Source: Acidobacteriota bacterium
GTDB lineage: Bacteria > Acidobacteriota > Blastocatellia > Pyrinomonadales > Pyrinomonadaceae
Direction: 5' to 3'
Length of the DNA: 64,000 bases
NCBI GenBank assembly: GCA_020199835.1
Contig: JAIVJV010000013.1
Location: 1 to 64,000 of the forward strand
A program made the position numbers and the translations under genes. Positions 1 to 64,000 of this stretch are shown here, piece by piece; within the stretch, counting starts at the first letter, position 1, and the number at the start of each line of letters is the position of its first letter. The notes under the pieces are model-generated. The model ran no database searches, was not told the DNA's origin, and saw nothing but the letters and a program-made list of their open reading frames with translations.

Positions 1-118
1 AGTCTCATGTCAAAGAGCGAAAAAGCAGTAACAGAGCAACGCAGGCGCTGCGGCGTCGCGGTCGAAGTCTGTCCTACAGATCTCTTGACAGCGAACACCG
101 CTTCATAGATGGGCTGGA

Positions 119-258
119 ATTAGGAAACGCCGTTGGCGTTGGAGTGCGTTTACTCGCCCGGGGTAGCGTTTCAAATGAGTTACTCTGCCCAAGGCTGGCT
201 TTTCACACCGCTACTCGCCCAAGGCGCTGGCGTTTCAAATGCGCTACTCGCCCAACGC
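119..258. repeat. degenerate tandem repeat array with ACGCC/GGCGT words
   Basis: About four imperfect units of roughly 30 bases share the words GCGTTTCAAATG and CTACTCGCCCAAGGCGCT, seen best at 166-196, 197-228 and 229-258. A small palindrome, AACGCCGTTGGCGTT, stands just before them. The stop codon of the minus-strand peptidase gene (244-246) lies inside the last unit, so the array forms the 3' edge of that gene. Bases 1-118 upstream hold no gene I can recognise. Confidence 0.7.
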
Positions 259-2025
259 CGCGTATTTAAAGAGCCGGAACCGATAACGCTGCTGGGCGCG
301 GATGTTGGCGGCGATTGCGCCGTGAACGTTCTCGTCCCACTGCGTGTACTCATCGATGAACTTGTCCGCACCGGCTTTGTCGCCCGCATACTGCACCGCC
401 AGAGTTCTCTCCAGCATCTTCCCTACTACGTCGTGATACTTCTCGTAGTGAATGCGCAACGTCTTCGTCGCCTGGTCAAAACTCAACAGCCCGTTCTGGA
501 GATAAAAGTTCCACTGCATCAACTGCATGGTGTTGTACGGCTGATCGCGGCGCGGCTTGTTGTTCTGCAACACACGCAGGATCCCGCCGGCATAAACACT
601 TCTCAACTGCGCATCCGTGTAGTAACCCTGTTTGTGCAGCGCCTCGGCAACGAACAGCGAAACCAGATCCGCTTTCATCTCTTCCATCGTATTCGCGTTG
701 TCCTGCAACGCTGCATCGAGGTCGCGCCCGTCCTTCGTCCGATCGACGCCGAGATAGTGGCCCACCTCGTGCCACAACGTGCGATAGAAATTCCCCTCAG
801 ACGTTAACTCCTTCGCCTGCGCCTCACCGACCGCCGCAGCAAACGTCTTCGACGTGCCTTCAAAAATGTTCGGATCGCGCATTATGTTTGCGCGCAACAA
901 AATCGTGCGCCCGTAACGCCGCGCAAGATAACTCTCGTTCGGCAAAATCGTCGCCGTGTTGCCGCCGCGCGATTGCCCGAAATCCGCGACGACGTCGTAA
1001 ACGCCGACGGGTATGTCTTCGCGCACTTTCTTGTGCTGCTGATAAGGCAGCGAATCCTCCAGCGCCTGCAAACCCTTCATCGCCTGCCGCAGCGCGGTCG
1101 TCTCCTGTTGCCGGCTTTGCAACACAACAAACGAGAAGAACGTCTTCACGCCGTACAATTCGTCGTCGTAGGTTTCGTATGAACCAATCTGCGCGTTGAG
1201 GTTCTTGAACCGCCCGGTCACCCACGCCGCATCACCCGATTCGTAATCGTTCGACAACAGATCCCGCGCGCGATTGCGCAAAAACCGCGCAAACTCCTCG
1301 TCATCGTTCGCAACCGCGTCCGCAGCTTCATTTAGCAGTCCGTAGGCTTTCATTAGATCATCAGCGTACGCGACGGAGTACGGCACGGCGTACAACCCAA
1401 CCTTGTCGGCCGGCGTTGCGGGCCTTCGAGCAAGCTGCTGCAACTGGCCCATCAGCTTCGGATGCAACGTCTCCAACACCGGATACTTATTCATCCGAGT
1501 GATATCTTCGCGCACGTTCTTCGCGGTCGCACTGCGCACTACCGTCCGCAGATCCAGAATTTCGCTACGTGTCTCTTCCGGATTCTTCGTTGAATTGATG
1601 AACCGCTCGACTTCTTCCTTCGTGATTCCCCACGGATACATGTTCTTGCCAGGCTTCAATGGATCCACCGGCAGAAAAGGCTCGCGCTTGTTCTCGAGCG
1701 TTGTGGCGATTGGTCCCTGAAAAAGTCGATAGAGCGTCAACAGGTTCTCCGTCGCCGGCGTGTGGGTCTGCCGGTGCAAGTTTTCGAGCGCACGATACGA
1801 CGAGAGCGCCTCCGGATGACGTTGCTGTTCGTAGAGTTTCTGAAAAATCTGGCCCACCTCGATCAACTTCGCGACGGCTTTGCGTTCACCTTCGGTGAGT
1901 TGTGAAGTATCAGGCGCCAGCCGAATCGTTTGCGTTTTCTCGACGAGCGGCCGGCTCTTTTCGAGCGGCCAGTAACCGTTGGCAATAAGCAGTGACATGA
2001 TTAGGCCTGCAGCAAGTTTAGTCAT
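244..2025 (-). CDS. putative secreted M49-like (dipeptidyl-peptidase III related) zinc metallopeptidase
   Basis: The protein is 593 aa when started at the ATG at 2025. The reading frame is open further upstream, but the codons before this ATG do not look coding, and the ATG opens a hydrophobic, signal-like N-terminus (MTKLAAGLIMSLLIANG). The zinc-binding motif is HEVGHY at about residues 419-424. It is followed some 34 residues later by EEMKAD, which fits the glutamate-bearing second motif of M49 peptidases. An NLPN-like stretch (ILPNESYLARRYG) and RTILLRANIM before it also fit bacterial DPP-III relatives. Classic DPP III has a six-residue HExxGH motif and this one has the shorter HExxH. The last residues (ALGE) and the stop come from the adjacent repeat array. 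The role is inferred to be peptide breakdown outside the cytoplasm. The family call is moderate; a generic gluzincin is the alternative. Confidence 0.65.
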   Translation of the reverse strand: MTKLAAGLIMSLLIANGYWPLEKSRPLVEKTQTIRLAPDTSQLTEGERKAVAKLIEVGQIFQKLYEQQRHPEALSSYRALENLHRQTHTPATENLLTLYRLFQGPIATTLENKREPFLPVDPLKPGKNMYPWGITKEEVERFINSTKNPEETRSEILDLRTVVRSATAKNVREDITRMNKYPVLETLHPKLMGQLQQLARRPATPADKVGLYAVPYSVAYADDLMKAYGLLNEAADAVANDDEEFARFLRNRARDLLSNDYESGDAAWVTGRFKNLNAQIGSYETYDDELYGVKTFFSFVVLQSRQQETTALRQAMKGLQALEDSLPYQQHKKVREDIPVGVYDVVADFGQSRGGNTATILPNESYLARRYGRTILLRANIMRDPNIFEGTSKTFAAAVGEAQAKELTSEGNFYRTLWHEVGHYLGVDRTKDGRDLDAALQDNANTMEEMKADLVSLFVAEALHKQGYYTDAQLRSVYAGGILRVLQNNKPRRDQPYNTMQLMQWNFYLQNGLLSFDQATKTLRIHYEKYHDVVGKMLERTLAVQYAGDKAGADKFIDEYTQWDENVHGAIAANIRAQQRYRFRLFKYAALGE

Positions 2026-2139
2026 GAAAACATTCTGCCATAGGCCGTCACGTGTCGGCCATTCGTTGCACGCGCCCCGCAATTTATTTGGAGTTTTCGC
2101 ATAAAACGTTGGGGCACCGTCGTTGCTAATGCACGAGTA

Positions 2140-2838
2140 GTGACGACTCTGCGCACATTCATTCAACGGCGCTTCAAGCGCATGCGACGACGGCGAAAGG
2201 TGGGCCGCGCGTACGACATGGCATTAGAAATCGCGCGCGTGCTGCCCGCGCATGCTGACGTACTCGACGTCGGTTGCGGCAACGGTTTTATCGCCCACCA
2301 TCTGACTGGTCTACTCGGCAAACCAGTCGTCGGTCTCGACGTCGGCGAGGCCACGGACACGCGCATCAATTACCTTCCTTATGACGGCCGCCACTTTCCC
2401 GTGCGCGATCAAAGTTTCGACGCCGTGTTGCTTTGTTACGTGCTGCATCACGCGCAGGAAGCGCCTCTCGTGCTCAACGAAGTCAGCCGCGTGTTACGTG
2501 AAGGCGGCCTCGCGATTATTTACGAAGACATGCCAACGCTCTGGTGGGATCGTCTCGTTTGCTGGACACACGATCGCCAATGGCGCAGCCGCACTGGACC
2601 ATGCACGTTTCAACGCGAACACGGTTGGCGTAAGACGTTCAACCTGGCAGGTTTCGATATTGTGAGCGAGCGGCCGTTATCGCGCTGGCGAAACCTCGCG
2701 CATCCCGTAGCTCGCCGGCTGTTTATCCTGAGAGCCACCGAATACACGGACAATCCTCTATTCAAACCCGATCACGCCGCGCTCCCGCAACTTCTTGATC
2801 ATGCGCAGGCAATCAGCCTCGCGAAAGGGACAGATTGA
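2140..2838 (+). CDS. class I SAM-dependent methyltransferase
   Basis: This 232-aa protein starts at a GTG. The N-terminus is very basic (FKRMRRRRKVGR) and is followed by a Rossmann-type SAM fold of the Methyltransf_11 kind. Motif I is VLDVGCGNGFIAHHL at about residues 41-55, the acidic post-I residue lies in VVGLDVGEA, and the motif IV-like region is FDAVLLCYVLHHAQEAP. The substrate cannot be told from sequence. The gene is divergent from the M49-like peptidase, with 114 bases between them. Its last 27 codons overlap, tail to tail, the end of the DUF4388 gene on the other strand. An ATG at codon 14 is an alternative start. Confidence 0.8.
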   Translation: MTTLRTFIQRRFKRMRRRRKVGRAYDMALEIARVLPAHADVLDVGCGNGFIAHHLTGLLGKPVVGLDVGEATDTRINYLPYDGRHFPVRDQSFDAVLLCYVLHHAQEAPLVLNEVSRVLREGGLAIIYEDMPTLWWDRLVCWTHDRQWRSRTGPCTFQREHGWRKTFNLAGFDIVSERPLSRWRNLAHPVARRLFILRATEYTDNPLFKPDHAALPQLLDHAQAISLAKGTD

Positions 2839-3885
2839 AAGGATCGATTGAATGTCCCACGAGCCGTTGATGCGCGACAGCAGAAAACCTTCCTGCGGAT
2901 CGAGCTCCAGGTTCGTCAGCTCGGACGGCGAGATGCGCAACTGCGGCACCGAACGCGGCGTTAGACCACTCGTCGCGTAAACGTGTTTCACGAACTTCTC
3001 TTCCGCAGCCGGCAACAAAGCCTGCGCTTCGGGACTGTTTGGTTGTTGCTGTAAAGCCGTCTGCACGATCTGCAACGCTGCGTCGGGATCGGTGTCGAGC
3101 TTGCGTTCGGCGGACCAGACCATCTCGGTCACGCTTTCCGGCAGATCCTCGATCTCCGCGCCCGGCTTCGGAGTGTCCTCGGGCCGCTCACCCGCCACGC
3201 GCGCGACCCCCTCACTGATGAGCGTAAAAAGCTGTCCGTAAACATGAAACGCCGAGGCGTGCATGTGATAGCAGATTTCGGCGACCGACATCCGCTTCTC
3301 GACGAAGTAAAGAATTTGCCGAAACTCCTTGCCGAGTTTCAGCGATGAGGTCCAACCCGCGGCGAGTTCGAGAATCGCGCGATCTGAAGGCACGAGCGTG
3401 CGATAACGCGCGAACTCGTCGATGCGATAGATACCTTCCATGATCACGTTCGTCGGCTCGACCTCGATCAACAGCAGTTCGTCAGACGATGGATCTTCGT
3501 CGTAAAACTCAAAATCGCCCTCGTTCCACATGAACAGATCGTAGATCGCGTCGAGCGTGCGCGTTTTGAGGATCTCGATCACTTCCGCTTCCGTTAGAAA
3601 TCCCTGTTCGACCAAAACTTCGCCGAGTTTCGCGCCCGAAGTGCGTTGTATCTCACGCGCGGCTTTCAGTTGAGCGTCGTCGACCTTTCCGTAGTGGAGG
3701 AGGACCTGACCGAGATATTCGCGCGGGTCGTTGGACTTCGAACCAACGATCATGCCGTTTTTAAAATAGACCTGCTTTGTGATCTTGCCGCGATCAAACT
3801 TCAGCGTGCCTGATTTTCTTCCCGCTGCTAAAAACTGCAGCAGGTCCACCAGGCTCATCGTTTTCAAAGTACCTTGAATTGCCAT
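2758..3885 (-). CDS. DUF4388 (PATAN-like) regulatory protein
   Basis: This 375-aa protein opens with the characteristic DUF4388 start (MAIQGTLKTMSLVDLLQFLA, then GRKSGTLKF) over about residues 1-100. Next comes a region resembling the GspE-N/MshE-N fold (YLGQVLLHYGKVDDAQLKAA, LGEVLVEQGFLTEAEV). A helical TPR-like stretch follows near residues 255-300 (DAALQIVQTALQQQPNSPEA), and the C-terminal segment ends RERGVIGFE. In the family such proteins are found with two-component, gliding and c-di-GMP systems in Acidobacteriota, Cyanobacteria and Myxococcota. The PilZ gene lies 60 bases upstream on the same strand, which supports a signalling role. No enzymatic motif is visible. The convergent overlap with the methyltransferase gene covers 81 bases. 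Confidence 0.85.
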   Translation of the reverse strand: MAIQGTLKTMSLVDLLQFLAAGRKSGTLKFDRGKITKQVYFKNGMIVGSKSNDPREYLGQVLLHYGKVDDAQLKAAREIQRTSGAKLGEVLVEQGFLTEAEVIEILKTRTLDAIYDLFMWNEGDFEFYDEDPSSDELLLIEVEPTNVIMEGIYRIDEFARYRTLVPSDRAILELAAGWTSSLKLGKEFRQILYFVEKRMSVAEICYHMHASAFHVYGQLFTLISEGVARVAGERPEDTPKPGAEIEDLPESVTEMVWSAERKLDTDPDAALQIVQTALQQQPNSPEAQALLPAAEEKFVKHVYATSGLTPRSVPQLRISPSELTNLELDPQEGFLLSRINGSWDIQSILSICPFREADCLRMIKKLRERGVIGFE

Positions 3886-3945
3886 TAGCTAATCGTCGTT
3901 GGGTGTCACTCGCGGGGCCGCACGTTTTGGGAGGTTCTCTGAGAC

Positions 3946-4299
3946 TTAATCTTCGACGAGATCCGCGGAAATCGCCGTTGCTTCCGGTCCGGCTTCGTGT
4001 GCGATCTTGAGCAGGCGCAGCAAATTCTCCGTCTGTTCTTCATTCAAATCGACAAATTGCACACCGAAACCGCGGCCGTGATGATGGTGCCTCACTTCGC
4101 CCTCAAGATAAAGCCAATCGTCGTCCGGCAGCAGCACGCGGAAGGCGACGATCTCTCCAGCCATTACCTCGCCCACTGTGTCGAGATAGCAGCCTCCTTC
4201 GGAAAGATCCGTGACGCGGGCGGAATGCCGTTCTTCGCCACCGTCCCAAACTGCGTCGAGGTGTACGCTCAACCGGGGTCTTGATCGTCGTTCATCCAT
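3946..4299 (-). CDS. PilZ domain protein, candidate c-di-GMP receptor
   Basis: This 117-aa stand-alone PilZ domain has both halves of the c-di-GMP signature: an arginine-rich start (RRSRPR, residues 4-9) matching RxxxR, and DLSEGG at residues 31-36 matching (D/N)xSxxG. A four-histidine run (RHHHHGRGFGVQF) lies before the final strand, and a helix with an acidic tail closes the protein. No membrane segment or signal peptide is seen, so it should be cytoplasmic. It is the first gene of a probable pair with the DUF4388 gene 60 bases downstream. The lipid kinase gene lies 60 bases upstream, also on the minus strand. Confidence 0.88.
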   Translation of the reverse strand: MDERRSRPRLSVHLDAVWDGGEERHSARVTDLSEGGCYLDTVGEVMAGEIVAFRVLLPDDDWLYLEGEVRHHHHGRGFGVQFVDLNEEQTENLLRLLKIAHEAGPEATAISADLVED

Positions 4300-4359
4300 G
4301 GGCCTAAGGCCATATTAGAGTTTTTAGTGAAGCACGAAAAGGAAAATCTAAAACGAGGT

Positions 4360-5307
4360 TCACATGCAACGCACGCGCAAAGCTTCGGGAATGATCTGGA
4401 ACGTAGCCGGCAGTTTTCCAGGAAGTTCTCCATCAACTTCCAGATCTACATCCGCGCCACGTTCTGCCGGGCGCACAGTGACTTTTCGCGCGAGTGCGTG
4501 GCTCACTTGAGGCAGCGAGAGGTGCGAGCCAAAGTAAACTCGCGGCGCGCTCGTGAAGATTTTCATCGCACCGAGATCGCCGACGCCGACAACGTCAAAC
4601 TTTCCGTCCGTGAGTTTTGCGTCAGGCGCGATCTTCATACCGCCACCGAAGTAACGCGCGTTGGCGATGACGAGATTTGTCACCAGCAGGTGGCGCTCGT
4701 GTGCATCGTCGAGTTGCACGAGGAGGCGCGTTGCTTCGCTGCGCATAGCAGTTCGTAGTAGCGACGTGCCGAAGGCGATACGTCCACCCAGCCACTTGGG
4801 CGTGTTCGCGGGCAGCCAGTCAGGCCCGCCGGCTTTGACGTGCTGAATCACCTTTGTGCTCATCCCACACGAGGCGACGCCGACGAAGTAACGCATCGCT
4901 TCGACGCCGTTGTGATCGCGAAACGAGATGCGGCCGACGTCGATGCGACGTGTTTTGCCTTCCCGCAACACGCGCGCAGCCGCACGGCCCGCGGAGGGAA
5001 TTTCGAGCGAACGGCGGAAATCGCCGCCGGTGCCGCTGGGGAGGATGCCGAGTTCCGCGTCTTTGCCGGAAGAGAGAATGCCGTTTGCGACTTCTGAGAC
5101 TGTGCCGTCCCCGCCGCAGGCAATGATGAGTTTGACGCCTTTGCGCGCGGCGTCATTCGCGATCGCGGCTGCGTCGCCGCGAACTTTGGTAAATGCAGTT
5201 TGAAACGAGCCAAACTCCGAACGTAGATCGCTTGCAACGCCCGGCCACGCGTCGCCCGTGCTGCCGCTGGCTGACGAAGGATTAATTATTACGAGCGGTA
5301 GCGGCAT
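4360..5307 (-). CDS. diacylglycerol/sphingoid-type lipid kinase (DagK/YegS family)
   Basis: This 315-aa protein shows the DAGK catalytic fold: VIINPSSASG at the N-terminus, the nucleotide-binding glycine loop ACGGDGTVSEVANG (GGDGT at residues 65-69), and LGILPSGTGGDF. It should phosphorylate a lipid such as diacylglycerol at the membrane surface; the exact substrate is not visible. Its first 26 bases overlap the end of the PlsC-like acyltransferase gene upstream. The two are therefore likely translated together and work in phospholipid synthesis or recycling. Length is normal for the family. Confidence 0.88.
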   Translation of the reverse strand: MPLPLVIINPSSASGSTGDAWPGVASDLRSEFGSFQTAFTKVRGDAAAIANDAARKGVKLIIACGGDGTVSEVANGILSSGKDAELGILPSGTGGDFRRSLEIPSAGRAAARVLREGKTRRIDVGRISFRDHNGVEAMRYFVGVASCGMSTKVIQHVKAGGPDWLPANTPKWLGGRIAFGTSLLRTAMRSEATRLLVQLDDAHERHLLVTNLVIANARYFGGGMKIAPDAKLTDGKFDVVGVGDLGAMKIFTSAPRVYFGSHLSLPQVSHALARKVTVRPAERGADVDLEVDGELPGKLPATFQIIPEALRVRCM

Positions 5308-6187
5308 GCATTTTCCTGTCTTGTTCCGCGAGTTCGGCGATCTTTTCCATCACCATGTCCGCGATCTCTTTGTGGGTGCGCAGACGGTCGGGCCTGTTCA
5401 GGTAATCGCTCAGATCGATCATTGGGCCGAAGTGCAGGCGAATGACTTCCTCACGGTTCCAGTTGCGCGCGACCTGTCGCGGCAGGCTGTTGCATAGTCC
5501 GGCGATGAAGACGGGGATCACCTGTGGCTTCGCGTCCATGATCAGTTTTCCGACGCCCGGTTGCGCGCGCAAAAACGAGTAGGGATCGTCGCCTTTGTTT
5601 CGCGTCCCTTCGGGATGAAAACCGATGACGTTGCCGCGGCCGTTGCGCGCGAGTTCGCTCAGCAGGCGAAACGAAAATTTATCGAACGCGCGTTTTTCGG
5701 GAATCGGGTGATCGCCGGCGGCGAAAAACGGCGGATACATGGACCACCAGCCCATTATCAGGTTCACCAATAATCCGAGTGGTGACTGGTAGAAGAATCG
5801 TCCGCGCACCGGGAAGAAAAGTTGTTTGCGCCATTTCGTCATGCGAAAGAGCATCGCGGATACGGCGAACATGTCGAAGAACGAACGATGATTCGCGACG
5901 AGCAGCAGCGGCCGCTCGCGTGACGCAGCCTCGACGTGTTCGAGGCCGTAGACGTTCATGATGTTGTAAGTGGAGAGGTGGATCCAGCCTGCGCCCATGG
6001 TGCTCTGGCACCACGTCCAGAACCGTTTCCACGCCCCGCGATTCATGCGCGTGGTCAGACGATAAGCAAAACGTTCGAAGCGTGTGAGAACGGCGAGTTC
6101 ATCTGCCGTGGGAACGAGAGGAGCGGATTCGACGGAAGTTGGTGTTAGTTCGTGGGAACGGTTCAAACGTGTCTCAACAGTTCTCAA
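5282..6187 (-). CDS. 1-acyl-sn-glycerol-3-phosphate acyltransferase family (PlsC-like)
   Basis: This protein is about 301 aa. The acyltransferase block I is VANHRSFFD (H100 and D105, the HX4D catalytic pair) and block III is FHPEGTRNKG (EGTR at 193-196). The family transfers an acyl chain to lysophosphatidate or a related acceptor at the inner membrane. No early ATG exists. The start given is a TTG at 6187, and a second TTG at 6166 is just as possible, so the N-terminus is uncertain. It overlaps the lipid kinase gene by 26 bases. The tandem hairpin repeat between metH and this gene lies immediately upstream. Confidence 0.85.
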   Translation of the reverse strand: MRTVETRLNRSHELTPTSVESAPLVPTADELAVLTRFERFAYRLTTRMNRGAWKRFWTWCQSTMGAGWIHLSTYNIMNVYGLEHVEAASRERPLLLVANHRSFFDMFAVSAMLFRMTKWRKQLFFPVRGRFFYQSPLGLLVNLIMGWWSMYPPFFAAGDHPIPEKRAFDKFSFRLLSELARNGRGNVIGFHPEGTRNKGDDPYSFLRAQPGVGKLIMDAKPQVIPVFIAGLCNSLPRQVARNWNREEVIRLHFGPMIDLSDYLNRPDRLRTHKEIADMVMEKIAELAEQDRKMHAATARNN

Positions 6188-6189
6188 GC

Positions 6190-6345
6190 GCTAACTCCAA
6201 CCAACGCCGAAGGCGTTTCCGAACTCCCGAACGCCACAGCGTTTCCAAACTACCAAACGCCACAGCGTTTCCGAACTACCAAACGCCTCGGCGTTAAGAC
6301 TCACGCGTTGGACGCAAACGCCTTCGGCGTTACTCGGTCGACTGA
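6190..6345. repeat. tandem 27-base palindrome-bearing repeat
   Basis: Three consecutive units of about 27 bases start with an AACGCC...GCGTTT palindrome and continue with CCGAACTACCAA or a close variant. Two diverged half-units follow (ACGCCTCGGCGTTAAG and AAACGCCTTCGGCGTT). The palindromic core changes from unit to unit (GAAGG, ACAG, TCGG) while the arms are kept. The array fills the gap between the end of metH and the start of the acyltransferase gene, both on the minus strand. Confidence 0.75.
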
Positions 6346-6362
6346 CAGGACATCAGAAGTAC

Positions 6363-9300
6363 TCACTCAATCGAGAAGTACTTCGCTTCCGGGTGGTGGA
6401 CAATAATAGCCGATGTTGATTGTTCGGGCTCCAGCTGAAACTCTTCCGTCAACGAAACGTCGATGCGCCCGGGATTCAGGAGCGTAAACAGTTTCTCCTG
6501 ATCCTCCAACCGCGGACACGCCGGATAACCAAAACTGTAACGCGAACCCTGGTACTGCTGATGAAACAAGCGCGACAGATTCGTCGCATCCTGACCAGCA
6601 ATCCCAAGCTCCTGCCGGACTCGCTTGTGCCAAAATTCAGCCAGCGCCTCCGCCGCTTCGACACTCAACCCGTGAAAATACAAGTAGTCGGCGTAATTGT
6701 CTGACTTGAACAACTCGTGCGCATACTCACTCGCGCGCCGGCCGACGGTCACGAGATGAAACGCAACGACGTCCATTCGTCCCGACTCCTGTGACGCAAA
6801 GAAATCCGCGAGACACAGATGCTTGCCCGCTGGTTGCCGTGGAAACGTGAAACGCACCTGCTCCCGCTGATTCTCGTCGTAAACGATCAGATCGTTGCCC
6901 GAAGACTGACACGCGAAATACCCATAAACCACTTTCGGAACGAGCAACTGCTCGCGTTTCGATCGCTCCTTGATTTCCTCGTAAATCGGCCGCACTTTGT
7001 CACGCACCAGCGCCTGGTACTGATCCGGCGGCGTCTTGCCCTGCTTGAACTGCCACTGACCTTTAAACAACGCGTTTTCGTTGACGTAAGCGAAAACGTC
7101 GTCAAGCGCGATGTCTTCAACGACACGTGAGCCGTAGAACGGCGGCGTTGGAATCGGAACCGCAGGATCGATCGCGGAACGCGTGGTGTGCGTCGTGTCA
7201 CCGAACGGCGCAGCGCCACGAGGCCGCGCGCTTTTGCGAATCCCGAGTTTCGCTTCCTCACCAACCAGGTCGTCAACATCTTCCGCAGCTTCAACCTTCG
7301 CCGCGGCCGTACTAGATCCGTTAGTTTCCGCCCGCTCAGAAGCGCCCACGAGTTGGTCCATCGTGTGCAAACCCGCAAACGCATCATGCGCGTAATAAAG
7401 CGACCCTTTGTAGATCGACTTCAGATCCTCTTCAACGTAACGCCGCGTCAACGCCGCGCCACCGAGAATCACCGGCACCTTCACGCCGCGCTCGTTCATC
7501 AACTCGAGGTTATCTTTCATGATCAACGTCGACTTCACGAGCAACCCGCTCATCCCAATCGCGTCCGCGCCTGTCTCGTCGTACGCCTGAAGAATGGCCT
7601 CGATCGGCTGCTTGATACCGAGGTTGTGCACCTTGTAACCGTTATTGGTGAGAATGATGTCCACAAGGTTCTTGCCGATATCGTGAACGTCGCCTTTCAC
7701 GGTCGCGAGCACCATCGTGCCCTTTGCAGTCGCGCCGCCTTTCTTCTCCATAAACGGCTCGAGAAAACGCACGGCAGCTTTCATCGCTTCGGCCGACTGC
7801 AACACGAAAGGCAACTGCATCTGCCCGCTGCCGAACAGATCGCCGACGACTTTCATGCCGTCGAGCAGAATGTTGTTGATGATGTCGAGCGCGGGATGTG
7901 TTTTGAGCGCGACTTTGAGTTCGTCTTCGAGACCGATCTTCTCACCGTCGATGATGTGGTTCTTCAAACGCTCTTCGACCGTGTCTCCTTTGGAAGCTTT
8001 TTTCGCCGCCTTCGACTTAACGCCTTCAAAGAGCTTCGTAAACTCGGTCAGCGGATCGTAAACACAGACGTCGTTTTCAAACTTGCGCTCGTCGTAGATC
8101 AGCTCGCGCGCGACCTTGATCTCTTTCTCGCCGATGCGATTCAACGGCTCGATCTTGCTGGCGTTGACGATCGCTGCATCGAGTCCCGCTTCCACGGCGT
8201 CATGGAGAAACACGGAGTTGAGCACGACGCGCGACGCAGGATTCAGGCCGAAAGAGACGTTCGAAACGCCGAGCAGCGTAAACGCGCCGGGCAGATCGCG
8301 CTTGATACGCTTGATGCCTTCGATCGTTTCGAGCGCGTTGCGGCGATCTTCTTCAATACCGGTCGAGATTGGCAGCGCGAGTGGATCGAAAAAAATGTCT
8401 TCCGCGGGCAAGCCTGCTTCGTTTTTCGCCTGTTCGTAAGCGCGCTTCGCGATCCTGAACTTGCCCTCGGCCGTGCGTGCCATGCCCTCTTCGTCGATCG
8501 TGCCGATCACGACGCTCGCGCCGTATCTTTTCGCGAGTTCGATCACCTTCAGAAAGCGCGGCACGCCGTCTTCGTAGTTCGTCGAGTTGAGAATCGACTT
8601 TCCGCCCGCGTGTTGCAGTCCGGCTTCCATCTTCTGCCACTCGGTCGAATCGAACATCAACGGGATCTTGACGTTCGTGACGAGACGAGACGCGAGTTCG
8701 TGCATGTCAGCTTCGCCGTCGCGCCCAACGAAATCGACGTTGACGTCGAGGATGTGCGCGCCTTCGCGTTCCTGTTCCTTGCCGAGCGCGACGAGACCGT
8801 CCCAGTCACCGGCGTTCAGCAGGTCGCGCATCTTCTTCGACCCGCTCGCGTTCACGCGTTCGCCGATGATCAAAAACGACGCGTCCTGCACGTAAGGCTG
8901 TTGCATGTAGATCGACGACGCTGCCGGAACGAGTTTTGGATTGCGTTGCTTCGGCGTGATCTGCTGCATCGCTTCAACGACGTGGCGCAGGTGCGCGGGC
9001 GTCGTGCCGCAACAACCGCCGACGACATTGACGCCGAAGTCGCTGGCGAAATGGACGATTTGCGCGGTGAAACTGTCCGGGGTTTCGTCGTAATGCATCT
9101 TGCCTTCGACGACCGACGGCAGACCCGCGTTTGGCAAAACCGAGATAGGCAGCGGCGCGTTTTCACAAAGGTAGCGGATGCTCTCGGTCATGTGTTTTGG
9201 ACCAGTGCCGCAGTTCATGCCGATGACGTCGATCGGAAACGGCGCGAGGGCCGTCAACGCGGCGGAGATCTCGGTGCCGTTGAGCATCGTGCCGAACGTT

Positions 9301-9881
9301 TCGATCGTGACTTGCGCGATGACGGGCACACGCGTGCGCCGTTCTTCAAACACCGAAAAGATCGCGCCGACCGCGGCTTTTGTTTGCAGCAGATCCTGGC
9401 ACGTCTCGACGATCAACAGATCGGCGCCGCCGTCGAGCAGTCCGCGTACCTGAACCGCGTAAGCGTCGCGTAGTTCGTTGAAAGAGATGTGGCCCAGCGT
9501 TGGCAGTTTTCGTCCCGGACCCATCGAACCGGCGACCCAACGCGGCTTTGCCTTGGTTGAGTAATCAGACGCAATGCGTTTCGCGAGACGCGCCGCGCGT
9601 ACGTTCATGTCGTACGCCTGATCGGCCATGTCATACTCGGCGAAGTCGACGGGTGTGCCGTTGAAGGAATTGGTTTCAATAACGTCGCAACCGACGTCGA
9701 GAAACGCGGTGTGCACGTTTTCAACCGCGTCGGGCCGCGTCACGAGCAGGTTCTCGTTGCAACCTTCGAAGCGTGGACCACCAAAGTCGTCGAGTGTCAG
9801 GTTTTGCACCTGGAGGTTGGTGCCCATTGCGCCGTCGAAGACGACGATGCGTTCTTTAATGGCGTCAAGCAGATTTGTCAT
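6363..9881 (-). CDS. metH: cobalamin-dependent methionine synthase
   Basis: This full-length MetH of 1172 aa transfers a methyl group from 5-methyltetrahydrofolate to homocysteine through cobalamin. All four modules are visible. The homocysteine/zinc domain (about 1-320) has C224 in MNCGTGP and C290/C291 in GGCCGTT. The pterin-binding domain (about 340-620) carries FLIIGERVNASGS. The B12 module (about 650-880) has DVHDIG with axial H733. The C-terminal activation domain contains YPACPRLEDQEKLF and ends near FSIE. A low-complexity Ala/Glu linker joins the B12 and activation modules. The ATG at 9881 was preferred over one ten codons upstream because it opens the conserved LLDAIKERIVVFDGAMGTNL. 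No clear Shine-Dalgarno stands before it. A SAM-II-like riboswitch and a terminator-like hairpin precede it, so expression should fall when SAM is plentiful. Confidence 0.97.
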   Translation of the reverse strand: MTNLLDAIKERIVVFDGAMGTNLQVQNLTLDDFGGPRFEGCNENLLVTRPDAVENVHTAFLDVGCDVIETNSFNGTPVDFAEYDMADQAYDMNVRAARLAKRIASDYSTKAKPRWVAGSMGPGRKLPTLGHISFNELRDAYAVQVRGLLDGGADLLIVETCQDLLQTKAAVGAIFSVFEERRTRVPVIAQVTIETFGTMLNGTEISAALTALAPFPIDVIGMNCGTGPKHMTESIRYLCENAPLPISVLPNAGLPSVVEGKMHYDETPDSFTAQIVHFASDFGVNVVGGCCGTTPAHLRHVVEAMQQITPKQRNPKLVPAASSIYMQQPYVQDASFLIIGERVNASGSKKMRDLLNAGDWDGLVALGKEQEREGAHILDVNVDFVGRDGEADMHELASRLVTNVKIPLMFDSTEWQKMEAGLQHAGGKSILNSTNYEDGVPRFLKVIELAKRYGASVVIGTIDEEGMARTAEGKFRIAKRAYEQAKNEAGLPAEDIFFDPLALPISTGIEEDRRNALETIEGIKRIKRDLPGAFTLLGVSNVSFGLNPASRVVLNSVFLHDAVEAGLDAAIVNASKIEPLNRIGEKEIKVARELIYDERKFENDVCVYDPLTEFTKLFEGVKSKAAKKASKGDTVEERLKNHIIDGEKIGLEDELKVALKTHPALDIINNILLDGMKVVGDLFGSGQMQLPFVLQSAEAMKAAVRFLEPFMEKKGGATAKGTMVLATVKGDVHDIGKNLVDIILTNNGYKVHNLGIKQPIEAILQAYDETGADAIGMSGLLVKSTLIMKDNLELMNERGVKVPVILGGAALTRRYVEEDLKSIYKGSLYYAHDAFAGLHTMDQLVGASERAETNGSSTAAAKVEAAEDVDDLVGEEAKLGIRKSARPRGAAPFGDTTHTTRSAIDPAVPIPTPPFYGSRVVEDIALDDVFAYVNENALFKGQWQFKQGKTPPDQYQALVRDKVRPIYEEIKERSKREQLLVPKVVYGYFACQSSGNDLIVYDENQREQVRFTFPRQPAGKHLCLADFFASQESGRMDVVAFHLVTVGRRASEYAHELFKSDNYADYLYFHGLSVEAAEALAEFWHKRVRQELGIAGQDATNLSRLFHQQYQGSRYSFGYPACPRLEDQEKLFTLLNPGRIDVSLTEEFQLEPEQSTSAIIVHHPEAKYFSIE

Positions 9882-9889
9882 AAGCAATA

Positions 9890-9920
9890 ACAAAGGCCCC
9901 GCGCTTAACAACGCGGAGCC
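9890..9920 (-). terminator. terminator-like hairpin between SAM-II aptamer and metH
   Basis: On the minus strand GGCTCCGCG (9920-9912) pairs with CGCGGGGCC (9903-9895) around an eight-base loop: nine pairs with one G-U, followed by TTTGTTATT. It lies about 20 bases after the aptamer and ends 13 bases before the metH ATG. That placement fits a riboswitch expression platform working by premature termination. It could also act by hindering ribosome access. Confidence 0.6.
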
Positions 9921-9940
9921 TAAAACTGTGACTCACCGAG

Positions 9941-9992
9941 CTGTTTAGCGGATTATTTTACGTGGCCGCAAGTCGCTTTAACTCACCACGTC
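9941..9992 (-). ncRNA. SAM-II (SAM_alpha) riboswitch aptamer upstream of metH
   Basis: On the minus strand CGTGG (9990-9986) pairs with CCACG (9965-9961). The loop contains TGAGTTAAAG and CTTGCGG, and the tail reads TAAAATAATCCGCTAAAC. GCGG of the loop (9969-9966) can pair with CCGC (9951-9948) past the first stem, giving an H-type pseudoknot. The order of conserved words (TGA-TTAA, CTTGC, CCACGTAAA, GCTAAA) matches the SAM-II class as I recall it from Rfam SAM_alpha and the solved structure. Its place just upstream of a methionine synthase gene fits. SAM-II is best known from Alpha- and Betaproteobacteria. Confidence 0.82.
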
Positions 9993-10041
9993 AAATTGTC
10001 AAAGCGTATTGAACCACAACTTGTCAGGCCGTGTAAATACG

Positions 10042-10131
10042 CAACGCCGAAGGCGTTGACTAATTCTAGCCCCGGGGTTGGCACAACCCTGGGTGGAAAC
10101 GCCCAAAAAGAACCAACGCTGAAAGCGTTGG
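10042..10131. repeat. composite three-hairpin intergenic element
   Basis: Three hairpins stand in a row: AACGCCGAAGGCGTT (10043-10057), a 10-bp stem CCCGGGGTTG-GCA-CAACCCTGGG (10071-10093), and CCAACGCTGAAAGCGTTGG (10113-10131). The same arrangement, with changed loops and spacers, recurs at 54856-54980. It lies between the divergent metH riboswitch and the RHS promoter. Bases 9993-10041 hold nothing I can name apart from whatever promoter drives metH. Confidence 0.75.
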
Positions 10132-10139
10132 AATTTTCG

Positions 10140-10168
10140 TTGACGAGAGTCACGCACTGTTCTATATT
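10140..10168 (+). promoter_or_regulatory. sigma-70-type promoter for the RHS gene
   Basis: TTGACG (10140-10145), a 17-base spacer and TATATT (10163-10168) make a strong housekeeping promoter. It predicts a start near 10175 and a leader of about 120 bases ending in a good Shine-Dalgarno (AAAGGAGA) before the ATG at 10298. The third hairpin of the repeat element ends nine bases upstream of the -35 box. Confidence 0.65.
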
Positions 10169-10297
10169 GCCGCGCACGCAACTGTTCAATGGCCGGTGGA
10201 GAGTTGTGTTCCCCCCGATCTCTCTACCTCCTCATTTAACAGTCTAACTCCCCCGAACAATTTAAAAACCGAACGATTTACCTAAAGGAGACGCCTC

Positions 10298-13200
10298 ATG
10301 CGGCACCGTACCCCTTACTCTCTTCTTCGCTCGTTCATCTCTGTGGCTTTGGCGCTGTCCCTCTTTGAAGTATCAACGCCGGCCGCTCCGAAAACAATCG
10401 TCCTTCTCGCAAAAGAGTCGAGTGTGAGTCTGAAGTTCTGGGCTCATGCCAACGGTTTGATGGCTTTGTTTCAAGGTAGGGGCGCGGCCGTGGGGCGCCC
10501 TCAGGAAAATCAGGAAGAACGTGATCTCCGCGTGGACCACCTTAATATCTTCCCGGGAAACGTAACTATCACATTTCCGGAACGTGTCTCGTTCCTCGCA
10601 GTTGCTTTCGATCAAAACGGTGACCCCATCGGTGGCGTAAAGTTCCGGTGGCATTCACACAACAACAACGGCCGCGGCCGCGGCACCAACATCTCTCGCA
10701 CGGGAGAGTTCAAACCGCCGACTCCCGGTGAGTACCGGGTTACCGCCGAAGGCGCAGGCAAACGAGCGGAGGTCACCGTTACCGTGTTGCCCGGTCAACG
10801 AAGACCACAACCAAACGAGACTCCGCTTGAAACGAAGCCGGTTTCAACGCGCGATCTTCCGCCGGGCGAAAGCGTCGCTAAACTAAACCGACCCAATTCG
10901 CGGATAAAACGCGCTCACGCTGCTCGCGCCACCGCAGCAACAGCCGCACCGATGTTTGTCGATGCTGGTTGGGACAATACTAACTACTGGTCTGCCGACG
11001 ATCCGGGAAACACTCCCGGCACGCCTCCCGGAACTCCGGTCGACAGCGGCGCCGGCAGCGGAAATTTCCAATTCGGCGCACCAGTGCTGAGTCTCCCCAG
11101 CCGTGGAACAGATGTAGCGCTCCACCTCGCTTACAGCTCACGCGTCTGGAACAAAGCCGGAACCCAGATGACCTACGACATTGACCGCAGTTGGCCCGCG
11201 CCCGGCTTTAATCTGGGCTTCGGCAAAATCCTCTACATGGGTTCATCCGGCGGCAGCATGATCGTCGAACAGGACGGCACGCGCCGGCCGTTTACCGGTC
11301 AGATCATCAACTATGGTTACGGCATCTCATTCAACGGTCACACCACTGATGGTTCGTTAATCGATTATAAAAGCTGGGTAAATTCGAGCGGCGTGATGAC
11401 TTTCGGGGAAATCAATCTACCCAACGGAACCCAGCTTCACTGTTACGCTACTGGTCCAGGCGGTGTGTACCCAACCAGCATCACTGATGTCCAGGGCAAT
11501 GTCGTCACCATCGCTTACGTCGGCAATCAGGGACCGAAGATCTCCTACATCAGCGATACGATGGGTCGCCTGATCAACTTTCATTACGACAGTCTTGGAC
11601 TGTTGACCGCAATTACTGCGCCTGGTTTCAACGGTGCTGGGGCGCGCACGCTCGTTCGTCTTACGTATCAGCAACTCTCATTGAACCCGGGATTCGCATA
11701 TCCGGCGATTCAAAGTACGGTCGTGCGCAACTGGAGCCCCTATATGATCAAGGGTATCTACTACCCGGCCAACGGCACCGGTTACTGGTTTGGCGACAGC
11801 GACTCGTATTCGAGTTACGGCATGCTGGCGAAGGTCGTCGAGCAGCGGGGCATGACTTTTTCCGGAGCCGCTCTCAATACCCAAGGCACGATCACGCAAG
11901 GCTCGTTGACTCGTCGAGAACAGTACAACTATCCCTTAACACCAAATTACGCGCTCACTGACGCGCCAACGTACACGAGTTGCACCGAGACGTGGTCCAG
12001 AGACGGAACCAATTTTGATAGCGCGACCACGACATACGAAGTGTTTGAGAACGCATCACCGCGTACCGTTACGGTGACATTGCCAAACGGCAGCAAGACC
12101 AAACAGTTCTCACACAATCTGCCCGGCAACGCGCTGGATGGTCTCGTTTACCAGGATCAAATCCTCAACTCTTCCAACACGGTGTTGCAGAGTAGCTATG
12201 TCCACTGGCAACCCGGATCCTACGATTCACCGCGCCCGTGGCGAGTTGAAACCACCAACGAGCTGGGACAGACGAACGCGACCGAATATACCTACGGCCC
12301 TCAGTTCAATCAGGTAACGGACATTCGCGAGTACGACTACAACGGCGCGTTGCTGCGTTCGCGGCGCACTACCTACGAAAACGGCGCAAACTACATGAAC
12401 CGGCAAATTCGTAATTTGCCGCTCGTCGTCGAAGTGTTTGGGCCGGACAATGTCACTCGCGTCGCACGAACCGAGTATCAGTACGACGGGCAAACTCTAC
12501 AGGACGCACCTAATGTCGTCGGCCATGCTTACAACCATAATCCCTACGGGCCGCAATATGAGATCTGTGATTGCGGCATGTGGGACCACTGGCAGCAGGA
12601 TTGTCTGCAATGGAACTGCTATTGGACCAGCGACTACAATCCGCTTACCGACTATCGCGGCAACGTCACGCAAATCACCAGCTACACCACCGCCGCTAAT
12701 CTCACCGGCGCGCTCGTGGAAACGCGACGATACGACATCACGGGCAACCTCGTGAGAGGCAGCAGCTCGTGCTGCGACGAAACCAGTTTCACTTACACCG
12801 ACGCCATGCAGTATTCGGCGCCGATGTCGGAGACGCGCGGCTCACCGACCGACCCTTACACCCAGGTCAAGATCAGCCGCACCTACGACTTCAATACCAG
12901 CTTGCCGCTGACGGCTACCGATCCCAATGGACGGCAGTCGCAAACCACTTACGACCCGGTGTCGCTGCGCGTAGCGAGCGCTATTGCCTCGACGGGCGCA
13001 CACACCGACCACACTTACAACGACGCTGCGATGAGCCTCACGTCAACCACGTACCTCGCGGCGAGTGAAGGCGGAGCCCTGGCTGAACAACGGACGAAGT
13101 TGTTGAACGGCCGCGGTCACGTGCGGCAGGACCAGGCACGCGGCGCCAACGGCGTGTGGGACCTGATCGATACGCTTTACGACAACATGGGCAACATAAC

Positions 13201-16200
13201 GCAGCAAACTCGCCCATATCGCAGTGGTGAAGCACAGCAGTGGAGCACGTTTACCTACGACGCGCTGGGCCGCACGACGCTCGTCACCACCCCGGACGGC
13301 AGCACGACACAGACTTTCTACAACGAAACGTCGCGTCCGAATGCCGCCTCGAACAATCCCGGCGAAACCCGGCGCATACGGGATCCGTGGGGCCGCGAAC
13401 GTTGGGGACGCAGCGACGTACTCGGGCAGTTAGTCGAAATCGTCGAACCCGCGGCGGACGGCGATGGCTCGGTCGCCGTCAACGGCATGGCCACCACCTA
13501 CACTTACAACACGCTCGGCAAACTAAGCGGGATCACGCAGGGAGCACAGACACGTTCGTTCAAATATGATTCTGTCGGACGTCTCGTAGCGCAAAAGCTG
13601 GCTGAACCCTCAGCCACGCTCAACGATGCGGGAACTTATGTCGGATCGGGAAGTTGGACGGACGTCTTCACCTACGACAGCCGTTCAAACGTTACGTCGC
13701 GCACTGACGCGCGTGGCGTGAAGACGATCCTGACCTACAACTCCGATCCGCTGAACCGCTTGCAGTCGATGTCGTTCGACACGAGCGGATTCGGCGACAC
13801 GGGCAATCCAATACTTCCGGCGGCCACGGTGACATATTCATACCGCACTAAGAGCAGTCCGACGGATCTGAAGGACGTGACGCAACTTGCCGGCATTTCG
13901 ACTGCGGGAGTTTCGACCGAGACTTTCCAGTACGACACGGAAGGGCGAGTAAGTGCGAAGACACTGACCGTCAGCACGCGTGCCGCGTATCCGTTCGTAA
14001 CGGATTACATCTACGACACTCTCGATCGCACTGTTGACGTGCGTTATCCGGCTCAATACGGCAACGGCGCACAACTTCGCAAGGTGGTACATCACAACTA
14101 CGACACGGCCAGCCGCTTGAATTCCATCACCTTCGATGGGCAGTGGTTTGCGTCAAACATCAACTATAACGCTTCGGGCCAGACCACTTCTCTTAACGTG
14201 GGTAATGGCACGAACCAGATGATCGAAAACTATAGTTACGATCCACAAACGGGACAGCTTTCGGGCCAGACCGTTGCTCGTTCTTCGACGCCGGCCAGTT
14301 ACCTGATGAACGTCAGTTACAACTACACCGGACCGAACGGCAAGCGCACCGGCCAGCTGGTTAAAATTCTAAATAATCTCGATCCCGGCAAAGATCGCGG
14401 TTACGAATACGACCCGCTGGGCAGGTTGAAGCGAGCTACGGGTGGGCAGAGTGTCAACTGGGCCCAACGTTACACTTACGATCGCTACGGCAATCGTAAT
14501 AACGCCTATTCGTACACCGCCGAGCAGTACATTCGTAACTTCTACCTGAGCGCGCTCGCGCGCCAGCCAGACTCCACGGAGTTATCGAATTGGCTGAGCA
14601 CGCTGCAAACGGCGTATGCCCAGGGGCAAGCGCAAATGTTGTCAGCGATGCAAAACCTCGGCACCACAGTCTTCACTTCGCAGGAATACATCAATCGCGG
14701 TCGTTCGGATCACGATTACGTCTACGACCTGTACAAAGCGTATCTCGTGCGTGAGCCTGATCCAGGTGGTTGGGCGTTCTGGGAAGGCGCCGTCGCACGC
14801 GACGGTCGCGCTGCAGTGCGTGCAGGCTTCGCGTTCAGTGGAGAGTTTAACCTGAAGGTGCAGGGCACCAGTCCGTACACACCGGCAGGCGGTGTTGGCG
14901 TCGGGTCTGACGGATGGGATGCCATCTGGCATACCGACACCAACAATCGCATTGCGGTGCCGGGCTGGAACTATGACGCCGCCGGCAATCAAACGCGCGT
15001 GCAAAGAGGCGCTGGCTGGCAGCGTTTTCAGTACGACGCTGCGAATCGTCTGGTGAAGGTCAAAGCCGACGACAACGTGACTCTTCTGGCGGAACACACC
15101 TACGGTGACACGACGCAACGACTGATGACCCTGGAGGCAGGTGTTCGCACGTTCTTCGTCGCCGAAGGTGGATCGACGATAGCAGAGTTTAGCGAAACGG
15201 GCGGTTCCACCACACCCTCGTGGTCGAAGAGCTACGTCTATTTCGGCCCGAGGTTGCTGTCCACGCTCGTGCCAGATGGCAGCGGCGGAGAGATGGCGGA
15301 ACATCATCACCCTGATCGTCTCGGGACGCGTCTAGTGACTAATCAGTCAACCGGTAGTTCGTTCCAGCAAGCAACGCTGCCGTTTGGCAATGTGCTCAGC
15401 ACGGAAACCAACGGACAGACCAAACGCTTGTTCACAACGTACGATCGTGGTCCAACTACCGGACTTGACTACGCGCTGAACCGTCACTACGATCCGCAAC
15501 AAGGAAGATTCACGCAGGTCGATCCGATCGGTATGCAGTCGGTGAGTTTGACGAGTCCGCAGACTCTGAATCTCTACGCTTACTGCTCGAACGATCCGGT
15601 GAACCAGGTCGATCCGAGTGGTCTCGGCTTTTTCAGCTTCCTCAAGAAGCTGTTCAAAGGCATCGTGAAACTGATCAGTAAGATTCTCAGCAACAAATGG
15701 GTCCTGCTGGTCGTGGGTATTGCGCTGGGTGTGATATCCGGTTTCGCGTTCTACTGGGCTGCTACAATCACAACGCAGTTCTTCTTGCCGGCTGCGATAA
15801 CGCTGGCAGGGATGTCCGCGGCTCTGATTGTATCGGCGTTTCACCCAAATTTCCTGAGGGTGATACGTATTGCAGGGGCAATAGCATCGACGGTTCAGGG
15901 AGCTATCGGCCTTATCAACCGGACGATCAACGGCCGCATTCTCGCGACAACGCCACCGTTCAATCCTGGATCGGGTGTTGGACCAGTCAACAGCTTCCAG
16001 GGCGTTGACGCGAATGGACGAGCGCCACTGACTCCGCTGCAAAAAGCGGCGTTTGATTCCAACGTCGCGTATCTGCTGCTGCTGCTCAAGGACAAGAAAT
16101 CGGAGTGCGCGAAGTTCTTGAGAAAGCAATTGGGACTCAGCGGCACGCGCATCGCCAGAACCGTGGAGGGTCTCCGTCCGTTTAATGGCTTCGCATCAAC

Positions 16201-16519
16201 TATAAGTCTGAAAAACGCCGGAATCCTGCCGCAAAGCGCTTCGGGCTCGACGAGTATAAGCGTGGCGGCGCTATTTGCCGCCTACGTTCCCGGGGCCGCG
16301 CAAGCCGGGTTTGCAACTCGTGATGACAGGGGAGCGACCCAGCTCGATATCTATTTCGGCACTGGGTTCAAACCGCAGGATATCCTTCACGAGACGCTGC
16401 ACGCGTTCTTCGGAGCGAGTGACTCGGCTCTTGCGGCCAGGCTGGGTGTTACAATTATTCCTGGAGTTCACACCAGCCCGATATCCGATGCTCTCAGGGA
16501 TGGAGGTTGTGGTTATTGA
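10298..16519 (+). CDS. secreted RHS/YD-repeat protein with DUF4214-like insert and C-terminal HETLH zincin-like tail
   Basis: The 2073-aa protein opens with a signal-like N-terminus (to about residue 30), then an Ig-like segment near 80-165. RHS/YD repeats follow over most of residues 250-1780, with many xYDxxGR units. A Cys/Trp-rich patch (ICDCGMWDHWQQDCLQWNCY) lies near residues 755-775. A DUF4214-like helical segment (about 1409-1520; FYLSALARQPDSTELSNWL) interrupts the repeats. The RHS core closes with NLYAYCSNDPVNQVDPSG at about 1756-1773. The last 300 residues form a variable tail with hydrophobic stretches (about 1797-1845) and HETLH at 2031-2035, a likely zinc peptidase motif; H2058 or an acidic residue could be the third ligand. 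In RHS families such tails are commonly toxins or effectors. The stop overlaps the start of a small secreted protein gene (TGATG). Confidence 0.9.
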   Translation: MRHRTPYSLLRSFISVALALSLFEVSTPAAPKTIVLLAKESSVSLKFWAHANGLMALFQGRGAAVGRPQENQEERDLRVDHLNIFPGNVTITFPERVSFLAVAFDQNGDPIGGVKFRWHSHNNNGRGRGTNISRTGEFKPPTPGEYRVTAEGAGKRAEVTVTVLPGQRRPQPNETPLETKPVSTRDLPPGESVAKLNRPNSRIKRAHAARATAATAAPMFVDAGWDNTNYWSADDPGNTPGTPPGTPVDSGAGSGNFQFGAPVLSLPSRGTDVALHLAYSSRVWNKAGTQMTYDIDRSWPAPGFNLGFGKILYMGSSGGSMIVEQDGTRRPFTGQIINYGYGISFNGHTTDGSLIDYKSWVNSSGVMTFGEINLPNGTQLHCYATGPGGVYPTSITDVQGNVVTIAYVGNQGPKISYISDTMGRLINFHYDSLGLLTAITAPGFNGAGARTLVRLTYQQLSLNPGFAYPAIQSTVVRNWSPYMIKGIYYPANGTGYWFGDSDSYSSYGMLAKVVEQRGMTFSGAALNTQGTITQGSLTRREQYNYPLTPNYALTDAPTYTSCTETWSRDGTNFDSATTTYEVFENASPRTVTVTLPNGSKTKQFSHNLPGNALDGLVYQDQILNSSNTVLQSSYVHWQPGSYDSPRPWRVETTNELGQTNATEYTYGPQFNQVTDIREYDYNGALLRSRRTTYENGANYMNRQIRNLPLVVEVFGPDNVTRVARTEYQYDGQTLQDAPNVVGHAYNHNPYGPQYEICDCGMWDHWQQDCLQWNCYWTSDYNPLTDYRGNVTQITSYTTAANLTGALVETRRYDITGNLVRGSSSCCDETSFTYTDAMQYSAPMSETRGSPTDPYTQVKISRTYDFNTSLPLTATDPNGRQSQTTYDPVSLRVASAIASTGAHTDHTYNDAAMSLTSTTYLAASEGGALAEQRTKLLNGRGHVRQDQARGANGVWDLIDTLYDNMGNITQQTRPYRSGEAQQWSTFTYDALGRTTLVTTPDGSTTQTFYNETSRPNAASNNPGETRRIRDPWGRERWGRSDVLGQLVEIVEPAADGDGSVAVNGMATTYTYNTLGKLSGITQGAQTRSFKYDSVGRLVAQKLAEPSATLNDAGTYVGSGSWTDVFTYDSRSNVTSRTDARGVKTILTYNSDPLNRLQSMSFDTSGFGDTGNPILPAATVTYSYRTKSSPTDLKDVTQLAGISTAGVSTETFQYDTEGRVSAKTLTVSTRAAYPFVTDYIYDTLDRTVDVRYPAQYGNGAQLRKVVHHNYDTASRLNSITFDGQWFASNINYNASGQTTSLNVGNGTNQMIENYSYDPQTGQLSGQTVARSSTPASYLMNVSYNYTGPNGKRTGQLVKILNNLDPGKDRGYEYDPLGRLKRATGGQSVNWAQRYTYDRYGNRNNAYSYTAEQYIRNFYLSALARQPDSTELSNWLSTLQTAYAQGQAQMLSAMQNLGTTVFTSQEYINRGRSDHDYVYDLYKAYLVREPDPGGWAFWEGAVARDGRAAVRAGFAFSGEFNLKVQGTSPYTPAGGVGVGSDGWDAIWHTDTNNRIAVPGWNYDAAGNQTRVQRGAGWQRFQYDAANRLVKVKADDNVTLLAEHTYGDTTQRLMTLEAGVRTFFVAEGGSTIAEFSETGGSTTPSWSKSYVYFGPRLLSTLVPDGSGGEMAEHHHPDRLGTRLVTNQSTGSSFQQATLPFGNVLSTETNGQTKRLFTTYDRGPTTGLDYALNRHYDPQQGRFTQVDPIGMQSVSLTSPQTLNLYAYCSNDPVNQVDPSGLGFFSFLKKLFKGIVKLISKILSNKWVLLVVGIALGVISGFAFYWAATITTQFFLPAAITLAGMSAALIVSAFHPNFLRVIRIAGAIASTVQGAIGLINRTINGRILATTPPFNPGSGVGPVNSFQGVDANGRAPLTPLQKAAFDSNVAYLLLLLKDKKSECAKFLRKQLGLSGTRIARTVEGLRPFNGFASTISLKNAGILPQSASGSTSISVAALFAAYVPGAAQAGFATRDDRGATQLDIYFGTGFKPQDILHETLHAFFGASDSALAARLGVTIIPGVHTSPISDALRDGGCGY

Positions 16520-17061
16520 TGGTTAGTGGAAGTTTCAGTAACCAGGTTCTGCTCGTGGTCGTTCTGCTTGCGCCGGCATTAATAGCCGGCGCAAGTGGTC
16601 CGCCCATGGCTGAAAACTTCCTCGTGGCTGAAGGTTTCAACGCTGCGCAGCAGGTTCACTCCCCTACCGAAGACGTGCAATCGAAGCCGGTTGACCACAA
16701 GGTCGCCCGGACTATCGACAGCCGTAAAGAAGGAGGGGGACTGTACCTGCTGATTAGCGTGGCGCCCGAAGACTTCGTACGCGAACGGATGACGCAGCTC
16801 GCTCGCCAACTCAACCGGGACTATGAGAATGAGAGCAAGTTGATCGTCTCAATTTTCGATAACGAAACGACCGCGCGAAACGTCATTCCCGCCGGACATC
16901 AATATTCCGAATTCAAAAAGGCCGAACGTGGCGTCTACCATCTGGACCGCAGGAAAGGCGTCGAATACCTTCACTTCTCCACCAAACCCGGTCGCCCCTC
17001 AAACGAGATTAAGCTAAACCTCCGCCGTGCTCGCCCGCAGCGAACACAGAAAACTACGTGA
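16519..17061 (+). CDS. small secreted protein of unknown function, coupled to the RHS gene
   Basis: The protein is 180 aa from the ATG at 16519, which overlaps the RHS stop by one base (TGATG), a sign of translational coupling. A hydrophobic signal-type segment ([16 protein letters not shown]) ends near residue 24, so the product should be exported. The mature part has an alpha/beta look ([34 protein letters not shown]) and a basic C-terminal end. I recognise no family. Position and size suggest a cognate partner of the RHS tail, for example an immunity or chaperone-like protein, but this is inference from context only. A perfect 11-bp inverted repeat sits inside the signal-peptide coding region. 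Confidence 0.7.
16567..16595. repeat. perfect 11-bp inverted repeat inside a coding sequence
   Basis: CTTGCGCCGGC (16567-16577) and GCCGGCGCAAG (16585-16595) flank the loop ATTAATA. The hairpin would be very stable. It begins about 48 bases after the start codon of the coupled secreted protein, in its signal-peptide region. No T-run follows, so it is not an ordinary terminator. Confidence 0.75.
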
Positions 17062-17104
17062 TTGCTATTTACCAAATCTGCAACACCCCTTAACATGCCC
17101 TTAC

Positions 17105-17599
17105 ATGCGACGCGCCATCTACCCCGGTTCGTTTGACCCTGTTACTAACGGTCACCTGGATATTATTGAACGCGGCTGCAAACTCTTTGACGAGATCATT
17201 ATCAGTATTCTCGTCAATCCTGAAAAACAACCGTTCTTCACGGTGGAAGAACGCCAACAGATGCTCTCGGAAGTGCTGCCGGGCATCGACCGCGGCGGTT
17301 GCACGCTGCATGTCGATTCGTTCAGCGGTCTGCTGGTCCAGTACGCTGTCGCGCAGCAAGCAGACGTGATCGTGCGCGGCATACGCGCGATCTCGGACTA
17401 CGAGTACGAGCTACAGATGGCCCTGATGAATCGCCGTCTCGAACCCGGCATTGAAACCGTCTTCATGATGCCGGCAGAAAGTTATTCCTACGTGAGCTCG
17501 CGCCTCGTCAAAGAAGTGTTTCAGTTGGGTGGGACCGTCGAAGGACTCGTGCCGCCGCTCGTCGAAAAACGGATGAAGGATAAGTTAACCCGGAAATGA
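17105..17599 (+). CDS. coaD: phosphopantetheine adenylyltransferase
   Basis: The 164-aa protein catalyses the fourth step of coenzyme A synthesis, joining 4'-phosphopantetheine and ATP to dephospho-CoA. The N-terminal nucleotidyltransferase motif [10 protein letters not shown] is complete, and [19 protein letters not shown] and [13 protein letters not shown] match CoaD closely. The ATG at 17105 is chosen because it opens [12 protein letters not shown]; the 26 codons upstream are not conserved-looking. Its stop overlaps the start of the aminotransferase gene (ATGA). Confidence 0.97.
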
Positions 17600-18801
17600 A
17601 AACCTGGCAGGCTATGTCGTCATTCCCTGTTTCTAAAAATGTGAGTCGCATGCAGTCGTCAGCCACGATGGCGGCGATGCAGGCTGCGCAAACTTTGCGT
17701 GCTGCGGGTGTCAACGTCTGCGATTTCGGGGCCGGCGAACCGGATTTCGACACGCCGGAAAACATCAAGCAGGCAGCCACAGCCGCGATGAAAGCAGGCA
17801 GGACCAAGTACACCTCTGCCGGCGGCATTCGCGAAATCCAACGCGCCATCATCGATTTTTATCAACGCGAGTTTGAAACCGAATTTCAACCGTCGGAAGT
17901 AATGGCGACCGCCGGCGGCAAACAAGCGATCTTCAACGCCGTCGTGACACTTATCGATCCAGGCGACGAAGTCTTGATTCCGAAGCCTTACTGGGTGACG
18001 TTTCCGGAAGTCGTCGTGTTTGCGGGCGGCACACCGGTCTTCATCGAAACTGAAGAAACCGATTTCGTACTCAACGTCGAGCAGGTGGAACGCGCAATCA
18101 CGGCGCGCACAAAACTAATCATTCTCAACTCGCCCTCGAACCCTTCGGGACGCGTGCTGCCGCCAAACGAGTTTCGCCGCATCATGGAGTTAACGACCGA
18201 ACGCGGGATCTACGTTGTTTCGGACGAGTGTTACCTGCGGTTTGTTTATCCACCGGCCGAGGTCTTCAGCGCAGCGAGTTTACCCACTGAACTCCGAGCG
18301 CGTTTGTGTATTGCCGGATCGTTTTCGAAGACGTATGCGATGACGGGTTGGCGTGTCGGCTACGCGCTCGCTCCTGCCGATTGGACCAAGGCGATGCTGA
18401 AAGTCCAGGGCCACTCGACTTCGAATACAAACTCGATCGCGCAATGGGCCGCCGTCGAAGCGCTCAATGGTCCACAGGACTCGGTCGCGAGGATGCTGGC
18501 GGAATATACGGCGCGAAGAGCGTGGCTGCTGCCGGCGTTATGCGACATTCCCGGGATCAGTTGTGCCCAGCCTGAAGGAGCTTTCTATGCGTTTCCCGAC
18601 GTGCGTGGCTGTTTGAAGAATGGAATGAAGACTTCGGCTGACTTTGCGCAGCGACTGCTCGAGGAGGAGCATACTGTCGTCACGGACGGAGCGGGCTTCG
18701 GCGCGGAGGGCCACGTGCGGATCTCCTACGCAACGTCGATCGAGCGAATAAAAGAAGGCGTCGGACGAATCCGACGCCTTGCAGAGAAGATCAACGCTTG
18801 A
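17596..18801 (+). CDS. class I/II pyridoxal-phosphate aminotransferase (aspartate aminotransferase-like)
   Basis: This 401-aa fold-type I aminotransferase shows [12 protein letters not shown] near the N-terminus, SPSNPSGRV for cofactor contacts, SDECYLRF, and the Schiff-base lysine K245 in [15 protein letters not shown]. An arginine in HVRISYATS near the C-terminus should bind substrate carboxylate. Aspartate or another dicarboxylic or aromatic amino acid is the likely substrate. The start overlaps the coaD stop by four bases; a second ATG at codon 7 is possible. The 3' end carries the hairpin that appears to terminate the opposing TonB gene. Confidence 0.9.
18755..18780 (-). terminator. rho-independent terminator for the TonB gene, inside the opposing aminotransferase CDS
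   Basis: AAGGCGTCGG and CCGACGCCTT form a perfect 10-bp stem around a six-base loop. Read on the minus strand it is followed by CTTTTATT, as expected for an intrinsic terminator. It lies 26-51 bases past the TonB stop codon. On the plus strand the same bases code for aminotransferase residues near [10 protein letters not shown]. Confidence 0.75.
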
Positions 18802-18805
18802 ACGA

Positions 18806-20596
18806 TTAGTAAAGGTTGAAGTTGTATTCCAACTGCATCCACATCGAAACCGGATGCCCGTCCTTCGTTGCCGGCTGGAATTTAATCTGACGTGCTGCGG
18901 CAATCGCTCTCTCAGTCAAACCATAAGGCAGACCTGAAACAGTGCGGATGTTGGTTACCGATCCGTTGGACGAAAACACCACTTTCAGCACGACCGTACC
19001 GGTAACTTGGTTCTTGCGTGCGTCTTCCGTGTACTGCGGCTCGGGCTTCGAGATCAGACGCGCTTTCGACGTCACTTCTCTACCCGTAAAGATGCGGTCG
19101 TAACCGCCACCGCCGCCACCCGGTCCGCCGCCACCGTCGTTACGGTCACCGCCACCGATGTTGCCGCCACGGCCTGGGCCAATACCGCCACCTTCACCAG
19201 GTCCGATACCGCCGCCAGTTCCCGTGCCGATCCCATTACCCGTGCCCGGGCCAGACGAAGGATCAGTGCTCTTCGACTTGAAGTCGCCGTACGGCAGCAC
19301 ACGCGCATCAGGCGGCACCAACATCGGATCGGCAACCACGGTCGCTGCCACTGGCAGTGATGGATTCTTGATTTGCGGTGGCTTCGGATCCGGCGCTACG
19401 ACTTGCGGCACCGTCAATGAAGCTTGCGGGGTCTTACCAAACGAAGCTGGTTTAGCTTCTTCACGTCCACCGCCGCCGCCGCCGCCGGCCTTCTCCGGCT
19501 TGGGCTTGCTGCCGCCGCCGCTGCCCTTGTTCAAACCGGCAGTGCCGGGATCAGGCGTCGGCTGTTCGTCAGGAATATCGAAAATCTGATCGACGACTTC
19601 GCCTTCCTCGTTCTGCGCGACCAACTGTTGCTGCTTGCCGCGATAGTCAAGGCCGACAATCACACCCAGGATCGCGAACAGGAACACGAACGATGTGACC
19701 ATCGCCGCCACAACGCTGCGCGAGTCGGAAGGCTCAGCGCCCATCACCGCGGCGCCGCGTTCGCGGCCGAGCCACGTTGAAAAGAGCGCTACGAGCATAC
19801 CACCGGCGACGAGTGCAAAAATTATCAAGCTCCCGCGCGACACGCCCGTTGATTGCGAACGATCCATCAGCATCACGGCGCCAACAAGCGCCACCATGCC
19901 GAGGAACGCCGCGCCGATCGCGACCAGCACGTTCGGCTTGCGCAGAAACTGCACGAAGCTCTGCCCGTAACCGGTAAATGCGCGCTTAGTAAATCCGAAG
20001 GGATCTCGTTTGAACTCGGCTCGCGTCAATTGATTTTGACGAGCGACGTCTCTGAGTTCGTGACTGAGACGCGCGACGAGTCCCGCGTCGTCCATGATCG
20101 TGAGATGGTATTCGTCTCGCAGCGCAAGTGCGGACGAGCCGTTACCGGCTGCCGCAGCGGCGTAGAACGGTTCACTCGGCGGAACCTCCGTCGAATTTCC
20201 ATTTGCCCGCGCCGACGTTCCCGCTGCCCTGGTAATCGAAGGATCGTCCTGCCGGCTCAGCGTCAAACTCGGTTCGTCAACAATATTTGCTGACGATGCT
20301 GATTGGGCGACCTTCGCTGCAACGGGCGCCAATGGCGTCCCGTCAACAGGACAGAAGCTGAACTTGTCACCGAACTCTTCTTCACATCTGGAACAGAACT
20401 TCATCGATACTACCTCTTCTCGCCTATGGGGGAGCAGCACCGACTGAGACAGCCCGTCTGCACCTGAAAATTCTCTTGCAAAACTGGTTTCGATTCGCTT
20501 GTCGAGAACTCTCGAAGGCCCTGGCGCGTTCCAGCGTTCGAGCAACGACTTGAGCTCATCATCGGAAACAAACTCTTTTTCCGGCTCAACGCCCAT
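18806..20596 (-). CDS. TonB-family membrane protein with anti-sigma-like N-terminus and zinc ribbon
   Basis: The 596-aa product starts one base after the stop of the ECF sigma gene. Residues 1-64 (ELKSLLERWNAPGPSRVLDK) resemble N-termini of acidobacterial anti-sigma/TonB proteins. From M65 a zinc ribbon follows (MKFCSRCEEEFGDKFSFCPV). Three membrane segments lie at about residues 220-320, then a Pro/Gly-rich periplasmic spacer with long GGG runs. A C-terminal TonB domain ends the protein (SKPEPQYTEDARKNQVTGTV, then ERAIAAARQIKFQPA). It probably transmits energy or a signal to outer-membrane receptors, and pairs with the sigma factor. M65 (20404) has its own AGAGG about ten bases upstream, so a second, shorter product is possible. 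Confidence 0.85.
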   Translation of the reverse strand: MGVEPEKEFVSDDELKSLLERWNAPGPSRVLDKRIETSFAREFSGADGLSQSVLLPHRREEVVSMKFCSRCEEEFGDKFSFCPVDGTPLAPVAAKVAQSASSANIVDEPSLTLSRQDDPSITRAAGTSARANGNSTEVPPSEPFYAAAAAGNGSSALALRDEYHLTIMDDAGLVARLSHELRDVARQNQLTRAEFKRDPFGFTKRAFTGYGQSFVQFLRKPNVLVAIGAAFLGMVALVGAVMLMDRSQSTGVSRGSLIIFALVAGGMLVALFSTWLGRERGAAVMGAEPSDSRSVVAAMVTSFVFLFAILGVIVGLDYRGKQQQLVAQNEEGEVVDQIFDIPDEQPTPDPGTAGLNKGSGGGSKPKPEKAGGGGGGGREEAKPASFGKTPQASLTVPQVVAPDPKPPQIKNPSLPVAATVVADPMLVPPDARVLPYGDFKSKSTDPSSGPGTGNGIGTGTGGGIGPGEGGGIGPGRGGNIGGGDRNDGGGGPGGGGGGYDRIFTGREVTSKARLISKPEPQYTEDARKNQVTGTVVLKVVFSSNGSVTNIRTVSGLPYGLTERAIAAARQIKFQPATKDGHPVSMWMQLEYNFNLY

Positions 20597-20597
20597 T

Positions 20598-21203
20598 TCA
20601 GGCCTCCTTCAAAGTAACAATTTCCCGACCACTATTCAATTCCTGACCGCTATTAACATATGGCCGCAGGATGCTTTTTAGACGCTCCCGCGCCCGGAAC
20701 AAACGGCCTTTCACTGCGCCTACGTCCGCGCCCGTGATCTCCGCGATCTCTCTAAGGTTCAGGCCCTCGTATTCGAAGAGAACGAGCGCTTCACGTTGCA
20801 GCGGAGCAAGACTGAAAATCGCCCTGCGAACCTCCGCGGCAAGTTCCTCGTCAAGCAACTTCCGCAACGGCTGGTGCCGCGGCGAAAGCTCTGGTTCTTG
20901 CGTCATCTCGTCGAGCCCGGTCTCGCGACCCGTGCTCCGGAAGTGTTTCAACGCCAGGTTTCTGGCAGCAGCAAATAAATACGTTCTTAAAGATGCACGC
21001 TCGGGCCGAAAGTTTTCAGGCTTTCGAATTAAGCTCAGGAAACAGTCGTGCGTAACGTCTTCGGCTATATCAACTTCGCCCAGTAACCGGTAGGCAAAAC
21101 GAAAAATCGGCTGCCGGTGTCGGTCGTACAACTCCAGAAAGGCTGCCTCGTCACCCTCTCCTGCTCTTTTCAGTAAAACCTCGTCTGTAGTTCTCTCGGG
21201 CAA
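20598..21203 (-). CDS. ECF-type RNA polymerase sigma factor
   Basis: This 201-aa sigma-70 family factor has region 2 with ELYDRHRQPIFRFAYRLLG and DVTHDCFLSLIRKPENF, and region 4 with LAPLQREALVLFEYEGLN followed by the helix-turn-helix REIAEITGADVGAVKGRLFR. Regions 1.1 and 3 are absent, as in ECF factors. It should direct polymerase to a specialised regulon, probably envelope-related given the membrane TonB/anti-sigma-like partner encoded directly downstream. The target promoters are not identifiable here. Confidence 0.93.
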   Translation of the reverse strand: MPERTTDEVLLKRAGEGDEAAFLELYDRHRQPIFRFAYRLLGEVDIAEDVTHDCFLSLIRKPENFRPERASLRTYLFAAARNLALKHFRSTGRETGLDEMTQEPELSPRHQPLRKLLDEELAAEVRRAIFSLAPLQREALVLFEYEGLNLREIAEITGADVGAVKGRLFRARERLKSILRPYVNSGQELNSGREIVTLKEA

Positions 21204-21428
21204 TCAAGCACTCGATCCTGCAGGAACTGGTTTCCTGCCGAAATTACCGCGAGCCGGAAAAAAGTTACGGGGGTTAAGAATAAAACTTACGCTCTACGAA
21301 TAAACTCCGAAACGCGATATTAATCCCGCGAGGGCCGGCAAGTACATACTCTTTTGCTTTCTCGCGGGCTGGACCGCCCACAACACACATGGCAACCGAG
21401 GCTTAGGATGCGCTCAAAAGCCAAACGG

Positions 21429-21457
21429 TTGACGGGCAAAGACACGGCATCTAAGAT
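21429..21457 (+). promoter_or_regulatory. sigma-70-type promoter for the M16-like gene, almost leaderless
   Basis: TTGACG (21429-21434), a 17-base spacer and TAAGAT (21452-21457). Transcription should begin near 21464, only about three bases before the ATG at 21467, and no Shine-Dalgarno is present. The rest of the divergent gap (21204-21428) shows no gene. Confidence 0.6.
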
Positions 21458-21466
21458 GTTTTACAC

Positions 21467-22873
21467 ATGCCGCCACCCGCTGAAATCAATGTAATCCGAA
21501 GACTTGCAGTCTCAGCACTGCTGTTTGGGCTTCTCGCGCAACCCTGCCTCGGTCAAACGACACGAGAGCCGGAACGCGAGCAGCTACTGAACGGCCTCCG
21601 TCTGCTCATCTGGTCGCAGCCCAACAGTCCTGAGCTCCTCGTCAAATTGCGCCTCCACAGCGGCGCTGCTTTCGATCTGGCCGGAAAGTCGGGCCAGATG
21701 GCTTTGCTTGGCGATCTGCTCTTTCCCGATGCCGCCACCGTCGACTATTTCACGGACGAGCTTGGTGGAAAACTGGACGTCAGCGTCAACTACGATTCCG
21801 TGACGATCACGATGGTTGGCAAAGCGTCCGAGCTCGAGCAGGTAATTTCAGTGCTGCGTAATGCGATTTTATCGACTCAGTTCACGCCGGAAGTCGTCAC
21901 TCGCATTCGCGACGCGCGGCTCAAGGCCTTAAAAGCGCTGACAGTTTCTCCCGCGGTGGTTGCGGACCGCGCGATCGCTGTCAGGCTGTTTGATGAGTTT
22001 CCGTACGGCCGCCATGCCGGCGGCACGCCCGAAGACCTGGCGCGCGTGGACCGTGCCGATCTGATGCTCGCGCACGAACGTTTCTTTGGTTCGAATAACG
22101 CGACTCTCGCGATCGTCGGCGGCGTCACGAAGGCGCGCGCGTTCAGGACCGTACGGCAACTGCTCGGCCCATGGCGCAAGAGTGATAAGCTTGTACCCGC
22201 TACTTTCACACAGCCCAAGTCGCCGGATCCGCGCACGCTGATCGTCAATGTTCCTGGCCCAACTGCTGAAGTTCGTTTGGCCGTGCGTGGTCTTGCTCGC
22301 GCCCACGCGGATTTCCTCACATCGCTGGTGATGGCCCGCCTCGCACAGCATCGCTGGCAGTCAATCGCGGCCGAACTCGCGAATCAGCCGGTGTTTGTGA
22401 GAAGCGATGCGTACGTTTTGCCCGGAGCGGTTGTGATGGGCGCTGCGGTCAGCACTGAAAAGGCAGCCGATGCGCTCGCGAACGCAAGAAAAGTGATTGA
22501 GTCATTGATATCCACTCCAGCCACGGTTGGGGAGTTGGATCGGGCCAAAGCCGAGATCGTGAATGAAACGGTAACGATGGCGTCGAAAATAGAAGCTGTG
22601 CCTGATCCATGGCTCGACGCTGATACCTATCGTTTGAGCGCCGTGCAGGATCAGCCATCGTTGCTGAGAGCTGTTTCGCCTGCCGACATTCAGCGGGTCG
22701 CAACGCGAGTTTTTAAGGATGTGAGCATAGCTTCGGTTGTCGCGGGCGAGTCAGCACAACTGAAAGCGGCCTTACAAGGACGTATTCCATTCGAAGTTCT
22801 CGGGGAGATCGCAGCGCCAACTCCCTCACCAAAACCACCAGCGAAACCTGCGAGTAGTGCCAACCCCAGGTAA
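21467..22873 (+). CDS. secreted M16 (insulinase-family) peptidase homologue lacking the zinc motif
   Basis: The 468-aa protein has a signal peptide ending near residue 30 (LAQPCLGQ). The two-domain M16 fold is recognisable, for example FFGSNNATLAIVGGV in the middle and a C-terminal repeat domain. Where active M16 proteins carry HxxEH, this one reads GQMALLGDLLF (residues 76-86): H, E and H are replaced by A79, G82 and D83. It should therefore be a non-catalytic partner or scaffold, as in known two-subunit M16 enzymes. No active partner is in the window. A Pro-rich tail ends the protein. Confidence 0.85.
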   Translation: MPPPAEINVIRRLAVSALLFGLLAQPCLGQTTREPEREQLLNGLRLLIWSQPNSPELLVKLRLHSGAAFDLAGKSGQMALLGDLLFPDAATVDYFTDELGGKLDVSVNYDSVTITMVGKASELEQVISVLRNAILSTQFTPEVVTRIRDARLKALKALTVSPAVVADRAIAVRLFDEFPYGRHAGGTPEDLARVDRADLMLAHERFFGSNNATLAIVGGVTKARAFRTVRQLLGPWRKSDKLVPATFTQPKSPDPRTLIVNVPGPTAEVRLAVRGLARAHADFLTSLVMARLAQHRWQSIAAELANQPVFVRSDAYVLPGAVVMGAAVSTEKAADALANARKVIESLISTPATVGELDRAKAEIVNETVTMASKIEAVPDPWLDADTYRLSAVQDQPSLLRAVSPADIQRVATRVFKDVSIASVVAGESAQLKAALQGRIPFEVLGEIAAPTPSPKPPAKPASSANPR

Positions 22874-22929
22874 TCACAAATTGTTTGCAAGCGTCTTGCA
22901 ACCAAACCCGAACGAGATTTGGCTTAACT

Positions 22930-23646
22930 GTGCCTGACGTTACGAACGCCGCAAATGACCATGCGGGCCGTGTTCGCGAAATGTTTGGCCGGATCGCGAA
23001 ACGGTATGATCTTTTGAACCACTTGCTTTCCGGCAACGTCGACAAACGTTGGCGCCGGATTGTTGCAGCGAGAGTGCGCGAGAAGCTTCTGTCGAATGAG
23101 GGGCGCGTGCTCGATGTTGCGTGTGGGACAGGCGATTTATCGCTGACGCTGTTTGACATCATAGGAGCGAGAGTTGTCGGTACGGACTTCTGCCGGCCGA
23201 TGCTGGAGATTGCCGCAGCGAAAACTGCGGACCGAATACCACTGATCGAGGGCGACGCGTTGAACCTGCCGTTTCGGGACGGCTCCTTCGAAGTCGTAAC
23301 GATCGCATTCGGATTACGCAATCTGGCCAGTGTGGAAGGCGGTTTGGCAGAACTGCGCCGGGTTTTGAAGCCGGGCGGCTGGGTGGCAGTGCTCGAGTTT
23401 TCGAGGCCTGCGAACGCGATGCTAAGACCGTTGTTTGGTCTGTACTTCACGAGGGTATTACCGTTGATGGGTGGTCTCATCAGTGGTTCGCGAAGCGCGT
23501 ACTCTTATCTACCCGCATCGGTGCAGAAGTTTCCGGACCAGACACAACTCTCGCTCCTGATGCAGCAGGCGGGTTTCGATCAGGTTCAGTTTGAGAACCT
23601 GACAGGTGGTATCGCGGCCTTGCATATGGGCAGAAGGCCGAAATGA
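22930..23646 (+). CDS. ubiE: demethylmenaquinone/ubiquinone methyltransferase
   Basis: This protein of about 238 aa matches UbiE/MenG throughout: MFGRIAKRYDLLNHLLSGNV, then RVLDVACGTGDLSLTL (SAM motif I), FRDGSFEVVTIAFGLRN and a C-terminal GGLISGSRSAYSYLPASV. It methylates the demethylated quinone in menaquinone or ubiquinone synthesis. The GTG at 22930 is chosen because it leaves the usual short N-terminus; a TTG at 22885 would add 15 unlikely residues. A weak inverted repeat (GGTTGCA/TGCAACC, 23659-23686) follows the stop. Confidence 0.93.
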   Translation: MPDVTNAANDHAGRVREMFGRIAKRYDLLNHLLSGNVDKRWRRIVAARVREKLLSNEGRVLDVACGTGDLSLTLFDIIGARVVGTDFCRPMLEIAAAKTADRIPLIEGDALNLPFRDGSFEVVTIAFGLRNLASVEGGLAELRRVLKPGGWVAVLEFSRPANAMLRPLFGLYFTRVLPLMGGLISGSRSAYSYLPASVQKFPDQTQLSLLMQQAGFDQVQFENLTGGIAALHMGRRPK

Positions 23647-23780
23647 TTTTCAGGGATTGGTTGCAGCGTTCTAATACTTTGCAACCAGATACGTAGTCAC
23701 GGGGTGCGGTTTGGTAAGCGCGCGGTTGTCGGGGCTGTGCGAGTATTCGAATCGTACCTCGGGCTACGTTTTTCGTTTTC

Positions 23781-23813
23781 GGCCACAGACCTGCGCCGTG
23801 TGTGTCTGTGGCC
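23781..23813. repeat. perfect 10-bp inverted repeat before the DppB-like gene
   Basis: GGCCACAGAC (23781-23790) and GTCTGTGGCC (23804-23813) flank a 13-base loop. It may serve as terminator of the quinone methyltransferase gene or as a leader structure; the run after it (GTGTTATTATG) is only moderately T-rich. Because it overlaps the earliest possible start of the permease gene (23802), a later start is preferred there. Confidence 0.6.
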
Positions 23814-23831
23814 GTGTTATTATGCGCCGCG

Positions 23832-24836
23832 GTGCGCACCAAACTTCGGTATAAGATTCTCGGCGGTTTGCGCCGCGTGATAATTCTGCTGCTGGTTGTT
23901 TGGACCGTCGTCTCTCTCGTTACGTTACTCATCGAACTCGTCCCCGGTGATCCCGCGGTCGCCGTCCTGGGCGAACAAGCCACTCCTGAACAGTTCGCAC
24001 AATTTCGCGAGCGGCACGGTCTCGATCGTCCGCCGTTCTTCTTCTCTTTTCCGCGCGACGACAATGGCGAACGTCGTTTCGTCTGGCACGGAGCCGATAA
24101 TCGCTACACGGATTACTGGAGCTCGCTGCTGCGGGGCGACATGGGCTTGTCGTTTCGCAACGATCGGCCGGTCATCAGTCTGATTCTTGAACGTTATCCC
24201 GCAACGATCGAGCTCGCCGTCTTCGCGATGCTCATTGCGATCGTCATCGCTATCCCTCTCGGCGTAATTGCCGGAACAAATCGCGGCACGTTGATCGACA
24301 ATGGCGCATCGATTATCGCGTTGCTCGGCATCAGTCTGCCGAGTTTTGTGATCGGGCCAATGCTCGTTTACATCTTTGCGGTCAAAATGCGCTGGCTCGC
24401 GCCGTCGGGACGTTTTGACTGGAGCGACATCATCCTGCCGGCGTTTACGCTCGGCGCCGCGCTGTCTGCGATTCTGACGCGCATGGTTCGTTCGTCGGTG
24501 ATTGAAGAGTTGGGCGAAGACTACGTTCGCACGGCGCGTGCAAAAGGCTTGAGCGAGCGAAAAGTCGTTTACAAACACGTCTTGAAAAACGGACTCATTC
24601 CGGTGGTGACGATTCTGGGTCTGCAACTCGGCGTGCTGCTGGCGGGCGCGATCATCACTGAAAAGATCTTCGGCTGGCCCGGTCTCGGTTTGTTGCTCGT
24701 CGAGGACGGGATCGGCAAACGCGATTATCGCGTCGTGCAGGGTTGCGTCCTCGTGATCAGCATGACCTACATCATCGCCAACCTGCTCACTGACATGGTC
24801 TATCGCTGGCTGGATCCGCGCATTCGAGTTTCTTAG
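23832..24836 (+). CDS. ABC transporter permease, DppB/OppB type
   Basis: A 334-aa inner-membrane permease with six predicted membrane segments, the usual DppB N-terminus (LVTLLIELVPGDPAV) and the EAA loop VRTARAKGLSERKVVYKHVL that docks the ATPase. It should import peptides, or nickel or other small solutes. The GTG at 23832 is preferred to one at 23802 because the latter lies inside a hairpin and would add hydrophobic residues not seen in the family. The partner DppC-like gene follows. No solute-binding protein or cognate DppD/DppF ATPase is encoded nearby. Confidence 0.9.
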   Translation: MRTKLRYKILGGLRRVIILLLVVWTVVSLVTLLIELVPGDPAVAVLGEQATPEQFAQFRERHGLDRPPFFFSFPRDDNGERRFVWHGADNRYTDYWSSLLRGDMGLSFRNDRPVISLILERYPATIELAVFAMLIAIVIAIPLGVIAGTNRGTLIDNGASIIALLGISLPSFVIGPMLVYIFAVKMRWLAPSGRFDWSDIILPAFTLGAALSAILTRMVRSSVIEELGEDYVRTARAKGLSERKVVYKHVLKNGLIPVVTILGLQLGVLLAGAIITEKIFGWPGLGLLLVEDGIGKRDYRVVQGCVLVISMTYIIANLLTDMVYRWLDPRIRVS

Positions 24837-24895
24837 ATCTTTTGCACTTTTTTTTGCTCGCTTACGCGGCGTGATGCTCGGAGCGACCGAGAACG

Positions 24896-24924
24896 AAGTA
24901 CAAAGCTCCAAGTACAAAGTTCAA
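24896..24924. repeat. short dispersed AAGTACAA-type repeat
   Basis: AAGTACAAAGCTCCAAGTAC followed by AAAGTTC directly precedes the DppC-like gene. Related words (AAGTTCTAAGTACAAACTTC and CCAAGTACAA) recur at 30720-30748 between the phosphatase and NfeD genes. Both copies fill intergenic gaps. Their role is unknown. Confidence 0.5.
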
Positions 24925-25740
24925 ATGAATCGGCTAACTGTCATCGGACTGGTAATCGTCGTGGTGCTCGTGATCGTGGCGTTGTTTGCGCCGTGGATCG
25001 CGACCTACGACGTCGGCGCGACGAATCTCTCGATGCGTTATCTGCCTCCGTCCGCGGCGCACTGGTTTGGCACCGACTCCACCGGGCGCGACATTTTTTC
25101 GCGCGTGGTTTTCGGCGCGCGAATTTCGTTGCAGGTCGGGCTCATCGTCGTCACGGTGTCCGCCATCATCGGCACACTCCTCGGAGCAATCGCCGGTTAC
25201 TACGGCGGCTGGGTCGATCGCATTGTTTCCGGCTACGTTTTCAACGTGTTTCTCGCGTTTCCCGGTCTGCTGCTGGCGATCGCGATGGTTGCGTTTCTCG
25301 GCGCGGGCCTGAACAAGCTGATCCTCGCGCTCTGTATCATCGGCTGGGTTGGTTACGCACGCTTGATTCGTGGACAGGTTTTGAAAGTTCGCGAGTACGA
25401 CTTCGTGCAAGCGGCGCGCGCGCTCGGCGCTAGCGACGCGCGCATCCTGTTCATTCACATTTTGCCGAACGCGATTCAACCGCTGATCGTGCAGGCCAGC
25501 CTCGGCATGGCCGGCGCGGTGCTCTCAGAAGCAGCACTCTCGTTTCTCGGACTCGGCGTGCCGCCGCCCGCGCCATCCTGGGGTGTGATGATCGAAGAAG
25601 CGCGCGATCTCTCAACGCTGCAGGCCGCGCCTCACGCGCTGATCTTTCCCGGCATCGCGATCGCGCTCACAGTGCTGGCGTTCAACTTCATCGGCGACGG
25701 TCTGCGCGAGCATCTCGATCCCCGACAACGAGCCCGCTAA
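24925..25740 (+). CDS. ABC transporter permease, DppC/OppC type
   Basis: This protein of about 271 aa has five to six membrane segments. The family signatures are LVIVALFAPWIATYDV, HWFGTDSTGRDIFSRVVFGA and the EAA loop YDFVQAARALGASDARILFI. It should form the heteromeric channel with the preceding DppB-like protein. The frame is open to an ATG at 24871, but those codons are made of the AAGTACAA repeat, so the ATG at 24925 is the better start. The next ATPase gene (five bases on) is of the exporter type and is probably not its motor. Confidence 0.88.
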   Translation: MNRLTVIGLVIVVVLVIVALFAPWIATYDVGATNLSMRYLPPSAAHWFGTDSTGRDIFSRVVFGARISLQVGLIVVTVSAIIGTLLGAIAGYYGGWVDRIVSGYVFNVFLAFPGLLLAIAMVAFLGAGLNKLILALCIIGWVGYARLIRGQVLKVREYDFVQAARALGASDARILFIHILPNAIQPLIVQASLGMAGAVLSEAALSFLGLGVPPPAPSWGVMIEEARDLSTLQAAPHALIFPGIAIALTVLAFNFIGDGLREHLDPRQRAR

Positions 25741-25745
25741 CAGCC

Positions 25746-26717
25746 GTGCTTGAATCCGCCATTTCCATTCGCAACCTCTCGAAGACCTATCCGACTCCGT
25801 TTCGCCGCTTGCGTGCGTTCTTTCGACGCCCGGTAAAAGAACCAGTCGAAGCGTTGCGCGATGTTTCGTTCGACGTTCGCGAGGGCGCGATCTTCGGTTT
25901 GATTGGACGCAACGGCGCGGGCAAAACAACGCTGACGAAAATCGTCGCGACGCTGGTCCAGCCGACTACGGGCAGCGTCTCTGTGAGAGGTAACGACAGC
26001 GTGTTGCATGATGAACAAGTGCGGCGGGAGATCGGTCTCGCCACCGCCGAAGAGCGCAGCTTTTACTGGCGACTCACCAGCGAACAGAACCTGATGTTCT
26101 TCGCGCGTCTGCATGGTCTGAGCGATCGCATAGCGAAACAACGTATCCGCGAACTGTTTGCACAACTCGAGTTGGAGGAAGTTGCGCGGCGGCGATTTGG
26201 TGAGATGTCGACGGGTAATAAGCAGCGTCTGGCCGTGGCGCGTGCGATGTTGTCAAATCCGCCGGTGCTGTTGCTTGATGAACCGACACGTTCACTCGAT
26301 CCGCTTGCGGCGGCGCGGATGCGTGAACTTATTCGATCGCTCGCGCAACGGGATCCGCCGGTTACAATTCTGCTTACGTCGCATAATCTCGCGGAAGTGG
26401 AGACATTGTGTGAGCGCGTGGCAATCATCAGCCGTGGACGCATTCGCGCGCTCGACACGCCACAGCATTTGCGCAGTCTCACTTCCAAAACGGAGCAAAT
26501 TCATGTGACCGTATCCGGTCTTAATGGGTCGCGCGACAGCGAAAGAATTTCATTTACCCGTCAGGCCGGTGATAACGAACTCGACGAAAGATTGCGCGAT
26601 CTTCAAAGTGGTGGAGCGCGCATTCTCGACGTGGAGGTGGAAAGGGCCACTTTGTTCGATGTGCTCGAAGTGTACGAAAGGGGGGATTTAAATTTAAACC
26701 AAAAGGAAAACCAATAA
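25746..26717 (+). CDS. ABC-2 type exporter ATP-binding protein
   Basis: This 323-aa ATPase has Walker A GRNGAGKTT, a degenerate signature MSTGNKQRL in place of LSGGQ, Walker B VLLLDEPT, and the switch histidine in LTSHNLAEVE. A basic insert (PFRRLRAFFRRPVKEP) near residues 18-33 precedes the first beta strands. A C-terminal extension of about 90 residues is typical of DrrA/CcmA-like exporters. It starts at a GTG five bases after the DppC-like gene and is followed 37 bases on by an ABC-2 permease gene. The substrate is unknown. Confidence 0.9.
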   Translation: MLESAISIRNLSKTYPTPFRRLRAFFRRPVKEPVEALRDVSFDVREGAIFGLIGRNGAGKTTLTKIVATLVQPTTGSVSVRGNDSVLHDEQVRREIGLATAEERSFYWRLTSEQNLMFFARLHGLSDRIAKQRIRELFAQLELEEVARRRFGEMSTGNKQRLAVARAMLSNPPVLLLDEPTRSLDPLAAARMRELIRSLAQRDPPVTILLTSHNLAEVETLCERVAIISRGRIRALDTPQHLRSLTSKTEQIHVTVSGLNGSRDSERISFTRQAGDNELDERLRDLQSGGARILDVEVERATLFDVLEVYERGDLNLNQKENQ

Positions 26718-26754
26718 ACGCGTGAACCCTTATCTAAAGAGCGCCTGAAGCCTT

Positions 26755-27585
26755 ATGAATAGTTTGAAGCTACTCCCGAGAAGAATCTTCGCGTTTGTCG
26801 CGCGTGACTTCCGTCTGTTCGTCAGTTATCGCATGCAGTTCTTCCTGCGCATCATCTCCGTGCTCGCAGTGGTCACCACGCTCTTTTTCATCTCGAAGAT
26901 CTTCGCCGGCTTTACCGATCCGCAGTATTCACAGTGGCGCGATCCACTCGCATCGTGGCTCACCGGCCTCGCCGTGCTCAACTATTTCATGACCGGCTTC
27001 TCCAGCCTCGCGAACTCCATTCGCCAGGAACAAATGCAAGGCACTCTCGAAAGCGTGCTGCTCACGCCGATCAACCTCCCCACCGTGATCGTCTCCAGTT
27101 CTGCGTGGGACTTTCTGGAAACAACCTTCTTCTCGTTCTTGTACCTGTTCTTCGGCCGCGTGTTCTTCGGCGTTCAGTACCGCGGCAGCTTCTTTCTCGC
27201 CGTCGTGTTTCTGCTACTCACGACTGTTGTGCTCGCGTGTTTAGGCATACTTTCGGCGAGTTTCGCGATGGTCTTCAAACGTGGCGATCCCTTTGGCATT
27301 TTTCTCGGCGCCGGCTCTGCGCTCTTCTCCGGCGTCTTCTTCCCGACTCAATTGCTACACGAATATGCCGGTCCAAAACTGGGCAACATCTCGCTGATCC
27401 TTCCCGCCACACATGGACTCCAGGGCATCCGCCAGATCCTGATCGAAGGGCACGGCCTTGCCCAGGTCACGCAACCGCTCATTACCCTGCTCTGCTTTCT
27501 CGCCGTGTTACTGCCGTTTTCATTGTGGGTTTTCGGCCGCGCCGTCAAACGCGCCAAACGCGAGGGCAGCCTGATTCAGTACTAG
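26755..27585 (+). CDS. ABC-2 type exporter permease
   Basis: This 276-aa membrane protein has about six hydrophobic segments and the ABC-2 pattern: a cytoplasmic N-terminus, FFLRIISVLAVVTTLFFIS as first segment, a loop with NSIRQEQMQGTLESVLLTPI ahead of the later segments, and a final segment before a basic tail. It should form the channel driven by the ATPase encoded just upstream. The cargo cannot be told. Confidence 0.88.
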   Translation: MNSLKLLPRRIFAFVARDFRLFVSYRMQFFLRIISVLAVVTTLFFISKIFAGFTDPQYSQWRDPLASWLTGLAVLNYFMTGFSSLANSIRQEQMQGTLESVLLTPINLPTVIVSSSAWDFLETTFFSFLYLFFGRVFFGVQYRGSFFLAVVFLLLTTVVLACLGILSASFAMVFKRGDPFGIFLGAGSALFSGVFFPTQLLHEYAGPKLGNISLILPATHGLQGIRQILIEGHGLAQVTQPLITLLCFLAVLLPFSLWVFGRAVKRAKREGSLIQY

Positions 27586-27624
27586 TTTGACGACGCCCTA
27601 ACCCGCAAGCTACCATCGCCCGGA

Positions 27625-28551
27625 ATGTCTCTTGGCATCGCAGAAAGCATTCTCGACCTCATCGGTCAAACTCCTCTTCTACATCTTTCACGCTTCGTTC
27701 AGTCACCTTGCGCTGACGTGTACGCAAAGATCGAGTGGCTCAATCCCGGCGGCTCTGTGAAGGATCGCGCGGCGCTCGGAATGATTCTCGACGCGGAAGA
27801 AAAAGGACGGCTCAATCCCGGCGGCACGATCATCGAACCAACCGCGGGTAACACGGGCATCGGACTCGCTCTCGTGGGAGTCGCACGCGGTTACCGTGTT
27901 ATTCTCTGCGTCCCGCACGGCTTTGCGGAAGAGAAGATGAAGCTCATCGAAGTGCTCGGCGGCGAGATCGAGTACGTGCCGTGCGAAGCGGGAATGAAAG
28001 GCGCGATTGAGCGCTCGCTCGAGCTGGCAGCGGATATTCAACACAGTTTTATTCCGCAGCAATTTGAGAATAGGGCGAACCCGTGTTTTCATGAATTCAC
28101 CACCGGCCGTGAAATTATCGAGCAGATGAACGGCCCGATCGACGCGGTGGTGATTGGCGCAGGAACGTCCGGAACTTTTTGCGGCGTCAGCCGAGCGATC
28201 CGCAAACACAATCCGGACGTGTTATGCGTGCTCGTTGAACCGGAAGGATCGATCTATGGTGGTGGACCACCCGGTCCAAAGAAGGTTGAAGGCATCGGCC
28301 AGAAAGATTTTATTCCGAAGATCTTTGACGCTTCGTTAGCTGACGAGATCATGATGGTCATGGACGACGAGGTCTGCGCTGCTTTGAAAAGAATTGCCCG
28401 CCTGGAAGGATTGCTCGGCGGCTGGTCAACGGGCGCCGCGGCCGCTGCGGCATATAAAGTCGCCGAACGGTTGGGCCCGGGCAAACGGGTGATCACTGTT
28501 TTCCCCGACGGCGCCGAACGTTATCGCAGCCAGGGAATTTTCGACGGATAA
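27625..28551 (+). CDS. PLP-dependent cystathionine beta-synthase / cysteine synthase family
   Basis: A 308-aa fold-type II PLP enzyme. The Schiff-base lysine is K46 in GGSVKDRAAL, the substrate loop is EPTAGNTGIGLA, and the phosphate-binding loop is GAGTSGTFCGV. Cysteine synthase and cystathionine beta-synthase look alike at this level. A gamma-lyase/synthase gene six bases downstream favours a role in reverse transsulfuration (serine plus homocysteine to cystathionine). No CBS regulatory domain or heme region is present. Confidence 0.88.
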   Translation: MSLGIAESILDLIGQTPLLHLSRFVQSPCADVYAKIEWLNPGGSVKDRAALGMILDAEEKGRLNPGGTIIEPTAGNTGIGLALVGVARGYRVILCVPHGFAEEKMKLIEVLGGEIEYVPCEAGMKGAIERSLELAADIQHSFIPQQFENRANPCFHEFTTGREIIEQMNGPIDAVVIGAGTSGTFCGVSRAIRKHNPDVLCVLVEPEGSIYGGGPPGPKKVEGIGQKDFIPKIFDASLADEIMMVMDDEVCAALKRIARLEGLLGGWSTGAAAAAAYKVAERLGPGKRVITVFPDGAERYRSQGIFDG

Positions 28552-28557
28552 ATTTTT

Positions 28558-29697
28558 ATGGGATTTGCAACTATCGCTATTCATACCGGCTCAGAACCTG
28601 ACGAGGCCACGGGCTCGGTGACTGTGCCAATCTATCAAACCTCGACTTACGCGCAGGAGTCGCTCGGCAAAAATAAAGGTTACGAATACGCGCGCACGCA
28701 GAACCCCACGCGCTCGGCAGTCGAGCGCAACATCGCGGCTCTCGAAGGTGCGCGCTTCGGCTTCGCGTTCGCTTCCGGCATGGCCGCAATCGATGCCACG
28801 CTGCGTCTCGTGAAAGCCGGCGACCACGTGATCGTTTCCGACAACACTTACGGCGGCACGGCCCGACTCTTCAATCGCATTCTCGCGAACTACAACATCG
28901 AGTTTGATTATGTGGACACGGCAGAGCCGCTGAACGTCGAAGCGGCGATCAAGCCGAACACCAAGATGGTCTTTCTGGAAACGCCGACAAATCCGGTGAT
29001 GATCCTGACCGACTTGAAAGAGATTAGCGAGATCGCACACCGCGCTGGAGCGCGCGTCGTTTGCGATAACACGTTCATGTCGCCTTATCTGCAGCGGCCG
29101 CTCGAGTTTGGCGTCGACATCGTGGTCCATTCGACGACGAAGTATTTGAACGGTCACTCCGATGGCGTCGGCGGCATCGTGGTTTTGAACGACGAGGAAG
29201 ACGCGAACTGGATCGGTTTTGTGCAGAACAGCGCGGGCGCGATTCTCTCGCCTTTCGATTCATGGCTCGTGGTGCGCGGGACCAAGACGCTCGCGTTGCG
29301 CATGGAACAGCATGACAAGTCGGGCCGCGCAGTGGCTGCGTTTCTGGAGGAGCATCCCAAGGTGCGGAAGGTTTATTATCCCGGCTCTGCGTCGCATCCG
29401 CAGCACGCGCTGGCCCGTCGCCAGCAGCGTGGTTTCGGCGGCATGGTCGCTTTTGACGTCGGTTCGCTCGCGGCAGCGAAAGCGGTGCTCGAATCGGTAA
29501 AGCTGTGCACTTTGGCGGAGAGTCTCGGTGGCGTCGAGACGTTGATTTCGCACCCGGCCACGATGACTCATGCCTCGGTGGACGCTGCAAAGCGCGACCG
29601 TCTGGGAATTACGGATGGGCTGGTCAGAATTTCGGTAGGCATTGAAGACACCGACGATATTATTGCGGATTTGGATCAAGCATTGGAAAAGGTTTGA
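28558..29697 (+). CDS. cystathionine gamma-lyase / gamma-synthase (Cys/Met metabolism PLP enzyme)
   Basis: A 379-aa enzyme of the Cys/Met PLP family: YEYARTQNPTRSAVERNIAA near the start, FASGMAAIDA, VVCDNTFMSPYLQRP, and the PLP lysine K195 in HSTTKYLNGHSD. C-terminal ESLGGVETLISHPATMTHAS closes the active site. With the adjacent CBS-like enzyme it most likely converts cystathionine to cysteine, 2-oxobutanoate and ammonia; the synthase direction cannot be excluded. The two genes are six bases apart and form one transcription unit. Confidence 0.9.
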   Translation: MGFATIAIHTGSEPDEATGSVTVPIYQTSTYAQESLGKNKGYEYARTQNPTRSAVERNIAALEGARFGFAFASGMAAIDATLRLVKAGDHVIVSDNTYGGTARLFNRILANYNIEFDYVDTAEPLNVEAAIKPNTKMVFLETPTNPVMILTDLKEISEIAHRAGARVVCDNTFMSPYLQRPLEFGVDIVVHSTTKYLNGHSDGVGGIVVLNDEEDANWIGFVQNSAGAILSPFDSWLVVRGTKTLALRMEQHDKSGRAVAAFLEEHPKVRKVYYPGSASHPQHALARRQQRGFGGMVAFDVGSLAAAKAVLESVKLCTLAESLGGVETLISHPATMTHASVDAAKRDRLGITDGLVRISVGIEDTDDIIADLDQALEKV

Positions 29698-29760
29698 TTC
29701 GAGGGTACAATTAGCCGTTCTCAACCTTTATAGCTTCCTTAATTAATACACGCTCTCCTT

Positions 29761-30687
29761 ATGATCGTAGAGTTATACGCCAAATCAGATGTTGGCCGAG
29801 TGCGACGTGGCAACGAAGACAATTTTTTAGTTCTCGATCTGTCTACCGAACAGACCTGGACCGGCTCTGACGGCGCCACTCCTCCGGAAAAACTCACGCG
29901 TTTTACCCTGGGCCAACGTGGACTCGTGCTCGTCGTTTCTGATGGCATGGGCGGAGCACTCGCCGGTGACGTAGCGAGCCGGATGGCGGTCGATTCCGTA
30001 CGCGAAATGTTGCTCGGTACGGAAGGCGAAGAGGCGTGTGATCCGGAGCTCGATCTGGTTGAGTGTTTGAAAAGCGCCACGATCTACGCAAATTTCGCGA
30101 TTCATCTCAAGAGCCAGGAAGATTCCCGCTGCGCTGGCATGGGCGCGACGTTCACCGGAGCCGCTATCCGAGGCAACAATCTTGACTTCGTGCAAGTGGG
30201 CGACAGCCGCGGTTACGTAATTCGCAAAGATCACATCCGCCTCGCAACCAAGGACCAGTCGCTCGTACAGCAACTCGTCGACGTAGGTCAGATCAGCGAA
30301 ACCGAAGCCGAGACGCACATGTTTCGCAACGTGATCCTCCAGGCGCTCGGCGCGCAAAGCGAGATCACGCCGGTCACCGGACGGATTCATCTGCGTCAGG
30401 GCGACGTGCTGTTGCTGTGCAGTGATGGTTTGTCTGGAAAACTACGCGCGGAGGATATTCAGCAGATCGTTGTGAACAGTCAGGACAATCTTGCGAAGGC
30501 TTGCGAGATGTTGATAGACGAGGCTAACAATCGCGGCGGTGAGGACAACATCACAGTGGTCCTGGCCCGCTTCCACGGCGACGATCTCCAGGAACCAGCC
30601 ACCGATCGCATCACGATCGAACTACCACCACTCGAAGAAGATAAAACGCTCGACGATAATTACGAAGCCGACACGGAGCCGCACTAG
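29761..30687 (+). CDS. PP2C-type Ser/Thr protein phosphatase
   Basis: A 308-aa PPM/PP2C phosphatase with all metal-binding motifs: SDVGRVRRGNEDNFL at the N-terminus, VSDGMGG, QVGDSRGYV, LCSDGLSGKL and GGEDNITVVLA. It should remove phosphate from Ser/Thr residues in the cytoplasm. An acidic Asp/Glu-rich tail of about 40 residues follows the domain. No partner Ser/Thr kinase gene lies in the window. The gene ends close to the convergent NfeD gene. Confidence 0.93.
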   Translation: MIVELYAKSDVGRVRRGNEDNFLVLDLSTEQTWTGSDGATPPEKLTRFTLGQRGLVLVVSDGMGGALAGDVASRMAVDSVREMLLGTEGEEACDPELDLVECLKSATIYANFAIHLKSQEDSRCAGMGATFTGAAIRGNNLDFVQVGDSRGYVIRKDHIRLATKDQSLVQQLVDVGQISETEAETHMFRNVILQALGAQSEITPVTGRIHLRQGDVLLLCSDGLSGKLRAEDIQQIVVNSQDNLAKACEMLIDEANNRGGEDNITVVLARFHGDDLQEPATDRITIELPPLEEDKTLDDNYEADTEPH

Positions 30688-30748
30688 TTTTTGAGCTTTG
30701 TGCTTTGTTCTCGGTTGAAAGTTCTAAGTACAAACTTCCAAGTACAAC

Positions 30749-31237
30749 CTACTCCAACTTCTTTGGCCGCCAATCAGGTTCTGCATCCAGTCGTCGCACG
30801 TAGATTGACGCGCCCTCGACGCTCTCGACACAAACACGTTCACCTGCTTCCAACGGCGCTTCGCCTGCCGCGGGATACGCAGTCCACGTCGAACCGAAAA
30901 CCTTAACGGCGCCTTCCTGCAATGCGCCCTTGCTCGACGATACGACCGTGCCGATCTTTCCCGGCAACGCATCGACACCGCTGCGCAACGACTCGCCCGA
31001 TTTTTCGCGTGAGAAGTAGTTGAGGAAGATCGTGCGCGAGGCGGCTGTCAAACCGATCGAGACCACAATGAAGATCGCGAACTGGATCGCCAAACTATCG
31101 ATGCCGACGAGTCCGGCGAACGCCGCGCAGAGCGCGCCGATGCCAAACCACAGCAGCACGAAACCAGACGTGAAGACTTCGGCCACGATGAGTATCGCGC
31201 CAAGGATGCTCCACAAAACCCAAAACCAGTCGCTCAT
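30749..31237 (-). CDS. NfeD-family membrane protein
   Basis: A 162-aa short NfeD protein. Two to three membrane segments (FWVLWSILGAILIVAEVFTS, VLLWFGIGALCAAFAGLVG, AIQFAIFIVVSIGLTA) are followed by an OB-fold-like soluble domain with GKIGTVVSS and VKVFGSTWTAY. Such proteins accompany flotillin/SPFH or stomatin partners in membrane quality control, but none is encoded here. The proline dehydrogenase gene lies 18 bases upstream on the same strand, suggesting co-transcription. Confidence 0.88.
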   Translation of the reverse strand: MSDWFWVLWSILGAILIVAEVFTSGFVLLWFGIGALCAAFAGLVGIDSLAIQFAIFIVVSIGLTAASRTIFLNYFSREKSGESLRSGVDALPGKIGTVVSSSKGALQEGAVKVFGSTWTAYPAAGEAPLEAGERVCVESVEGASIYVRRLDAEPDWRPKKLE

Positions 31238-31255
31238 CTTGTCTATTGCTGCTGC

Positions 31256-32176
31256 TTAACCTTTCACGAGGTTCTTCATCACAAACCAAATGTTTGCCGG
31301 GCGCTCTGCCAGCCGGCGCATGAAGTAAGGATACCAGTGTTTTCCGTAAGGAACATAGATGCGCATGTTGAACCCATCGCGCGCGAGCTGGCGTTGCAGG
31401 TCGCGGCGGATGCCGAAGAGCATTTGAAACTCAAACTTCTCTTTGCCGATGCCTTCGCGTTGCGCGAAGTCGATCGTGGCGTCGATCATTTTAGGGTCGT
31501 GCGTCGCGATACCGTGGTACGTGCCGCTGGAAAGCAGCAGTTGCATCACCTTGACGTAGTTTGCGTCGACGTCTTTCTTGTCGGGCAACGCGACTTCGGG
31601 TGGCTCGTGGTAAGCGCCTTTGCAAATGCGAATGCGGGCTGGAAGTTTTACGAGTTCCTGTGCGTCGGCGTAGGTTCGGCGCAGGTACGACTGCAACACG
31701 ATGCCAACGTCGTTTAGACCATATTCTGCTCGCAGTCGTTTGAAGATGTCGATTGTTGCCTGCGTGACGCTGGAGTCTTCCATGTCAACGCGGACGAAGT
31801 TGCCGCGCTTGTGTGCTTCTTCAACTACGCGGCGCGCGTTTCGATACGTGAGTTCCGGATCGAGCCCGAGACCGAATTGAGTAAGCTTGATCGAAACGTT
31901 TGAACGGATCTGCGTCTCGGTGATCCTCGCGAGTATGTTGAGATACTCGGTCACTTCGGCTTCCGCTTCAGACTCGCTCGCGACGGATTCGTTCAGATGA
32001 TCGAACGAGGCAGTGCAGTTTTCGGCGTTGATCGCACGGATATGAGAAACAGCATCGTCGATTGTTTCGCCGGCTACAAAGCGGGTAGTGAGTTTTTTAA
32101 AGTAACCGAATCTGGTAGCAAAATCCTTTAGTCCTTCGTGGCGTGACAGCCAGATCAGCGCGCTTCTAGAGATCAT
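31256..32176 (-). CDS. proline dehydrogenase (monofunctional)
   Basis: A 306-aa FAD-dependent TIM barrel that oxidises proline to pyrroline-5-carboxylate. Recognisable segments are SIKLTQFGLGLD, VRVDMEDSSV, VGIVLQSYLRRT, RICKGAYHEP, and a C-terminal RIYVPYGKHWYPYFMRRLAE for substrate and flavin contacts. The length fits the short bacterial enzyme rather than bifunctional PutA. The P5C dehydrogenase must be elsewhere. It is probably followed in the same transcript by the NfeD gene. Confidence 0.93.
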   Translation of the reverse strand: MISRSALIWLSRHEGLKDFATRFGYFKKLTTRFVAGETIDDAVSHIRAINAENCTASFDHLNESVASESEAEAEVTEYLNILARITETQIRSNVSIKLTQFGLGLDPELTYRNARRVVEEAHKRGNFVRVDMEDSSVTQATIDIFKRLRAEYGLNDVGIVLQSYLRRTYADAQELVKLPARIRICKGAYHEPPEVALPDKKDVDANYVKVMQLLLSSGTYHGIATHDPKMIDATIDFAQREGIGKEKFEFQMLFGIRRDLQRQLARDGFNMRIYVPYGKHWYPYFMRRLAERPANIWFVMKNLVKG

Positions 32177-32313
32177 CCGTTAGTCTACTTATCAGAGGCG
32201 CGGCAATCAGCGCCGCGTATGGTCCTGCCTTGTGTTATTCTTGGCCGCGTTTTTCTCCCACGAATTCAAGGGAGGGACATTTTGCCCCAAACCAATTTAA
32301 GGAACCTTCGCGA

Positions 32314-32649
32314 ATGCGTTTGAAGCTCGTGTTCGCCGCTTCAGCGCTCGCGGCACTTATAGGTGCTGGTTCCTGCATTGCGCTCGTGTTGGGCGTCTTT
32401 TCGGCGAAGGCATTGTCGAGTCCGAGTCTGTTGGTTTTTTCCACGCTGCTGTTGCCGGTGGCGATGATTGTGTTCGCGGCCATTTTTGTTTATCGCCACA
32501 CCGCGCGGCGCCGTAAGCTACAAGCGCTTCTGACAACCCTCATCGCTACTTTGTTGACGCTCGCTTTGTTTGTTGTCGCTTCCATTCTCAGTGCGCGCAT
32601 CGCGCCGACCGAGCCAACTCAACCCGCTGGACCACACGTCGCTTCTTAA
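32314..32649 (+). CDS. small membrane protein of unknown function
   Basis: A 111-aa protein with three strongly hydrophobic segments (LVFAASALAALIGAGSCIAL, LLVFSTLLLPVAMIVFAAIF, LLTTLIATLLTLALFVVASI) separated by a basic loop (RHTARRRKLQ). The ATG at 32314 is preferred because AAGGA stands about ten bases upstream and the product then begins with a basic residue and a membrane segment. The frame is open upstream to 32230 with unlikely sequence. I recognise no family. Confidence 0.6.
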   Translation: MRLKLVFAASALAALIGAGSCIALVLGVFSAKALSSPSLLVFSTLLLPVAMIVFAAIFVYRHTARRRKLQALLTTLIATLLTLALFVVASILSARIAPTEPTQPAGPHVAS

Positions 32650-32707
32650 ATCGTTTTCTGTTGAGAGATCGGTTTTCTGTCCCCCGCTCTGAACCTCGAT
32701 CTCGCTC

Positions 32708-33295
32708 TTAAGATCCCAGGGCTACGCCCTGGCTCAAACCGATCTCGCATTGCACCGGACGCAACGCGTCAATAACGAAACGAACGTGTTCGTCCAGATT
32801 CACGCCTAGTTCTTCGACGCCCTGCCGAATGTCATCGCGGTTCACTGAACGTGCGAACGCCTTGTCTTTGAGTTTCTTCTTCACGGAAGAGACTTCGAGA
32901 TCGTCGAGACTTCGCCTCGGTCGCACGAGTGCGCAGGCCACGAGAAAACCGCAGAGTTCGTCAGTGGCGAAGAGTGCGCGCGCCATGTCGGTGTCGCGCG
33001 GCACGCCCGTGTACGTGGCGTGGCCCAGGATCGCGCGGATAATGCGTTCGGGATAACCGCGGCCGCAGAGAATGTTGGAACCGGTGAACGGGTGTTGGTC
33101 GGCCGAGGGAAACATTTCGTAGTCGAAATCGTGGAGAAGTCCGACTATGCCCCACTCGTCAACGTCGGCTGGACCATCGTTATAGCGTGTGGCGGACGCG
33201 CGCATGGCAGCCTCGACTGCGAGCGCGTGTTTGCGCAGGCTATCGCCCTTCGTGTACTCACACAACAATTCCCAGGCTTCGGCGCGTGTCGGCAT
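32708..33295 (-). CDS. HD-superfamily hydrolase
   Basis: A 195-aa protein with the HD fold: KHALAVEAAM, then the HD pair in GLLHDFDYEMFP, and a third motif with RAILGHATY. The family hydrolyses phosphate esters, often of nucleotides. The final seven residues (QGVALGS) and the stop codon are coded by a palindromic intergenic repeat (GCCAGGGCGTAGCCCTGG on this strand). The ancestral C-terminus may therefore have been shorter or different. Confidence 0.82.
   Translation of the reverse strand: MPTRAEAWELLCEYTKGDSLRKHALAVEAAMRASATRYNDGPADVDEWGIVGLLHDFDYEMFPSADQHPFTGSNILCGRGYPERIIRAILGHATYTGVPRDTDMARALFATDELCGFLVACALVRPRRSLDDLEVSSVKKKLKDKAFARSVNRDDIRQGVEELGVNLDEHVRFVIDALRPVQCEIGLSQGVALGS
32714..32734. 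repeat. CCAGGGCTACGCCCTGG palindromic intergenic repeat
   Basis: A 7-bp perfect stem CCAGGGC/GCCCTGG with loop TAC (32716-32732) overlaps the 3' end of the HD hydrolase gene. It belongs to the same style of hairpin words as the elements at 10071-10093 and 54896-54918. The short gap between this and the small membrane protein gene holds no gene. Confidence 0.6.
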
Positions 33296-33312
33296 GAAGC
33301 GTCAAACTAGCA

Positions 33313-33421
33313 TAAATCCCTCAAATCCCGCCAACGCAGTTGGCGGCCTCCTTGAACGCTTGCTTGCGCACTCGCGAGGTTTAAGTGGCCACCAACTCCG
33401 TTGGTGGGATTTAAGGGATCT
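33313..33421. repeat. nested inverted repeat of about 109 bases
   Basis: The outer arms AAATCCCTCAAATCCCGCCAAC (given as 33314-33335) and its imperfect complement at 33400-33421 pair with about three mismatches. Each arm runs into its own small hairpin (GCCAACGCAGTTGGC on the left, CCACCAACTCCGTTGGTGG on the right). The unit lies between two genes, with the end of the VWFA gene ten bases away. The shape resembles a miniature inverted-repeat element. Confidence 0.7.
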
Positions 33422-33430
33422 AAAAGCAAA

Positions 33431-34735
33431 TTAACGCGTGGCGGTGGCGAGATAGCCGGGGCGGGCGCGCACCACTACGTTCTTGCGCGCCGTCGTAACT
33501 TTGATCTTGCGATAACGATCGTCCTTTTCCTTGTTCAACGGATAATACCCAAGCATGTACTGCGTCCTCAGCTCCGCCGCGATCTGCGCAAACGCAGCCG
33601 GCAACGAATCCAGCGTGTCCGCCCGCAATAACCTTCCCCCAGACTTTTCCGCCAGCGTTTGCAGGTACTGGTCCGCGGTCGCGTACGCAAGGTCTAACAT
33701 CCGCCCGATCGAATCATCACTGCTTCGTCTCGTCGCGGGCGGCGGCATCCGTCCCGAGGTAGGCATCCCGCTCGGATCTCGCTCGGGATCGCTCCGCCCC
33801 GGCACGCCAGGCACACGCCGCTCGCGGTCACGCTCTGGCGGATCGGGCATCGGCCGCGATGGATCCGGATACCGGTCACGGTTGCGTTCCTCCTCACGAC
33901 GCCGTCGCAAGATCTCATCAGCCGTCGGCAAACCAAATGGACCAGTCCGCTGACCTCCGGTTGTCGTCGATGTCGGATTATCACTCGGAAACGTCGGCGC
34001 CGTGGTCCCGGGCGGTTGACGCCGTATCACATCCAGCGTCGGCAACTGCTGCCCCGCTTGCTCGCGCGCCAATCGCTCAGTCGTGGCGCGCGTGTCGTAC
34101 CGAATCGGGTAAACAATCACGCCCTCTTCATCAAGCCATCTCACGTTGCTGTTGAACGACGCCTTATCACTATGCCAATCCATTCCGTCGGTAAAGATCA
34201 CGATCGCCTTGCGTCCCTGAATCCGTCGGATCGTGTTCAACGCCAACTCCATTGCGTCGTAAACCTTCGTTCCCGACCCTGACTTCGTGCCGTCAATCGC
34301 CTTCCGTAAAGTCTCGCGATTGTTCGTAAACTCGTTCAAATCACGCACCTGGTCGTCAAACGAAATCACTTTCACCCGATCCGCGGGTTGCAGTTGCTGC
34401 ACAAACGTATACGCCGCCTGCTGGATCAATCGCAGCTTGTCCTGCGTACTCGAACTCGTATCGAGCATCAACACAACATGAAATGGCATCGAGACTTTCC
34501 CGAAGAACGCGATCGGTTGCGCCACGCCATCTTCCATGAGCGCAAACTCTTCCTGCTTCAGGTCGGCAACGTAACTGCCGTTGATGTCAGTGGCGATGAC
34601 GGGCACGGTCACGAGGTTGGTGTCGATCTTCAGTGTCTCAATATCTTTCGGCGGGTCTTGGGCGAAGGAGAACGACAGACTTAAGAGGAGGATTAAACCA
34701 ACGGAGACGGCACGACGGCCGGCAGGTGAAAGCAT
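33431..34735 (-). CDS. secreted VWFA domain protein (acidobacterial type)
   Basis: A 434-aa protein with a signal peptide (VGLILLLSLSFSFA, cleaved near 25). A short N-terminal domain (TNLVTVPVIATDINGSYVAD) precedes a von Willebrand A domain with the metal-site motif MLDTSSST at about residues 89-96 and IFTDGMDW. A long Pro/Arg/Asp-rich insert follows (about residues 230-340) before the last part of the fold (QYMLGYYPLNKEKDDRYRKI). The architecture matches the VWFA-related domain that is much expanded in Acidobacteriota. The likely role is protein-protein contact outside the inner membrane. Confidence 0.9.
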   Translation of the reverse strand: MLSPAGRRAVSVGLILLLSLSFSFAQDPPKDIETLKIDTNLVTVPVIATDINGSYVADLKQEEFALMEDGVAQPIAFFGKVSMPFHVVLMLDTSSSTQDKLRLIQQAAYTFVQQLQPADRVKVISFDDQVRDLNEFTNNRETLRKAIDGTKSGSGTKVYDAMELALNTIRRIQGRKAIVIFTDGMDWHSDKASFNSNVRWLDEEGVIVYPIRYDTRATTERLAREQAGQQLPTLDVIRRQPPGTTAPTFPSDNPTSTTTGGQRTGPFGLPTADEILRRRREEERNRDRYPDPSRPMPDPPERDRERRVPGVPGRSDPERDPSGMPTSGRMPPPATRRSSDDSIGRMLDLAYATADQYLQTLAEKSGGRLLRADTLDSLPAAFAQIAAELRTQYMLGYYPLNKEKDDRYRKIKVTTARKNVVVRARPGYLATATR

Positions 34736-34835
34736 GACAGTTCTCCAGAAAGGAAATTCGGCGGCGGACGAATGTTACCACTGTGCGTCCAAATCGAAAA
34801 TTAGCTAGAATGCCAACTTCTGAACTAGTTCCCCG

Positions 34836-35657
34836 ATGAGATCCCTTTTACTTGCAGTTTTAACGGCATATCTCAATGCCGCCATTCATTTCATCCTGGC
34901 GTTCGTAAACAAACGGCGGTCGGTGCAACGTGTGGCGGAATGGTCAACCGCCATCGGTTTCATACTTCACACCGGGGCGCTGGTTGGTGATTGGGTGCTC
35001 GACGGGCACTATCCGTTGTTTTCGCTGCGCGAAACACTTTCATTTTTGGCGTGGGCACTGGTCGCCGTGTACGCGCTCGTGCTCCATCGCTATCGCGCGC
35101 AGGCGGTTGGCGCGTTCTCTATGCCGCTGATCTCGATCCTGACGTTTATTTCGCTGCTGATCACGCCTGGCCCAGCAGACGCGCCGGCCTCTTTCTCGGC
35201 AACGCGCCTCTTCCCAATCCACACCACGCTCGTGATCTTTGCGTACGCAGCCTTCTTTATCGTCTTCATGGCGAGCGTAATGTATCTGCTCCAGGAACGT
35301 GAACTAAAACTCAAAACTTTCAGTGCGATCTTTCACCGTTTGCCACCACTCACGACCGTCAACGAACTCGCCACGAACGCGGCGATAGTCGGACTGTCGC
35401 TACTGACGCTGGGCATCGCAACCGGAATGTTTTGGTCGTGGGACCGTTATGGACGCTTCTGGCACAACGACCCGAAGGAAATTTTCGCGTTACTAACGTG
35501 GCTGGTTTATTTCGTGCTCATAATTTATCGCCTTACGGCGAACTGGCGCGGCAGCAGAGCGGCATGGTTGGGAGTCATCGGCTTCGCGCTCGTGCTCTGC
35601 ACGCTTTTTGGCGCGCGTTTTCTCGGAGGTTATCACGTATTCGGTCTGATTTTGTGA
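34836..35657 (+). CDS. CcsA/HemX-type cytochrome c assembly membrane protein
   Basis: A 273-aa polytopic protein with about eight membrane segments. The tryptophan-rich heme-handling region reads GMFWSWDRYGRFWHNDPKE, close to the WxWD...WHNDPKE pattern of CcsA/CcmC proteins. Conserved histidines lie in the flanking segments. Immediately downstream are hemA, hemC and hemD, so this is likely the HemX-like protein that often precedes hemA. In Bacillus, HemX modulates the level of HemA; a heme-transport role is the alternative. Confidence 0.88.
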   Translation: MRSLLLAVLTAYLNAAIHFILAFVNKRRSVQRVAEWSTAIGFILHTGALVGDWVLDGHYPLFSLRETLSFLAWALVAVYALVLHRYRAQAVGAFSMPLISILTFISLLITPGPADAPASFSATRLFPIHTTLVIFAYAAFFIVFMASVMYLLQERELKLKTFSAIFHRLPPLTTVNELATNAAIVGLSLLTLGIATGMFWSWDRYGRFWHNDPKEIFALLTWLVYFVLIIYRLTANWRGSRAAWLGVIGFALVLCTLFGARFLGGYHVFGLIL

Positions 35658-35676
35658 GTTGAAGGCCATATCTCAA

Positions 35677-36945
35677 ATGTCCATCATCCTCGTCGGCGTA
35701 AATCACAAAACTGCTCCCGTGGAAATCCGCGAGCGTCTCGCTTTCAGTGATGAAGCCTGCGCCGAAGGACTGCGCCGTCTCGTAGACGGCGAAGTCGTGC
35801 GCGAGGGATTGATCGTCTCGACGTGTAACCGCGTGGAGATCCTGAGCGCAACGACCACCGAACAGATGGAGTCCAGCGCCGGACGTTCGGCCCAATTCCT
35901 CGACGCCGCAGGACAGTTGCCAACCGGTTTTCTGAACAAACATCTCTATAGTCACACGAACGAAGACGCGATCCGGCACCTGTTCCGTGTCGCTTCTTCA
36001 CTCGATTCGATGGTCGTCGGCGAGCCGCAAGTTCTTGGACAGGTCCGTCACGCGTACGCGATCGGCGTTGAAGCGGGCACGGTTGGACGAACGTTAAACC
36101 GGCTCGTGCACCACACGTTTCGCGTCGCGAAGCGCGTGAGAAACGAAACGGGAATTGCCTCGAACGCTGTATCGATCAGTTACATGGCGGTGGAACTCGG
36201 CAAGAAAATCTTCGAGTCGTTGAAAGGCTCGACAGTGTTGCTGGTCGGCGGCGGCGAGATGGCCGAACTCGCCGCACGACATCTCGTGAACGCGGGCGCG
36301 GCGCGGACGCTGATTGCGAATCGCACGGAAGAAACGGCGCGCCGGCTCGCGAATGAGTTTGGTGCAACAACCGTGGCATTTGATCAGTTAGACCAGGCGT
36401 TGTCGGAAGCTGACGTGGTGATCTGTTCGACCGGCGCGCCGGATTATGTGCTGACCGAGTCGCAGGCGCGCAAAGGATTGGAACGCCGGCGCAATCGTCC
36501 GACGTGCTTCATCGATATCAGCGTCCCGCGCAACATCGATCCCGCGGTTGGGAAAATTCCGAACGTGTTCCTGTTCGACATCGACGACCTGGAATCCGTG
36601 ATCACTTCAAACATTCGCGAGCGCGAACGCGAGGCTGAACGAGCCGAACTGATCGTGCAGTCGGAGGTGATGCAGTTTCAGCAATCGTTGCGGCTGATGG
36701 ACGTTGGACCAACGATTGGCGCGCTCCGTGAAAAGATGCACGAGGTCGCACGCGCGGAGATGGCTCGGCAGCGCAAGCGGCTCGGCGCTTTGACACAGGA
36801 ACAAGAGACTGCGATCGAAGCGTTGCTTACGACCACAGTCAACAAGATCTCCCATCCCATCCTGAACCAGATGCGCCGGTTCTACGAGTCCAACGAAACG
36901 GACGACCTCCAACAAGCGAAGAAGAACTTCGATCTCGAGGAGTAA
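35677..36945 (+). CDS. hemA: glutamyl-tRNA reductase
   Basis: A 422-aa enzyme that reduces glutamyl-tRNA to glutamate-1-semialdehyde, the first step of the C5 heme pathway. The catalytic cysteine is C50 in VSTCNRVEIL. The N-terminus MSIILVGVNHKTAPVEIRE is classic, followed by MVVGEPQVLGQVRHAY, an NADPH-binding VLLVGGGEMAELAARH, and a dimerisation helix ending at the C-terminus. The ATG at 35677 is chosen over a TTG at 35659. hemC follows after six bases. Confidence 0.97.
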   Translation: MSIILVGVNHKTAPVEIRERLAFSDEACAEGLRRLVDGEVVREGLIVSTCNRVEILSATTTEQMESSAGRSAQFLDAAGQLPTGFLNKHLYSHTNEDAIRHLFRVASSLDSMVVGEPQVLGQVRHAYAIGVEAGTVGRTLNRLVHHTFRVAKRVRNETGIASNAVSISYMAVELGKKIFESLKGSTVLLVGGGEMAELAARHLVNAGAARTLIANRTEETARRLANEFGATTVAFDQLDQALSEADVVICSTGAPDYVLTESQARKGLERRRNRPTCFIDISVPRNIDPAVGKIPNVFLFDIDDLESVITSNIREREREAERAELIVQSEVMQFQQSLRLMDVGPTIGALREKMHEVARAEMARQRKRLGALTQEQETAIEALLTTTVNKISHPILNQMRRFYESNETDDLQQAKKNFDLEE

Positions 36946-36951
36946 ACGCGT

Positions 36952-37884
36952 ATGGCTCCTCGGTTGACTATCGGCTCACGTGGGTCGCGCCTCGCACTGT
37001 GGCAGGCTGAACAAGCACGCGACCGTCTGATCCTCCTGAATCCGGGTTTTGAAATCCGGATTGACGTGATCAAGACCACTGGCGATGTAAAGCAAGATCC
37101 GTTGTCGGTCATCGGTGGCAAGGGCGTCTTCACGAAAGAACTCGAAGACGCTTTGTTGGACAAACGGATTGATATTGCGGTCCACTCTTTAAAAGACCTC
37201 CCCACGATCGTTCCGGAAAGTTTAGTGATCAGCGCGATTTGCGAGCGTGAAGATCCACGTGACGCGCTCGTGCTGCGCACCGATCATAGTTTCCGCTCGT
37301 TACGTGAGCTCCGGCCTGGATCGGTGGTCGGAACGTCCAGTCAACGGCGACTCGCGCAGCTCAAGGCTTTGCGACGGGACCTGGATGTCAAGGACCTGCG
37401 CGGCAACGTTGACACTCGCGTGCGGAAGTTGGACGAGGGGCAATATGATGCGTTGATTTTGGCTTCTGCCGGCCTCATTAGGCTTGGATTAAGAAACCGG
37501 ATCAGCGCTGCGCTTGAACCCGTTGAGATGTTACCGGCTGTGGGCCAAGGTGCCATCGCGATTGAAACGAGAGCCGATGACCTCGTTTCGGTCACTGCAA
37601 CCTCGAAGCTCAACCATCGCGAAACTGCACTGGCGTGCCGCGCTGAACGCGCGTTTCTGCGGAGTCTTGGTGGTGGGTGTCAGTTTCCGATCGCGGCGCA
37701 CGCGACCATCGTCGACCGCGGATTAAGTCTTGAGGGCCTGGTTGCGCGGCCGAACGGGGAGGAAATTTTGCGGGACCGCTTAGCGGGCGATCCGGATCAA
37801 GCGGATTCGATCGGTTCGCAACTCGGGCAGCGGTTGTTAGAGCGTGGCGCCGCCTCGCTGCTCAACGAAGGACGAGATGTCTAA
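36952..37884 (+). CDS. hemC: hydroxymethylbilane synthase (porphobilinogen deaminase)
   Basis: A 310-aa enzyme that joins four porphobilinogens into hydroxymethylbilane. The N-terminus IGSRGSRLALWQAEQARDR and GGKGVFTKELEDALLD fit the family. The dipyrromethane cofactor cysteine is C243 in LGGGCQFPIAAHA. It overlaps hemD by eight bases (ATGTCTAA), consistent with coupled translation. Confidence 0.97.
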   Translation: MAPRLTIGSRGSRLALWQAEQARDRLILLNPGFEIRIDVIKTTGDVKQDPLSVIGGKGVFTKELEDALLDKRIDIAVHSLKDLPTIVPESLVISAICEREDPRDALVLRTDHSFRSLRELRPGSVVGTSSQRRLAQLKALRRDLDVKDLRGNVDTRVRKLDEGQYDALILASAGLIRLGLRNRISAALEPVEMLPAVGQGAIAIETRADDLVSVTATSKLNHRETALACRAERAFLRSLGGGCQFPIAAHATIVDRGLSLEGLVARPNGEEILRDRLAGDPDQADSIGSQLGQRLLERGAASLLNEGRDV

Positions 37885-38665
37885 ACCGCTCGCGGGTCGT
37901 ACGGTCGTCGTAACGCGCGCCGCTTCCCAGGCGAACGACTTCGTCACCGAACTCGAAACCTACGGCGCGAACGTAATCGTTTGCCCCACGATCGAAATCG
38001 CCGAACCCGAAAGTTACGAACGCCTCGACGAAGCCATCGATCACCTCTACGGTTACGATTGGCTCATCCTCACTTCCGCCAACGCCATCGACTTCTTCCT
38101 TCGTCGCATGCAAAGACGCGGCGTGAACATCGACCAACTCGACGAGATCAAAGTCTGCGCGATCGGCCACGCCTCAGCTGACAAACTGCGCAACGCACAC
38201 GTCCACGTCGACGTGATTCCTTCGCAAGCGAAAGCCGAAGGCGTGTTCGCTGCGTTAAGTGAATACGCGGGCGGCGCCGAACAGCTTCGTGGACTGAACA
38301 TCCTGTTACCGCGTGCGGCCGTTGGTCGCGATTACCTGCCAAAAGCACTCGAAGAAGCAGGCGCGCGCGTGGACGTCGTCACCGCTTATCGCACTGTCGT
38401 TCCGGAAAACCTCGATCGCGGCCGCTTGAGCGCGATGCTGGCCGGCAGCGGCGACTGCATCGCGTTCACCAGTTCGTCCCAGGTCAAGAACCTCGCTCTG
38501 CTATTCGACACACACGATCTCAGCCAGATCCTTTCAGGCGTCACGATCGCTTGCATCGGCGATGTCACCGCCGCCACCGCAAGGGAACACGGATTAAAAA
38601 CCGATATTCAACCCGCCCAATCCGCGGTAAAGGACCTCGCCAAAGCAATCGCGGATTATTATTGA
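37877..38665 (+). CDS. hemD: uroporphyrinogen-III synthase
   Basis: A 262-aa enzyme that closes hydroxymethylbilane with inversion of ring D. HemD proteins vary greatly, but RTVVVTRAASQANDFVTELE at the start, DWLILTSANAIDFFLRRM, LLPRAAVGRDYLPKALEEAG and CIAFTSSSQVKNLA fit well, and the place after hemC is decisive. The ATG at 37877, overlapping the hemC stop, is preferred over one at 37844. Confidence 0.93.
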   Translation: MSKPLAGRTVVVTRAASQANDFVTELETYGANVIVCPTIEIAEPESYERLDEAIDHLYGYDWLILTSANAIDFFLRRMQRRGVNIDQLDEIKVCAIGHASADKLRNAHVHVDVIPSQAKAEGVFAALSEYAGGAEQLRGLNILLPRAAVGRDYLPKALEEAGARVDVVTAYRTVVPENLDRGRLSAMLAGSGDCIAFTSSSQVKNLALLFDTHDLSQILSGVTIACIGDVTAATAREHGLKTDIQPAQSAVKDLAKAIADYY

Positions 38666-38692
38666 AATTCATGTGCTAAACTCATTTTCGAG

Positions 38693-39745
38693 ATGTCTTC
38701 GACCCTCGATCACGCCGACGAACTCGAACAAACCAGACGCGAGAACGAAATGCTGCGACGCCAGCTCCAGGAGCATGGCGCGTTTGGCGAGCTCGTCGGG
38801 ACTTCGGAGCCCATCCGGAAGATCTACACGCTCATCGAACAGGTCGCGCCTTCGTCAGCTTCGGTTTTGATCACGGGCGAGTCAGGTACCGGCAAAGAAC
38901 TCGTCGCGCGCACGATTCACCGGATGAGTCCGCGGCGCGATCGTCCGTTTGTGGCCATCAACTGCTCCGCGATTCCCGAAACGTTGATGGAGTCGGAGCT
39001 TTTCGGACACGAGAAAGGCGCGTTCACCGGCGCGGCATCGCGACGGCCGGGCTGTTTTGAACTTGCCGACACCGGCACGTTGCTGCTCGACGAGATCGGC
39101 GAGATGCCGCCGTTGCTGCAAGCGAAACTCTTGCGCGTCATCGAGGAACGCGCGGTGCGCCGGCTCGGTAGTCGCAAAGAAATCCCCATAGACGTGCGAC
39201 TCCTCGCCGCCACGAATCGTTATCCGCATCAGGCAGTCGAAGAAGGCAAACTTCGCGGCGATCTACTTTATCGCCTGAACGTCTTTGGAATTCATCTGCC
39301 GCCGCTCGCGGAACGTAAAGAAGACCTGCCGCTCCTGGCCCAACATCTCGTCACGCAGCTCGCCCAAAAACACGGCCGGCCCGCGCGTTTTCTCAGCCGC
39401 GCCGCGCTCGATGCGCTTCAGTTTCACGCGTGGCCGGGAAACATTCGCGAACTGCGCAACGTGATCGAGCGCGCCGTGATCATCTGTTCCAGCGAACAAG
39501 TCGAACGCCACCACTTCGCGCCATACCCGATCGAACAACGAGAACGGCTGCGCAACGAAGACACGTTAACGTTGCCTGTCGGCACGCCGCTGGAAGAAGT
39601 CGAACGGCAGATGATCATGCGGACGCTGCAAAAGACAAAGAACAACAAGACGCGCGCCGCGGAACTGCTCGGCATCAGCCTCAAGACTCTTCACAACAAG
39701 CTGAATCTCTATCGCGAGCGTGGCCTGCTCCATGACGAAGAGTGA
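38693..39745 (+). CDS. sigma-54-dependent activator without receiver domain
   Basis: A 350-aa bacterial enhancer-binding protein. The N-terminus is only a short coiled-coil ([19 protein letters not shown]) and carries no receiver, GAF or PAS domain. The AAA+ domain has Walker [14 protein letters not shown], the sigma-54 contact loop GAFTGA, and [21 protein letters not shown] Fis-type helix-turn-helix ([19 protein letters not shown]) ends the protein. It should open sigma-54 promoters; how it is controlled is not visible. rpoN itself lies about 9 kb away. The gene is 28 bases after hemD and overlaps the next gene. Confidence 0.92.
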
Positions 39746-40628
39746 CGCTTCGGTCCTGCTGTTCTTCATCGACGGCCTGGGCATCGGAACACGCGGTCCT
39801 TTCAATCCCCTCGACAACTTAGCCGGCGCTGCGCCACTCGCGGTCTTTCAAAACGAAACTCCGGAAACGTTTCTCGATGGCATTGTCGTGCCGACAGATC
39901 CGCGACTCGGTATCGAAGGACGCCCACAAAGCGCCTCCGGTCAAACGACGATTCTCACCGGCGTGAACGCGCCCGCCGCGGTCGGTTATCACAAGCAAGG
40001 CTTCCCGAACAAAGCATTGCTGGAGATCATCGGCAACTATTCGATCTTCCGTCAGCTCACCGACGCCGGCGTTGAACCCATCACCTTTGCAAACGCCTAC
40101 ACCAGCGGCTTCTTCAGCGAACGTCCGCGTTGGGTTTCCGCCACAACGGCCGCAGTCGAAGCAGCCGGTCTTCAGTTCCGCACCGTCGAAGATGTGAGAA
40201 ACGGCGCCGCGGTTTTCATGGACTACACGAATCGCATTTTGATCGAACGCGGCGAAGACGTTGCGATACGAAGCGAAGTGGAAGCAGCAACCGTATTGGC
40301 GCGCATCGTCGCGGAGAACCGCTTCACGCTCTACGAATACTTCATCACGGACAAGGCCGGACACGCGCAGGACATGGACCTCGCAAAGACGATCCTCACG
40401 AGCCTTGCCCTGTTTATTCGCGAGCTGCTAATAAAACTTGATCTCGATAGAACTACCGTTATACTCACCAGCGATCACGGCAATATCGAGGATCTGTCGT
40501 CACGCAATCACACGCTGCACCTGGTACCAACGATCGTTTGGGGAGCTCAACGTGAGCAAATCGCAGCCAGAATCCAAACACTCGCCGACATCACGCCTGC
40601 CATTGTCGCGCTTCTGACGGGCAAATGA
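39732..40628 (+). CDS. phosphoglycerate-mutase-like metalloenzyme (alkaline phosphatase superfamily)
   Basis: A 298-aa protein of the metalloenzyme superfamily: [18 protein letters not shown] with the first metal ligand, [11 protein letters not shown] carrying the nucleophilic serine/threonine region, [13 protein letters not shown], and [16 protein letters not shown] with the second metal site. It is shorter than cofactor-independent phosphoglycerate mutase and its substrate is unknown. The ATG at 39732 overlaps the upstream activator gene by 14 bases. The MFS gene starts within its stop codon (ATGA). Confidence 0.85.
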
Positions 40629-41965
40629 CTGACAAAAACAATCCCCGCGAGCTGTTCGGCTGGAAGATGTACGATTGGGCCAACTCTGCCTTTTACACGA
40701 CCGTCGTCGGCGCGCTCTTCAGCCCTTATATCACGAGATTGGCCCAGGCAGCGGTTGGTGAAAACGGTGTGGTGCTTGATCTTGGACCACTCGGCGCCGT
40801 CACTGCCAAATCTTTGCCAACGTTGTGCGTGTCGATCTCGGTCGGCCTGCAAGTCGTTTTGCTGCCGGTGCTCGGAGCGTTGGGCGACTACTCCGATCTG
40901 AAGAAGCGTTTGCTGGCCGTGTTCTGTTACATCGGCGTCGTCGCTAACTGTCTGCTCTTTTTCATCAAAGGCGATCTGTACCTGTGGGGCGGCGTGCTGT
41001 TCATCATCGCCAACGTCTGCTTTGGCGCCGCACTCGTCTTCTACAACGCGTTTCTCCCGGAGATTGCCACTGACGATCAAACCGATAAAGTGTCGAGTAG
41101 AGGGTTCGCCTATGGCTATCTCGGCGGTGCACTGCTGCTGGTTTTGAATCTGCTGCTGGTGTTGAGAGCAGAGCAGTTGGGAATCTCTACGGAGCTCGCC
41201 GTCAGATTGTCATTACTGTCAGCCGGAATCTGGTGGGGCGGGTTTGCGCTGATTGCCTTTGCGTTGCTGAAGTCGCGCCCGCAGAAGAAGCATCTGGCCC
41301 CCGGCAAAGGCTACATCGCAGCCGGCTTCTCCGAAGTCGTAAACACGTTCAAAGAGCTGCGGCGCCTGCCGCTAACCTTGCGGTACCTGATTGCCTTCCT
41401 CATTTACAACGACGGCGTGCAAACGGTCGTGTTTGCCGCGAGTGCTTTTCTGGAACAGGAGCTCTTCCCCGGCGGCAATCCCGTCTTTCTGCTCCAGATA
41501 TTTGTGTTCGTACAGTTCCTGGCGGTCGGTGGCGCGTTGCTGTTTGAACGGCTCGCCTATTTGATCAAGACAAAAAACGCGATCATCGTGTCGCTCGTGA
41601 TCTGGTCCGGCGTGGTGATCTACGCGTATCGCTTCCTCGACAGTGTGTTCGAAGCGTGGGTCATGGCGGGCGCGATTGCGATGGTACTCGGCGGCTCGCA
41701 AGCACTCTCACGCTCACTCTTCTCGCGCATGATTCCCGCCGGCAAGGAGGCGTCGTTTTTTGGTCTTTACGAGGTTTCCGAACGCGGCACTTCGTGGATG
41801 GGACCGCTGTTGTTCAGCATCGTGATTGCGCGCACCGGTTCTTACCGGCAGGCGCTCCTGTCGCTGATCTTCTTCTTCGTCGTGGGATTAGTCGTGCTGG
41901 CGATTACGGACACGGACGAGGCTACCCGGCAAGCTTCCGTTCCTTCGTTTGAGGGTTCTTCGTGA
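40625..41965 (+). CDS. MFS transporter, UMF1 (Atg22-like) family
   Basis: A 446-aa protein with about 12 membrane segments. It begins with the characteristic UMF1 sequence WKMYDWANSAFYTTVVGALF and carries LIYNDGVQTVVFAASAFLEQ in the second half and SRMIPAGKEASFFGLYEVSE. The family includes fungal Atg22, which exports amino acids from vacuoles; bacterial substrates are unknown. Four-base overlap with the metalloenzyme gene suggests one operon. Its last 44 bases overlap the convergent small zinc-finger gene. Confidence 0.9.
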   Translation: MTDKNNPRELFGWKMYDWANSAFYTTVVGALFSPYITRLAQAAVGENGVVLDLGPLGAVTAKSLPTLCVSISVGLQVVLLPVLGALGDYSDLKKRLLAVFCYIGVVANCLLFFIKGDLYLWGGVLFIIANVCFGAALVFYNAFLPEIATDDQTDKVSSRGFAYGYLGGALLLVLNLLLVLRAEQLGISTELAVRLSLLSAGIWWGGFALIAFALLKSRPQKKHLAPGKGYIAAGFSEVVNTFKELRRLPLTLRYLIAFLIYNDGVQTVVFAASAFLEQELFPGGNPVFLLQIFVFVQFLAVGGALLFERLAYLIKTKNAIIVSLVIWSGVVIYAYRFLDSVFEAWVMAGAIAMVLGGSQALSRSLFSRMIPAGKEASFFGLYEVSERGTSWMGPLLFSIVIARTGSYRQALLSLIFFFVVGLVVLAITDTDEATRQASVPSFEGSS

Positions 41966-42227
41966 GGCATTCCGACGAGCAGTAACTCGCCAGTCCCGAA
42001 CTGAGGTGCAGCGCGCGCTCGGCGGGAATCCACGTTCCGCAACTATCGCAACGCACCAGCTTGTTTTTGGAAGGCGTACGCTCGGGGGTCGCGGGCGTAG
42101 CGGTGCCTTCAGTCGCGACGTTTAGCGATTCGACTACTTTGCGGAATAACTTGAGATAAGGGCGGACGCGCGAGTAGACGATAACGAGGACAATGCTAAC
42201 CAGCGCGGCAATGATCAGGTACTTCAA
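41922..42227 (-). CDS. small membrane-anchored protein with Cys4 zinc-finger-like end (PP0621-like)
   Basis: A 101-aa protein from a TTG start directly after the stop of the RHH-like gene (TGATTG). One N-terminal membrane helix (LIIAALVSIVLVIVYSRV) is followed by a variable Thr/Pro linker and a Cys4 motif (CDSCGTWIPAERAL then YCSSECL). This layout matches short PP0621-type proteins of unknown function. It overlaps the convergent MFS gene by 44 bases. Confidence 0.7.
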   Translation of the reverse strand: MKYLIIAALVSIVLVIVYSRVRPYLKLFRKVVESLNVATEGTATPATPERTPSKNKLVRCDSCGTWIPAERALHLSSGLASYCSSECLTKNPQTKERKLAG

Positions 42228-42521
42228 TCAGTTTCGTCTTTCATCTCCTGATCGATTATTACCGCCGGCGCCACCGATGAAAGGTGCGTCAGTGGCGCGA
42301 CGTCGCGGGCTCGGATCACTGGCGCGGCGTCGGGGTTGCGATTCCCTCGTGCGTCGATCGAGACTTCCCGGCGGCAGACCACGTCCGTGAACCGCCTCCT
42401 CGAGGATGCGCGTTATCTCTTGTGAGAGAGTGCGATGTTCGGCGGCAGCGCGCCGGCGAAGCGATTCCTTGAGGTGATTAGGAACGTACGCACCAATAAA
42501 TACACCTTTGCGATTAGCCAT
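42228..42521 (-). CDS. small Arc/RHH-like protein with basic disordered tail
   Basis: A 97-aa protein. The first 50 residues (IGAYVPNHLKESLRRRAAAE then TLSQEITRILEEAV) read as a ribbon-helix-helix DNA-binding fold of the Arc/FitA kind. The rest is a basic, disordered tail with a twice-repeated RRRAxDP word. It may be a transcription regulator of its own operon or the antitoxin half of a pair. The gene next to it is not a recognisable toxin, so an antitoxin role is not supported. Confidence 0.6.
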   Translation of the reverse strand: MANRKGVFIGAYVPNHLKESLRRRAAAEHRTLSQEITRILEEAVHGRGLPPGSLDRRTRESQPRRRASDPSPRRRATDAPFIGGAGGNNRSGDERRN

Positions 42522-42569
42522 CTGGGATCACCCTACTTGCCCTTCGGGAGAGAATTAACCCTGCAATTG

Positions 42570-42996
42570 CGGAACAGGTCTGTAAGCCGAATTCTGTACT
42601 TCGATTAAATCGAAGTGGCGATCATTCATCTAGTCCAGCCGTTGCCGGCTGGCTCCAGCGACCTACCCGGAGGTCGTAGCCACTTAAGGCTTCGGGCGGG
42701 CAGCCCTGTTGACGCCTCCCTATTTGGTCTTGCACTGCGAGGAGTTTGCCTGGCCGCGCATGTCACCACACGCGCCGGTGCGCTCTTACTTTAAGCCCTT
42801 GCGGACCGCACCATTTCACCCATCACCGCTCGAAATCGAAATCACGAGAGGCTGGTTTGTTTTCTGTTGCACTTGTCGTCGCCCAAGGGTCTTTTACAAC
42901 CATCAGACGCCCCGCCGTTAGCGGGCTCGCTGCCCTGTAGTGTTCGGACTTTCCTCTCCCGGCATTTGCCGGCAGCGACCGCCCGACCTGTTCTCT
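42570..42996 (-). ncRNA. rnpB: RNase P RNA, class A
   Basis: Read on the minus strand, the 5' end GAACAGGTC (42993-42985) pairs with GACCTGTTC near the 3' end, forming P1. All universal parts are present: GAGGAAAGTCCGAACAC near the 5' end, AGGGCAGC, the central AGTGCAACAGAAA, GGTAGGTCGCTGGAGC, TAGATGAATGATCGCC and the terminal ACAGAATTCGGCTTACAGAC. This is the catalytic RNA that matures tRNA 5' ends. Exact ends are set by the P1 pairing and may be off by a few bases. Confidence 0.95.
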
Positions 42997-43048
42997 TGCA
43001 AGGCTCGGGGATTCTAGCATACGGGTGTTCAAACCGGTATAGCACAAT

Positions 43049-43702
43049 CTAGCCAAAAAATTTGAACCCAACACGTAAGCTGTTAATCCACGCAGGTGGG
43101 ATGAAGAGAGCTACCGAAAGGGATGCAAGGGCGTGTGAGAGCGCAATTGCAAATAGATTTGGCTGTTTTTGATAGATTTTTCCCCAAACTATTCCTCCGA
43201 CCAGCGTCACTACGAACAGAAGCGGGTTTGGCAAATGCACGACCGCAAACAACAATCCTGTTACGAGCACGCTCTTCCAGCCCGGGCCGAACACGATCTG
43301 TGCGCGTCGATTGAAGTAACCCTGCAACACGTACTGTTGAAACAAAGCCCAAACGGGAAGCAGCAAGAATCGCCAACGACCGGGCTGTCTTGGCAACAAC
43401 TGTCCGGACGACAGCCACGACACCAGCAACATCAAGAACACTGCCACCGCCGTTGGAAGTACGAGTAGTTTTGTCGCGGCGATGAAGTTGTCCCAGCGAA
43501 AGCCGAGTTCGCGAGCGCCCTCTGCGTAAAGTCGGTGGGAGATAAACATCAAAGCCAAAGCAAAGCCAATCGGAACCGCAATTAAGAACTTGTTATTTCC
43601 TACGAACGCGAGTACCACCCATTCCGCGATCAAACACGATACGACGACAGACGCGATCTCCCACGCCGCGAGCGCGCGATCTGTGTTCACCGTTGTTGCC
43701 AT
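43049..43702 (-). CDS. CPBP-family membrane protein with altered catalytic motif
   Basis: A 217-aa protein with six to seven membrane segments from the ATG at 43702. The layout is that of CPBP (CAAX protease-like) intramembrane peptidases, with motif 2 as FAVVHLPNP (H156) and a late histidine in ALSHALASL. Motif 1, normally EExxxR, reads [13 protein letters not shown]: the two catalytic glutamates are Q122 and Q123. It may therefore be a non-catalytic member. The start overlaps the preceding gene by 16 bases, and rnpB lies downstream. Confidence 0.75.
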
Positions 43703-44121
43703 GCGAAAGGAATTGGTTCTCCCAACAACTGCAACGTCAACCGATCGCCACTGCGGTGCACGGCATAAACTCGCGCTTCGTGATTGCCTGGCGCCAATGT
43801 TGACGTGGGAAAGTTGTAACCGTGCCACTCGTCTTTGGCCCATCCGGCTGCGGCTACGTCGGGACGTGATAATTGGGCCACTTGCGACCCGTGCAGTTTT
43901 CCGTCGATGAAGAGTTGCACCTCTACGCGATCCCATGGCGCGGCCGTGTTCACGGCCCAGCCGGCGATCGACTGCGTCTCCTGAACATGTTCACCCCAAC
44001 CGCGAAACGTTGGCGGAAAGACTTTCAAAAACACGACTACAGCGATCGTGCCGACCAGCAACGTTTCGAGGATCGATTTACCAATTAGTATATGAACGAG
44101 CTGCGAGCGCGGGTTCTTCAT
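43687..44121 (-). CDS. membrane-anchored protein with Ig-like extracytoplasmic domain
   Basis: A 144-aa protein starting at the ATG at 44121, one base after the HPr-EI stop. One N-terminal helix ([19 protein letters not shown]) anchors a beta-rich domain with [32 protein letters not shown] and [13 protein letters not shown]. The words IDG..G and RPDVA are shared by a widespread Ig-like module. Its function is unknown. It overlaps the CPBP gene by 16 bases, so the two may work together at the membrane. Confidence 0.65.
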
Positions 44122-44122
44122 G

Positions 44123-46195
44123 CTAGTTGTCGCTCGGCCGTGGCAGCATGCCGGGTGTAAACAAGTCAGGCCAGCGAGTTTTGAACTCATCTCTCACGAT
44201 CTGTTCGACCTCGTCTGCGGTTGCGGCGGCAAGACACTGGTCGGCAATCGTTTGCGCTTCTCGGGTGTCGATTTGGGCTAAGACCGATCTCACGCGCGGA
44301 ATCATCGCCGGAATCATACTGAGATCGGTCGCTCCTAAACCGGTAAGCAACACTGCATACGCTGGCGTGGAGGCCATCTCGCCGCAAACAATCACCGGAA
44401 TCTGCGCTTCGAGGCCCGCTTGCAAGGTGCGCTTGATGCCGTAGAGCACCGCCGGATGCAGTGTGCGAAACCAGGCGGCGACTTGATCGTTGCCACGATC
44501 GACGGCGAGTGTGTATTGGACCAGATCATTCGTGCCGAGTTCAAAGAAATCGACTTCAGCCGCGATCTTTTCCGCAGTCAACACGGCGGATGGGACTTCG
44601 ATCATCGCGCCGATCGGGGCCTGAGCAAACGATTCGCCACGGCTTCTTAATGTTTCTGCCTCTTCCGCAATCAAGCTCTTCGCGGCTTTTAGATCTGCAA
44701 CGTCCGCAACCATCGGCACTACCAGACTCAAACGGCCGGCGGCGGCTGCGCGAAGAATCGCGCGCACCTGGGTGCGCATCACGTGTTTGTTTTTTAGACC
44801 AAAGCGCACTGCGCGCAAGCCGAGCGCTGGGTTGCGCTCGCGTTCGACGGCATCGTTGGCGATCTCACCACCAACGTCAAACAGACGCACGATCGCGCCA
44901 TCGCTGCCAGCGGCTTCGGCGAGTGCTCGATAGGTTTCGTATTGCTCCTGCTCAGAGTTGATCAACCCGGGCCGCGACAAGAGAAACTCCGAACGAAATA
45001 GACCAACGCCGCAGGCGCCGAACTTTCGCACCGCCCGAAACTCCGCAGGTAACTCGACGTTGGCGCGCAATGCGATCACGACCGAGTCGCGCGTCGTTAC
45101 CGGTCCACTCTCAACCGCCGTCGCGCTGTCCGTTTCGCTTGCCGGCATGCTCGCGACGTTGAACACATGTTGCTCCGCGGTTTCCGCAGTTGGATGCAGG
45201 ATCACTTCGCCATCGTACGCGTTGACGAGGATGCGATCGCCGGTGCGTGTGCGTTGATAGAAATCGCGCAGACCGACAACAGCCGTGAGACCGAGGCCGC
45301 GCGCGATGATCGCCATGTGCGAGGTCCAGCCGCCGACATCCGTCGCGATTGCTTTGACGTGATTTAGATCCAGCTCCGCGACTGTGGACGGGAGTAGATC
45401 CGGCGAAACGATCACGGCGTCTTCGGAAAGGTTTGGATACTTCAGCCCTTCGCCGGTGAGATTTGCCAGCAGTCGCTGGATCACGTCTTCGATATCCGAA
45501 CCACGTTCGCGCAGGTATTCATCGTTCATCTGCGCGTAGATCGAAAGCAGGCGATCGCCGACGACTTTCGTTGCCCACTCTGCATTGGAACGTTCGCGAA
45601 CGATGTAGTCTTCAACGTCGCGCGTGAGTTTCGCGTCTTCGAGAAAAAGTAAATGCGCGTCGAAGATGTAGGCGTGACCGCGGCCGAGTTCGTTTTCCGC
45701 GCGCTGCTTGATCGCTTCGAGCTGGCGGCGTGAAAGCCTGACGGCCGCGCGAAAACGTCGTCGCTCGCGTTCGAGGTCTCCGTCGCCGATTTCGGCGCGG
45801 TAAACGTCGCGTGCGCCTTGCTGCAAACGCAACACGCGGCCCATCACCACGCCTTCAGAGACGCCGAGCCCGCGACAGCGTAGCTCCTTAGTAACGGCGA
45901 TACACGGCGGTTGAGCTGCTTGTTCGTGCTCATCGAAAGCACGCGAAAACAGCCCGGCGATCGCGTCCAGCGCGTCCTGTTCGTCGTCGCCGGTAGCGAC
46001 GAGGTTCAAGCGCGTGCCGTAACTGGCTGCGAGTGTCAGGATGCTGAGGATTGATTTCGCGTCAGCTTCCGCGCTGCCGTCCGGACGATGCAGTGTGAGT
46101 TTGCTTTTGAATCTGCTCGCGACGCGGACGAGGTTGGCGGCGGCGCGAGCGTGAAGACCGAGACGGCTGGTTACCTCGACAGTGCGTTCGGCCAC
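44123..46195 (-). CDS. HPr-Enzyme I fusion of the phosphotransferase system
   Basis: A 690-aa protein. Residues 1-90 are an HPr domain with the phosphorylated H15 in LGLHARAAA and the Ser46 region KSILSILTLAA. A complete Enzyme I follows: the phospho-His domain with GGWTSHMAIIARGLG (H293), then a PEP-binding barrel with FRSEFLLSRPG, IGAMIEVPSA, ELGTNDLVQYTLAVDRGN and VCGEMASTP. It takes phosphate from PEP and passes it to HPr within one chain, presumably onward to the EIIA-Man encoded two bases upstream. No EIIB/EIIC permease is in the window, so a regulatory PTS is likely. Confidence 0.93.
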   Translation of the reverse strand: MAERTVEVTSRLGLHARAAANLVRVASRFKSKLTLHRPDGSAEADAKSILSILTLAASYGTRLNLVATGDDEQDALDAIAGLFSRAFDEHEQAAQPPCIAVTKELRCRGLGVSEGVVMGRVLRLQQGARDVYRAEIGDGDLERERRRFRAAVRLSRRQLEAIKQRAENELGRGHAYIFDAHLLFLEDAKLTRDVEDYIVRERSNAEWATKVVGDRLLSIYAQMNDEYLRERGSDIEDVIQRLLANLTGEGLKYPNLSEDAVIVSPDLLPSTVAELDLNHVKAIATDVGGWTSHMAIIARGLGLTAVVGLRDFYQRTRTGDRILVNAYDGEVILHPTAETAEQHVFNVASMPASETDSATAVESGPVTTRDSVVIALRANVELPAEFRAVRKFGACGVGLFRSEFLLSRPGLINSEQEQYETYRALAEAAGSDGAIVRLFDVGGEIANDAVERERNPALGLRAVRFGLKNKHVMRTQVRAILRAAAAGRLSLVVPMVADVADLKAAKSLIAEEAETLRSRGESFAQAPIGAMIEVPSAVLTAEKIAAEVDFFELGTNDLVQYTLAVDRGNDQVAAWFRTLHPAVLYGIKRTLQAGLEAQIPVIVCGEMASTPAYAVLLTGLGATDLSMIPAMIPRVRSVLAQIDTREAQTIADQCLAAATADEVEQIVRDEFKTRWPDLFTPGMLPRPSDN

Positions 46196-46197
46196 GG

Positions 46198-46650
46198 TTA
46201 GTCAGCTCCGGATTTCGAGGGGGGCGCGAGCAGTGCGCCGGCGAGATAGATTCCCTGGCGACCCTGGTCGCAAATCTTGCGCGCGATCTCGGTGAGTGGA
46301 TCTTCGGCGGTCGAGGTAGCGAGTTTGATCACCATCGGGAGGTTCACGCCGGTTACGACTTCGATTACGCCGTCTTCGAGAAACATCGAAGCGATGTTTG
46401 TGGGCGTGCCGCCGAACATGTCCGTGAGCAGCAACACGCCGGCGCCTTGTGAAACGCGAGTGATAGCGCGCTGGACCTCGTCGCGTGCGGCATCGACGTC
46501 ATCGTGCCAGCCGATCGAGACCGCGGCGATGTGCGAGATGGGACCGACGATCATCTCGGCGGCCGCGAGCAGTTCACCCGCCAGATGACCGTGCGTCACA
46601 ATCACTCCCGCAACGCGTTTTGCTTCCAGTGACTGTTGTGAACTACTCAT
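46198..46650 (-). CDS. PTS mannose/fructose-type EIIA domain protein
   Basis: A 150-aa EIIA of the mannose family. The phosphorylated histidine is H20 in VIVTHGHLAGEL; LLLTDMFGGTPTNIA and TGVNLPMVIKLAT are family hallmarks. The ATG at 46650 is chosen because GGAG stands about seven bases upstream; the longer frame to 46758 would overlap rapZ. With the HPr-EI fusion two bases downstream and RapZ upstream it forms a phosphorelay without visible transport partners, so its job is probably signalling. Confidence 0.93.
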   Translation of the reverse strand: MSSSQQSLEAKRVAGVIVTHGHLAGELLAAAEMIVGPISHIAAVSIGWHDDVDAARDEVQRAITRVSQGAGVLLLTDMFGGTPTNIASMFLEDGVIEVVTGVNLPMVIKLATSTAEDPLTEIARKICDQGRQGIYLAGALLAPPSKSGAD

Positions 46651-46708
46651 CAGTTCTCCACAAGGGGCTCTGCCGCCGTCACAGTGAGCAGCTGGACCGT
46701 AGTCGACG

Positions 46709-47626
46709 TTACTTTGAGCGCGAACGGCGTGCTTTGCGGACGTCGCGGTGCTGCGCATGTGCGTCGAAGCCGCTGCGCCGCAGTGCGCGCGCCAGGGCGT
46801 TCGCCACCATCACCGACCGATGCCTCCCACCCGTGCAACCAATGCCAACCGTAACGTACGACTTCCCCTCTCTTTTATAAAGCGGCAACAGATACGAAAG
46901 CAGATCACTAAACCGTCCGAGCGTCTCCTGCACTTCCGGTTGCGATCTCAAGTACCTGACCACCCGACTGTCATGCCCCGACAGCGGCTGTAACTCCGGC
47001 ACGAAATGCGGGTTCGGCAAATGTCGCACGTCAAACAATAACTCCAGATCGCCCGGGTTGCCATACTTGTGCCCGAAACTCAGCACCTGCACGCGCATCG
47101 GCGCGCCCTGCCGGTCAGGGCTAAACCGCTCCAACAAAAAACTGCGCAACGTATGCACCGTATGATCCGACGTGTCAATAATCTGATCCGCGAGCGCGCG
47201 AATGCGCGCCATCGCCTGTCGCTCGGCGGCGATCGTCGCGGGCAAGCCATGACCTTCTTCCGCCGGATGCGGCCGCCGCGTTTCACTGAATCGATGTTGC
47301 AGTGCTTCGTCTGAGGCTTCGAAGAAAAGAACGCTGACGTTCAAGCCCAGACTACGCAACGCGTCGAGTTGTTTTTCGAAGTCGGCGAGAAACTCACCTT
47401 CACGAATGTCGATGACGAGAGCAGCGCGCCGGATTCCGTTTTTTTCTTCGTCAGCGGTGACGAGCCGGCCGAAGGTGGGCAGCATGGTGACCGGCAGATT
47501 GTCGACGCAAAAATATCCCAGGTCCTGAAACGCGTTCGTGGCCGACGACATGCCCGAACCACTCAAGCCGGTGATGATTACGATATCCGGAACGTTGTTT
47601 GTATTGGCGGGCGGGTTTTGAGTCAC
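46709..47626 (-). CDS. rapZ: RapZ-family nucleotide-binding adaptor with altered Walker A
   Basis: A 305-aa RapZ/YvcJ protein. FQDLGYFCVDNLPVTMLPTF, VLFFEASDEALQHRFSETRR and the C-terminal GIGCTGGRHRSVMVANALA are diagnostic. In E. coli RapZ guides RNase E to GlmZ and so controls GlmS and envelope precursor supply. The P-loop reads GLSGSGMSS, so the invariant lysine is M26. The gene overlaps hpf by four bases and sits in the rpoN-hpf-rapZ-PTS order common in diderms. Confidence 0.92.
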   Translation of the reverse strand: MTQNPPANTNNVPDIVIITGLSGSGMSSATNAFQDLGYFCVDNLPVTMLPTFGRLVTADEEKNGIRRAALVIDIREGEFLADFEKQLDALRSLGLNVSVLFFEASDEALQHRFSETRRPHPAEEGHGLPATIAAERQAMARIRALADQIIDTSDHTVHTLRSFLLERFSPDRQGAPMRVQVLSFGHKYGNPGDLELLFDVRHLPNPHFVPELQPLSGHDSRVVRYLRSQPEVQETLGRFSDLLSYLLPLYKREGKSYVTVGIGCTGGRHRSVMVANALARALRRSGFDAHAQHRDVRKARRSRSK

Positions 47627-48159
47627 GGCTCGATCAACCCGTAATTACCGTCCTTTCGCTTGTAGATTACGCCCAAACGCTGTGTGTCCGCGTCGCGAAA
47701 CACGAGGAACTGGTCCTGCTCGTCCGACAGCCGCAGCGACGCTTCTTCCGCGGTCATCGGTTTCACCGGGTAACGTCGCGCGGGAATGATGCGCGGCGGA
47801 CGTGGTGAAGCTTCAATCTGCCCGTCGGGTGCCGGCGCTACGCTCGCTGTCGGTTTCGCATTCTGCTTGCGATCGATGATCTTCTTCTTGAGTTTGAGTG
47901 CCTGCTTCTCAATCTTCGCCATCGCCCGCGTCAACGCCATGTACATGTCGGCGTTCGTATCTTTCGCGGTTAGCGTGTGGTCCCGCCAGAAAACGATGAT
48001 CTCTCCGATCTGGCGATTCTTCTCGACATCGATGATTACGTGAGTGTTCAGCGTTGAGTCGCCGTTGAAAATGTGGTCCAGTTTTTTGAAATGGTCTTCA
48101 ACGTGCCGCCGGATGCCCGGCGAGACCTCAACGTGACGCCCGGTGTATTCGAATCTCAT
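47623..48159 (-). CDS. hpf: ribosome hibernation promoting factor, long form
   Basis: A 178-aa protein. The N-terminal S30AE domain (FEYTGRHVEVSPGIRRHVED, ADMYMALTRAMAKIEKQALK) and the C-terminal dimerisation domain (KPMTAEEASLRLSDEQDQFL, GVIYKRKDGNYGLIEP) make it the long type that pairs 70S ribosomes into 100S dimers. A perfect AAGGAGGT lies six bases before the ATG, so translation should be strong. It is downstream of rpoN and overlaps rapZ by four bases. A weak sigma-54-like site occurs upstream. Confidence 0.95.
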   Translation of the reverse strand: MRFEYTGRHVEVSPGIRRHVEDHFKKLDHIFNGDSTLNTHVIIDVEKNRQIGEIIVFWRDHTLTAKDTNADMYMALTRAMAKIEKQALKLKKKIIDRKQNAKPTASVAPAPDGQIEASPRPPRIIPARRYPVKPMTAEEASLRLSDEQDQFLVFRDADTQRLGVIYKRKDGNYGLIEP

Positions 48160-48164
48160 CAGCT

Positions 48165-48172
48165 ACCTCCTT
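48165..48172 (-). promoter_or_regulatory. consensus Shine-Dalgarno of hpf
   Basis: AAGGAGGT, fully complementary to the end of 16S rRNA, stands five bases before the ATG at 48159. It is the best ribosome binding site I noticed in the window and sets the start of hpf. Confidence 0.85.
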
Positions 48173-48280
48173 GAACTGGTGAAAAGAGATCAATGCGCCA
48201 GCCAGACTTAATAACAGGAGCCGGCTCGACGCAACAATAGTTATAACTAAAACTTGATTTAGCGCGTCGTCTCGAGGGGC

Positions 48281-49885
48281 TTAAACGACGGCGCGGCGTT
48301 CGCGCGACCCGGGGATCTGCATTTGATCGCGATACTTCGCGACTGTGCGGCGCGATAACTTTATTCCATCTTTCGCCAAAATCTTGACAACGTGATCGTC
48401 AGTAATCGGATTATGTGAATCCTCTTCTTCGATAAGTTTTTTAATCTTCAACTTGATAATGCGCGTAGAGATCTCCTCGCCGTCTTCGTTCATCATGCCT
48501 TCAGTGAAGAAACGGCGCAATTCGATCACGCCCTGCGGCGTGTGCGCGTACTTGCGATTCACCACGCGCGACACGGTCGAGAGGTGCATGCCGATGTCTT
48601 CCGCGATGTCTTTCAACATCATCGGCTTGATGTGCTGCACGCCGTGATCGAGAAAATCTTTTTGTCTGCGGACGATCGATTCGACGACTTTGTAGATCGT
48701 CTGCCGGCGATGCTCGATGTTGCGTAGCAGGTCCACTGCCGAACGCATCTTCTCGCGAATGAAACTTTTCGTCTCGTTGCTCACGCCCTGGCTCAGCATC
48801 TGCTGATACTGCTGGCTGACGCGCAAACGTGGACTGCCATCGTCGGCAAAATAGATGATGTACTCGTCGTCGCTTTCATCGAGCTTCTCGATATAGATCT
48901 CAGGACTGATGAGAATCGGTTCGTCTGACGAATAGCGCCGGCCGGGATACGGATCGAGCGTGCGAATGAACTGCAATTCTTCGAGTAACGTTTCGACGTC
49001 GACGCCGATCTGTTTCGACAGATGCGGCAGACGGTGCTGTTGCAAGTCGGCGAAATGATCCTGGATCAAGCGTGCGGCGAGACGCTCACTTTCGCCGAGC
49101 ACTTCGAGTTGAACAAGCAAACACTCCTTCACGTCGCGCGCGCCGCATCCAACCGGATCCAGCCGCATCACTGTCTGGCGCGCCTGCTCGACAATCTCTT
49201 CGGAACACTTCTCCATCACCGCCATCTCTTCGTTTGTCGCATTGAGACGGCCATCGGCGTCCAGGTTTCCGATCACGGCAACCGCGGCGTCACCAACCAC
49301 TGGCTCGACCGACGACATGTGCAGTTGCCATTCGAGATGTTCGGCGAGTGAAGGCGGGCGCGTCAAAAACTGCTCAAAAGTCGGCGCATCTTCCTTGTAT
49401 TCGATCTCCTGCGTCTTGTAACCGGGATCGAGATAATCCTGAAACTCACGTCCGAAATCGATCTCTTCGAAAGCATCGCGCGGTGCTTCGTCGCTAACCG
49501 CGGTTTCGCCGATTCCATCTTCAGAGATGCTGTCTTCACCGGCGACAACAGTGTCGCTCTCACCACCCGAAACAAGACTCGCAACGACATCAGGATCGCC
49601 CGAGCCATTAGTCGAGACGGGGATGTCAACGTCACCAGCACCGCCGCCCGGGTCGTCAAACGAACTTGCCGGATCGTTGCTCGCCAGGTGGTCTAAAACC
49701 TTCTCGGCAAACTCGCGGACCTCTTCCTGGCTCGGCACTTCTTCCAGCACCGGATTCTCGAGTAGCTGCTGCTGAATGAGGTCGCTCAACTCAAGCGTCG
49801 TCATTTGCAGCATCTCGATGCGCTGGCGCAACTGCGGCGTCAGTACTAGGCGCTGGGAAAGGCTGGTGGTTAACTTAAGTGACAT
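48281..49885 (-). CDS. rpoN: RNA polymerase sigma-54 factor
   Basis: A 534-aa protein with all three RpoN regions: the Gln/Leu-rich activator-contact region I (SLSQRLVLTPQLRQRIEMLQ), an acidic region II (about residues 55-160), the core-binding region, the helix-turn-helix (MHLSTVSRVVNRKYAHTPQG) and the RpoN box SRRTVAKYRDQM near the C-terminus. It directs transcription of promoters with -24/-12 elements, opened by activators such as the one at 38.7 kb. It lies between lptB and hpf. A near-leaderless sigma-70 promoter precedes it. Confidence 0.97.
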   Translation of the reverse strand: MSLKLTTSLSQRLVLTPQLRQRIEMLQMTTLELSDLIQQQLLENPVLEEVPSQEEVREFAEKVLDHLASNDPASSFDDPGGGAGDVDIPVSTNGSGDPDVVASLVSGGESDTVVAGEDSISEDGIGETAVSDEAPRDAFEEIDFGREFQDYLDPGYKTQEIEYKEDAPTFEQFLTRPPSLAEHLEWQLHMSSVEPVVGDAAVAVIGNLDADGRLNATNEEMAVMEKCSEEIVEQARQTVMRLDPVGCGARDVKECLLVQLEVLGESERLAARLIQDHFADLQQHRLPHLSKQIGVDVETLLEELQFIRTLDPYPGRRYSSDEPILISPEIYIEKLDESDDEYIIYFADDGSPRLRVSQQYQQMLSQGVSNETKSFIREKMRSAVDLLRNIEHRRQTIYKVVESIVRRQKDFLDHGVQHIKPMMLKDIAEDIGMHLSTVSRVVNRKYAHTPQGVIELRRFFTEGMMNEDGEEISTRIIKLKIKKLIEEEDSHNPITDDHVVKILAKDGIKLSRRTVAKYRDQMQIPGSRERRAVV

Positions 49886-49899
49886 TTGGTTCGAGCGGG

Positions 49900-49929
49900 A
49901 TTATAACCGAAATGACTCATGTATGGCAG
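49900..49929 (-). promoter_or_regulatory. sigma-70-type promoter of rpoN, very short leader
   Basis: On the minus strand CTGCCA (49929-49924), an 18-base spacer and a perfect TATAAT (49905-49900). Transcription should start near 49893, only about eight bases before the ATG at 49885. This gives rpoN its own start apart from the lpt genes upstream. Confidence 0.6.
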
Positions 49930-49990
49930 ATGGTTTGCTAGAAACGGGCCAGAAACAGCACAAAGATTACACGAAGATCTAAACACTCTC

Positions 49991-50818
49991 TTACATGCGG
50001 AATTTTTCGCCTAGATATAACCTGCGAACCTCGGCGTCTTCGGTGAGATCCTGGGGCTGGCCCGATCGAAAGATCCGCCCCTCCGCCATGATATACGCGC
50101 GGTCCGTGACGCCCAGCGTCTCCCTCACATTATGATCGGTGATCAGTATGCCGATGCCCCGATCACGTAAATACAGGATCACATTTTGAATGTCGTCGAC
50201 GGCCTTGGGATCGATGCCCGCGAACGGCTCGTCCAGTAAAATATACTGCGGTTCGGTCGCGAGTGCGCGAGCAATTTCAGTCCGCCGGCGTTCGCCGCCC
50301 GAAAGCGCATCGCCACGCGTGTTGCGCACATGGCCGATACCAAACTCCTCCAGGAGTTCTTCGAGGCGTTTCAACTGCTCGCGCCGCCGCAAACCAACCG
50401 TCTCAAGCACTGCGAGGATATTTTGCGCGGCCGTCATCTTGCGAAACACCGACGGCTCCTGTGGTAAATAGCCGATGCCCAAACGGGCGCGAAGATACAT
50501 TGGCAGCTTTGTGAGGTCCTGATCGCCCAGTAAAACGTTCCCGCCGTCGGGGCGTTCCAGACCGACGATCATGTAAAAGGTCGTGGTTTTTCCCGCTCCG
50601 TTTGCCCCGAGCAGTCCTACCACTTCGCCCTTGTTCACTTCAAGACTCACGTCATCGACGACGCGTCGTTTGCCGTAATGCTTGACGAGATTGACGGTAC
50701 GAAGTGTGGTAGTTGTTTCGGGGAGCGCAGGTGTCTCTGCACGTTCTCGCAAAAGGTCTTTTTCGACGGTCTGGAGCCGAGAGGCCTGTGGTCCAAAGTA
50801 GGGCGGAGAATCTTTCAC
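49991..50818 (-). CDS. lptB: LPS export ABC transporter ATP-binding protein
   Basis: A 275-aa ATPase with Walker [11 protein letters not shown]-loop [18 protein letters not shown], signature [15 protein letters not shown], Walker [14 protein letters not shown] and switch histidine in [10 protein letters not shown], all as in LptB. It powers LPS extraction from the inner membrane. The N-terminus is about 35 residues longer than usual (from [11 protein letters not shown]); a later start is possible. The gene overlaps lptCA by four bases and precedes rpoN, a gene order conserved in many diderms. Confidence 0.95.
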
Positions 50819-53115
50819 GGTTTTCTGATCTTGTGCGTCGAGCGCACGCGGCCAGGCGAGAGTGGGCCACGCGGGTCGTCGGCGGTGACTTTAGTGTCGC
50901 GGATCGAAAGCGTCAAACGCGCGCCTTCGGTGTTGCCCTGCTCGATGTCCTCAACACGCGCCGGATTGCCTTTCAGAATCGCGACTTCATTTGCGGCCGT
51001 GTACTCGACCCAATCGCCGGTGCCTCTCCTGGTTGGCTGCGTCAGCACGACGTTTCGCTGAGCCACCGTCTTCTCCATGTCGTTCGTCTCTTTGGCAAGA
51101 TAAACATCAGCGACCCCACCAGTCAGGCGATCACTGCCCTGTTTGATGTCAACGTTTCCTTCGTAGTGAATGGTCCGATCCGGCTCGGAGTAGAACATCG
51201 AATCGGCTGCGGCAAAGACCGGCACCACGGTTTTATTGTTTTCGACGCGCTGCCTGGAATTGTAGACCGCTGTCTGCACGTGGCCCACTGCCTCCATTCG
51301 CTTATCGTTGACGTAGAGAACCAACTTGTCACCACGCACGAAGTTGTCATCCTGCCACGCCCGCGCATTGCCCGTGTATGTGGCCTGGCCGCTCTCGTGA
51401 CGAAACTCACCGCGGTCGCTCGTGATGTAAACCGGACTCTTGGTTTTCGAAAACGGAGTGGCGCCGTTGGTCTGTTCCTGGCTGTAGTAAGTCGTCGCCG
51501 TGCGACCGCGCGAATACGAAACATCGTTTGCGAGATCCGAATCGAGCTCGTTCGCTTTGGTGCGGCCGCGCGAATCCCAAACCGTCGGATCGCCGCCGCG
51601 CAGTCGAACGGTTTCATCAGCGGCAGTGTATGTCACGTTCGCCGCGACGCCGTTCCGATCGTTTTCGTTAAACTTGCCGTCGCCCTGAGCATCGACGCGT
51701 TCGACGTCCTGCGTGTCTTTGACGAAAACCGCGGTCATCGTTTGCGACGTGAACGTGCGCGTGCCGCGCTGCGGCGACGGCTGCACTGGATCCATCACGG
51801 CTTTCGCGCCGCCCACGGCTTTGCAGGTGCGCGTCAGGTTCCCGGTTTCGAAGAAGTCGCAATCGAATTGTGCCGCGTTCAGTTTTCTGCGTTCGGCGCG
51901 GGCGCTGCTCGTCACTGGTTCGATGAACAACTCCGCATTGCCCGCCGCTTCGGCTTTTTCGAGATCGCGACCGGAACCGCGCCAACTGAGTTTCACTGAA
52001 TCAGCCGCGAGACGTTTGTTGGCGGCGCGCGGATCGCTCGCTTTCGACTTCGGCGCACCCAGCGTGATAACCGAACGTCCGCCTGCTTTCATCTCCTTTA
52101 GCAAACTCGTGTCGGCGGTCGCCTGGAAAAGTACTTCAAGCGAACTGCTGCCGCTCAACTCAAAGTCGGAATCAGCGCCGATTGAACGAGCTTTGACGTC
52201 GTTGTTGGCGAAAGCGCGTTCAAGGCGCTGGTCCTTGTCGAGAAAGAAATCCATGTCGACGGCGTGGACTTCCGCGGCGCGGCCGGGCTCCATCGTGCGC
52301 AAATAGGCGTTGCCGCGAATTTCTGCTTTTTCGAGACGCTGCTCCTTGTTGAGCGTCGAGTAGATATTTTCGCCGCTGAGGATGTCGCGTTCCTGTTCGA
52401 CCGTGGCGCCGCCGGCGAAGGTGAGTCTGAGCGACTCGTGTTCGAAAACGCCCCGCGCGGCTTTTACGGTCACCGGGCGCGAGCGCGAGTTTTTCGCTCC
52501 GTTCATGGCTGGCTCGACTCTGATCGCGACGTTGTTCTTTAATTCAAGTCGTTTCGACTTTTGTTCGACGACAGCGCCGGTTGACGAGCCGGAAACGTTC
52601 TCGCGATTGAACGTAACCGCCGCGTCGGTTTGAGCGATGCCACTGTTCTGGTCGAACGACAGTGATTCGGTTTTGACTTGCAGCTTGTCTTTCGTGTCGA
52701 TCTTAACGTCGCCGAGAAAGGAGATGATGTTTGACTCCGGCTGGAAGATCGCGCGCGCCGCGGAGATCTGATCCGGCACGTCGCCTTCGGCTGGATAGAC
52801 GGCGATGCTGACGTTTTCCAGCTCGTGGTGACCATCGGAGAAGGTGATGTCGACCGAAGCTTTAACGTCCATGTAGAGCCGGCCGTCTTTGGTGATTTGT
52901 CTTTTGTAACCTTCGAAGCGTCCGGTGACTTCTTTTGAGAGTTCCGGCATTGCGGACTTTGCGCGAAACTTCTCGACGTTGCGCAGTTTGTAATAAGAGA
53001 CGGCGACGACGGCGATACCGGACACGAGCAGCACGAACGCGACAATACGCGCGATCAGCGGAACTCTCGCCCGCCAACCAATGCCAAAGGAACGTTTACG
53101 CGTTAATGCCTGCAT
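50815..53115 (-). CDS. LptC-LptA/OstA-like LPS transport protein (large fusion)
   Basis: A 766-aa protein with one N-terminal membrane helix ([20 protein letters not shown], about 22-41), then an LptC-like beta-jellyroll ([20 protein letters not shown]) followed by several further OstA/LptA-type repeats (for example [20 protein letters not shown] and [20 protein letters not shown]). In E. coli LptC (about 190 aa) and LptA (about 185 aa) are separate; here one chain could span from the inner membrane into the periplasmic bridge. It overlaps lptB by four bases and follows recJ by 16 bases. Confidence 0.85.
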
Positions 53116-53131
53116 CGGGGAAAATCCGTGT

Positions 53132-54835
53132 CTAGGTAACTCGCATATCGAGCACGTTTAGCTGCATGCGATACTCATCATTCCAAACACTCGTCTCGAT
53201 CGAATAAGCGAGTTCGATGCTGCCGTTCACCACGGGCGTTTGCCCTACGGTCTCAATACAATTCCACCAAACCGCCTCCAACGGCCGGTTCTGGGGCCCT
53301 GCCAGTCTGAATTTCAAATGCCGATCTTTCAACACCTGCGGCTCCGACAAACAACGCAAATTCCTCGTCGCAAACACCGGCCGCGCGTTGCCCGCGCCAA
53401 ACGGCTCGAGCGCCTGTAGCTCTCGTGCCAACTGAAACGTGACCGTCTCCGCCGGCAGTTCCATGTCAATCGTCACCGAGTGTTCCAGATCTTCCGCGGT
53501 CAAACACGATGCGGCATGCTCATTCAATCGCCGCCGAAGCTCAGCTATCTTCTCCGGACGTATCGTGATCCCCGCCGCGTGCGAATGGCCACCAAACTTC
53601 TCAAACAGATCCGCACACGCCGTCAAACCATTCAACAGGTGATACGCCTCGATGCTCCGTCCGGAGCCATGCGCAACCTCGCCATCGACGGACAGCACGA
53701 CGCACGGGCGGTTCAGCCGTTCGGCGATCTTTGACGCGGCGATACCGATCACGCCGCGGTGCCAGCCTGCACCTTCGATCACCGCCACCTTCGCTTCCGT
53801 GCCGTCGCCCAGCTCGGCGAGGGCGAGATCGATGATCTGTTGCTGCACGGTCTTGCGTTCTTCGTTGCGCGCGTCGAGATGCTCGGCGAGACGGCGCGCC
53901 ACGGCAGAATCGCGAGTATCAAAGAGCTCGACCACGGCTCGCGCGGCGTCCATGCGGCCCGCCGCGTTTATTCGTGGCCCAAGCCTGAACCCGAGATCGT
54001 ATGCTGTCATGCCCTTGCCGTCTCCGCAACCGGCAACGTCGATCAACGCCTTCAGTCCGGGGTTCGCGACCCGAGCCAGATCTTTCAAGCCAATCGCCAC
54101 GATCGTGCGGTTTTCGCCGACGAGTTTCGCCACGTCGGCGACCGTGCCGATAGCGACAACCTTCATAAATGCCGCGACTTGCGCCTCGCGCCCGTATTCT
54201 CGAAACAGCGCGTGAACCAGTTTGAATGCGACGCCGACGCCCGCGAGGTGTTTGTCCGGATATTCGCAACCGGCCTGGTTTGGATTAAGCACCGCAAACG
54301 CGGGCGGCGCGCCTTCGTTTTCGTCCGGCAGATGGTGATCGGTGATGATTACGTCGAGACCGTTATCGCGTGCCCAGTAAAGCGGTTCGTGGGCGCGTAT
54401 GCCGCAGTCAACGCTGACGACGAGTTTGTAACCGTCAGCGACGGCGCGTTCGAGCGCGGGTTGTTGAATGCCGTAGCCTTCGGTGAAACGGTGCGGGATG
54501 TGAAAGCCGGTTTCGGCGCCGAGAAGTTTTAGCGCACGCAGGAGGATCGCTGTGCCGGTCGTGCCGTCCACGTCGTAGTCGCCGTAGATCAGGACGGGTT
54601 CGTGTTTTTCGATCGCGTGTTTCAGACGCGTGACAGCTTCGCGCATGCCGAGCATCAGGTACGGTTCGTGAAGTTGGTCGTAACCGGGCGCGAGAAAAGT
54701 ACGCGCCGCGCGCTCGTTGGCGTAACCGCGATTGATGAGGAGGGTAGCCAGGATTGGTGAGACACCCAAAACGCGTGCGAGCGAGGCGGCGGCATCCGCA
54801 TCCGGCCGTCGCACGTTCCAGCGTTTGGCGTTCAT
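53132..54835 (-). CDS. recJ: single-stranded-DNA-specific exonuclease RecJ
   Basis: A 567-aa DHH-family nuclease. Motif I is YGDYDVDGTTG (DYDVDG at 86-91), DHH is seen in ITDHHLPDENE, and the DHHA1 part carries FGGHSHAAGITI. A C-terminal OB fold follows. It degrades 5' single strands in recombination and mismatch repair. The ATG at 54835 is preferred; the TTG at 54859 lies in the hairpin repeat upstream. Confidence 0.95.
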   Translation of the reverse strand: MNAKRWNVRRPDADAAASLARVLGVSPILATLLINRGYANERAARTFLAPGYDQLHEPYLMLGMREAVTRLKHAIEKHEPVLIYGDYDVDGTTGTAILLRALKLLGAETGFHIPHRFTEGYGIQQPALERAVADGYKLVVSVDCGIRAHEPLYWARDNGLDVIITDHHLPDENEGAPPAFAVLNPNQAGCEYPDKHLAGVGVAFKLVHALFREYGREAQVAAFMKVVAIGTVADVAKLVGENRTIVAIGLKDLARVANPGLKALIDVAGCGDGKGMTAYDLGFRLGPRINAAGRMDAARAVVELFDTRDSAVARRLAEHLDARNEERKTVQQQIIDLALAELGDGTEAKVAVIEGAGWHRGVIGIAASKIAERLNRPCVVLSVDGEVAHGSGRSIEAYHLLNGLTACADLFEKFGGHSHAAGITIRPEKIAELRRRLNEHAASCLTAEDLEHSVTIDMELPAETVTFQLARELQALEPFGAGNARPVFATRNLRCLSEPQVLKDRHLKFRLAGPQNRPLEAVWWNCIETVGQTPVVNGSIELAYSIETSVWNDEYRMQLNVLDMRVT

Positions 54836-54855
54836 TTGGTTTTCATGTTCGGTAG

Positions 54856-54980
54856 CCAACGCTTTCAGCGTTGGTTAGTCTTTTTTTCTTTTATACCCAG
54901 GGTTGGAACAACCCTGGGCTGGAACTGGCAAACGCCGTTGGCGTTTTTCGCTAAAGTCGTAAGTGTCATTGGCGTTGGCG
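54856..54980. repeat. composite three-hairpin intergenic element, second copy
   Basis: CCAACGCTTTCAGCGTTGG (54856-54874) with a T-run after it, then CCCAGGGTTG-GAA-CAACCCTGGG (54896-54918), then AACGCCGTTGGCGTT (54931-54945) and a further GGCGTTGGCGTTTTT. The hairpin types and spacing words (GTTAGTC, CTGGAAC) parallel the element at 10042-10131. It fills the gap between the PilZ and recJ genes. In plus orientation the first hairpin with its T-run looks like a terminator, but no plus-strand gene ends there. Confidence 0.75.
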
Positions 54981-54984
54981 TTTT

Positions 54985-55311
54985 TCACTCCCCAAACCAA
55001 CCGTGGGTGTCGAGCAGCTTGACGCCGATGCGTCGCTTGCCATCCAGATCGTCGATCCACGATCCGTTTACCTCGGCGCTCAGTTTACCACCGGACGCGG
55101 GCACGAGTGTGACAGTCGATCCCACCGGCACATCCACATCGATAATGATCGTCGCGCCGCCGCGACTGATCTTCGTCGCCGTGGCCTTCGTCTGAAACGG
55201 ATTTCCGGCTTCGTCCTTCCCTTCAACCTCCAGGACAAACTCGACCGGAACTCTGGGACTGCGTGGCCGCTGTGAAGAAGCGGATTCATCTTGCGGTTTT
55301 TGCTGGTCCAT
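54985..55311 (-). CDS. PilZ-like domain protein
   Basis: A 108-aa protein with a disordered polar start, then RPRSPRVPVEFVLEV (the RxxxR part) and KISRGGATI in place of (D/N)xSxxG, ending with DDLDGKRRIGVKLLD. The fold reads as PilZ, but the second motif has lysine at the Asp/Asn position, so c-di-GMP binding is less sure than for the PilZ protein at 4 kb. It is co-directional with uppP 17 bases upstream. Confidence 0.75.
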   Translation of the reverse strand: MDQQKPQDESASSQRPRSPRVPVEFVLEVEGKDEAGNPFQTKATATKISRGGATIIIDVDVPVGSTVTLVPASGGKLSAEVNGSWIDDLDGKRRIGVKLLDTHGWFGE

Positions 55312-55328
55312 TCAAATCACCTTCCGGG

Positions 55329-56210
55329 CTAAATACTCGCCGACACGTATCCGGCGCACAACGCGGCCAGAATCAATCCGCCGACAATCACTCGATAAAC
55401 TATAAACACTCCCGTCGAATGCGTCCGCAAAAATCGTAGTAAGAACCAGATCGACGCGTACCCGACCACTCCCGAGACGACCGTCGCGACCGCCAGCGCG
55501 CCGTAACTCCCCGCCGGCAACTTCTCAACTGCCTCTCTGAGTTCTAAAAGCCCACTGGCCGCGATCGCCGGTATTGAAAGCAGAAATGAAAACCGCGCCG
55601 CCGTTTCACGCGTCTGTCCGGCAAACAGGCCGCCCATGATTGTCGATCCCGAACGACTCGAACCCGGTATCAATGCCAGCACCTGCGCCGAACCAACCGC
55701 AAGCGCGTCGCTGATCCGTAGCTGGTTCATCCCGTGGTCGCGTTTGCCGACAAACTCCGCGATCATCAGCAGCAAACCGACTACGATCATCATCGTCGCG
55801 ATCACCCACAGGTTTTTCGTGAATGGCCCTTCGATCTGTTTCTTAAACAGCAGACCAACGATCCCAACCGGAATGGAGCCAATGATCACTAGCCACCCGA
55901 GCCATGCATCCGTTGACAGCTTCGGCTGGCCAGCGACGGTGCGGCCTCTGAACCACGCGAGGTGATCGCCGGTAAACGCGCGCAGTATGTTCACGATATC
56001 GCGCGCGAAATAGATCAGCACCGCGAGCAACGTTCCGAGCTGAATCACGGCGATCGTCGCCGTCGTCTGTTCGGCTTGCAGCGTTTTGTCCGCCCCGCCA
56101 TAAAGATTGACGATGCGTGCGGCAAAAACGAGATGAGCGGTTGAACTGACGGGAATAAATTCGGTCAGGCCCTGCACGAGGCCGAGGAAGATAGCTTGAA
56201 GAATGGTCAT
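55329..56210 (-). CDS. uppP: undecaprenyl-diphosphatase
   Basis: A 293-aa membrane enzyme (BacA family) that recycles undecaprenyl diphosphate to the monophosphate carrier for peptidoglycan and LPS. The two signature regions are complete: GLVQGLTEFIPVSSTAHLVF near the N-terminus and PGSSRSGSTIMGGL in the second half. It has about eight membrane segments. The start overlaps the SDR gene stop by four bases. Confidence 0.96.
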   Translation of the reverse strand: MTILQAIFLGLVQGLTEFIPVSSTAHLVFAARIVNLYGGADKTLQAEQTTATIAVIQLGTLLAVLIYFARDIVNILRAFTGDHLAWFRGRTVAGQPKLSTDAWLGWLVIIGSIPVGIVGLLFKKQIEGPFTKNLWVIATMMIVVGLLLMIAEFVGKRDHGMNQLRISDALAVGSAQVLALIPGSSRSGSTIMGGLFAGQTRETAARFSFLLSIPAIAASGLLELREAVEKLPAGSYGALAVATVVSGVVGYASIWFLLRFLRTHSTGVFIVYRVIVGGLILAALCAGYVSASI

Positions 56211-56983
56211 TCGCGAAAAGAGTTTCTTTCTGCGATCCAGTCGTACATCGCGATCGGCATGATCATGCCGGCGCGCACGATGGTCGCGAGCTGCCAGGGA
56301 AAGGCGTAGCTCTTTTTTCCTTTCTCAATTGCCGTAGCGATCTTTTTGACGGCGTCGTCGAGTTCCATCAGGTAGGGCATCTTCGCTTCACGACCCGCCG
56401 TAAGCGGAGTCTTGATAAAACCGGGATGAATGATCGTGACCGTCACGCCGGTGTGACGCAGATCGATTCTCAAACTCTCGAAAAACGACGAGAGCGCGGC
56501 CTTGCTCGCGCAGTATGCTGCCGACTTCGCCAGTCCGCGATAACCCGCAAGACTCGAAATCGCCACGAGCTGTCCGCTGCCACGCTCGACCATCTCCGGC
56601 ACGACCGCGGCGACACTGTTCACCGCACCGAGCACGTTTATGTCGATCACTTGCGCGACCTGTTCGGGATCCAGTTGCGCCGCGGGATTAGTTGCGCCTA
56701 TACCCGCGTTGGCGATCATCACGTCGATTGGACCAAGCTCCGCGCGAACACGGTCCGCGGCGGCTCTGACGGCTTTTGAGTCACGCACATCGGCGGCGAC
56801 GACGATCGCGATGCCGTTACGCGACTTTATCTCGTCAACGATCTCTTTCAACACGTCTTCGCGACGCGCCAGCAAACCGAGCCGCCCCCCGCGCGCAGCA
56901 ATCTCCAGCGCCAGCCCCTTCCCGATTCCGGACGAGGCCCCGGTTATGAAGACCGTTTTGTTGTTCCAGTAATTAGAACTCAA
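56207..56983 (-). CDS. short-chain dehydrogenase/reductase
   Basis: A 258-aa classical SDR: cofactor loop TGASSGIGKGLA (G at 15, 19 and 21), NAGIGATNP, the catalytic serine in VAISSLAGYRG and YCASK for the Tyr/Lys pair. A loop KTPLTAGREAKMPYLM precedes a hydrophobic C-terminal end (IVRAGMIMPIAMYDWI), as in DltE/YqjQ-like SDRs. The substrate is unknown. The gene lies directly upstream of uppP with a four-base overlap. Confidence 0.9.
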   Translation of the reverse strand: MSSNYWNNKTVFITGASSGIGKGLALEIAARGGRLGLLARREDVLKEIVDEIKSRNGIAIVVAADVRDSKAVRAAADRVRAELGPIDVMIANAGIGATNPAAQLDPEQVAQVIDINVLGAVNSVAAVVPEMVERGSGQLVAISSLAGYRGLAKSAAYCASKAALSSFFESLRIDLRHTGVTVTIIHPGFIKTPLTAGREAKMPYLMELDDAVKKIATAIEKGKKSYAFPWQLATIVRAGMIMPIAMYDWIAERNSFRE

Positions 56984-56989
56984 CCTTAA

Positions 56990-58690
56990 CTAGACCTGCA
57001 CGATGATTGGCAGGATAACCGGCCGCGCGCCGGTTTGCTTTTGAATGAACCGCTTCAACTCCACGCGCACATGCTCTTTCAGCAACGTCTCATCGGCCAA
57101 AGTCTGTCGCGACGCGCCCGTGATGGAGGCCGTGACCACGCGCTTCGCGTCGGCCATGATGCTATCGCCGCCGGCTCGACTAGTACCTGCCGGATTGGGA
57201 AATCCATTCGTGCCGAGTCCGCGCACGCCGCGCGCAACGATCCGTGGCTCGTCCTGCAACTCGCCAGACTCTTCATCGATCGTCACGACCACGGTGACTG
57301 TTCCTTCATAAGCCAACTGCTTCCGCTCGCGCACGGTCTCGCTGTCAATCTCTTCGAAGCCGCTCTCATCGATGAACGTTCTGCCGATCTCGCGTTTATC
57401 AACCACCATCGCCCGCTCGCCGTCGAGTTCCAGCACGTCGCCGTTCTCGATCAAAATGATGTTTTCTTCCGCATAGCCGAGATGGTTTTTGACAAACTCC
57501 TTGTGCCGGAAAAGCATGCGGTACTCACCGTGAACAGGCACGACAAACTTCGGCCGCACTGCTTCAGTCATGATGCGAATGTCTTCCTGCGAAGCGTGAC
57601 CGCTGACGTGAACGAGCCGGCGTTTCTCTTCGATGATGTTGGCCCCGCGCTTGTAGATGAAACCAATCATTCGCGAGATCAGTCGTTCGTTGCCGGGAAT
57701 GATGCGCGCGGAAAGCACGACCGTGTCGCCCTCCTCGACCATCAGTCCTTTATAACTCTGCGTCGCCATCTGCGAGAGCGCCGCGCGCGACTCGCCTTGC
57801 GAGCCGGTCACGAGAAACACGATCTCCCGGTCATTCATCAACTTCGCGTCGTTTAGCGAAACCAGGAGGCCATCGGGAATGTCGAGATAACCAAGTCGCT
57901 CGGCGACTTCGACGTTCTTGTGCATCGATCGACCGAGCACGCAAACGTGCCGGTTGAACTGTTGCGCCACGTCTAAAACGATCTGCAAACGATGAATTGA
58001 CGAAGCAAACGTCGCGACGATGATTCGTCCCCGCGCTTCAGAAAAGATCTCTTCAAACGCCGGGATGACCGCGCGTTCAGAAGGCGTGCGGCCGGGCACG
58101 GTCGCGTTTGTCGAGTCGGAGAGCAACGCGAGAACCCCGTCCTGTCCGTATCGCCGGAAAGAACGAAGATCTATCGGCTCGCCGATCACGGGCGTCTCGT
58201 CAACTTTGTAGTCCCCGGTGTGAATGATCGTGCCGACCGGCGTCTTGATGCCCAGCGAAAAACAGTCGACCAGCGAATGAGAAACGCGGATGAATTCAAC
58301 CGAAAACACGCCGATGTCCACGACGTCGCGCGGCTCGACGCGGTGTAGCAGAACGTCGCCCATCAAGTCGTGCTCTTCCAGTTTGCTTTCGGCCAGACCG
58401 GCGGTGAAGTGCGAGCAGTAAACGGGAACGTTGAACCTTTTGAGCAGGTAAGGCAGCGCGCCGAGATGGTCTTCGTGACCGTGCGTTAGGACTATGGCCG
58501 TGATGGCGTCGCGATGCTCGTCAAGGAAGGCGAAGTTCGGAATCGACACATCGACGCCGTAAGCCGACTCTTCCGGAAAACCCATGCCGGCATCGAGAAT
58601 CAACATCTCGTCGCCGTAACGGACCGCCATGCAGTTCATCCCAAACTCACCGATACCACCGAGCGGAATGATCTCGAGAACACTTGCCAT
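56990..58690 (-). CDS. rnj: ribonuclease J
   Basis: A 566-aa metallo-beta-lactamase/beta-CASP nuclease. The start IIPLGGIGEFGMNCMAVRYG and the zinc motif LTHGHEDHLGALPYLL are diagnostic, with HTGDYKVDETPV, LLSDSTNAT and HVSGHASQEDI as later motifs. The C-terminal domain ends in KQTGARPVILPIIVQV. It performs 5'-exonucleolytic and endonucleolytic mRNA decay and rRNA processing. The SDR gene lies seven bases downstream. Confidence 0.96.
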   Translation of the reverse strand: MASVLEIIPLGGIGEFGMNCMAVRYGDEMLILDAGMGFPEESAYGVDVSIPNFAFLDEHRDAITAIVLTHGHEDHLGALPYLLKRFNVPVYCSHFTAGLAESKLEEHDLMGDVLLHRVEPRDVVDIGVFSVEFIRVSHSLVDCFSLGIKTPVGTIIHTGDYKVDETPVIGEPIDLRSFRRYGQDGVLALLSDSTNATVPGRTPSERAVIPAFEEIFSEARGRIIVATFASSIHRLQIVLDVAQQFNRHVCVLGRSMHKNVEVAERLGYLDIPDGLLVSLNDAKLMNDREIVFLVTGSQGESRAALSQMATQSYKGLMVEEGDTVVLSARIIPGNERLISRMIGFIYKRGANIIEEKRRLVHVSGHASQEDIRIMTEAVRPKFVVPVHGEYRMLFRHKEFVKNHLGYAEENIILIENGDVLELDGERAMVVDKREIGRTFIDESGFEEIDSETVRERKQLAYEGTVTVVVTIDEESGELQDEPRIVARGVRGLGTNGFPNPAGTSRAGGDSIMADAKRVVTASITGASRQTLADETLLKEHVRVELKRFIQKQTGARPVILPIIVQV

Positions 58691-58716
58691 AGGATCAGTA
58701 GTGTATCATTCGCTTC

Positions 58717-60123
58717 ATGATAATCAGACCGTTAATTGCTGCAACTGCTGTTCTTTTGTTTGTCGGCTCAGTGTTCGCCGCCCAAACTATGCGGGTCGAT
58801 TACTACCACACGGGCGACGCCACGCAGGAAATCTTCAGCGTCGATCGCGTCGTCATCGAGCCGCTTCCCTGGCCGGGACACGCGTCGCAAGCGCTCGACA
58901 CTTCGAATCTCGGCAAGTACCTCTTCGAAGTCCGCGACGCGAAGACGAAGCAAGTGCTCTACTCGCGCGGGTTCGCGTCGATTTACGGCGAGTGGGAAAC
59001 GACCGACGAAGCAAAGTCGACCAAGCGAACGTTTCAGGAGTCGTTTCGCTTTCCCGCGCCCGCCGCTCCGGTCGAAATCGTCCTGAAGAAGCGTGACGCC
59101 AAGAACGTGTTTCGCGACATCTGGACCACCAATATCGATCCCGCGAGCCAGTTTGTCGATCGTTCGAAGCCCGTAGCGCCCGCGCCACTCATCGCGATTC
59201 AAAAAACCGGCGAACCGGAAAACAAAGTCGACTTCCTGATTCTCGGCGACGGCTACACGGCTGCCGAAGCGAAGAAGTTTGAAGCAGACGCGCGACGGCT
59301 CACGGAAACCTTGTTCGCGACCTCGCCATTTAAAGAAGCTCGGCGGCGCTTCAACGTTTGGGCGCTCGCTCCGCCGGCCGCCGAATCCGGCGTCTCGCGG
59401 CCGTCAACCGGCATTTACCGCGACTCGCCGATTGGCGCGACGTACGACGCGTTTGGTTCCGAACGCTACGTATTGACGTTTGACAACCGCGCGTTACGCC
59501 GCGCCGCGCAACACGCGCCGTATGAGTTTATTGAAGTGCTCGTAAACAACCGCACGTACGGTGGCGGCGGCATTTTCACTCTTTACAGCACGGTTGCGGC
59601 CGACAACGCGTTCGCGGACTACGTGTTCGTCCACGAGTTTGGCCATCACTTCGCAGCCCTCGCCGATGAGTACTACACGTCACCGGTTGAATACGCGCCC
59701 GCCGCAGGGGAGCGAGTGGAGCCGTGGGAACCAAACGTCACGGCGTTGCTCGACGTCAGCAATCTCAAATGGCGACATCTCGTTTCGCCTTTCGCGAACA
59801 CCACGCCGATTCCGACGCCGTGGAACAAGGACGCCTACGAAACTTACTCACGCGAGATCCAAAAGCGGCGCGCGCAACTCCGCAAAGACAAACGACCGGA
59901 AGAAGAGATGGAAGCGCTCTTTCGCGAACAACTCGCAAACGAACAGAAGATGTTTGCGGCCGAGAAACATTTCGGCCAGGTCGGCGCGTTTGAAGGAGCG
60001 ATGTACGAAGCGCGCGGTTACTACCGTCCCGAGATCGACTGCCTGATGTTTTCGCGAAGCGATAAATTCTGCAGAGTGTGCCGCGAGGCGATTCAACGAA
60101 TAATCAAGATGTATTCGAGCTGA
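58717..60123 (+). CDS. secreted M64 (IgA peptidase-like) metallopeptidase
   Basis: A 468-aa protein with a signal peptide (AATAVLLFVGSVFAA, to about residue 21). A beta-rich M64 N-terminal domain is followed by the catalytic domain: FLILGDGYTAAEAKKFEADA, then RPSTGIYRDSPIGATYDAFG, and the zinc motif HEFGHHFAALADEYY (H306, E307, H310). Cysteines near the C-terminus (IDCLMFSRSDKFCRVC) may form disulfides. It should cut proteins outside the cytoplasm; despite the family name no link to IgA is implied. Divergent from rnj. Confidence 0.92.
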   Translation: MIIRPLIAATAVLLFVGSVFAAQTMRVDYYHTGDATQEIFSVDRVVIEPLPWPGHASQALDTSNLGKYLFEVRDAKTKQVLYSRGFASIYGEWETTDEAKSTKRTFQESFRFPAPAAPVEIVLKKRDAKNVFRDIWTTNIDPASQFVDRSKPVAPAPLIAIQKTGEPENKVDFLILGDGYTAAEAKKFEADARRLTETLFATSPFKEARRRFNVWALAPPAAESGVSRPSTGIYRDSPIGATYDAFGSERYVLTFDNRALRRAAQHAPYEFIEVLVNNRTYGGGGIFTLYSTVAADNAFADYVFVHEFGHHFAALADEYYTSPVEYAPAAGERVEPWEPNVTALLDVSNLKWRHLVSPFANTTPIPTPWNKDAYETYSREIQKRRAQLRKDKRPEEEMEALFREQLANEQKMFAAEKHFGQVGAFEGAMYEARGYYRPEIDCLMFSRSDKFCRVCREAIQRIIKMYSS

Positions 60124-60972
60124 TTAGTGTGGCTTCAACGGCTCGATAAAGTCCTGATCCTTCGTACCCTGGTGACAGACGATGCACGACTGCTGCCCAC
60201 GCTCATCGAGATCCGACACGAGCGCGTACGTTAATCCGCGATCAGACCAGGTGATTACTTTCAGACCGTCAATCGAGTTGAAGTGAAAACGCAAACCACG
60301 CGAAGCGATTTCCTCGCCGCCAGACGGCTTCGCCACCGTTTCGGAAGTGATCACGAGACTGATCGGGCGATCGCCCATGCGATATGAAACGTAAGCAGCG
60401 TAATCGTTCTGATAACCGACGAGCCGCGCACCTTCGAGCGTGTAGATCTTCTCCTGACCGGATGATTCCTGGTAGCTCGGCAGTTTTACGTTGAAGTCAA
60501 CTTTGTTCCCGAACCACGCCGAGATAGCCTGAGGACTCGTGGTCTCCATTTCCAGCGGCAACTGTCCACGCATGTGACGCAGATGACTTTCGGCGGCCAT
60601 CAAAGCGAAACCTGAAGGCCCGCCGTTTGCCGGATGGGTGCTCTGACGCATTACCCGCCACATTACAACCGGCGCTAACAGGACCAGCAGTCCCGCCGCG
60701 ATCGGCAGTATCCATTTGAGGGCAAAACGCTCGCGCGCCGGTTCAGCCGGTCCATTCACAATGTCTGCGACTTTCGTCTTCAACGTCTCGGGCGCTGTGT
60801 GCACTGGCCCACTACCGCGAATGGCGTTGAGAAACGCAAGCTCGTTTTCGACGAACGACGCACACGACTCACAGCTTTGAGTATGCGCTTCAAATGCCGC
60901 GCGGTCGTCTTCCTGTAACTCGTTGTCGAGATACAGCGCCAATCTCTCACGTATGTCGTCGCAATTCATCAT
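60124..60972 (-). CDS. membrane anti-sigma factor with zinc finger and periplasmic CxxCH heme motif
   Basis: A 282-aa protein whose ATG overlaps the sigma gene stop (ATGATGA). Residues 1-75 form a zf-HC2 anti-sigma domain (ALYLDNELQEDDRAAFEAHT then CESC). One membrane helix lies near 98-117 (WILPIAAGLLVLLAPVVMW). The periplasmic domain contains SAWFGNKVDFNVKLP and GLTYALVSDLDERGQ, and ends with CIVCH (C263, C266, H267), a cytochrome-c type heme attachment motif. This suggests that heme, redox or gas state outside the membrane controls release of the sigma factor. A Met ligand is not obvious. Confidence 0.88.
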   Translation of the reverse strand: MMNCDDIRERLALYLDNELQEDDRAAFEAHTQSCESCASFVENELAFLNAIRGSGPVHTAPETLKTKVADIVNGPAEPARERFALKWILPIAAGLLVLLAPVVMWRVMRQSTHPANGGPSGFALMAAESHLRHMRGQLPLEMETTSPQAISAWFGNKVDFNVKLPSYQESSGQEKIYTLEGARLVGYQNDYAAYVSYRMGDRPISLVITSETVAKPSGGEEIASRGLRFHFNSIDGLKVITWSDRGLTYALVSDLDERGQQSCIVCHQGTKDQDFIEPLKPH

Positions 60973-61517
60973 CCGTATAATCTGTGAACCTTTTGTCGCT
61001 GCGACAGCACCTCGCGCAACTTGCCGCGCGCGCGGCCCAGTCGCGACATCACCGTCCCCGCCGGACAATTCAACACCGTCGCGATCTCGTGGTAACTGAA
61101 ACCTTCCAGATCACGCAGCACGACGATCTCGCGGTAAGCGTCCGGGAGCGTATCGATTGCGTCGTGTATCTGCTGCCGTTCGAGCTTTCGCAAGTAGACC
61201 ACGTGCGGATTGCTTGAGGCGTCATTCGCCACGCCGTCCACTGGTTCAGCGCCTTCGAATTGAAAGAGCCGCAAGCCGTGCTGTTTATGACGCGCGATGT
61301 TGAGCCACGCGTTGCGCATAACCACAAACAGCCACGCCTTGAGATTCCCTGCGGTCGCCGGTTGGTTGGCAGCCCTCACCGCGCGCAAATATGTTTCCTG
61401 AACCAGATCCTCGGCTTCGGACTTGTCGCGCGTCAGTGTCATCGCGTAGCTGTAGAGCGCGTCGATGTGCTCCAGCGCCGCTAGCGCAAACACTGAGTTG
61501 CTACGGGGAGTTTCCAT
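60969..61517 (-). CDS. ECF-type RNA polymerase sigma factor
   Basis: A 182-aa factor: region 2 with ALYSYAMTLTRDKSEAEDLV and ETYLRAVRAANQ, region 4 with TLPDAYREIVVLRDLEGFSY and EIATVLNCPAGTVMSRLGRA. It is followed in the same transcript by the heme-motif anti-sigma gene, which should hold it at the membrane. Spacing and family suggest that it controls its own promoter. Confidence 0.94.
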   Translation of the reverse strand: METPRSNSVFALAALEHIDALYSYAMTLTRDKSEAEDLVQETYLRAVRAANQPATAGNLKAWLFVVMRNAWLNIARHKQHGLRLFQFEGAEPVDGVANDASSNPHVVYLRKLERQQIHDAIDTLPDAYREIVVLRDLEGFSYHEIATVLNCPAGTVMSRLGRARGKLREVLSQRQKVHRLYG

Positions 61518-61885
61518 AACCCGCTCGATGTGAGTCGAAGTTACTGTAGCTTAACACTTCGCGCCTATTAAATATTCCACAAAATTTGTGGGAATAATCT
61601 GCCGCGTCAAGTGTTCTTACCATATGCCGGTTCCCTGCGATTCGTAACCTCCCGGAACACGGCAGAGGTTTCAATCCGGTTAACGAACTGAAAGACAGCC
61701 CAGAGGGAAAAGATTGCGGCGTGTTTCGAGCACGTGTGTGATCTCTTCGGGTGGCTATCGCCCAGCCATCCGAATGGTCGTGTTGTGATCGAGGTGGCTA
61801 CGGGAGTGCTGCTTCGACACAATGCGCGGCGGGGTGGTCACAGTTCGTGCCACCCCCAGAATCTTTGTTGTGTTATTTTCTCGGG
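61518..61885. other. divergent intergenic region with an imperfect palindrome
   Basis: This 368-base gap separates the divergent sigma factor and sorbosone-dehydrogenase-like genes. At 61573-61596 TATTCCACAAAATTTGTGGG extends to an imperfect palindrome of about 24 bases, which could be an operator or part of the sigma promoter. Otherwise no gene, RNA or known repeat is seen; the open frames here lack coding features. Confidence 0.5.
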
Positions 61886-63052
61886 ATGAGATTTTTGTTG
61901 GCCTTCGTTGTGGGCTTGTGTCACTTAACAGCCAACGCTGCTCCCAGGTTAATTCCTCATCACATCACGCTCGCTAACGGCGGATCGTTCGCTCTGAATC
62001 TCCCGGAAGGTTTCGAGATCAGTGTGGCGGCGCAGGGACTCAGACGTGTGCGCTTCATGGCGCGCAGTCCTGACAACCGCATCTTCGTCACTGACATGCT
62101 GAACCTCAGCGACAATCGCCGCGGCGCCGTTTATATACTCGATCAATTCGATCCCGCCACGCGGCAATTCAAGAAGGTCACGAAGTGTCTCAGCAACCTG
62201 CGCAATCCAAACAGCGTCGCGTTCTACACAGATCGCAACGGCTGGCACTGGTTCTATCTCGCGTTAACCGATCGGCTCGTTCGCTATCGTTACGAAGTTG
62301 GAAAAGACGCGCCCTCGGGCGAGCCGCAGGTGCTTGCGACGTTTCCCGATTACGGTCTCAATTACAAATACGGTGGCTGGCATCTGACGCGCACGATTGT
62401 CATGGGCGGCAACGGAAAGTTGTATGTGTCCGTCGGCAGCAGTTGCAATGCGTGTGAAGAAAAGGAAGAAGTGCGCGCGAGTATTCTGGAGATGGATCCG
62501 GACGGGAAGAACCAGCGTTACTTTGCGCGCGGCTTGCGAAACGCGGTTGGGCTGCGATGGGTGAACGATCGACTTTACGTCACCAACATGGGCTCCGATC
62601 ATCTCGGCGTCAATCGTCCTGCCGACACGTTTTATTTGCTGCAAGCGGAAACGAATTACGGCTGGCCTTACTGTTTTCAGGCCGGGCTGCGGATCTATCC
62701 CGATCCAAAGTTCAACGTCGGCGGCACAAAATTCGACTGCAGCAAGGTGCCGCAGTCGCTGGTGCCATTCCCCGCACATAGTTCGCCCTTAGGCTTGGAA
62801 TACTTTAACAACTCATTCCTCGTGGCGCTGCACGGCTCTACTCGGAAGAGCTTGCGCCGTGGTTATCGTGTCGTGCGAATCTCCGATTCGCGTCCGGGTG
62901 TGGCGGAAGACTTCATTACCGGCTTTTTGGAACCTCCGATGAAAACCAACGGCCGCCCCGCTGACATTTTCAACTTCCAGAACGGCTTCCTGCTCACCGA
63001 CGACTACAGCGGCGTCGTTTATTACGTCTATCGAAAGTCTGCGGTCGGGTAG
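61886..63052 (+). CDS. secreted sorbosone/glucose dehydrogenase-like beta-propeller protein
   Basis: A 388-aa protein with a signal peptide from the ATG at 61886 (FLLAFVVGLCHLTANA). The propeller is of the PQQ-type sugar dehydrogenase family: LPEGFEISVAAQGLRRVRFM, VGSSCNACEEKEE, the conserved ARGLRNAVGLRW, and NYGWPYCFQAGL. Active members oxidise sugars with PQQ in the periplasm; whether this one binds PQQ is not shown. The frame is open 45 codons upstream, but without coding character. Confidence 0.87.
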   Translation: MRFLLAFVVGLCHLTANAAPRLIPHHITLANGGSFALNLPEGFEISVAAQGLRRVRFMARSPDNRIFVTDMLNLSDNRRGAVYILDQFDPATRQFKKVTKCLSNLRNPNSVAFYTDRNGWHWFYLALTDRLVRYRYEVGKDAPSGEPQVLATFPDYGLNYKYGGWHLTRTIVMGGNGKLYVSVGSSCNACEEKEEVRASILEMDPDGKNQRYFARGLRNAVGLRWVNDRLYVTNMGSDHLGVNRPADTFYLLQAETNYGWPYCFQAGLRIYPDPKFNVGGTKFDCSKVPQSLVPFPAHSSPLGLEYFNNSFLVALHGSTRKSLRRGYRVVRISDSRPGVAEDFITGFLEPPMKTNGRPADIFNFQNGFLLTDDYSGVVYYVYRKSAVG

Positions 63053-63100
63053 TACAATACGCGCGCCGCGTTGCCACACCGTTCGAAAGGAATTTCCAAC

Positions 63101-64000
63101 ATGCGCCCCATCATGCGCTTTCGCGCCTCTTTTCTCCTCCTGATCGTCGTTTCTCTGGCCGCACCCGCACTGGCCCAGAAACGCAGTATCACCGAGAAAG
63201 ATCTCTTCAACTTCGTCTGGATTGGCGATCCACAGGTTTCGCCCGACGGTTCGCGTGTCGCTTTTGTTCGCACCACCGTCAACGATCGCAAGGACGGTTA
63301 CAACACGGCGATCTGGACCGTCACGACCGCTTCTGGCGAGACGCGCCAGTTAACCAACGGCCCACGTGATACCCAGCCGCGCTGGTCACCAGATGGCAAA
63401 TTTCTCTTGTTCGTGCGTGCGCCTGAACGAGAAGGACGCGTTGAACCAGCGCAACTCTTTATGCTGGCAATGAGCGGCGGCGAGCCGTTTCAGTTCACCA
63501 CGTTGCCCCGCGGCGCCGGTGGTCCGCTGTGGTCTCCGGATGGAAAGTTCATCGCTTTCTCCAACAGCGCGACACCTGAAGAGCTCGCGAAAGCGCAGCC
63601 AAAAGATTCGAGTCAACCAAAACCGAGCCCGAGCCCGAGCCCAGGCGCAAGCCCGACTCCCGCCGAACGTGAGAGCGACGTCCGCGTGATCAATCGCGCG
63701 GTCTATCGCGCGAACGGCGTGGGCTACCTCGATTTCAAACACCCAAACCAAATCTGGGTTGTGACCGCGCCGAAAACGGCCGACGAAAAGGTCACGCCGA
63801 AACAATTGACACGTGGACGCTACGACAGCGGCGGCGCATTCTGGGCGAAAGACAGTTCGCGTCTTTATTTCACTTCCAATCACACGGACGAGCCTTACTA
63901 CGAACCGCCGAGGACCGACATCTTTTCCGTTTCCGTCAACGCCGGTGAGGCGACGAAGTTTGTCACGATCGACATGGGCGTCGGCAATTTCGCGCTCAGT
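63101..64000 (+). CDS. S9-family (prolyl-oligopeptidase type) peptidase, 5' part only
   Basis: The first 300 codons of a gene that continues past the window end. AAAGGAA stands about 11 bases before the ATG. A signal peptide (FLLLIVVSLAAPALA) is followed by TEKDLFNFVWIGDPQVSPDG and WSPDGKFLLF/WSPDGKFIAF, blades of the seven-bladed propeller of S9C-type acyl-aminoacyl or dipeptidyl peptidases. A Pro/Ser-rich linker (PKPSPSPSPGASPTPAE) near residues 170-187 interrupts the propeller. The catalytic hydrolase domain lies outside the window. Confidence 0.88.
   Translation, partial: MRPIMRFRASFLLLIVVSLAAPALAQKRSITEKDLFNFVWIGDPQVSPDGSRVAFVRTTVNDRKDGYNTAIWTVTTASGETRQLTNGPRDTQPRWSPDGKFLLFVRAPEREGRVEPAQLFMLAMSGGEPFQFTTLPRGAGGPLWSPDGKFIAFSNSATPEELAKAQPKDSSQPKPSPSPSPGASPTPAERESDVRVINRAVYRANGVGYLDFKHPNQIWVVTAPKTADEKVTPKQLTRGRYDSGGAFWAKDSSRLYFTSNHTDEPYYEPPRTDIFSVSVNAGEATKFVTIDMGVGNFALS

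Follow-up and report, generated by a model that had tools for sequence, protein, structure and literature searches.

A candidate toxin-immunity gene pair of an RHS protein with a zincin-like tail and a small exported protein in an Acidobacteriota bacterium

The gene pair and its location

The window, i.e. the whole stretch of 64,000 nucleotides analysed in this study (positions 1 to 64,000 of contig JAIVJV010000013.1, assembly GCA_020199835.1, Pyrinomonadaceae), carries a large RHS gene and a small gene overlapping its end. The pair is flanked by metH, on the minus strand and reaching to 9911, and by coaD, both names being our reading of the sequences. The following features were assigned:

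10298..16519, + strand: RHS protein gene, 2073 aa (ORF; Pfam RHS_repeat and DUF4214; TIGR03696 core)
14672..14851, + strand: DUF4214 domain between RHS repeats, best stretch residues 1459-1518 (Pfam)
15380..15625, + strand: RHS-associated core, residues 1695-1776 (TIGR03696, NCBIfam)
15629..16012, + strand: first part of the tail, hydrophobic, probable membrane-helix module (hydropathy; common to two relatives)
16013..16516, + strand: C-terminal zincin-like domain, 168 aa (tail alignment, model)
16388..16402, + strand: HETLH motif, residues 2031-2035 of 2073 (H, E and H shared by all 8 aligned tails)
16502..16506, + strand: GGAGG, possible ribosome-binding site within the 3' end of the RHS gene (read from the sequence)
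16519..17061, + strand: small gene for a 180-aa exported protein, a candidate for the immunity role (ORF, hydropathy, profiles)

In the RHS protein, an N-terminal hydrophobic export segment is followed by RHS repeats, a DUF4214 insert, the RHS core and a tail. Judged by hydropathy, the protein begins with basic residues and continues into a hydrophobic core, which resembles a Sec export signal. The RHS repeats and the RHS-associated core, recognised by Pfam and NCBIfam respectively, precede a variable C-terminus, the ends being different in the genomes G121 and G139. Two DPxG motifs are located in the core at residues 1742 and 1772, and from published RHS proteins we infer that the DPxG site of the core is likely the site of autocleavage. 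No VgrG domain was listed for the RHS protein by the Pfam and NCBIfam searches.

The plug-in before the last RHS repeats is variable as well. It is DUF4214 in the window; at a site judged similar by eye, G139 (L097) has the Ig-like domain N_BRCA1_IG and G121 (L012) an insert without a Pfam match. This variable plug-in may be an exposed binding domain.

The coaD flank was also inspected at 15 loci of 14 other genomes of the same genus, covering up to 1500 bases and less at contig ends. Within this distance neither the RHS gene nor the small gene was detected, and metH was present at 11 of the 15 loci, sometimes with another gene in between. The comparison fits a joint gain or loss of both genes.

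The small gene and its product

The RHS stop codon TGA (16517-16519) overlaps the ATG of the small gene (16519-16521), and the resulting TGATG at 16517-16521 is read as the initial annotation had described it. From the end of the GGAGG to this ATG there are 12 nt. The 180-aa product has an N-terminal hydrophobic core with a Kyte-Doolittle value of 3.12 over 11 residues, and no Lys or Arg precedes this core. Its earlier description as an exported protein, assessed here by hydropathy, is supported by the strong core; the lack of a basic residue in front of it speaks against this. An N-terminal hydrophobic core was found in 21 of 21 aligned small proteins, whose start codons were picked by a script favouring a hydrophobic N-terminus; an internal one occurs in two of the 21.

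The small protein had been noted as lacking a known family, and searches of Pfam, NCBIfam, PHROGs and PADLOC likewise gave nothing convincing. The 21 small proteins share no consistent Pfam or NCBIfam match, and no immunity family is among their matches in these two databases (E up to 0.1). The mature small protein was modelled with good confidence as an alpha+beta domain with pLDDT blocks of 92-96 over residues 61-120, and the best structural matches of this model are weak. Used alone as query, the small protein found relatives in two genomes (E 2.8e-8 and 5.3e-8). A direct BLASTP comparison of the window and G155 small proteins was marginal (E 0.039).

The tail of the RHS protein

Behind the closing DPSGLG the RHS protein continues for 296 aa, in agreement with the tail of about 300 residues that had been proposed; the start given for it, 15610, falls in another frame, and counted in the RHS frame the codon that follows DPSGLG lies at 15629. 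Hydrophobic segments come first and the 168-aa domain follows. The presence of such segments, also part of the initial annotation, is borne out by hydrophobic 19-residue windows beginning at tail residues 15-29, 50-53 and 78. HETLH, reported to lie near the RHS end, indeed occupies residues 2031-2035 of 2073, and from the composition of the tail only 0.0004 HExxH motifs are expected.

Eight tails were aligned, and all of them keep both His and the Glu of the motif, an Asp downstream of it and a C-terminal Cys, while the identity of the other tails to the window tail is 23-30%. The Asp, aligned in 8 of 8 with a spacing that varies between subgroups, is a candidate third zinc ligand. The whole tail contains only two cysteines, residues 1937 and 2071, between which a disulfide is conceivable.

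Some of the zincin toxin families around Tox-MPTase1-5 and Tox-HopH1 are represented by Pfam models. No match of the window tail to the Tox-MPTase1-5, M91 or M35 models was obtained (Pfam, E up to 1), and no convincing family was assigned to it by Pfam (E up to 1), NCBIfam, PHROGs and PADLOC; a weak PHROG match concerns the membrane part. The tail relatives show weak matches to metallopeptidase families, namely SprT-like in two of eight (best E 0.0029), Aspzincin_M35 in two of eight (best E 0.015) and M91 in one of eight (E 0.022). In the AlphaFold2 model of the tail the mean pLDDT is 65.9 and values stay under 50 across residues 59-114; the motif falls within a predicted helix, 121-133. With this low-confidence model as query, no zincin fold was among the listed matches of the fold searches.

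A search with the whole tail in 162 genomes of the class gave only two other matches, in G139 and G121, covering about tail residues 1-135 at 61-63% identity. One of these two module-sharing RHS proteins ends in DUF4329 and is followed by an overlapping, different small gene; the other ends in sequence without a known family and has a membrane protein downstream. Because the two relatives carry other ends together with other small genes, the membrane module is the constant part, and the end and the small gene swap together.

Pairing of tail and small gene in related genomes

When 158 genomes of the class were searched with a profile of the zincin end, 17 of them gave matches, at 19 places in all, several of which are chance matches at the cut-off used (E up to 0.05). 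ORFs were read at the window, both G155 places, L105-L112, L114, L119 and L121 (leaving L113 and L115-L118). The places in G009, G043, G062, G123, G141 and G157:C19 do not, as far as read, represent RHS tails like that of the window. A profile of the small protein, built from eight members, detected 43 places in 31 of the 158 genomes. At seven of the 19 tail places a small-family place lies directly downstream on the same strand: the window, G155:C96, G157:C45, G090, G082, G096 and G095, the last with a broken tail. In G155:C96 the RHS gene is broken into two frames. The upstream genes of G090, G082 and G091 scored above the cut-off for RHS repeats.

Since six of the seven paired neighbours, the window included, had seeded the eight-member profile (G096 had not), two further profiles were run against 2645 ORFs. 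One was made solely of ten solitary relatives without an RHS-like upstream gene, eight of which had come via the eight-member profile, and it is accordingly not fully independent. It matched the small proteins of the window (9.4e-11) and G155 (7.3e-9) and the genes behind the tails of G157 (1.5e-9), G090 (3.2e-8), G082 (1.7e-13), G096 (2.8e-17), G058 (2.4e-23) and G086 (2.5e-17); the match to the G095 neighbour was weak (0.014). Six of the seven paired neighbours are thus clear matches and the seventh, G095, is a weak one. The other profile, in which the window protein was combined with two solitary relatives, matched G090 (1.8e-14) and G095 (1.7e-6), gave weak values for G096 (0.0012) and G082 (0.0059), and had no match among these ORFs to the neighbours in G155, G157, G058 and G086.

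Absence of the small gene beside homologous tails had been named as a point that would speak against the proposed pairing. The outcome mostly favours the pairing: relatives of the gene lie directly behind the related HExxH tails of G155, G157, G090, G082 and G096 and behind the broken tail of G095; the one exception is G155:C21, where no small-family partner follows an orphan fragment of a zincin tail. The layout of a polymorphic toxin with a partner, which the initial annotation had recognised, gains support from this conserved pairing and from the behaviour of the tails as cassettes in relatives.

Such displaced tail cassettes are present in G086, G096 and G155, and none was seen in the window. 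An example is given by a 3.5-kb contig of G086, on which an RHS core with a HEFLH tail, an RHS core with a HEVLH tail and a small-family gene, and another RHS core stand in this order; the small gene behind the HEFLH tail is outside this family. In G096, an RHS core with a HELAH tail and a small-family gene is followed by two further RHS cores. In the case of G155:C21 (L093, 2-1876), a HETGH tail and an exported neighbour precede the orphan zincin tail, which is of the window type. This exported neighbour has a weak CarboxypepD_reg match.

The window genome itself (G000) encodes more RHS proteins with other HExxH tails and other neighbours, with HEAGH on C12 and HEVGH on C18. On G000:C18 (L101), the HEVGH RHS gene (6613-11907, minus strand) is overlapped by the next frame (5615-6679, minus strand), whose product, a beta-propeller of the YCF48/BNR type with a hydrophobic N-terminal stretch, would be an unusual candidate partner.

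The small family outside HExxH tails

The upstream gene was examined at 28 of the 43 small-family places and, separately, at G096:C3. Seven of the 28 are behind an HExxH tail, two behind a broken or remnant tail, two behind other tail types (G091, G119), and 17 have no RHS-like upstream gene according to a regex search; G096 adds an eighth HExxH case outside the 28. The small family is therefore not exclusive to HExxH tails, which weakens a strict one-to-one immunity reading. Other immunity families can serve several toxin types and also occur at loci that lack a toxin gene, according to the available text of Zhang et al. 2012 (PMC3482391).

In G091 (L171, 1262-7762, minus strand), the small-family gene lies behind the gene of a 2167-aa protein with FG-GAP and RHS sequences; its tail contains HELVAH, which exceeds HExxH by one residue. 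In G119 (L135/L172, 2-1291, plus strand), a small-family member follows a gene end with the stretch HTVTDSTSPAH, which to us is reminiscent of motifs of zinc phospholipase C and S1-P1 nuclease. This upstream gene has no Pfam or NCBIfam match, RHS repeats included. Broken or remnant zincin tails in G095 (L169) and G071 (L170) stand before small-family genes that are still open, a pattern as expected of orphan immunity genes. At least two members, in G155:C96 (L094, 245-1258, minus strand) and G158 (L149), have the small-family domain fused to what by eye are ankyrin-like repeats. Both fusion proteins have a hydrophobic start, and the one in G155 is located near a tail/partner pair, beyond a transposase-like gene.

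A broader view, which we offer tentatively and hold at clearly less than even odds, is that the small family represents a general exported superfamily of immunity proteins or protease inhibitors in this class of Acidobacteriota, corresponding in the periplasm to what the SUKH and SuFu immunity families are in the cytoplasm. It would be reused behind several unrelated RHS tails and kept as lone orphans and in ankyrin-like fusions, its main clients being uncatalogued, cysteine-flanked zincin toxins of the HExxH...D type.

A candidate toxin-immunity cassette and its alternatives

Since tail and small protein recur together in related bacteria, they look like a toxin-immunity pair. We consider it probable, at roughly 70%, that the gene pair is a toxin-immunity cassette composed of a Sec-exported RHS polymorphic toxin, a zincin-like warhead and an exported immunity protein. 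Most likely this is a new pair of a general kind that is already known. In the following scheme, cleavage, delivery, protease activity, substrate, toxicity and protection are what we infer. The 2073-aa protein would be exported through Sec, as its N-terminus suggests, and would form the RHS shell expected from its family. A probable cut after the closing DPSG would free the tail with its membrane-helix module and zincin-like domain, the latter presumably acting as a zinc-dependent protease outside the cytoplasm of a neighbouring cell. A protease role is suggested because the domain combines HExxH, the conserved downstream Asp as possible third ligand and the two cysteines as possible disulfide. 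The overlapping gene would provide a small exported alpha+beta protein that binds and blocks the domain in the periplasm of the producer.

Instead of conferring immunity, the small protein might be secreted together with the tail as a helper or chaperone for its folding, holding or delivery. Overlap coupling and export would suit a chaperone equally well, and small-family members beside other tail types and without an RHS-like neighbour agree with this too. However, a helper of the shell should track the constant part, whereas the small gene changes with the tail, as seen in G121, G139 and the other G086 cassette, and we regard the helper role as unlikely. Less probable still is that the zincin is a processing protease, freeing or maturing the RHS protein or its partner, rather than a toxin. 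Releasing metallopeptidases do occur in polymorphic toxins according to the available text of Zhang et al. 2012 (PMC3482391), but these precede the toxin domain; here the domain forms the extreme C-terminus with nothing after it, and a means of autocleavage is already at hand in the DPxG motifs of the core.

About as improbable is a neutral pair, in which the tail would have decayed or would serve as a structural domain. The broken and remnant tails in G095 and G071 point in this direction, and the zincin fold is not established by a tail model of such low mean pLDDT. Against this, HExxH, Asp and Cys are invariant despite the low identity of the tails to that of the window, and the RHS frame of the window is open over all of its 2073 codons.

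Comparison with known systems

A close functional parallel is found in Pseudomonas aeruginosa, where the C-terminal metallopeptidase of VgrG2b is a periplasmic HExxH toxin and PA0261 its downstream-encoded immunity protein, which needs its signal peptide, as stated in the accessible part of the report (PMC6899460). Common to both pairs, as described there, are a C-terminal HExxH on a delivery protein and a small gene directly downstream with an export signal; the two are likened by description and not by sequence. According to the same text, the carrier of VgrG2b is a T6SS VgrG spike, in contrast to the RHS carrier with a Sec-type start in the window, and its peptidase is a thermolysin-like gluzincin with Glu as third ligand, in contrast to the conserved Asp after HExxH here. 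In the best reading, the window pair would work like VgrG2b and PA0261 but be carried differently. TssK gave no match in the window's own genome, which is 83% complete.

Zincin toxins with HExxH on RHS proteins were described by Zhang et al. 2012 (PMC3482391), including Tox-MPTase1-5, Tox-HopH1 and others. As far as the available text goes, these resemble the window tail as HExxH C-terminal warheads behind RHS repeats, and several are listed with T2SS or Sec export. In the available part of that paper's table, Tox-MPTase1-5 and Tox-HopH1 are entered with neither an immunity protein nor an occurrence in Acidobacteria, whereas here the tail is paired with an exported family.

A further parallel is provided by bacterial teneurin-like proteins, for which the available text (PMC13018210) describes a YD/RHS shell, in many cases a predicted signal peptide, and a DPxG cleavage motif. 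A variable short toxic C-terminus with a matching immunity gene directly downstream, and no known delivery machine, are reported there as well. In that text the neutralised C-terminus described has ADP-ribosyltransferase activity, unlike the zincin-like end here, and the two DPxG motifs are about 20 residues apart, compared with 30 in the window. The likeness concerns shell, cleavage motif, tail and downstream gene as given in that account. The teneurin-like proteins offer a model of how an RHS shell might combine DPxG cleavage with a downstream immunity gene in the absence of known delivery machinery.

In literature surveyed by title or start of abstract, we found no treatment of this tail or its partner in Acidobacteriota. 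To our knowledge, this phylum has been little studied for competition. With this locus, RHS zincin warheads gain a specific exported family as partner, and the pairing is conserved; these findings suggest that Acidobacteriota may exchange protease-tail cassettes on exported RHS shells.
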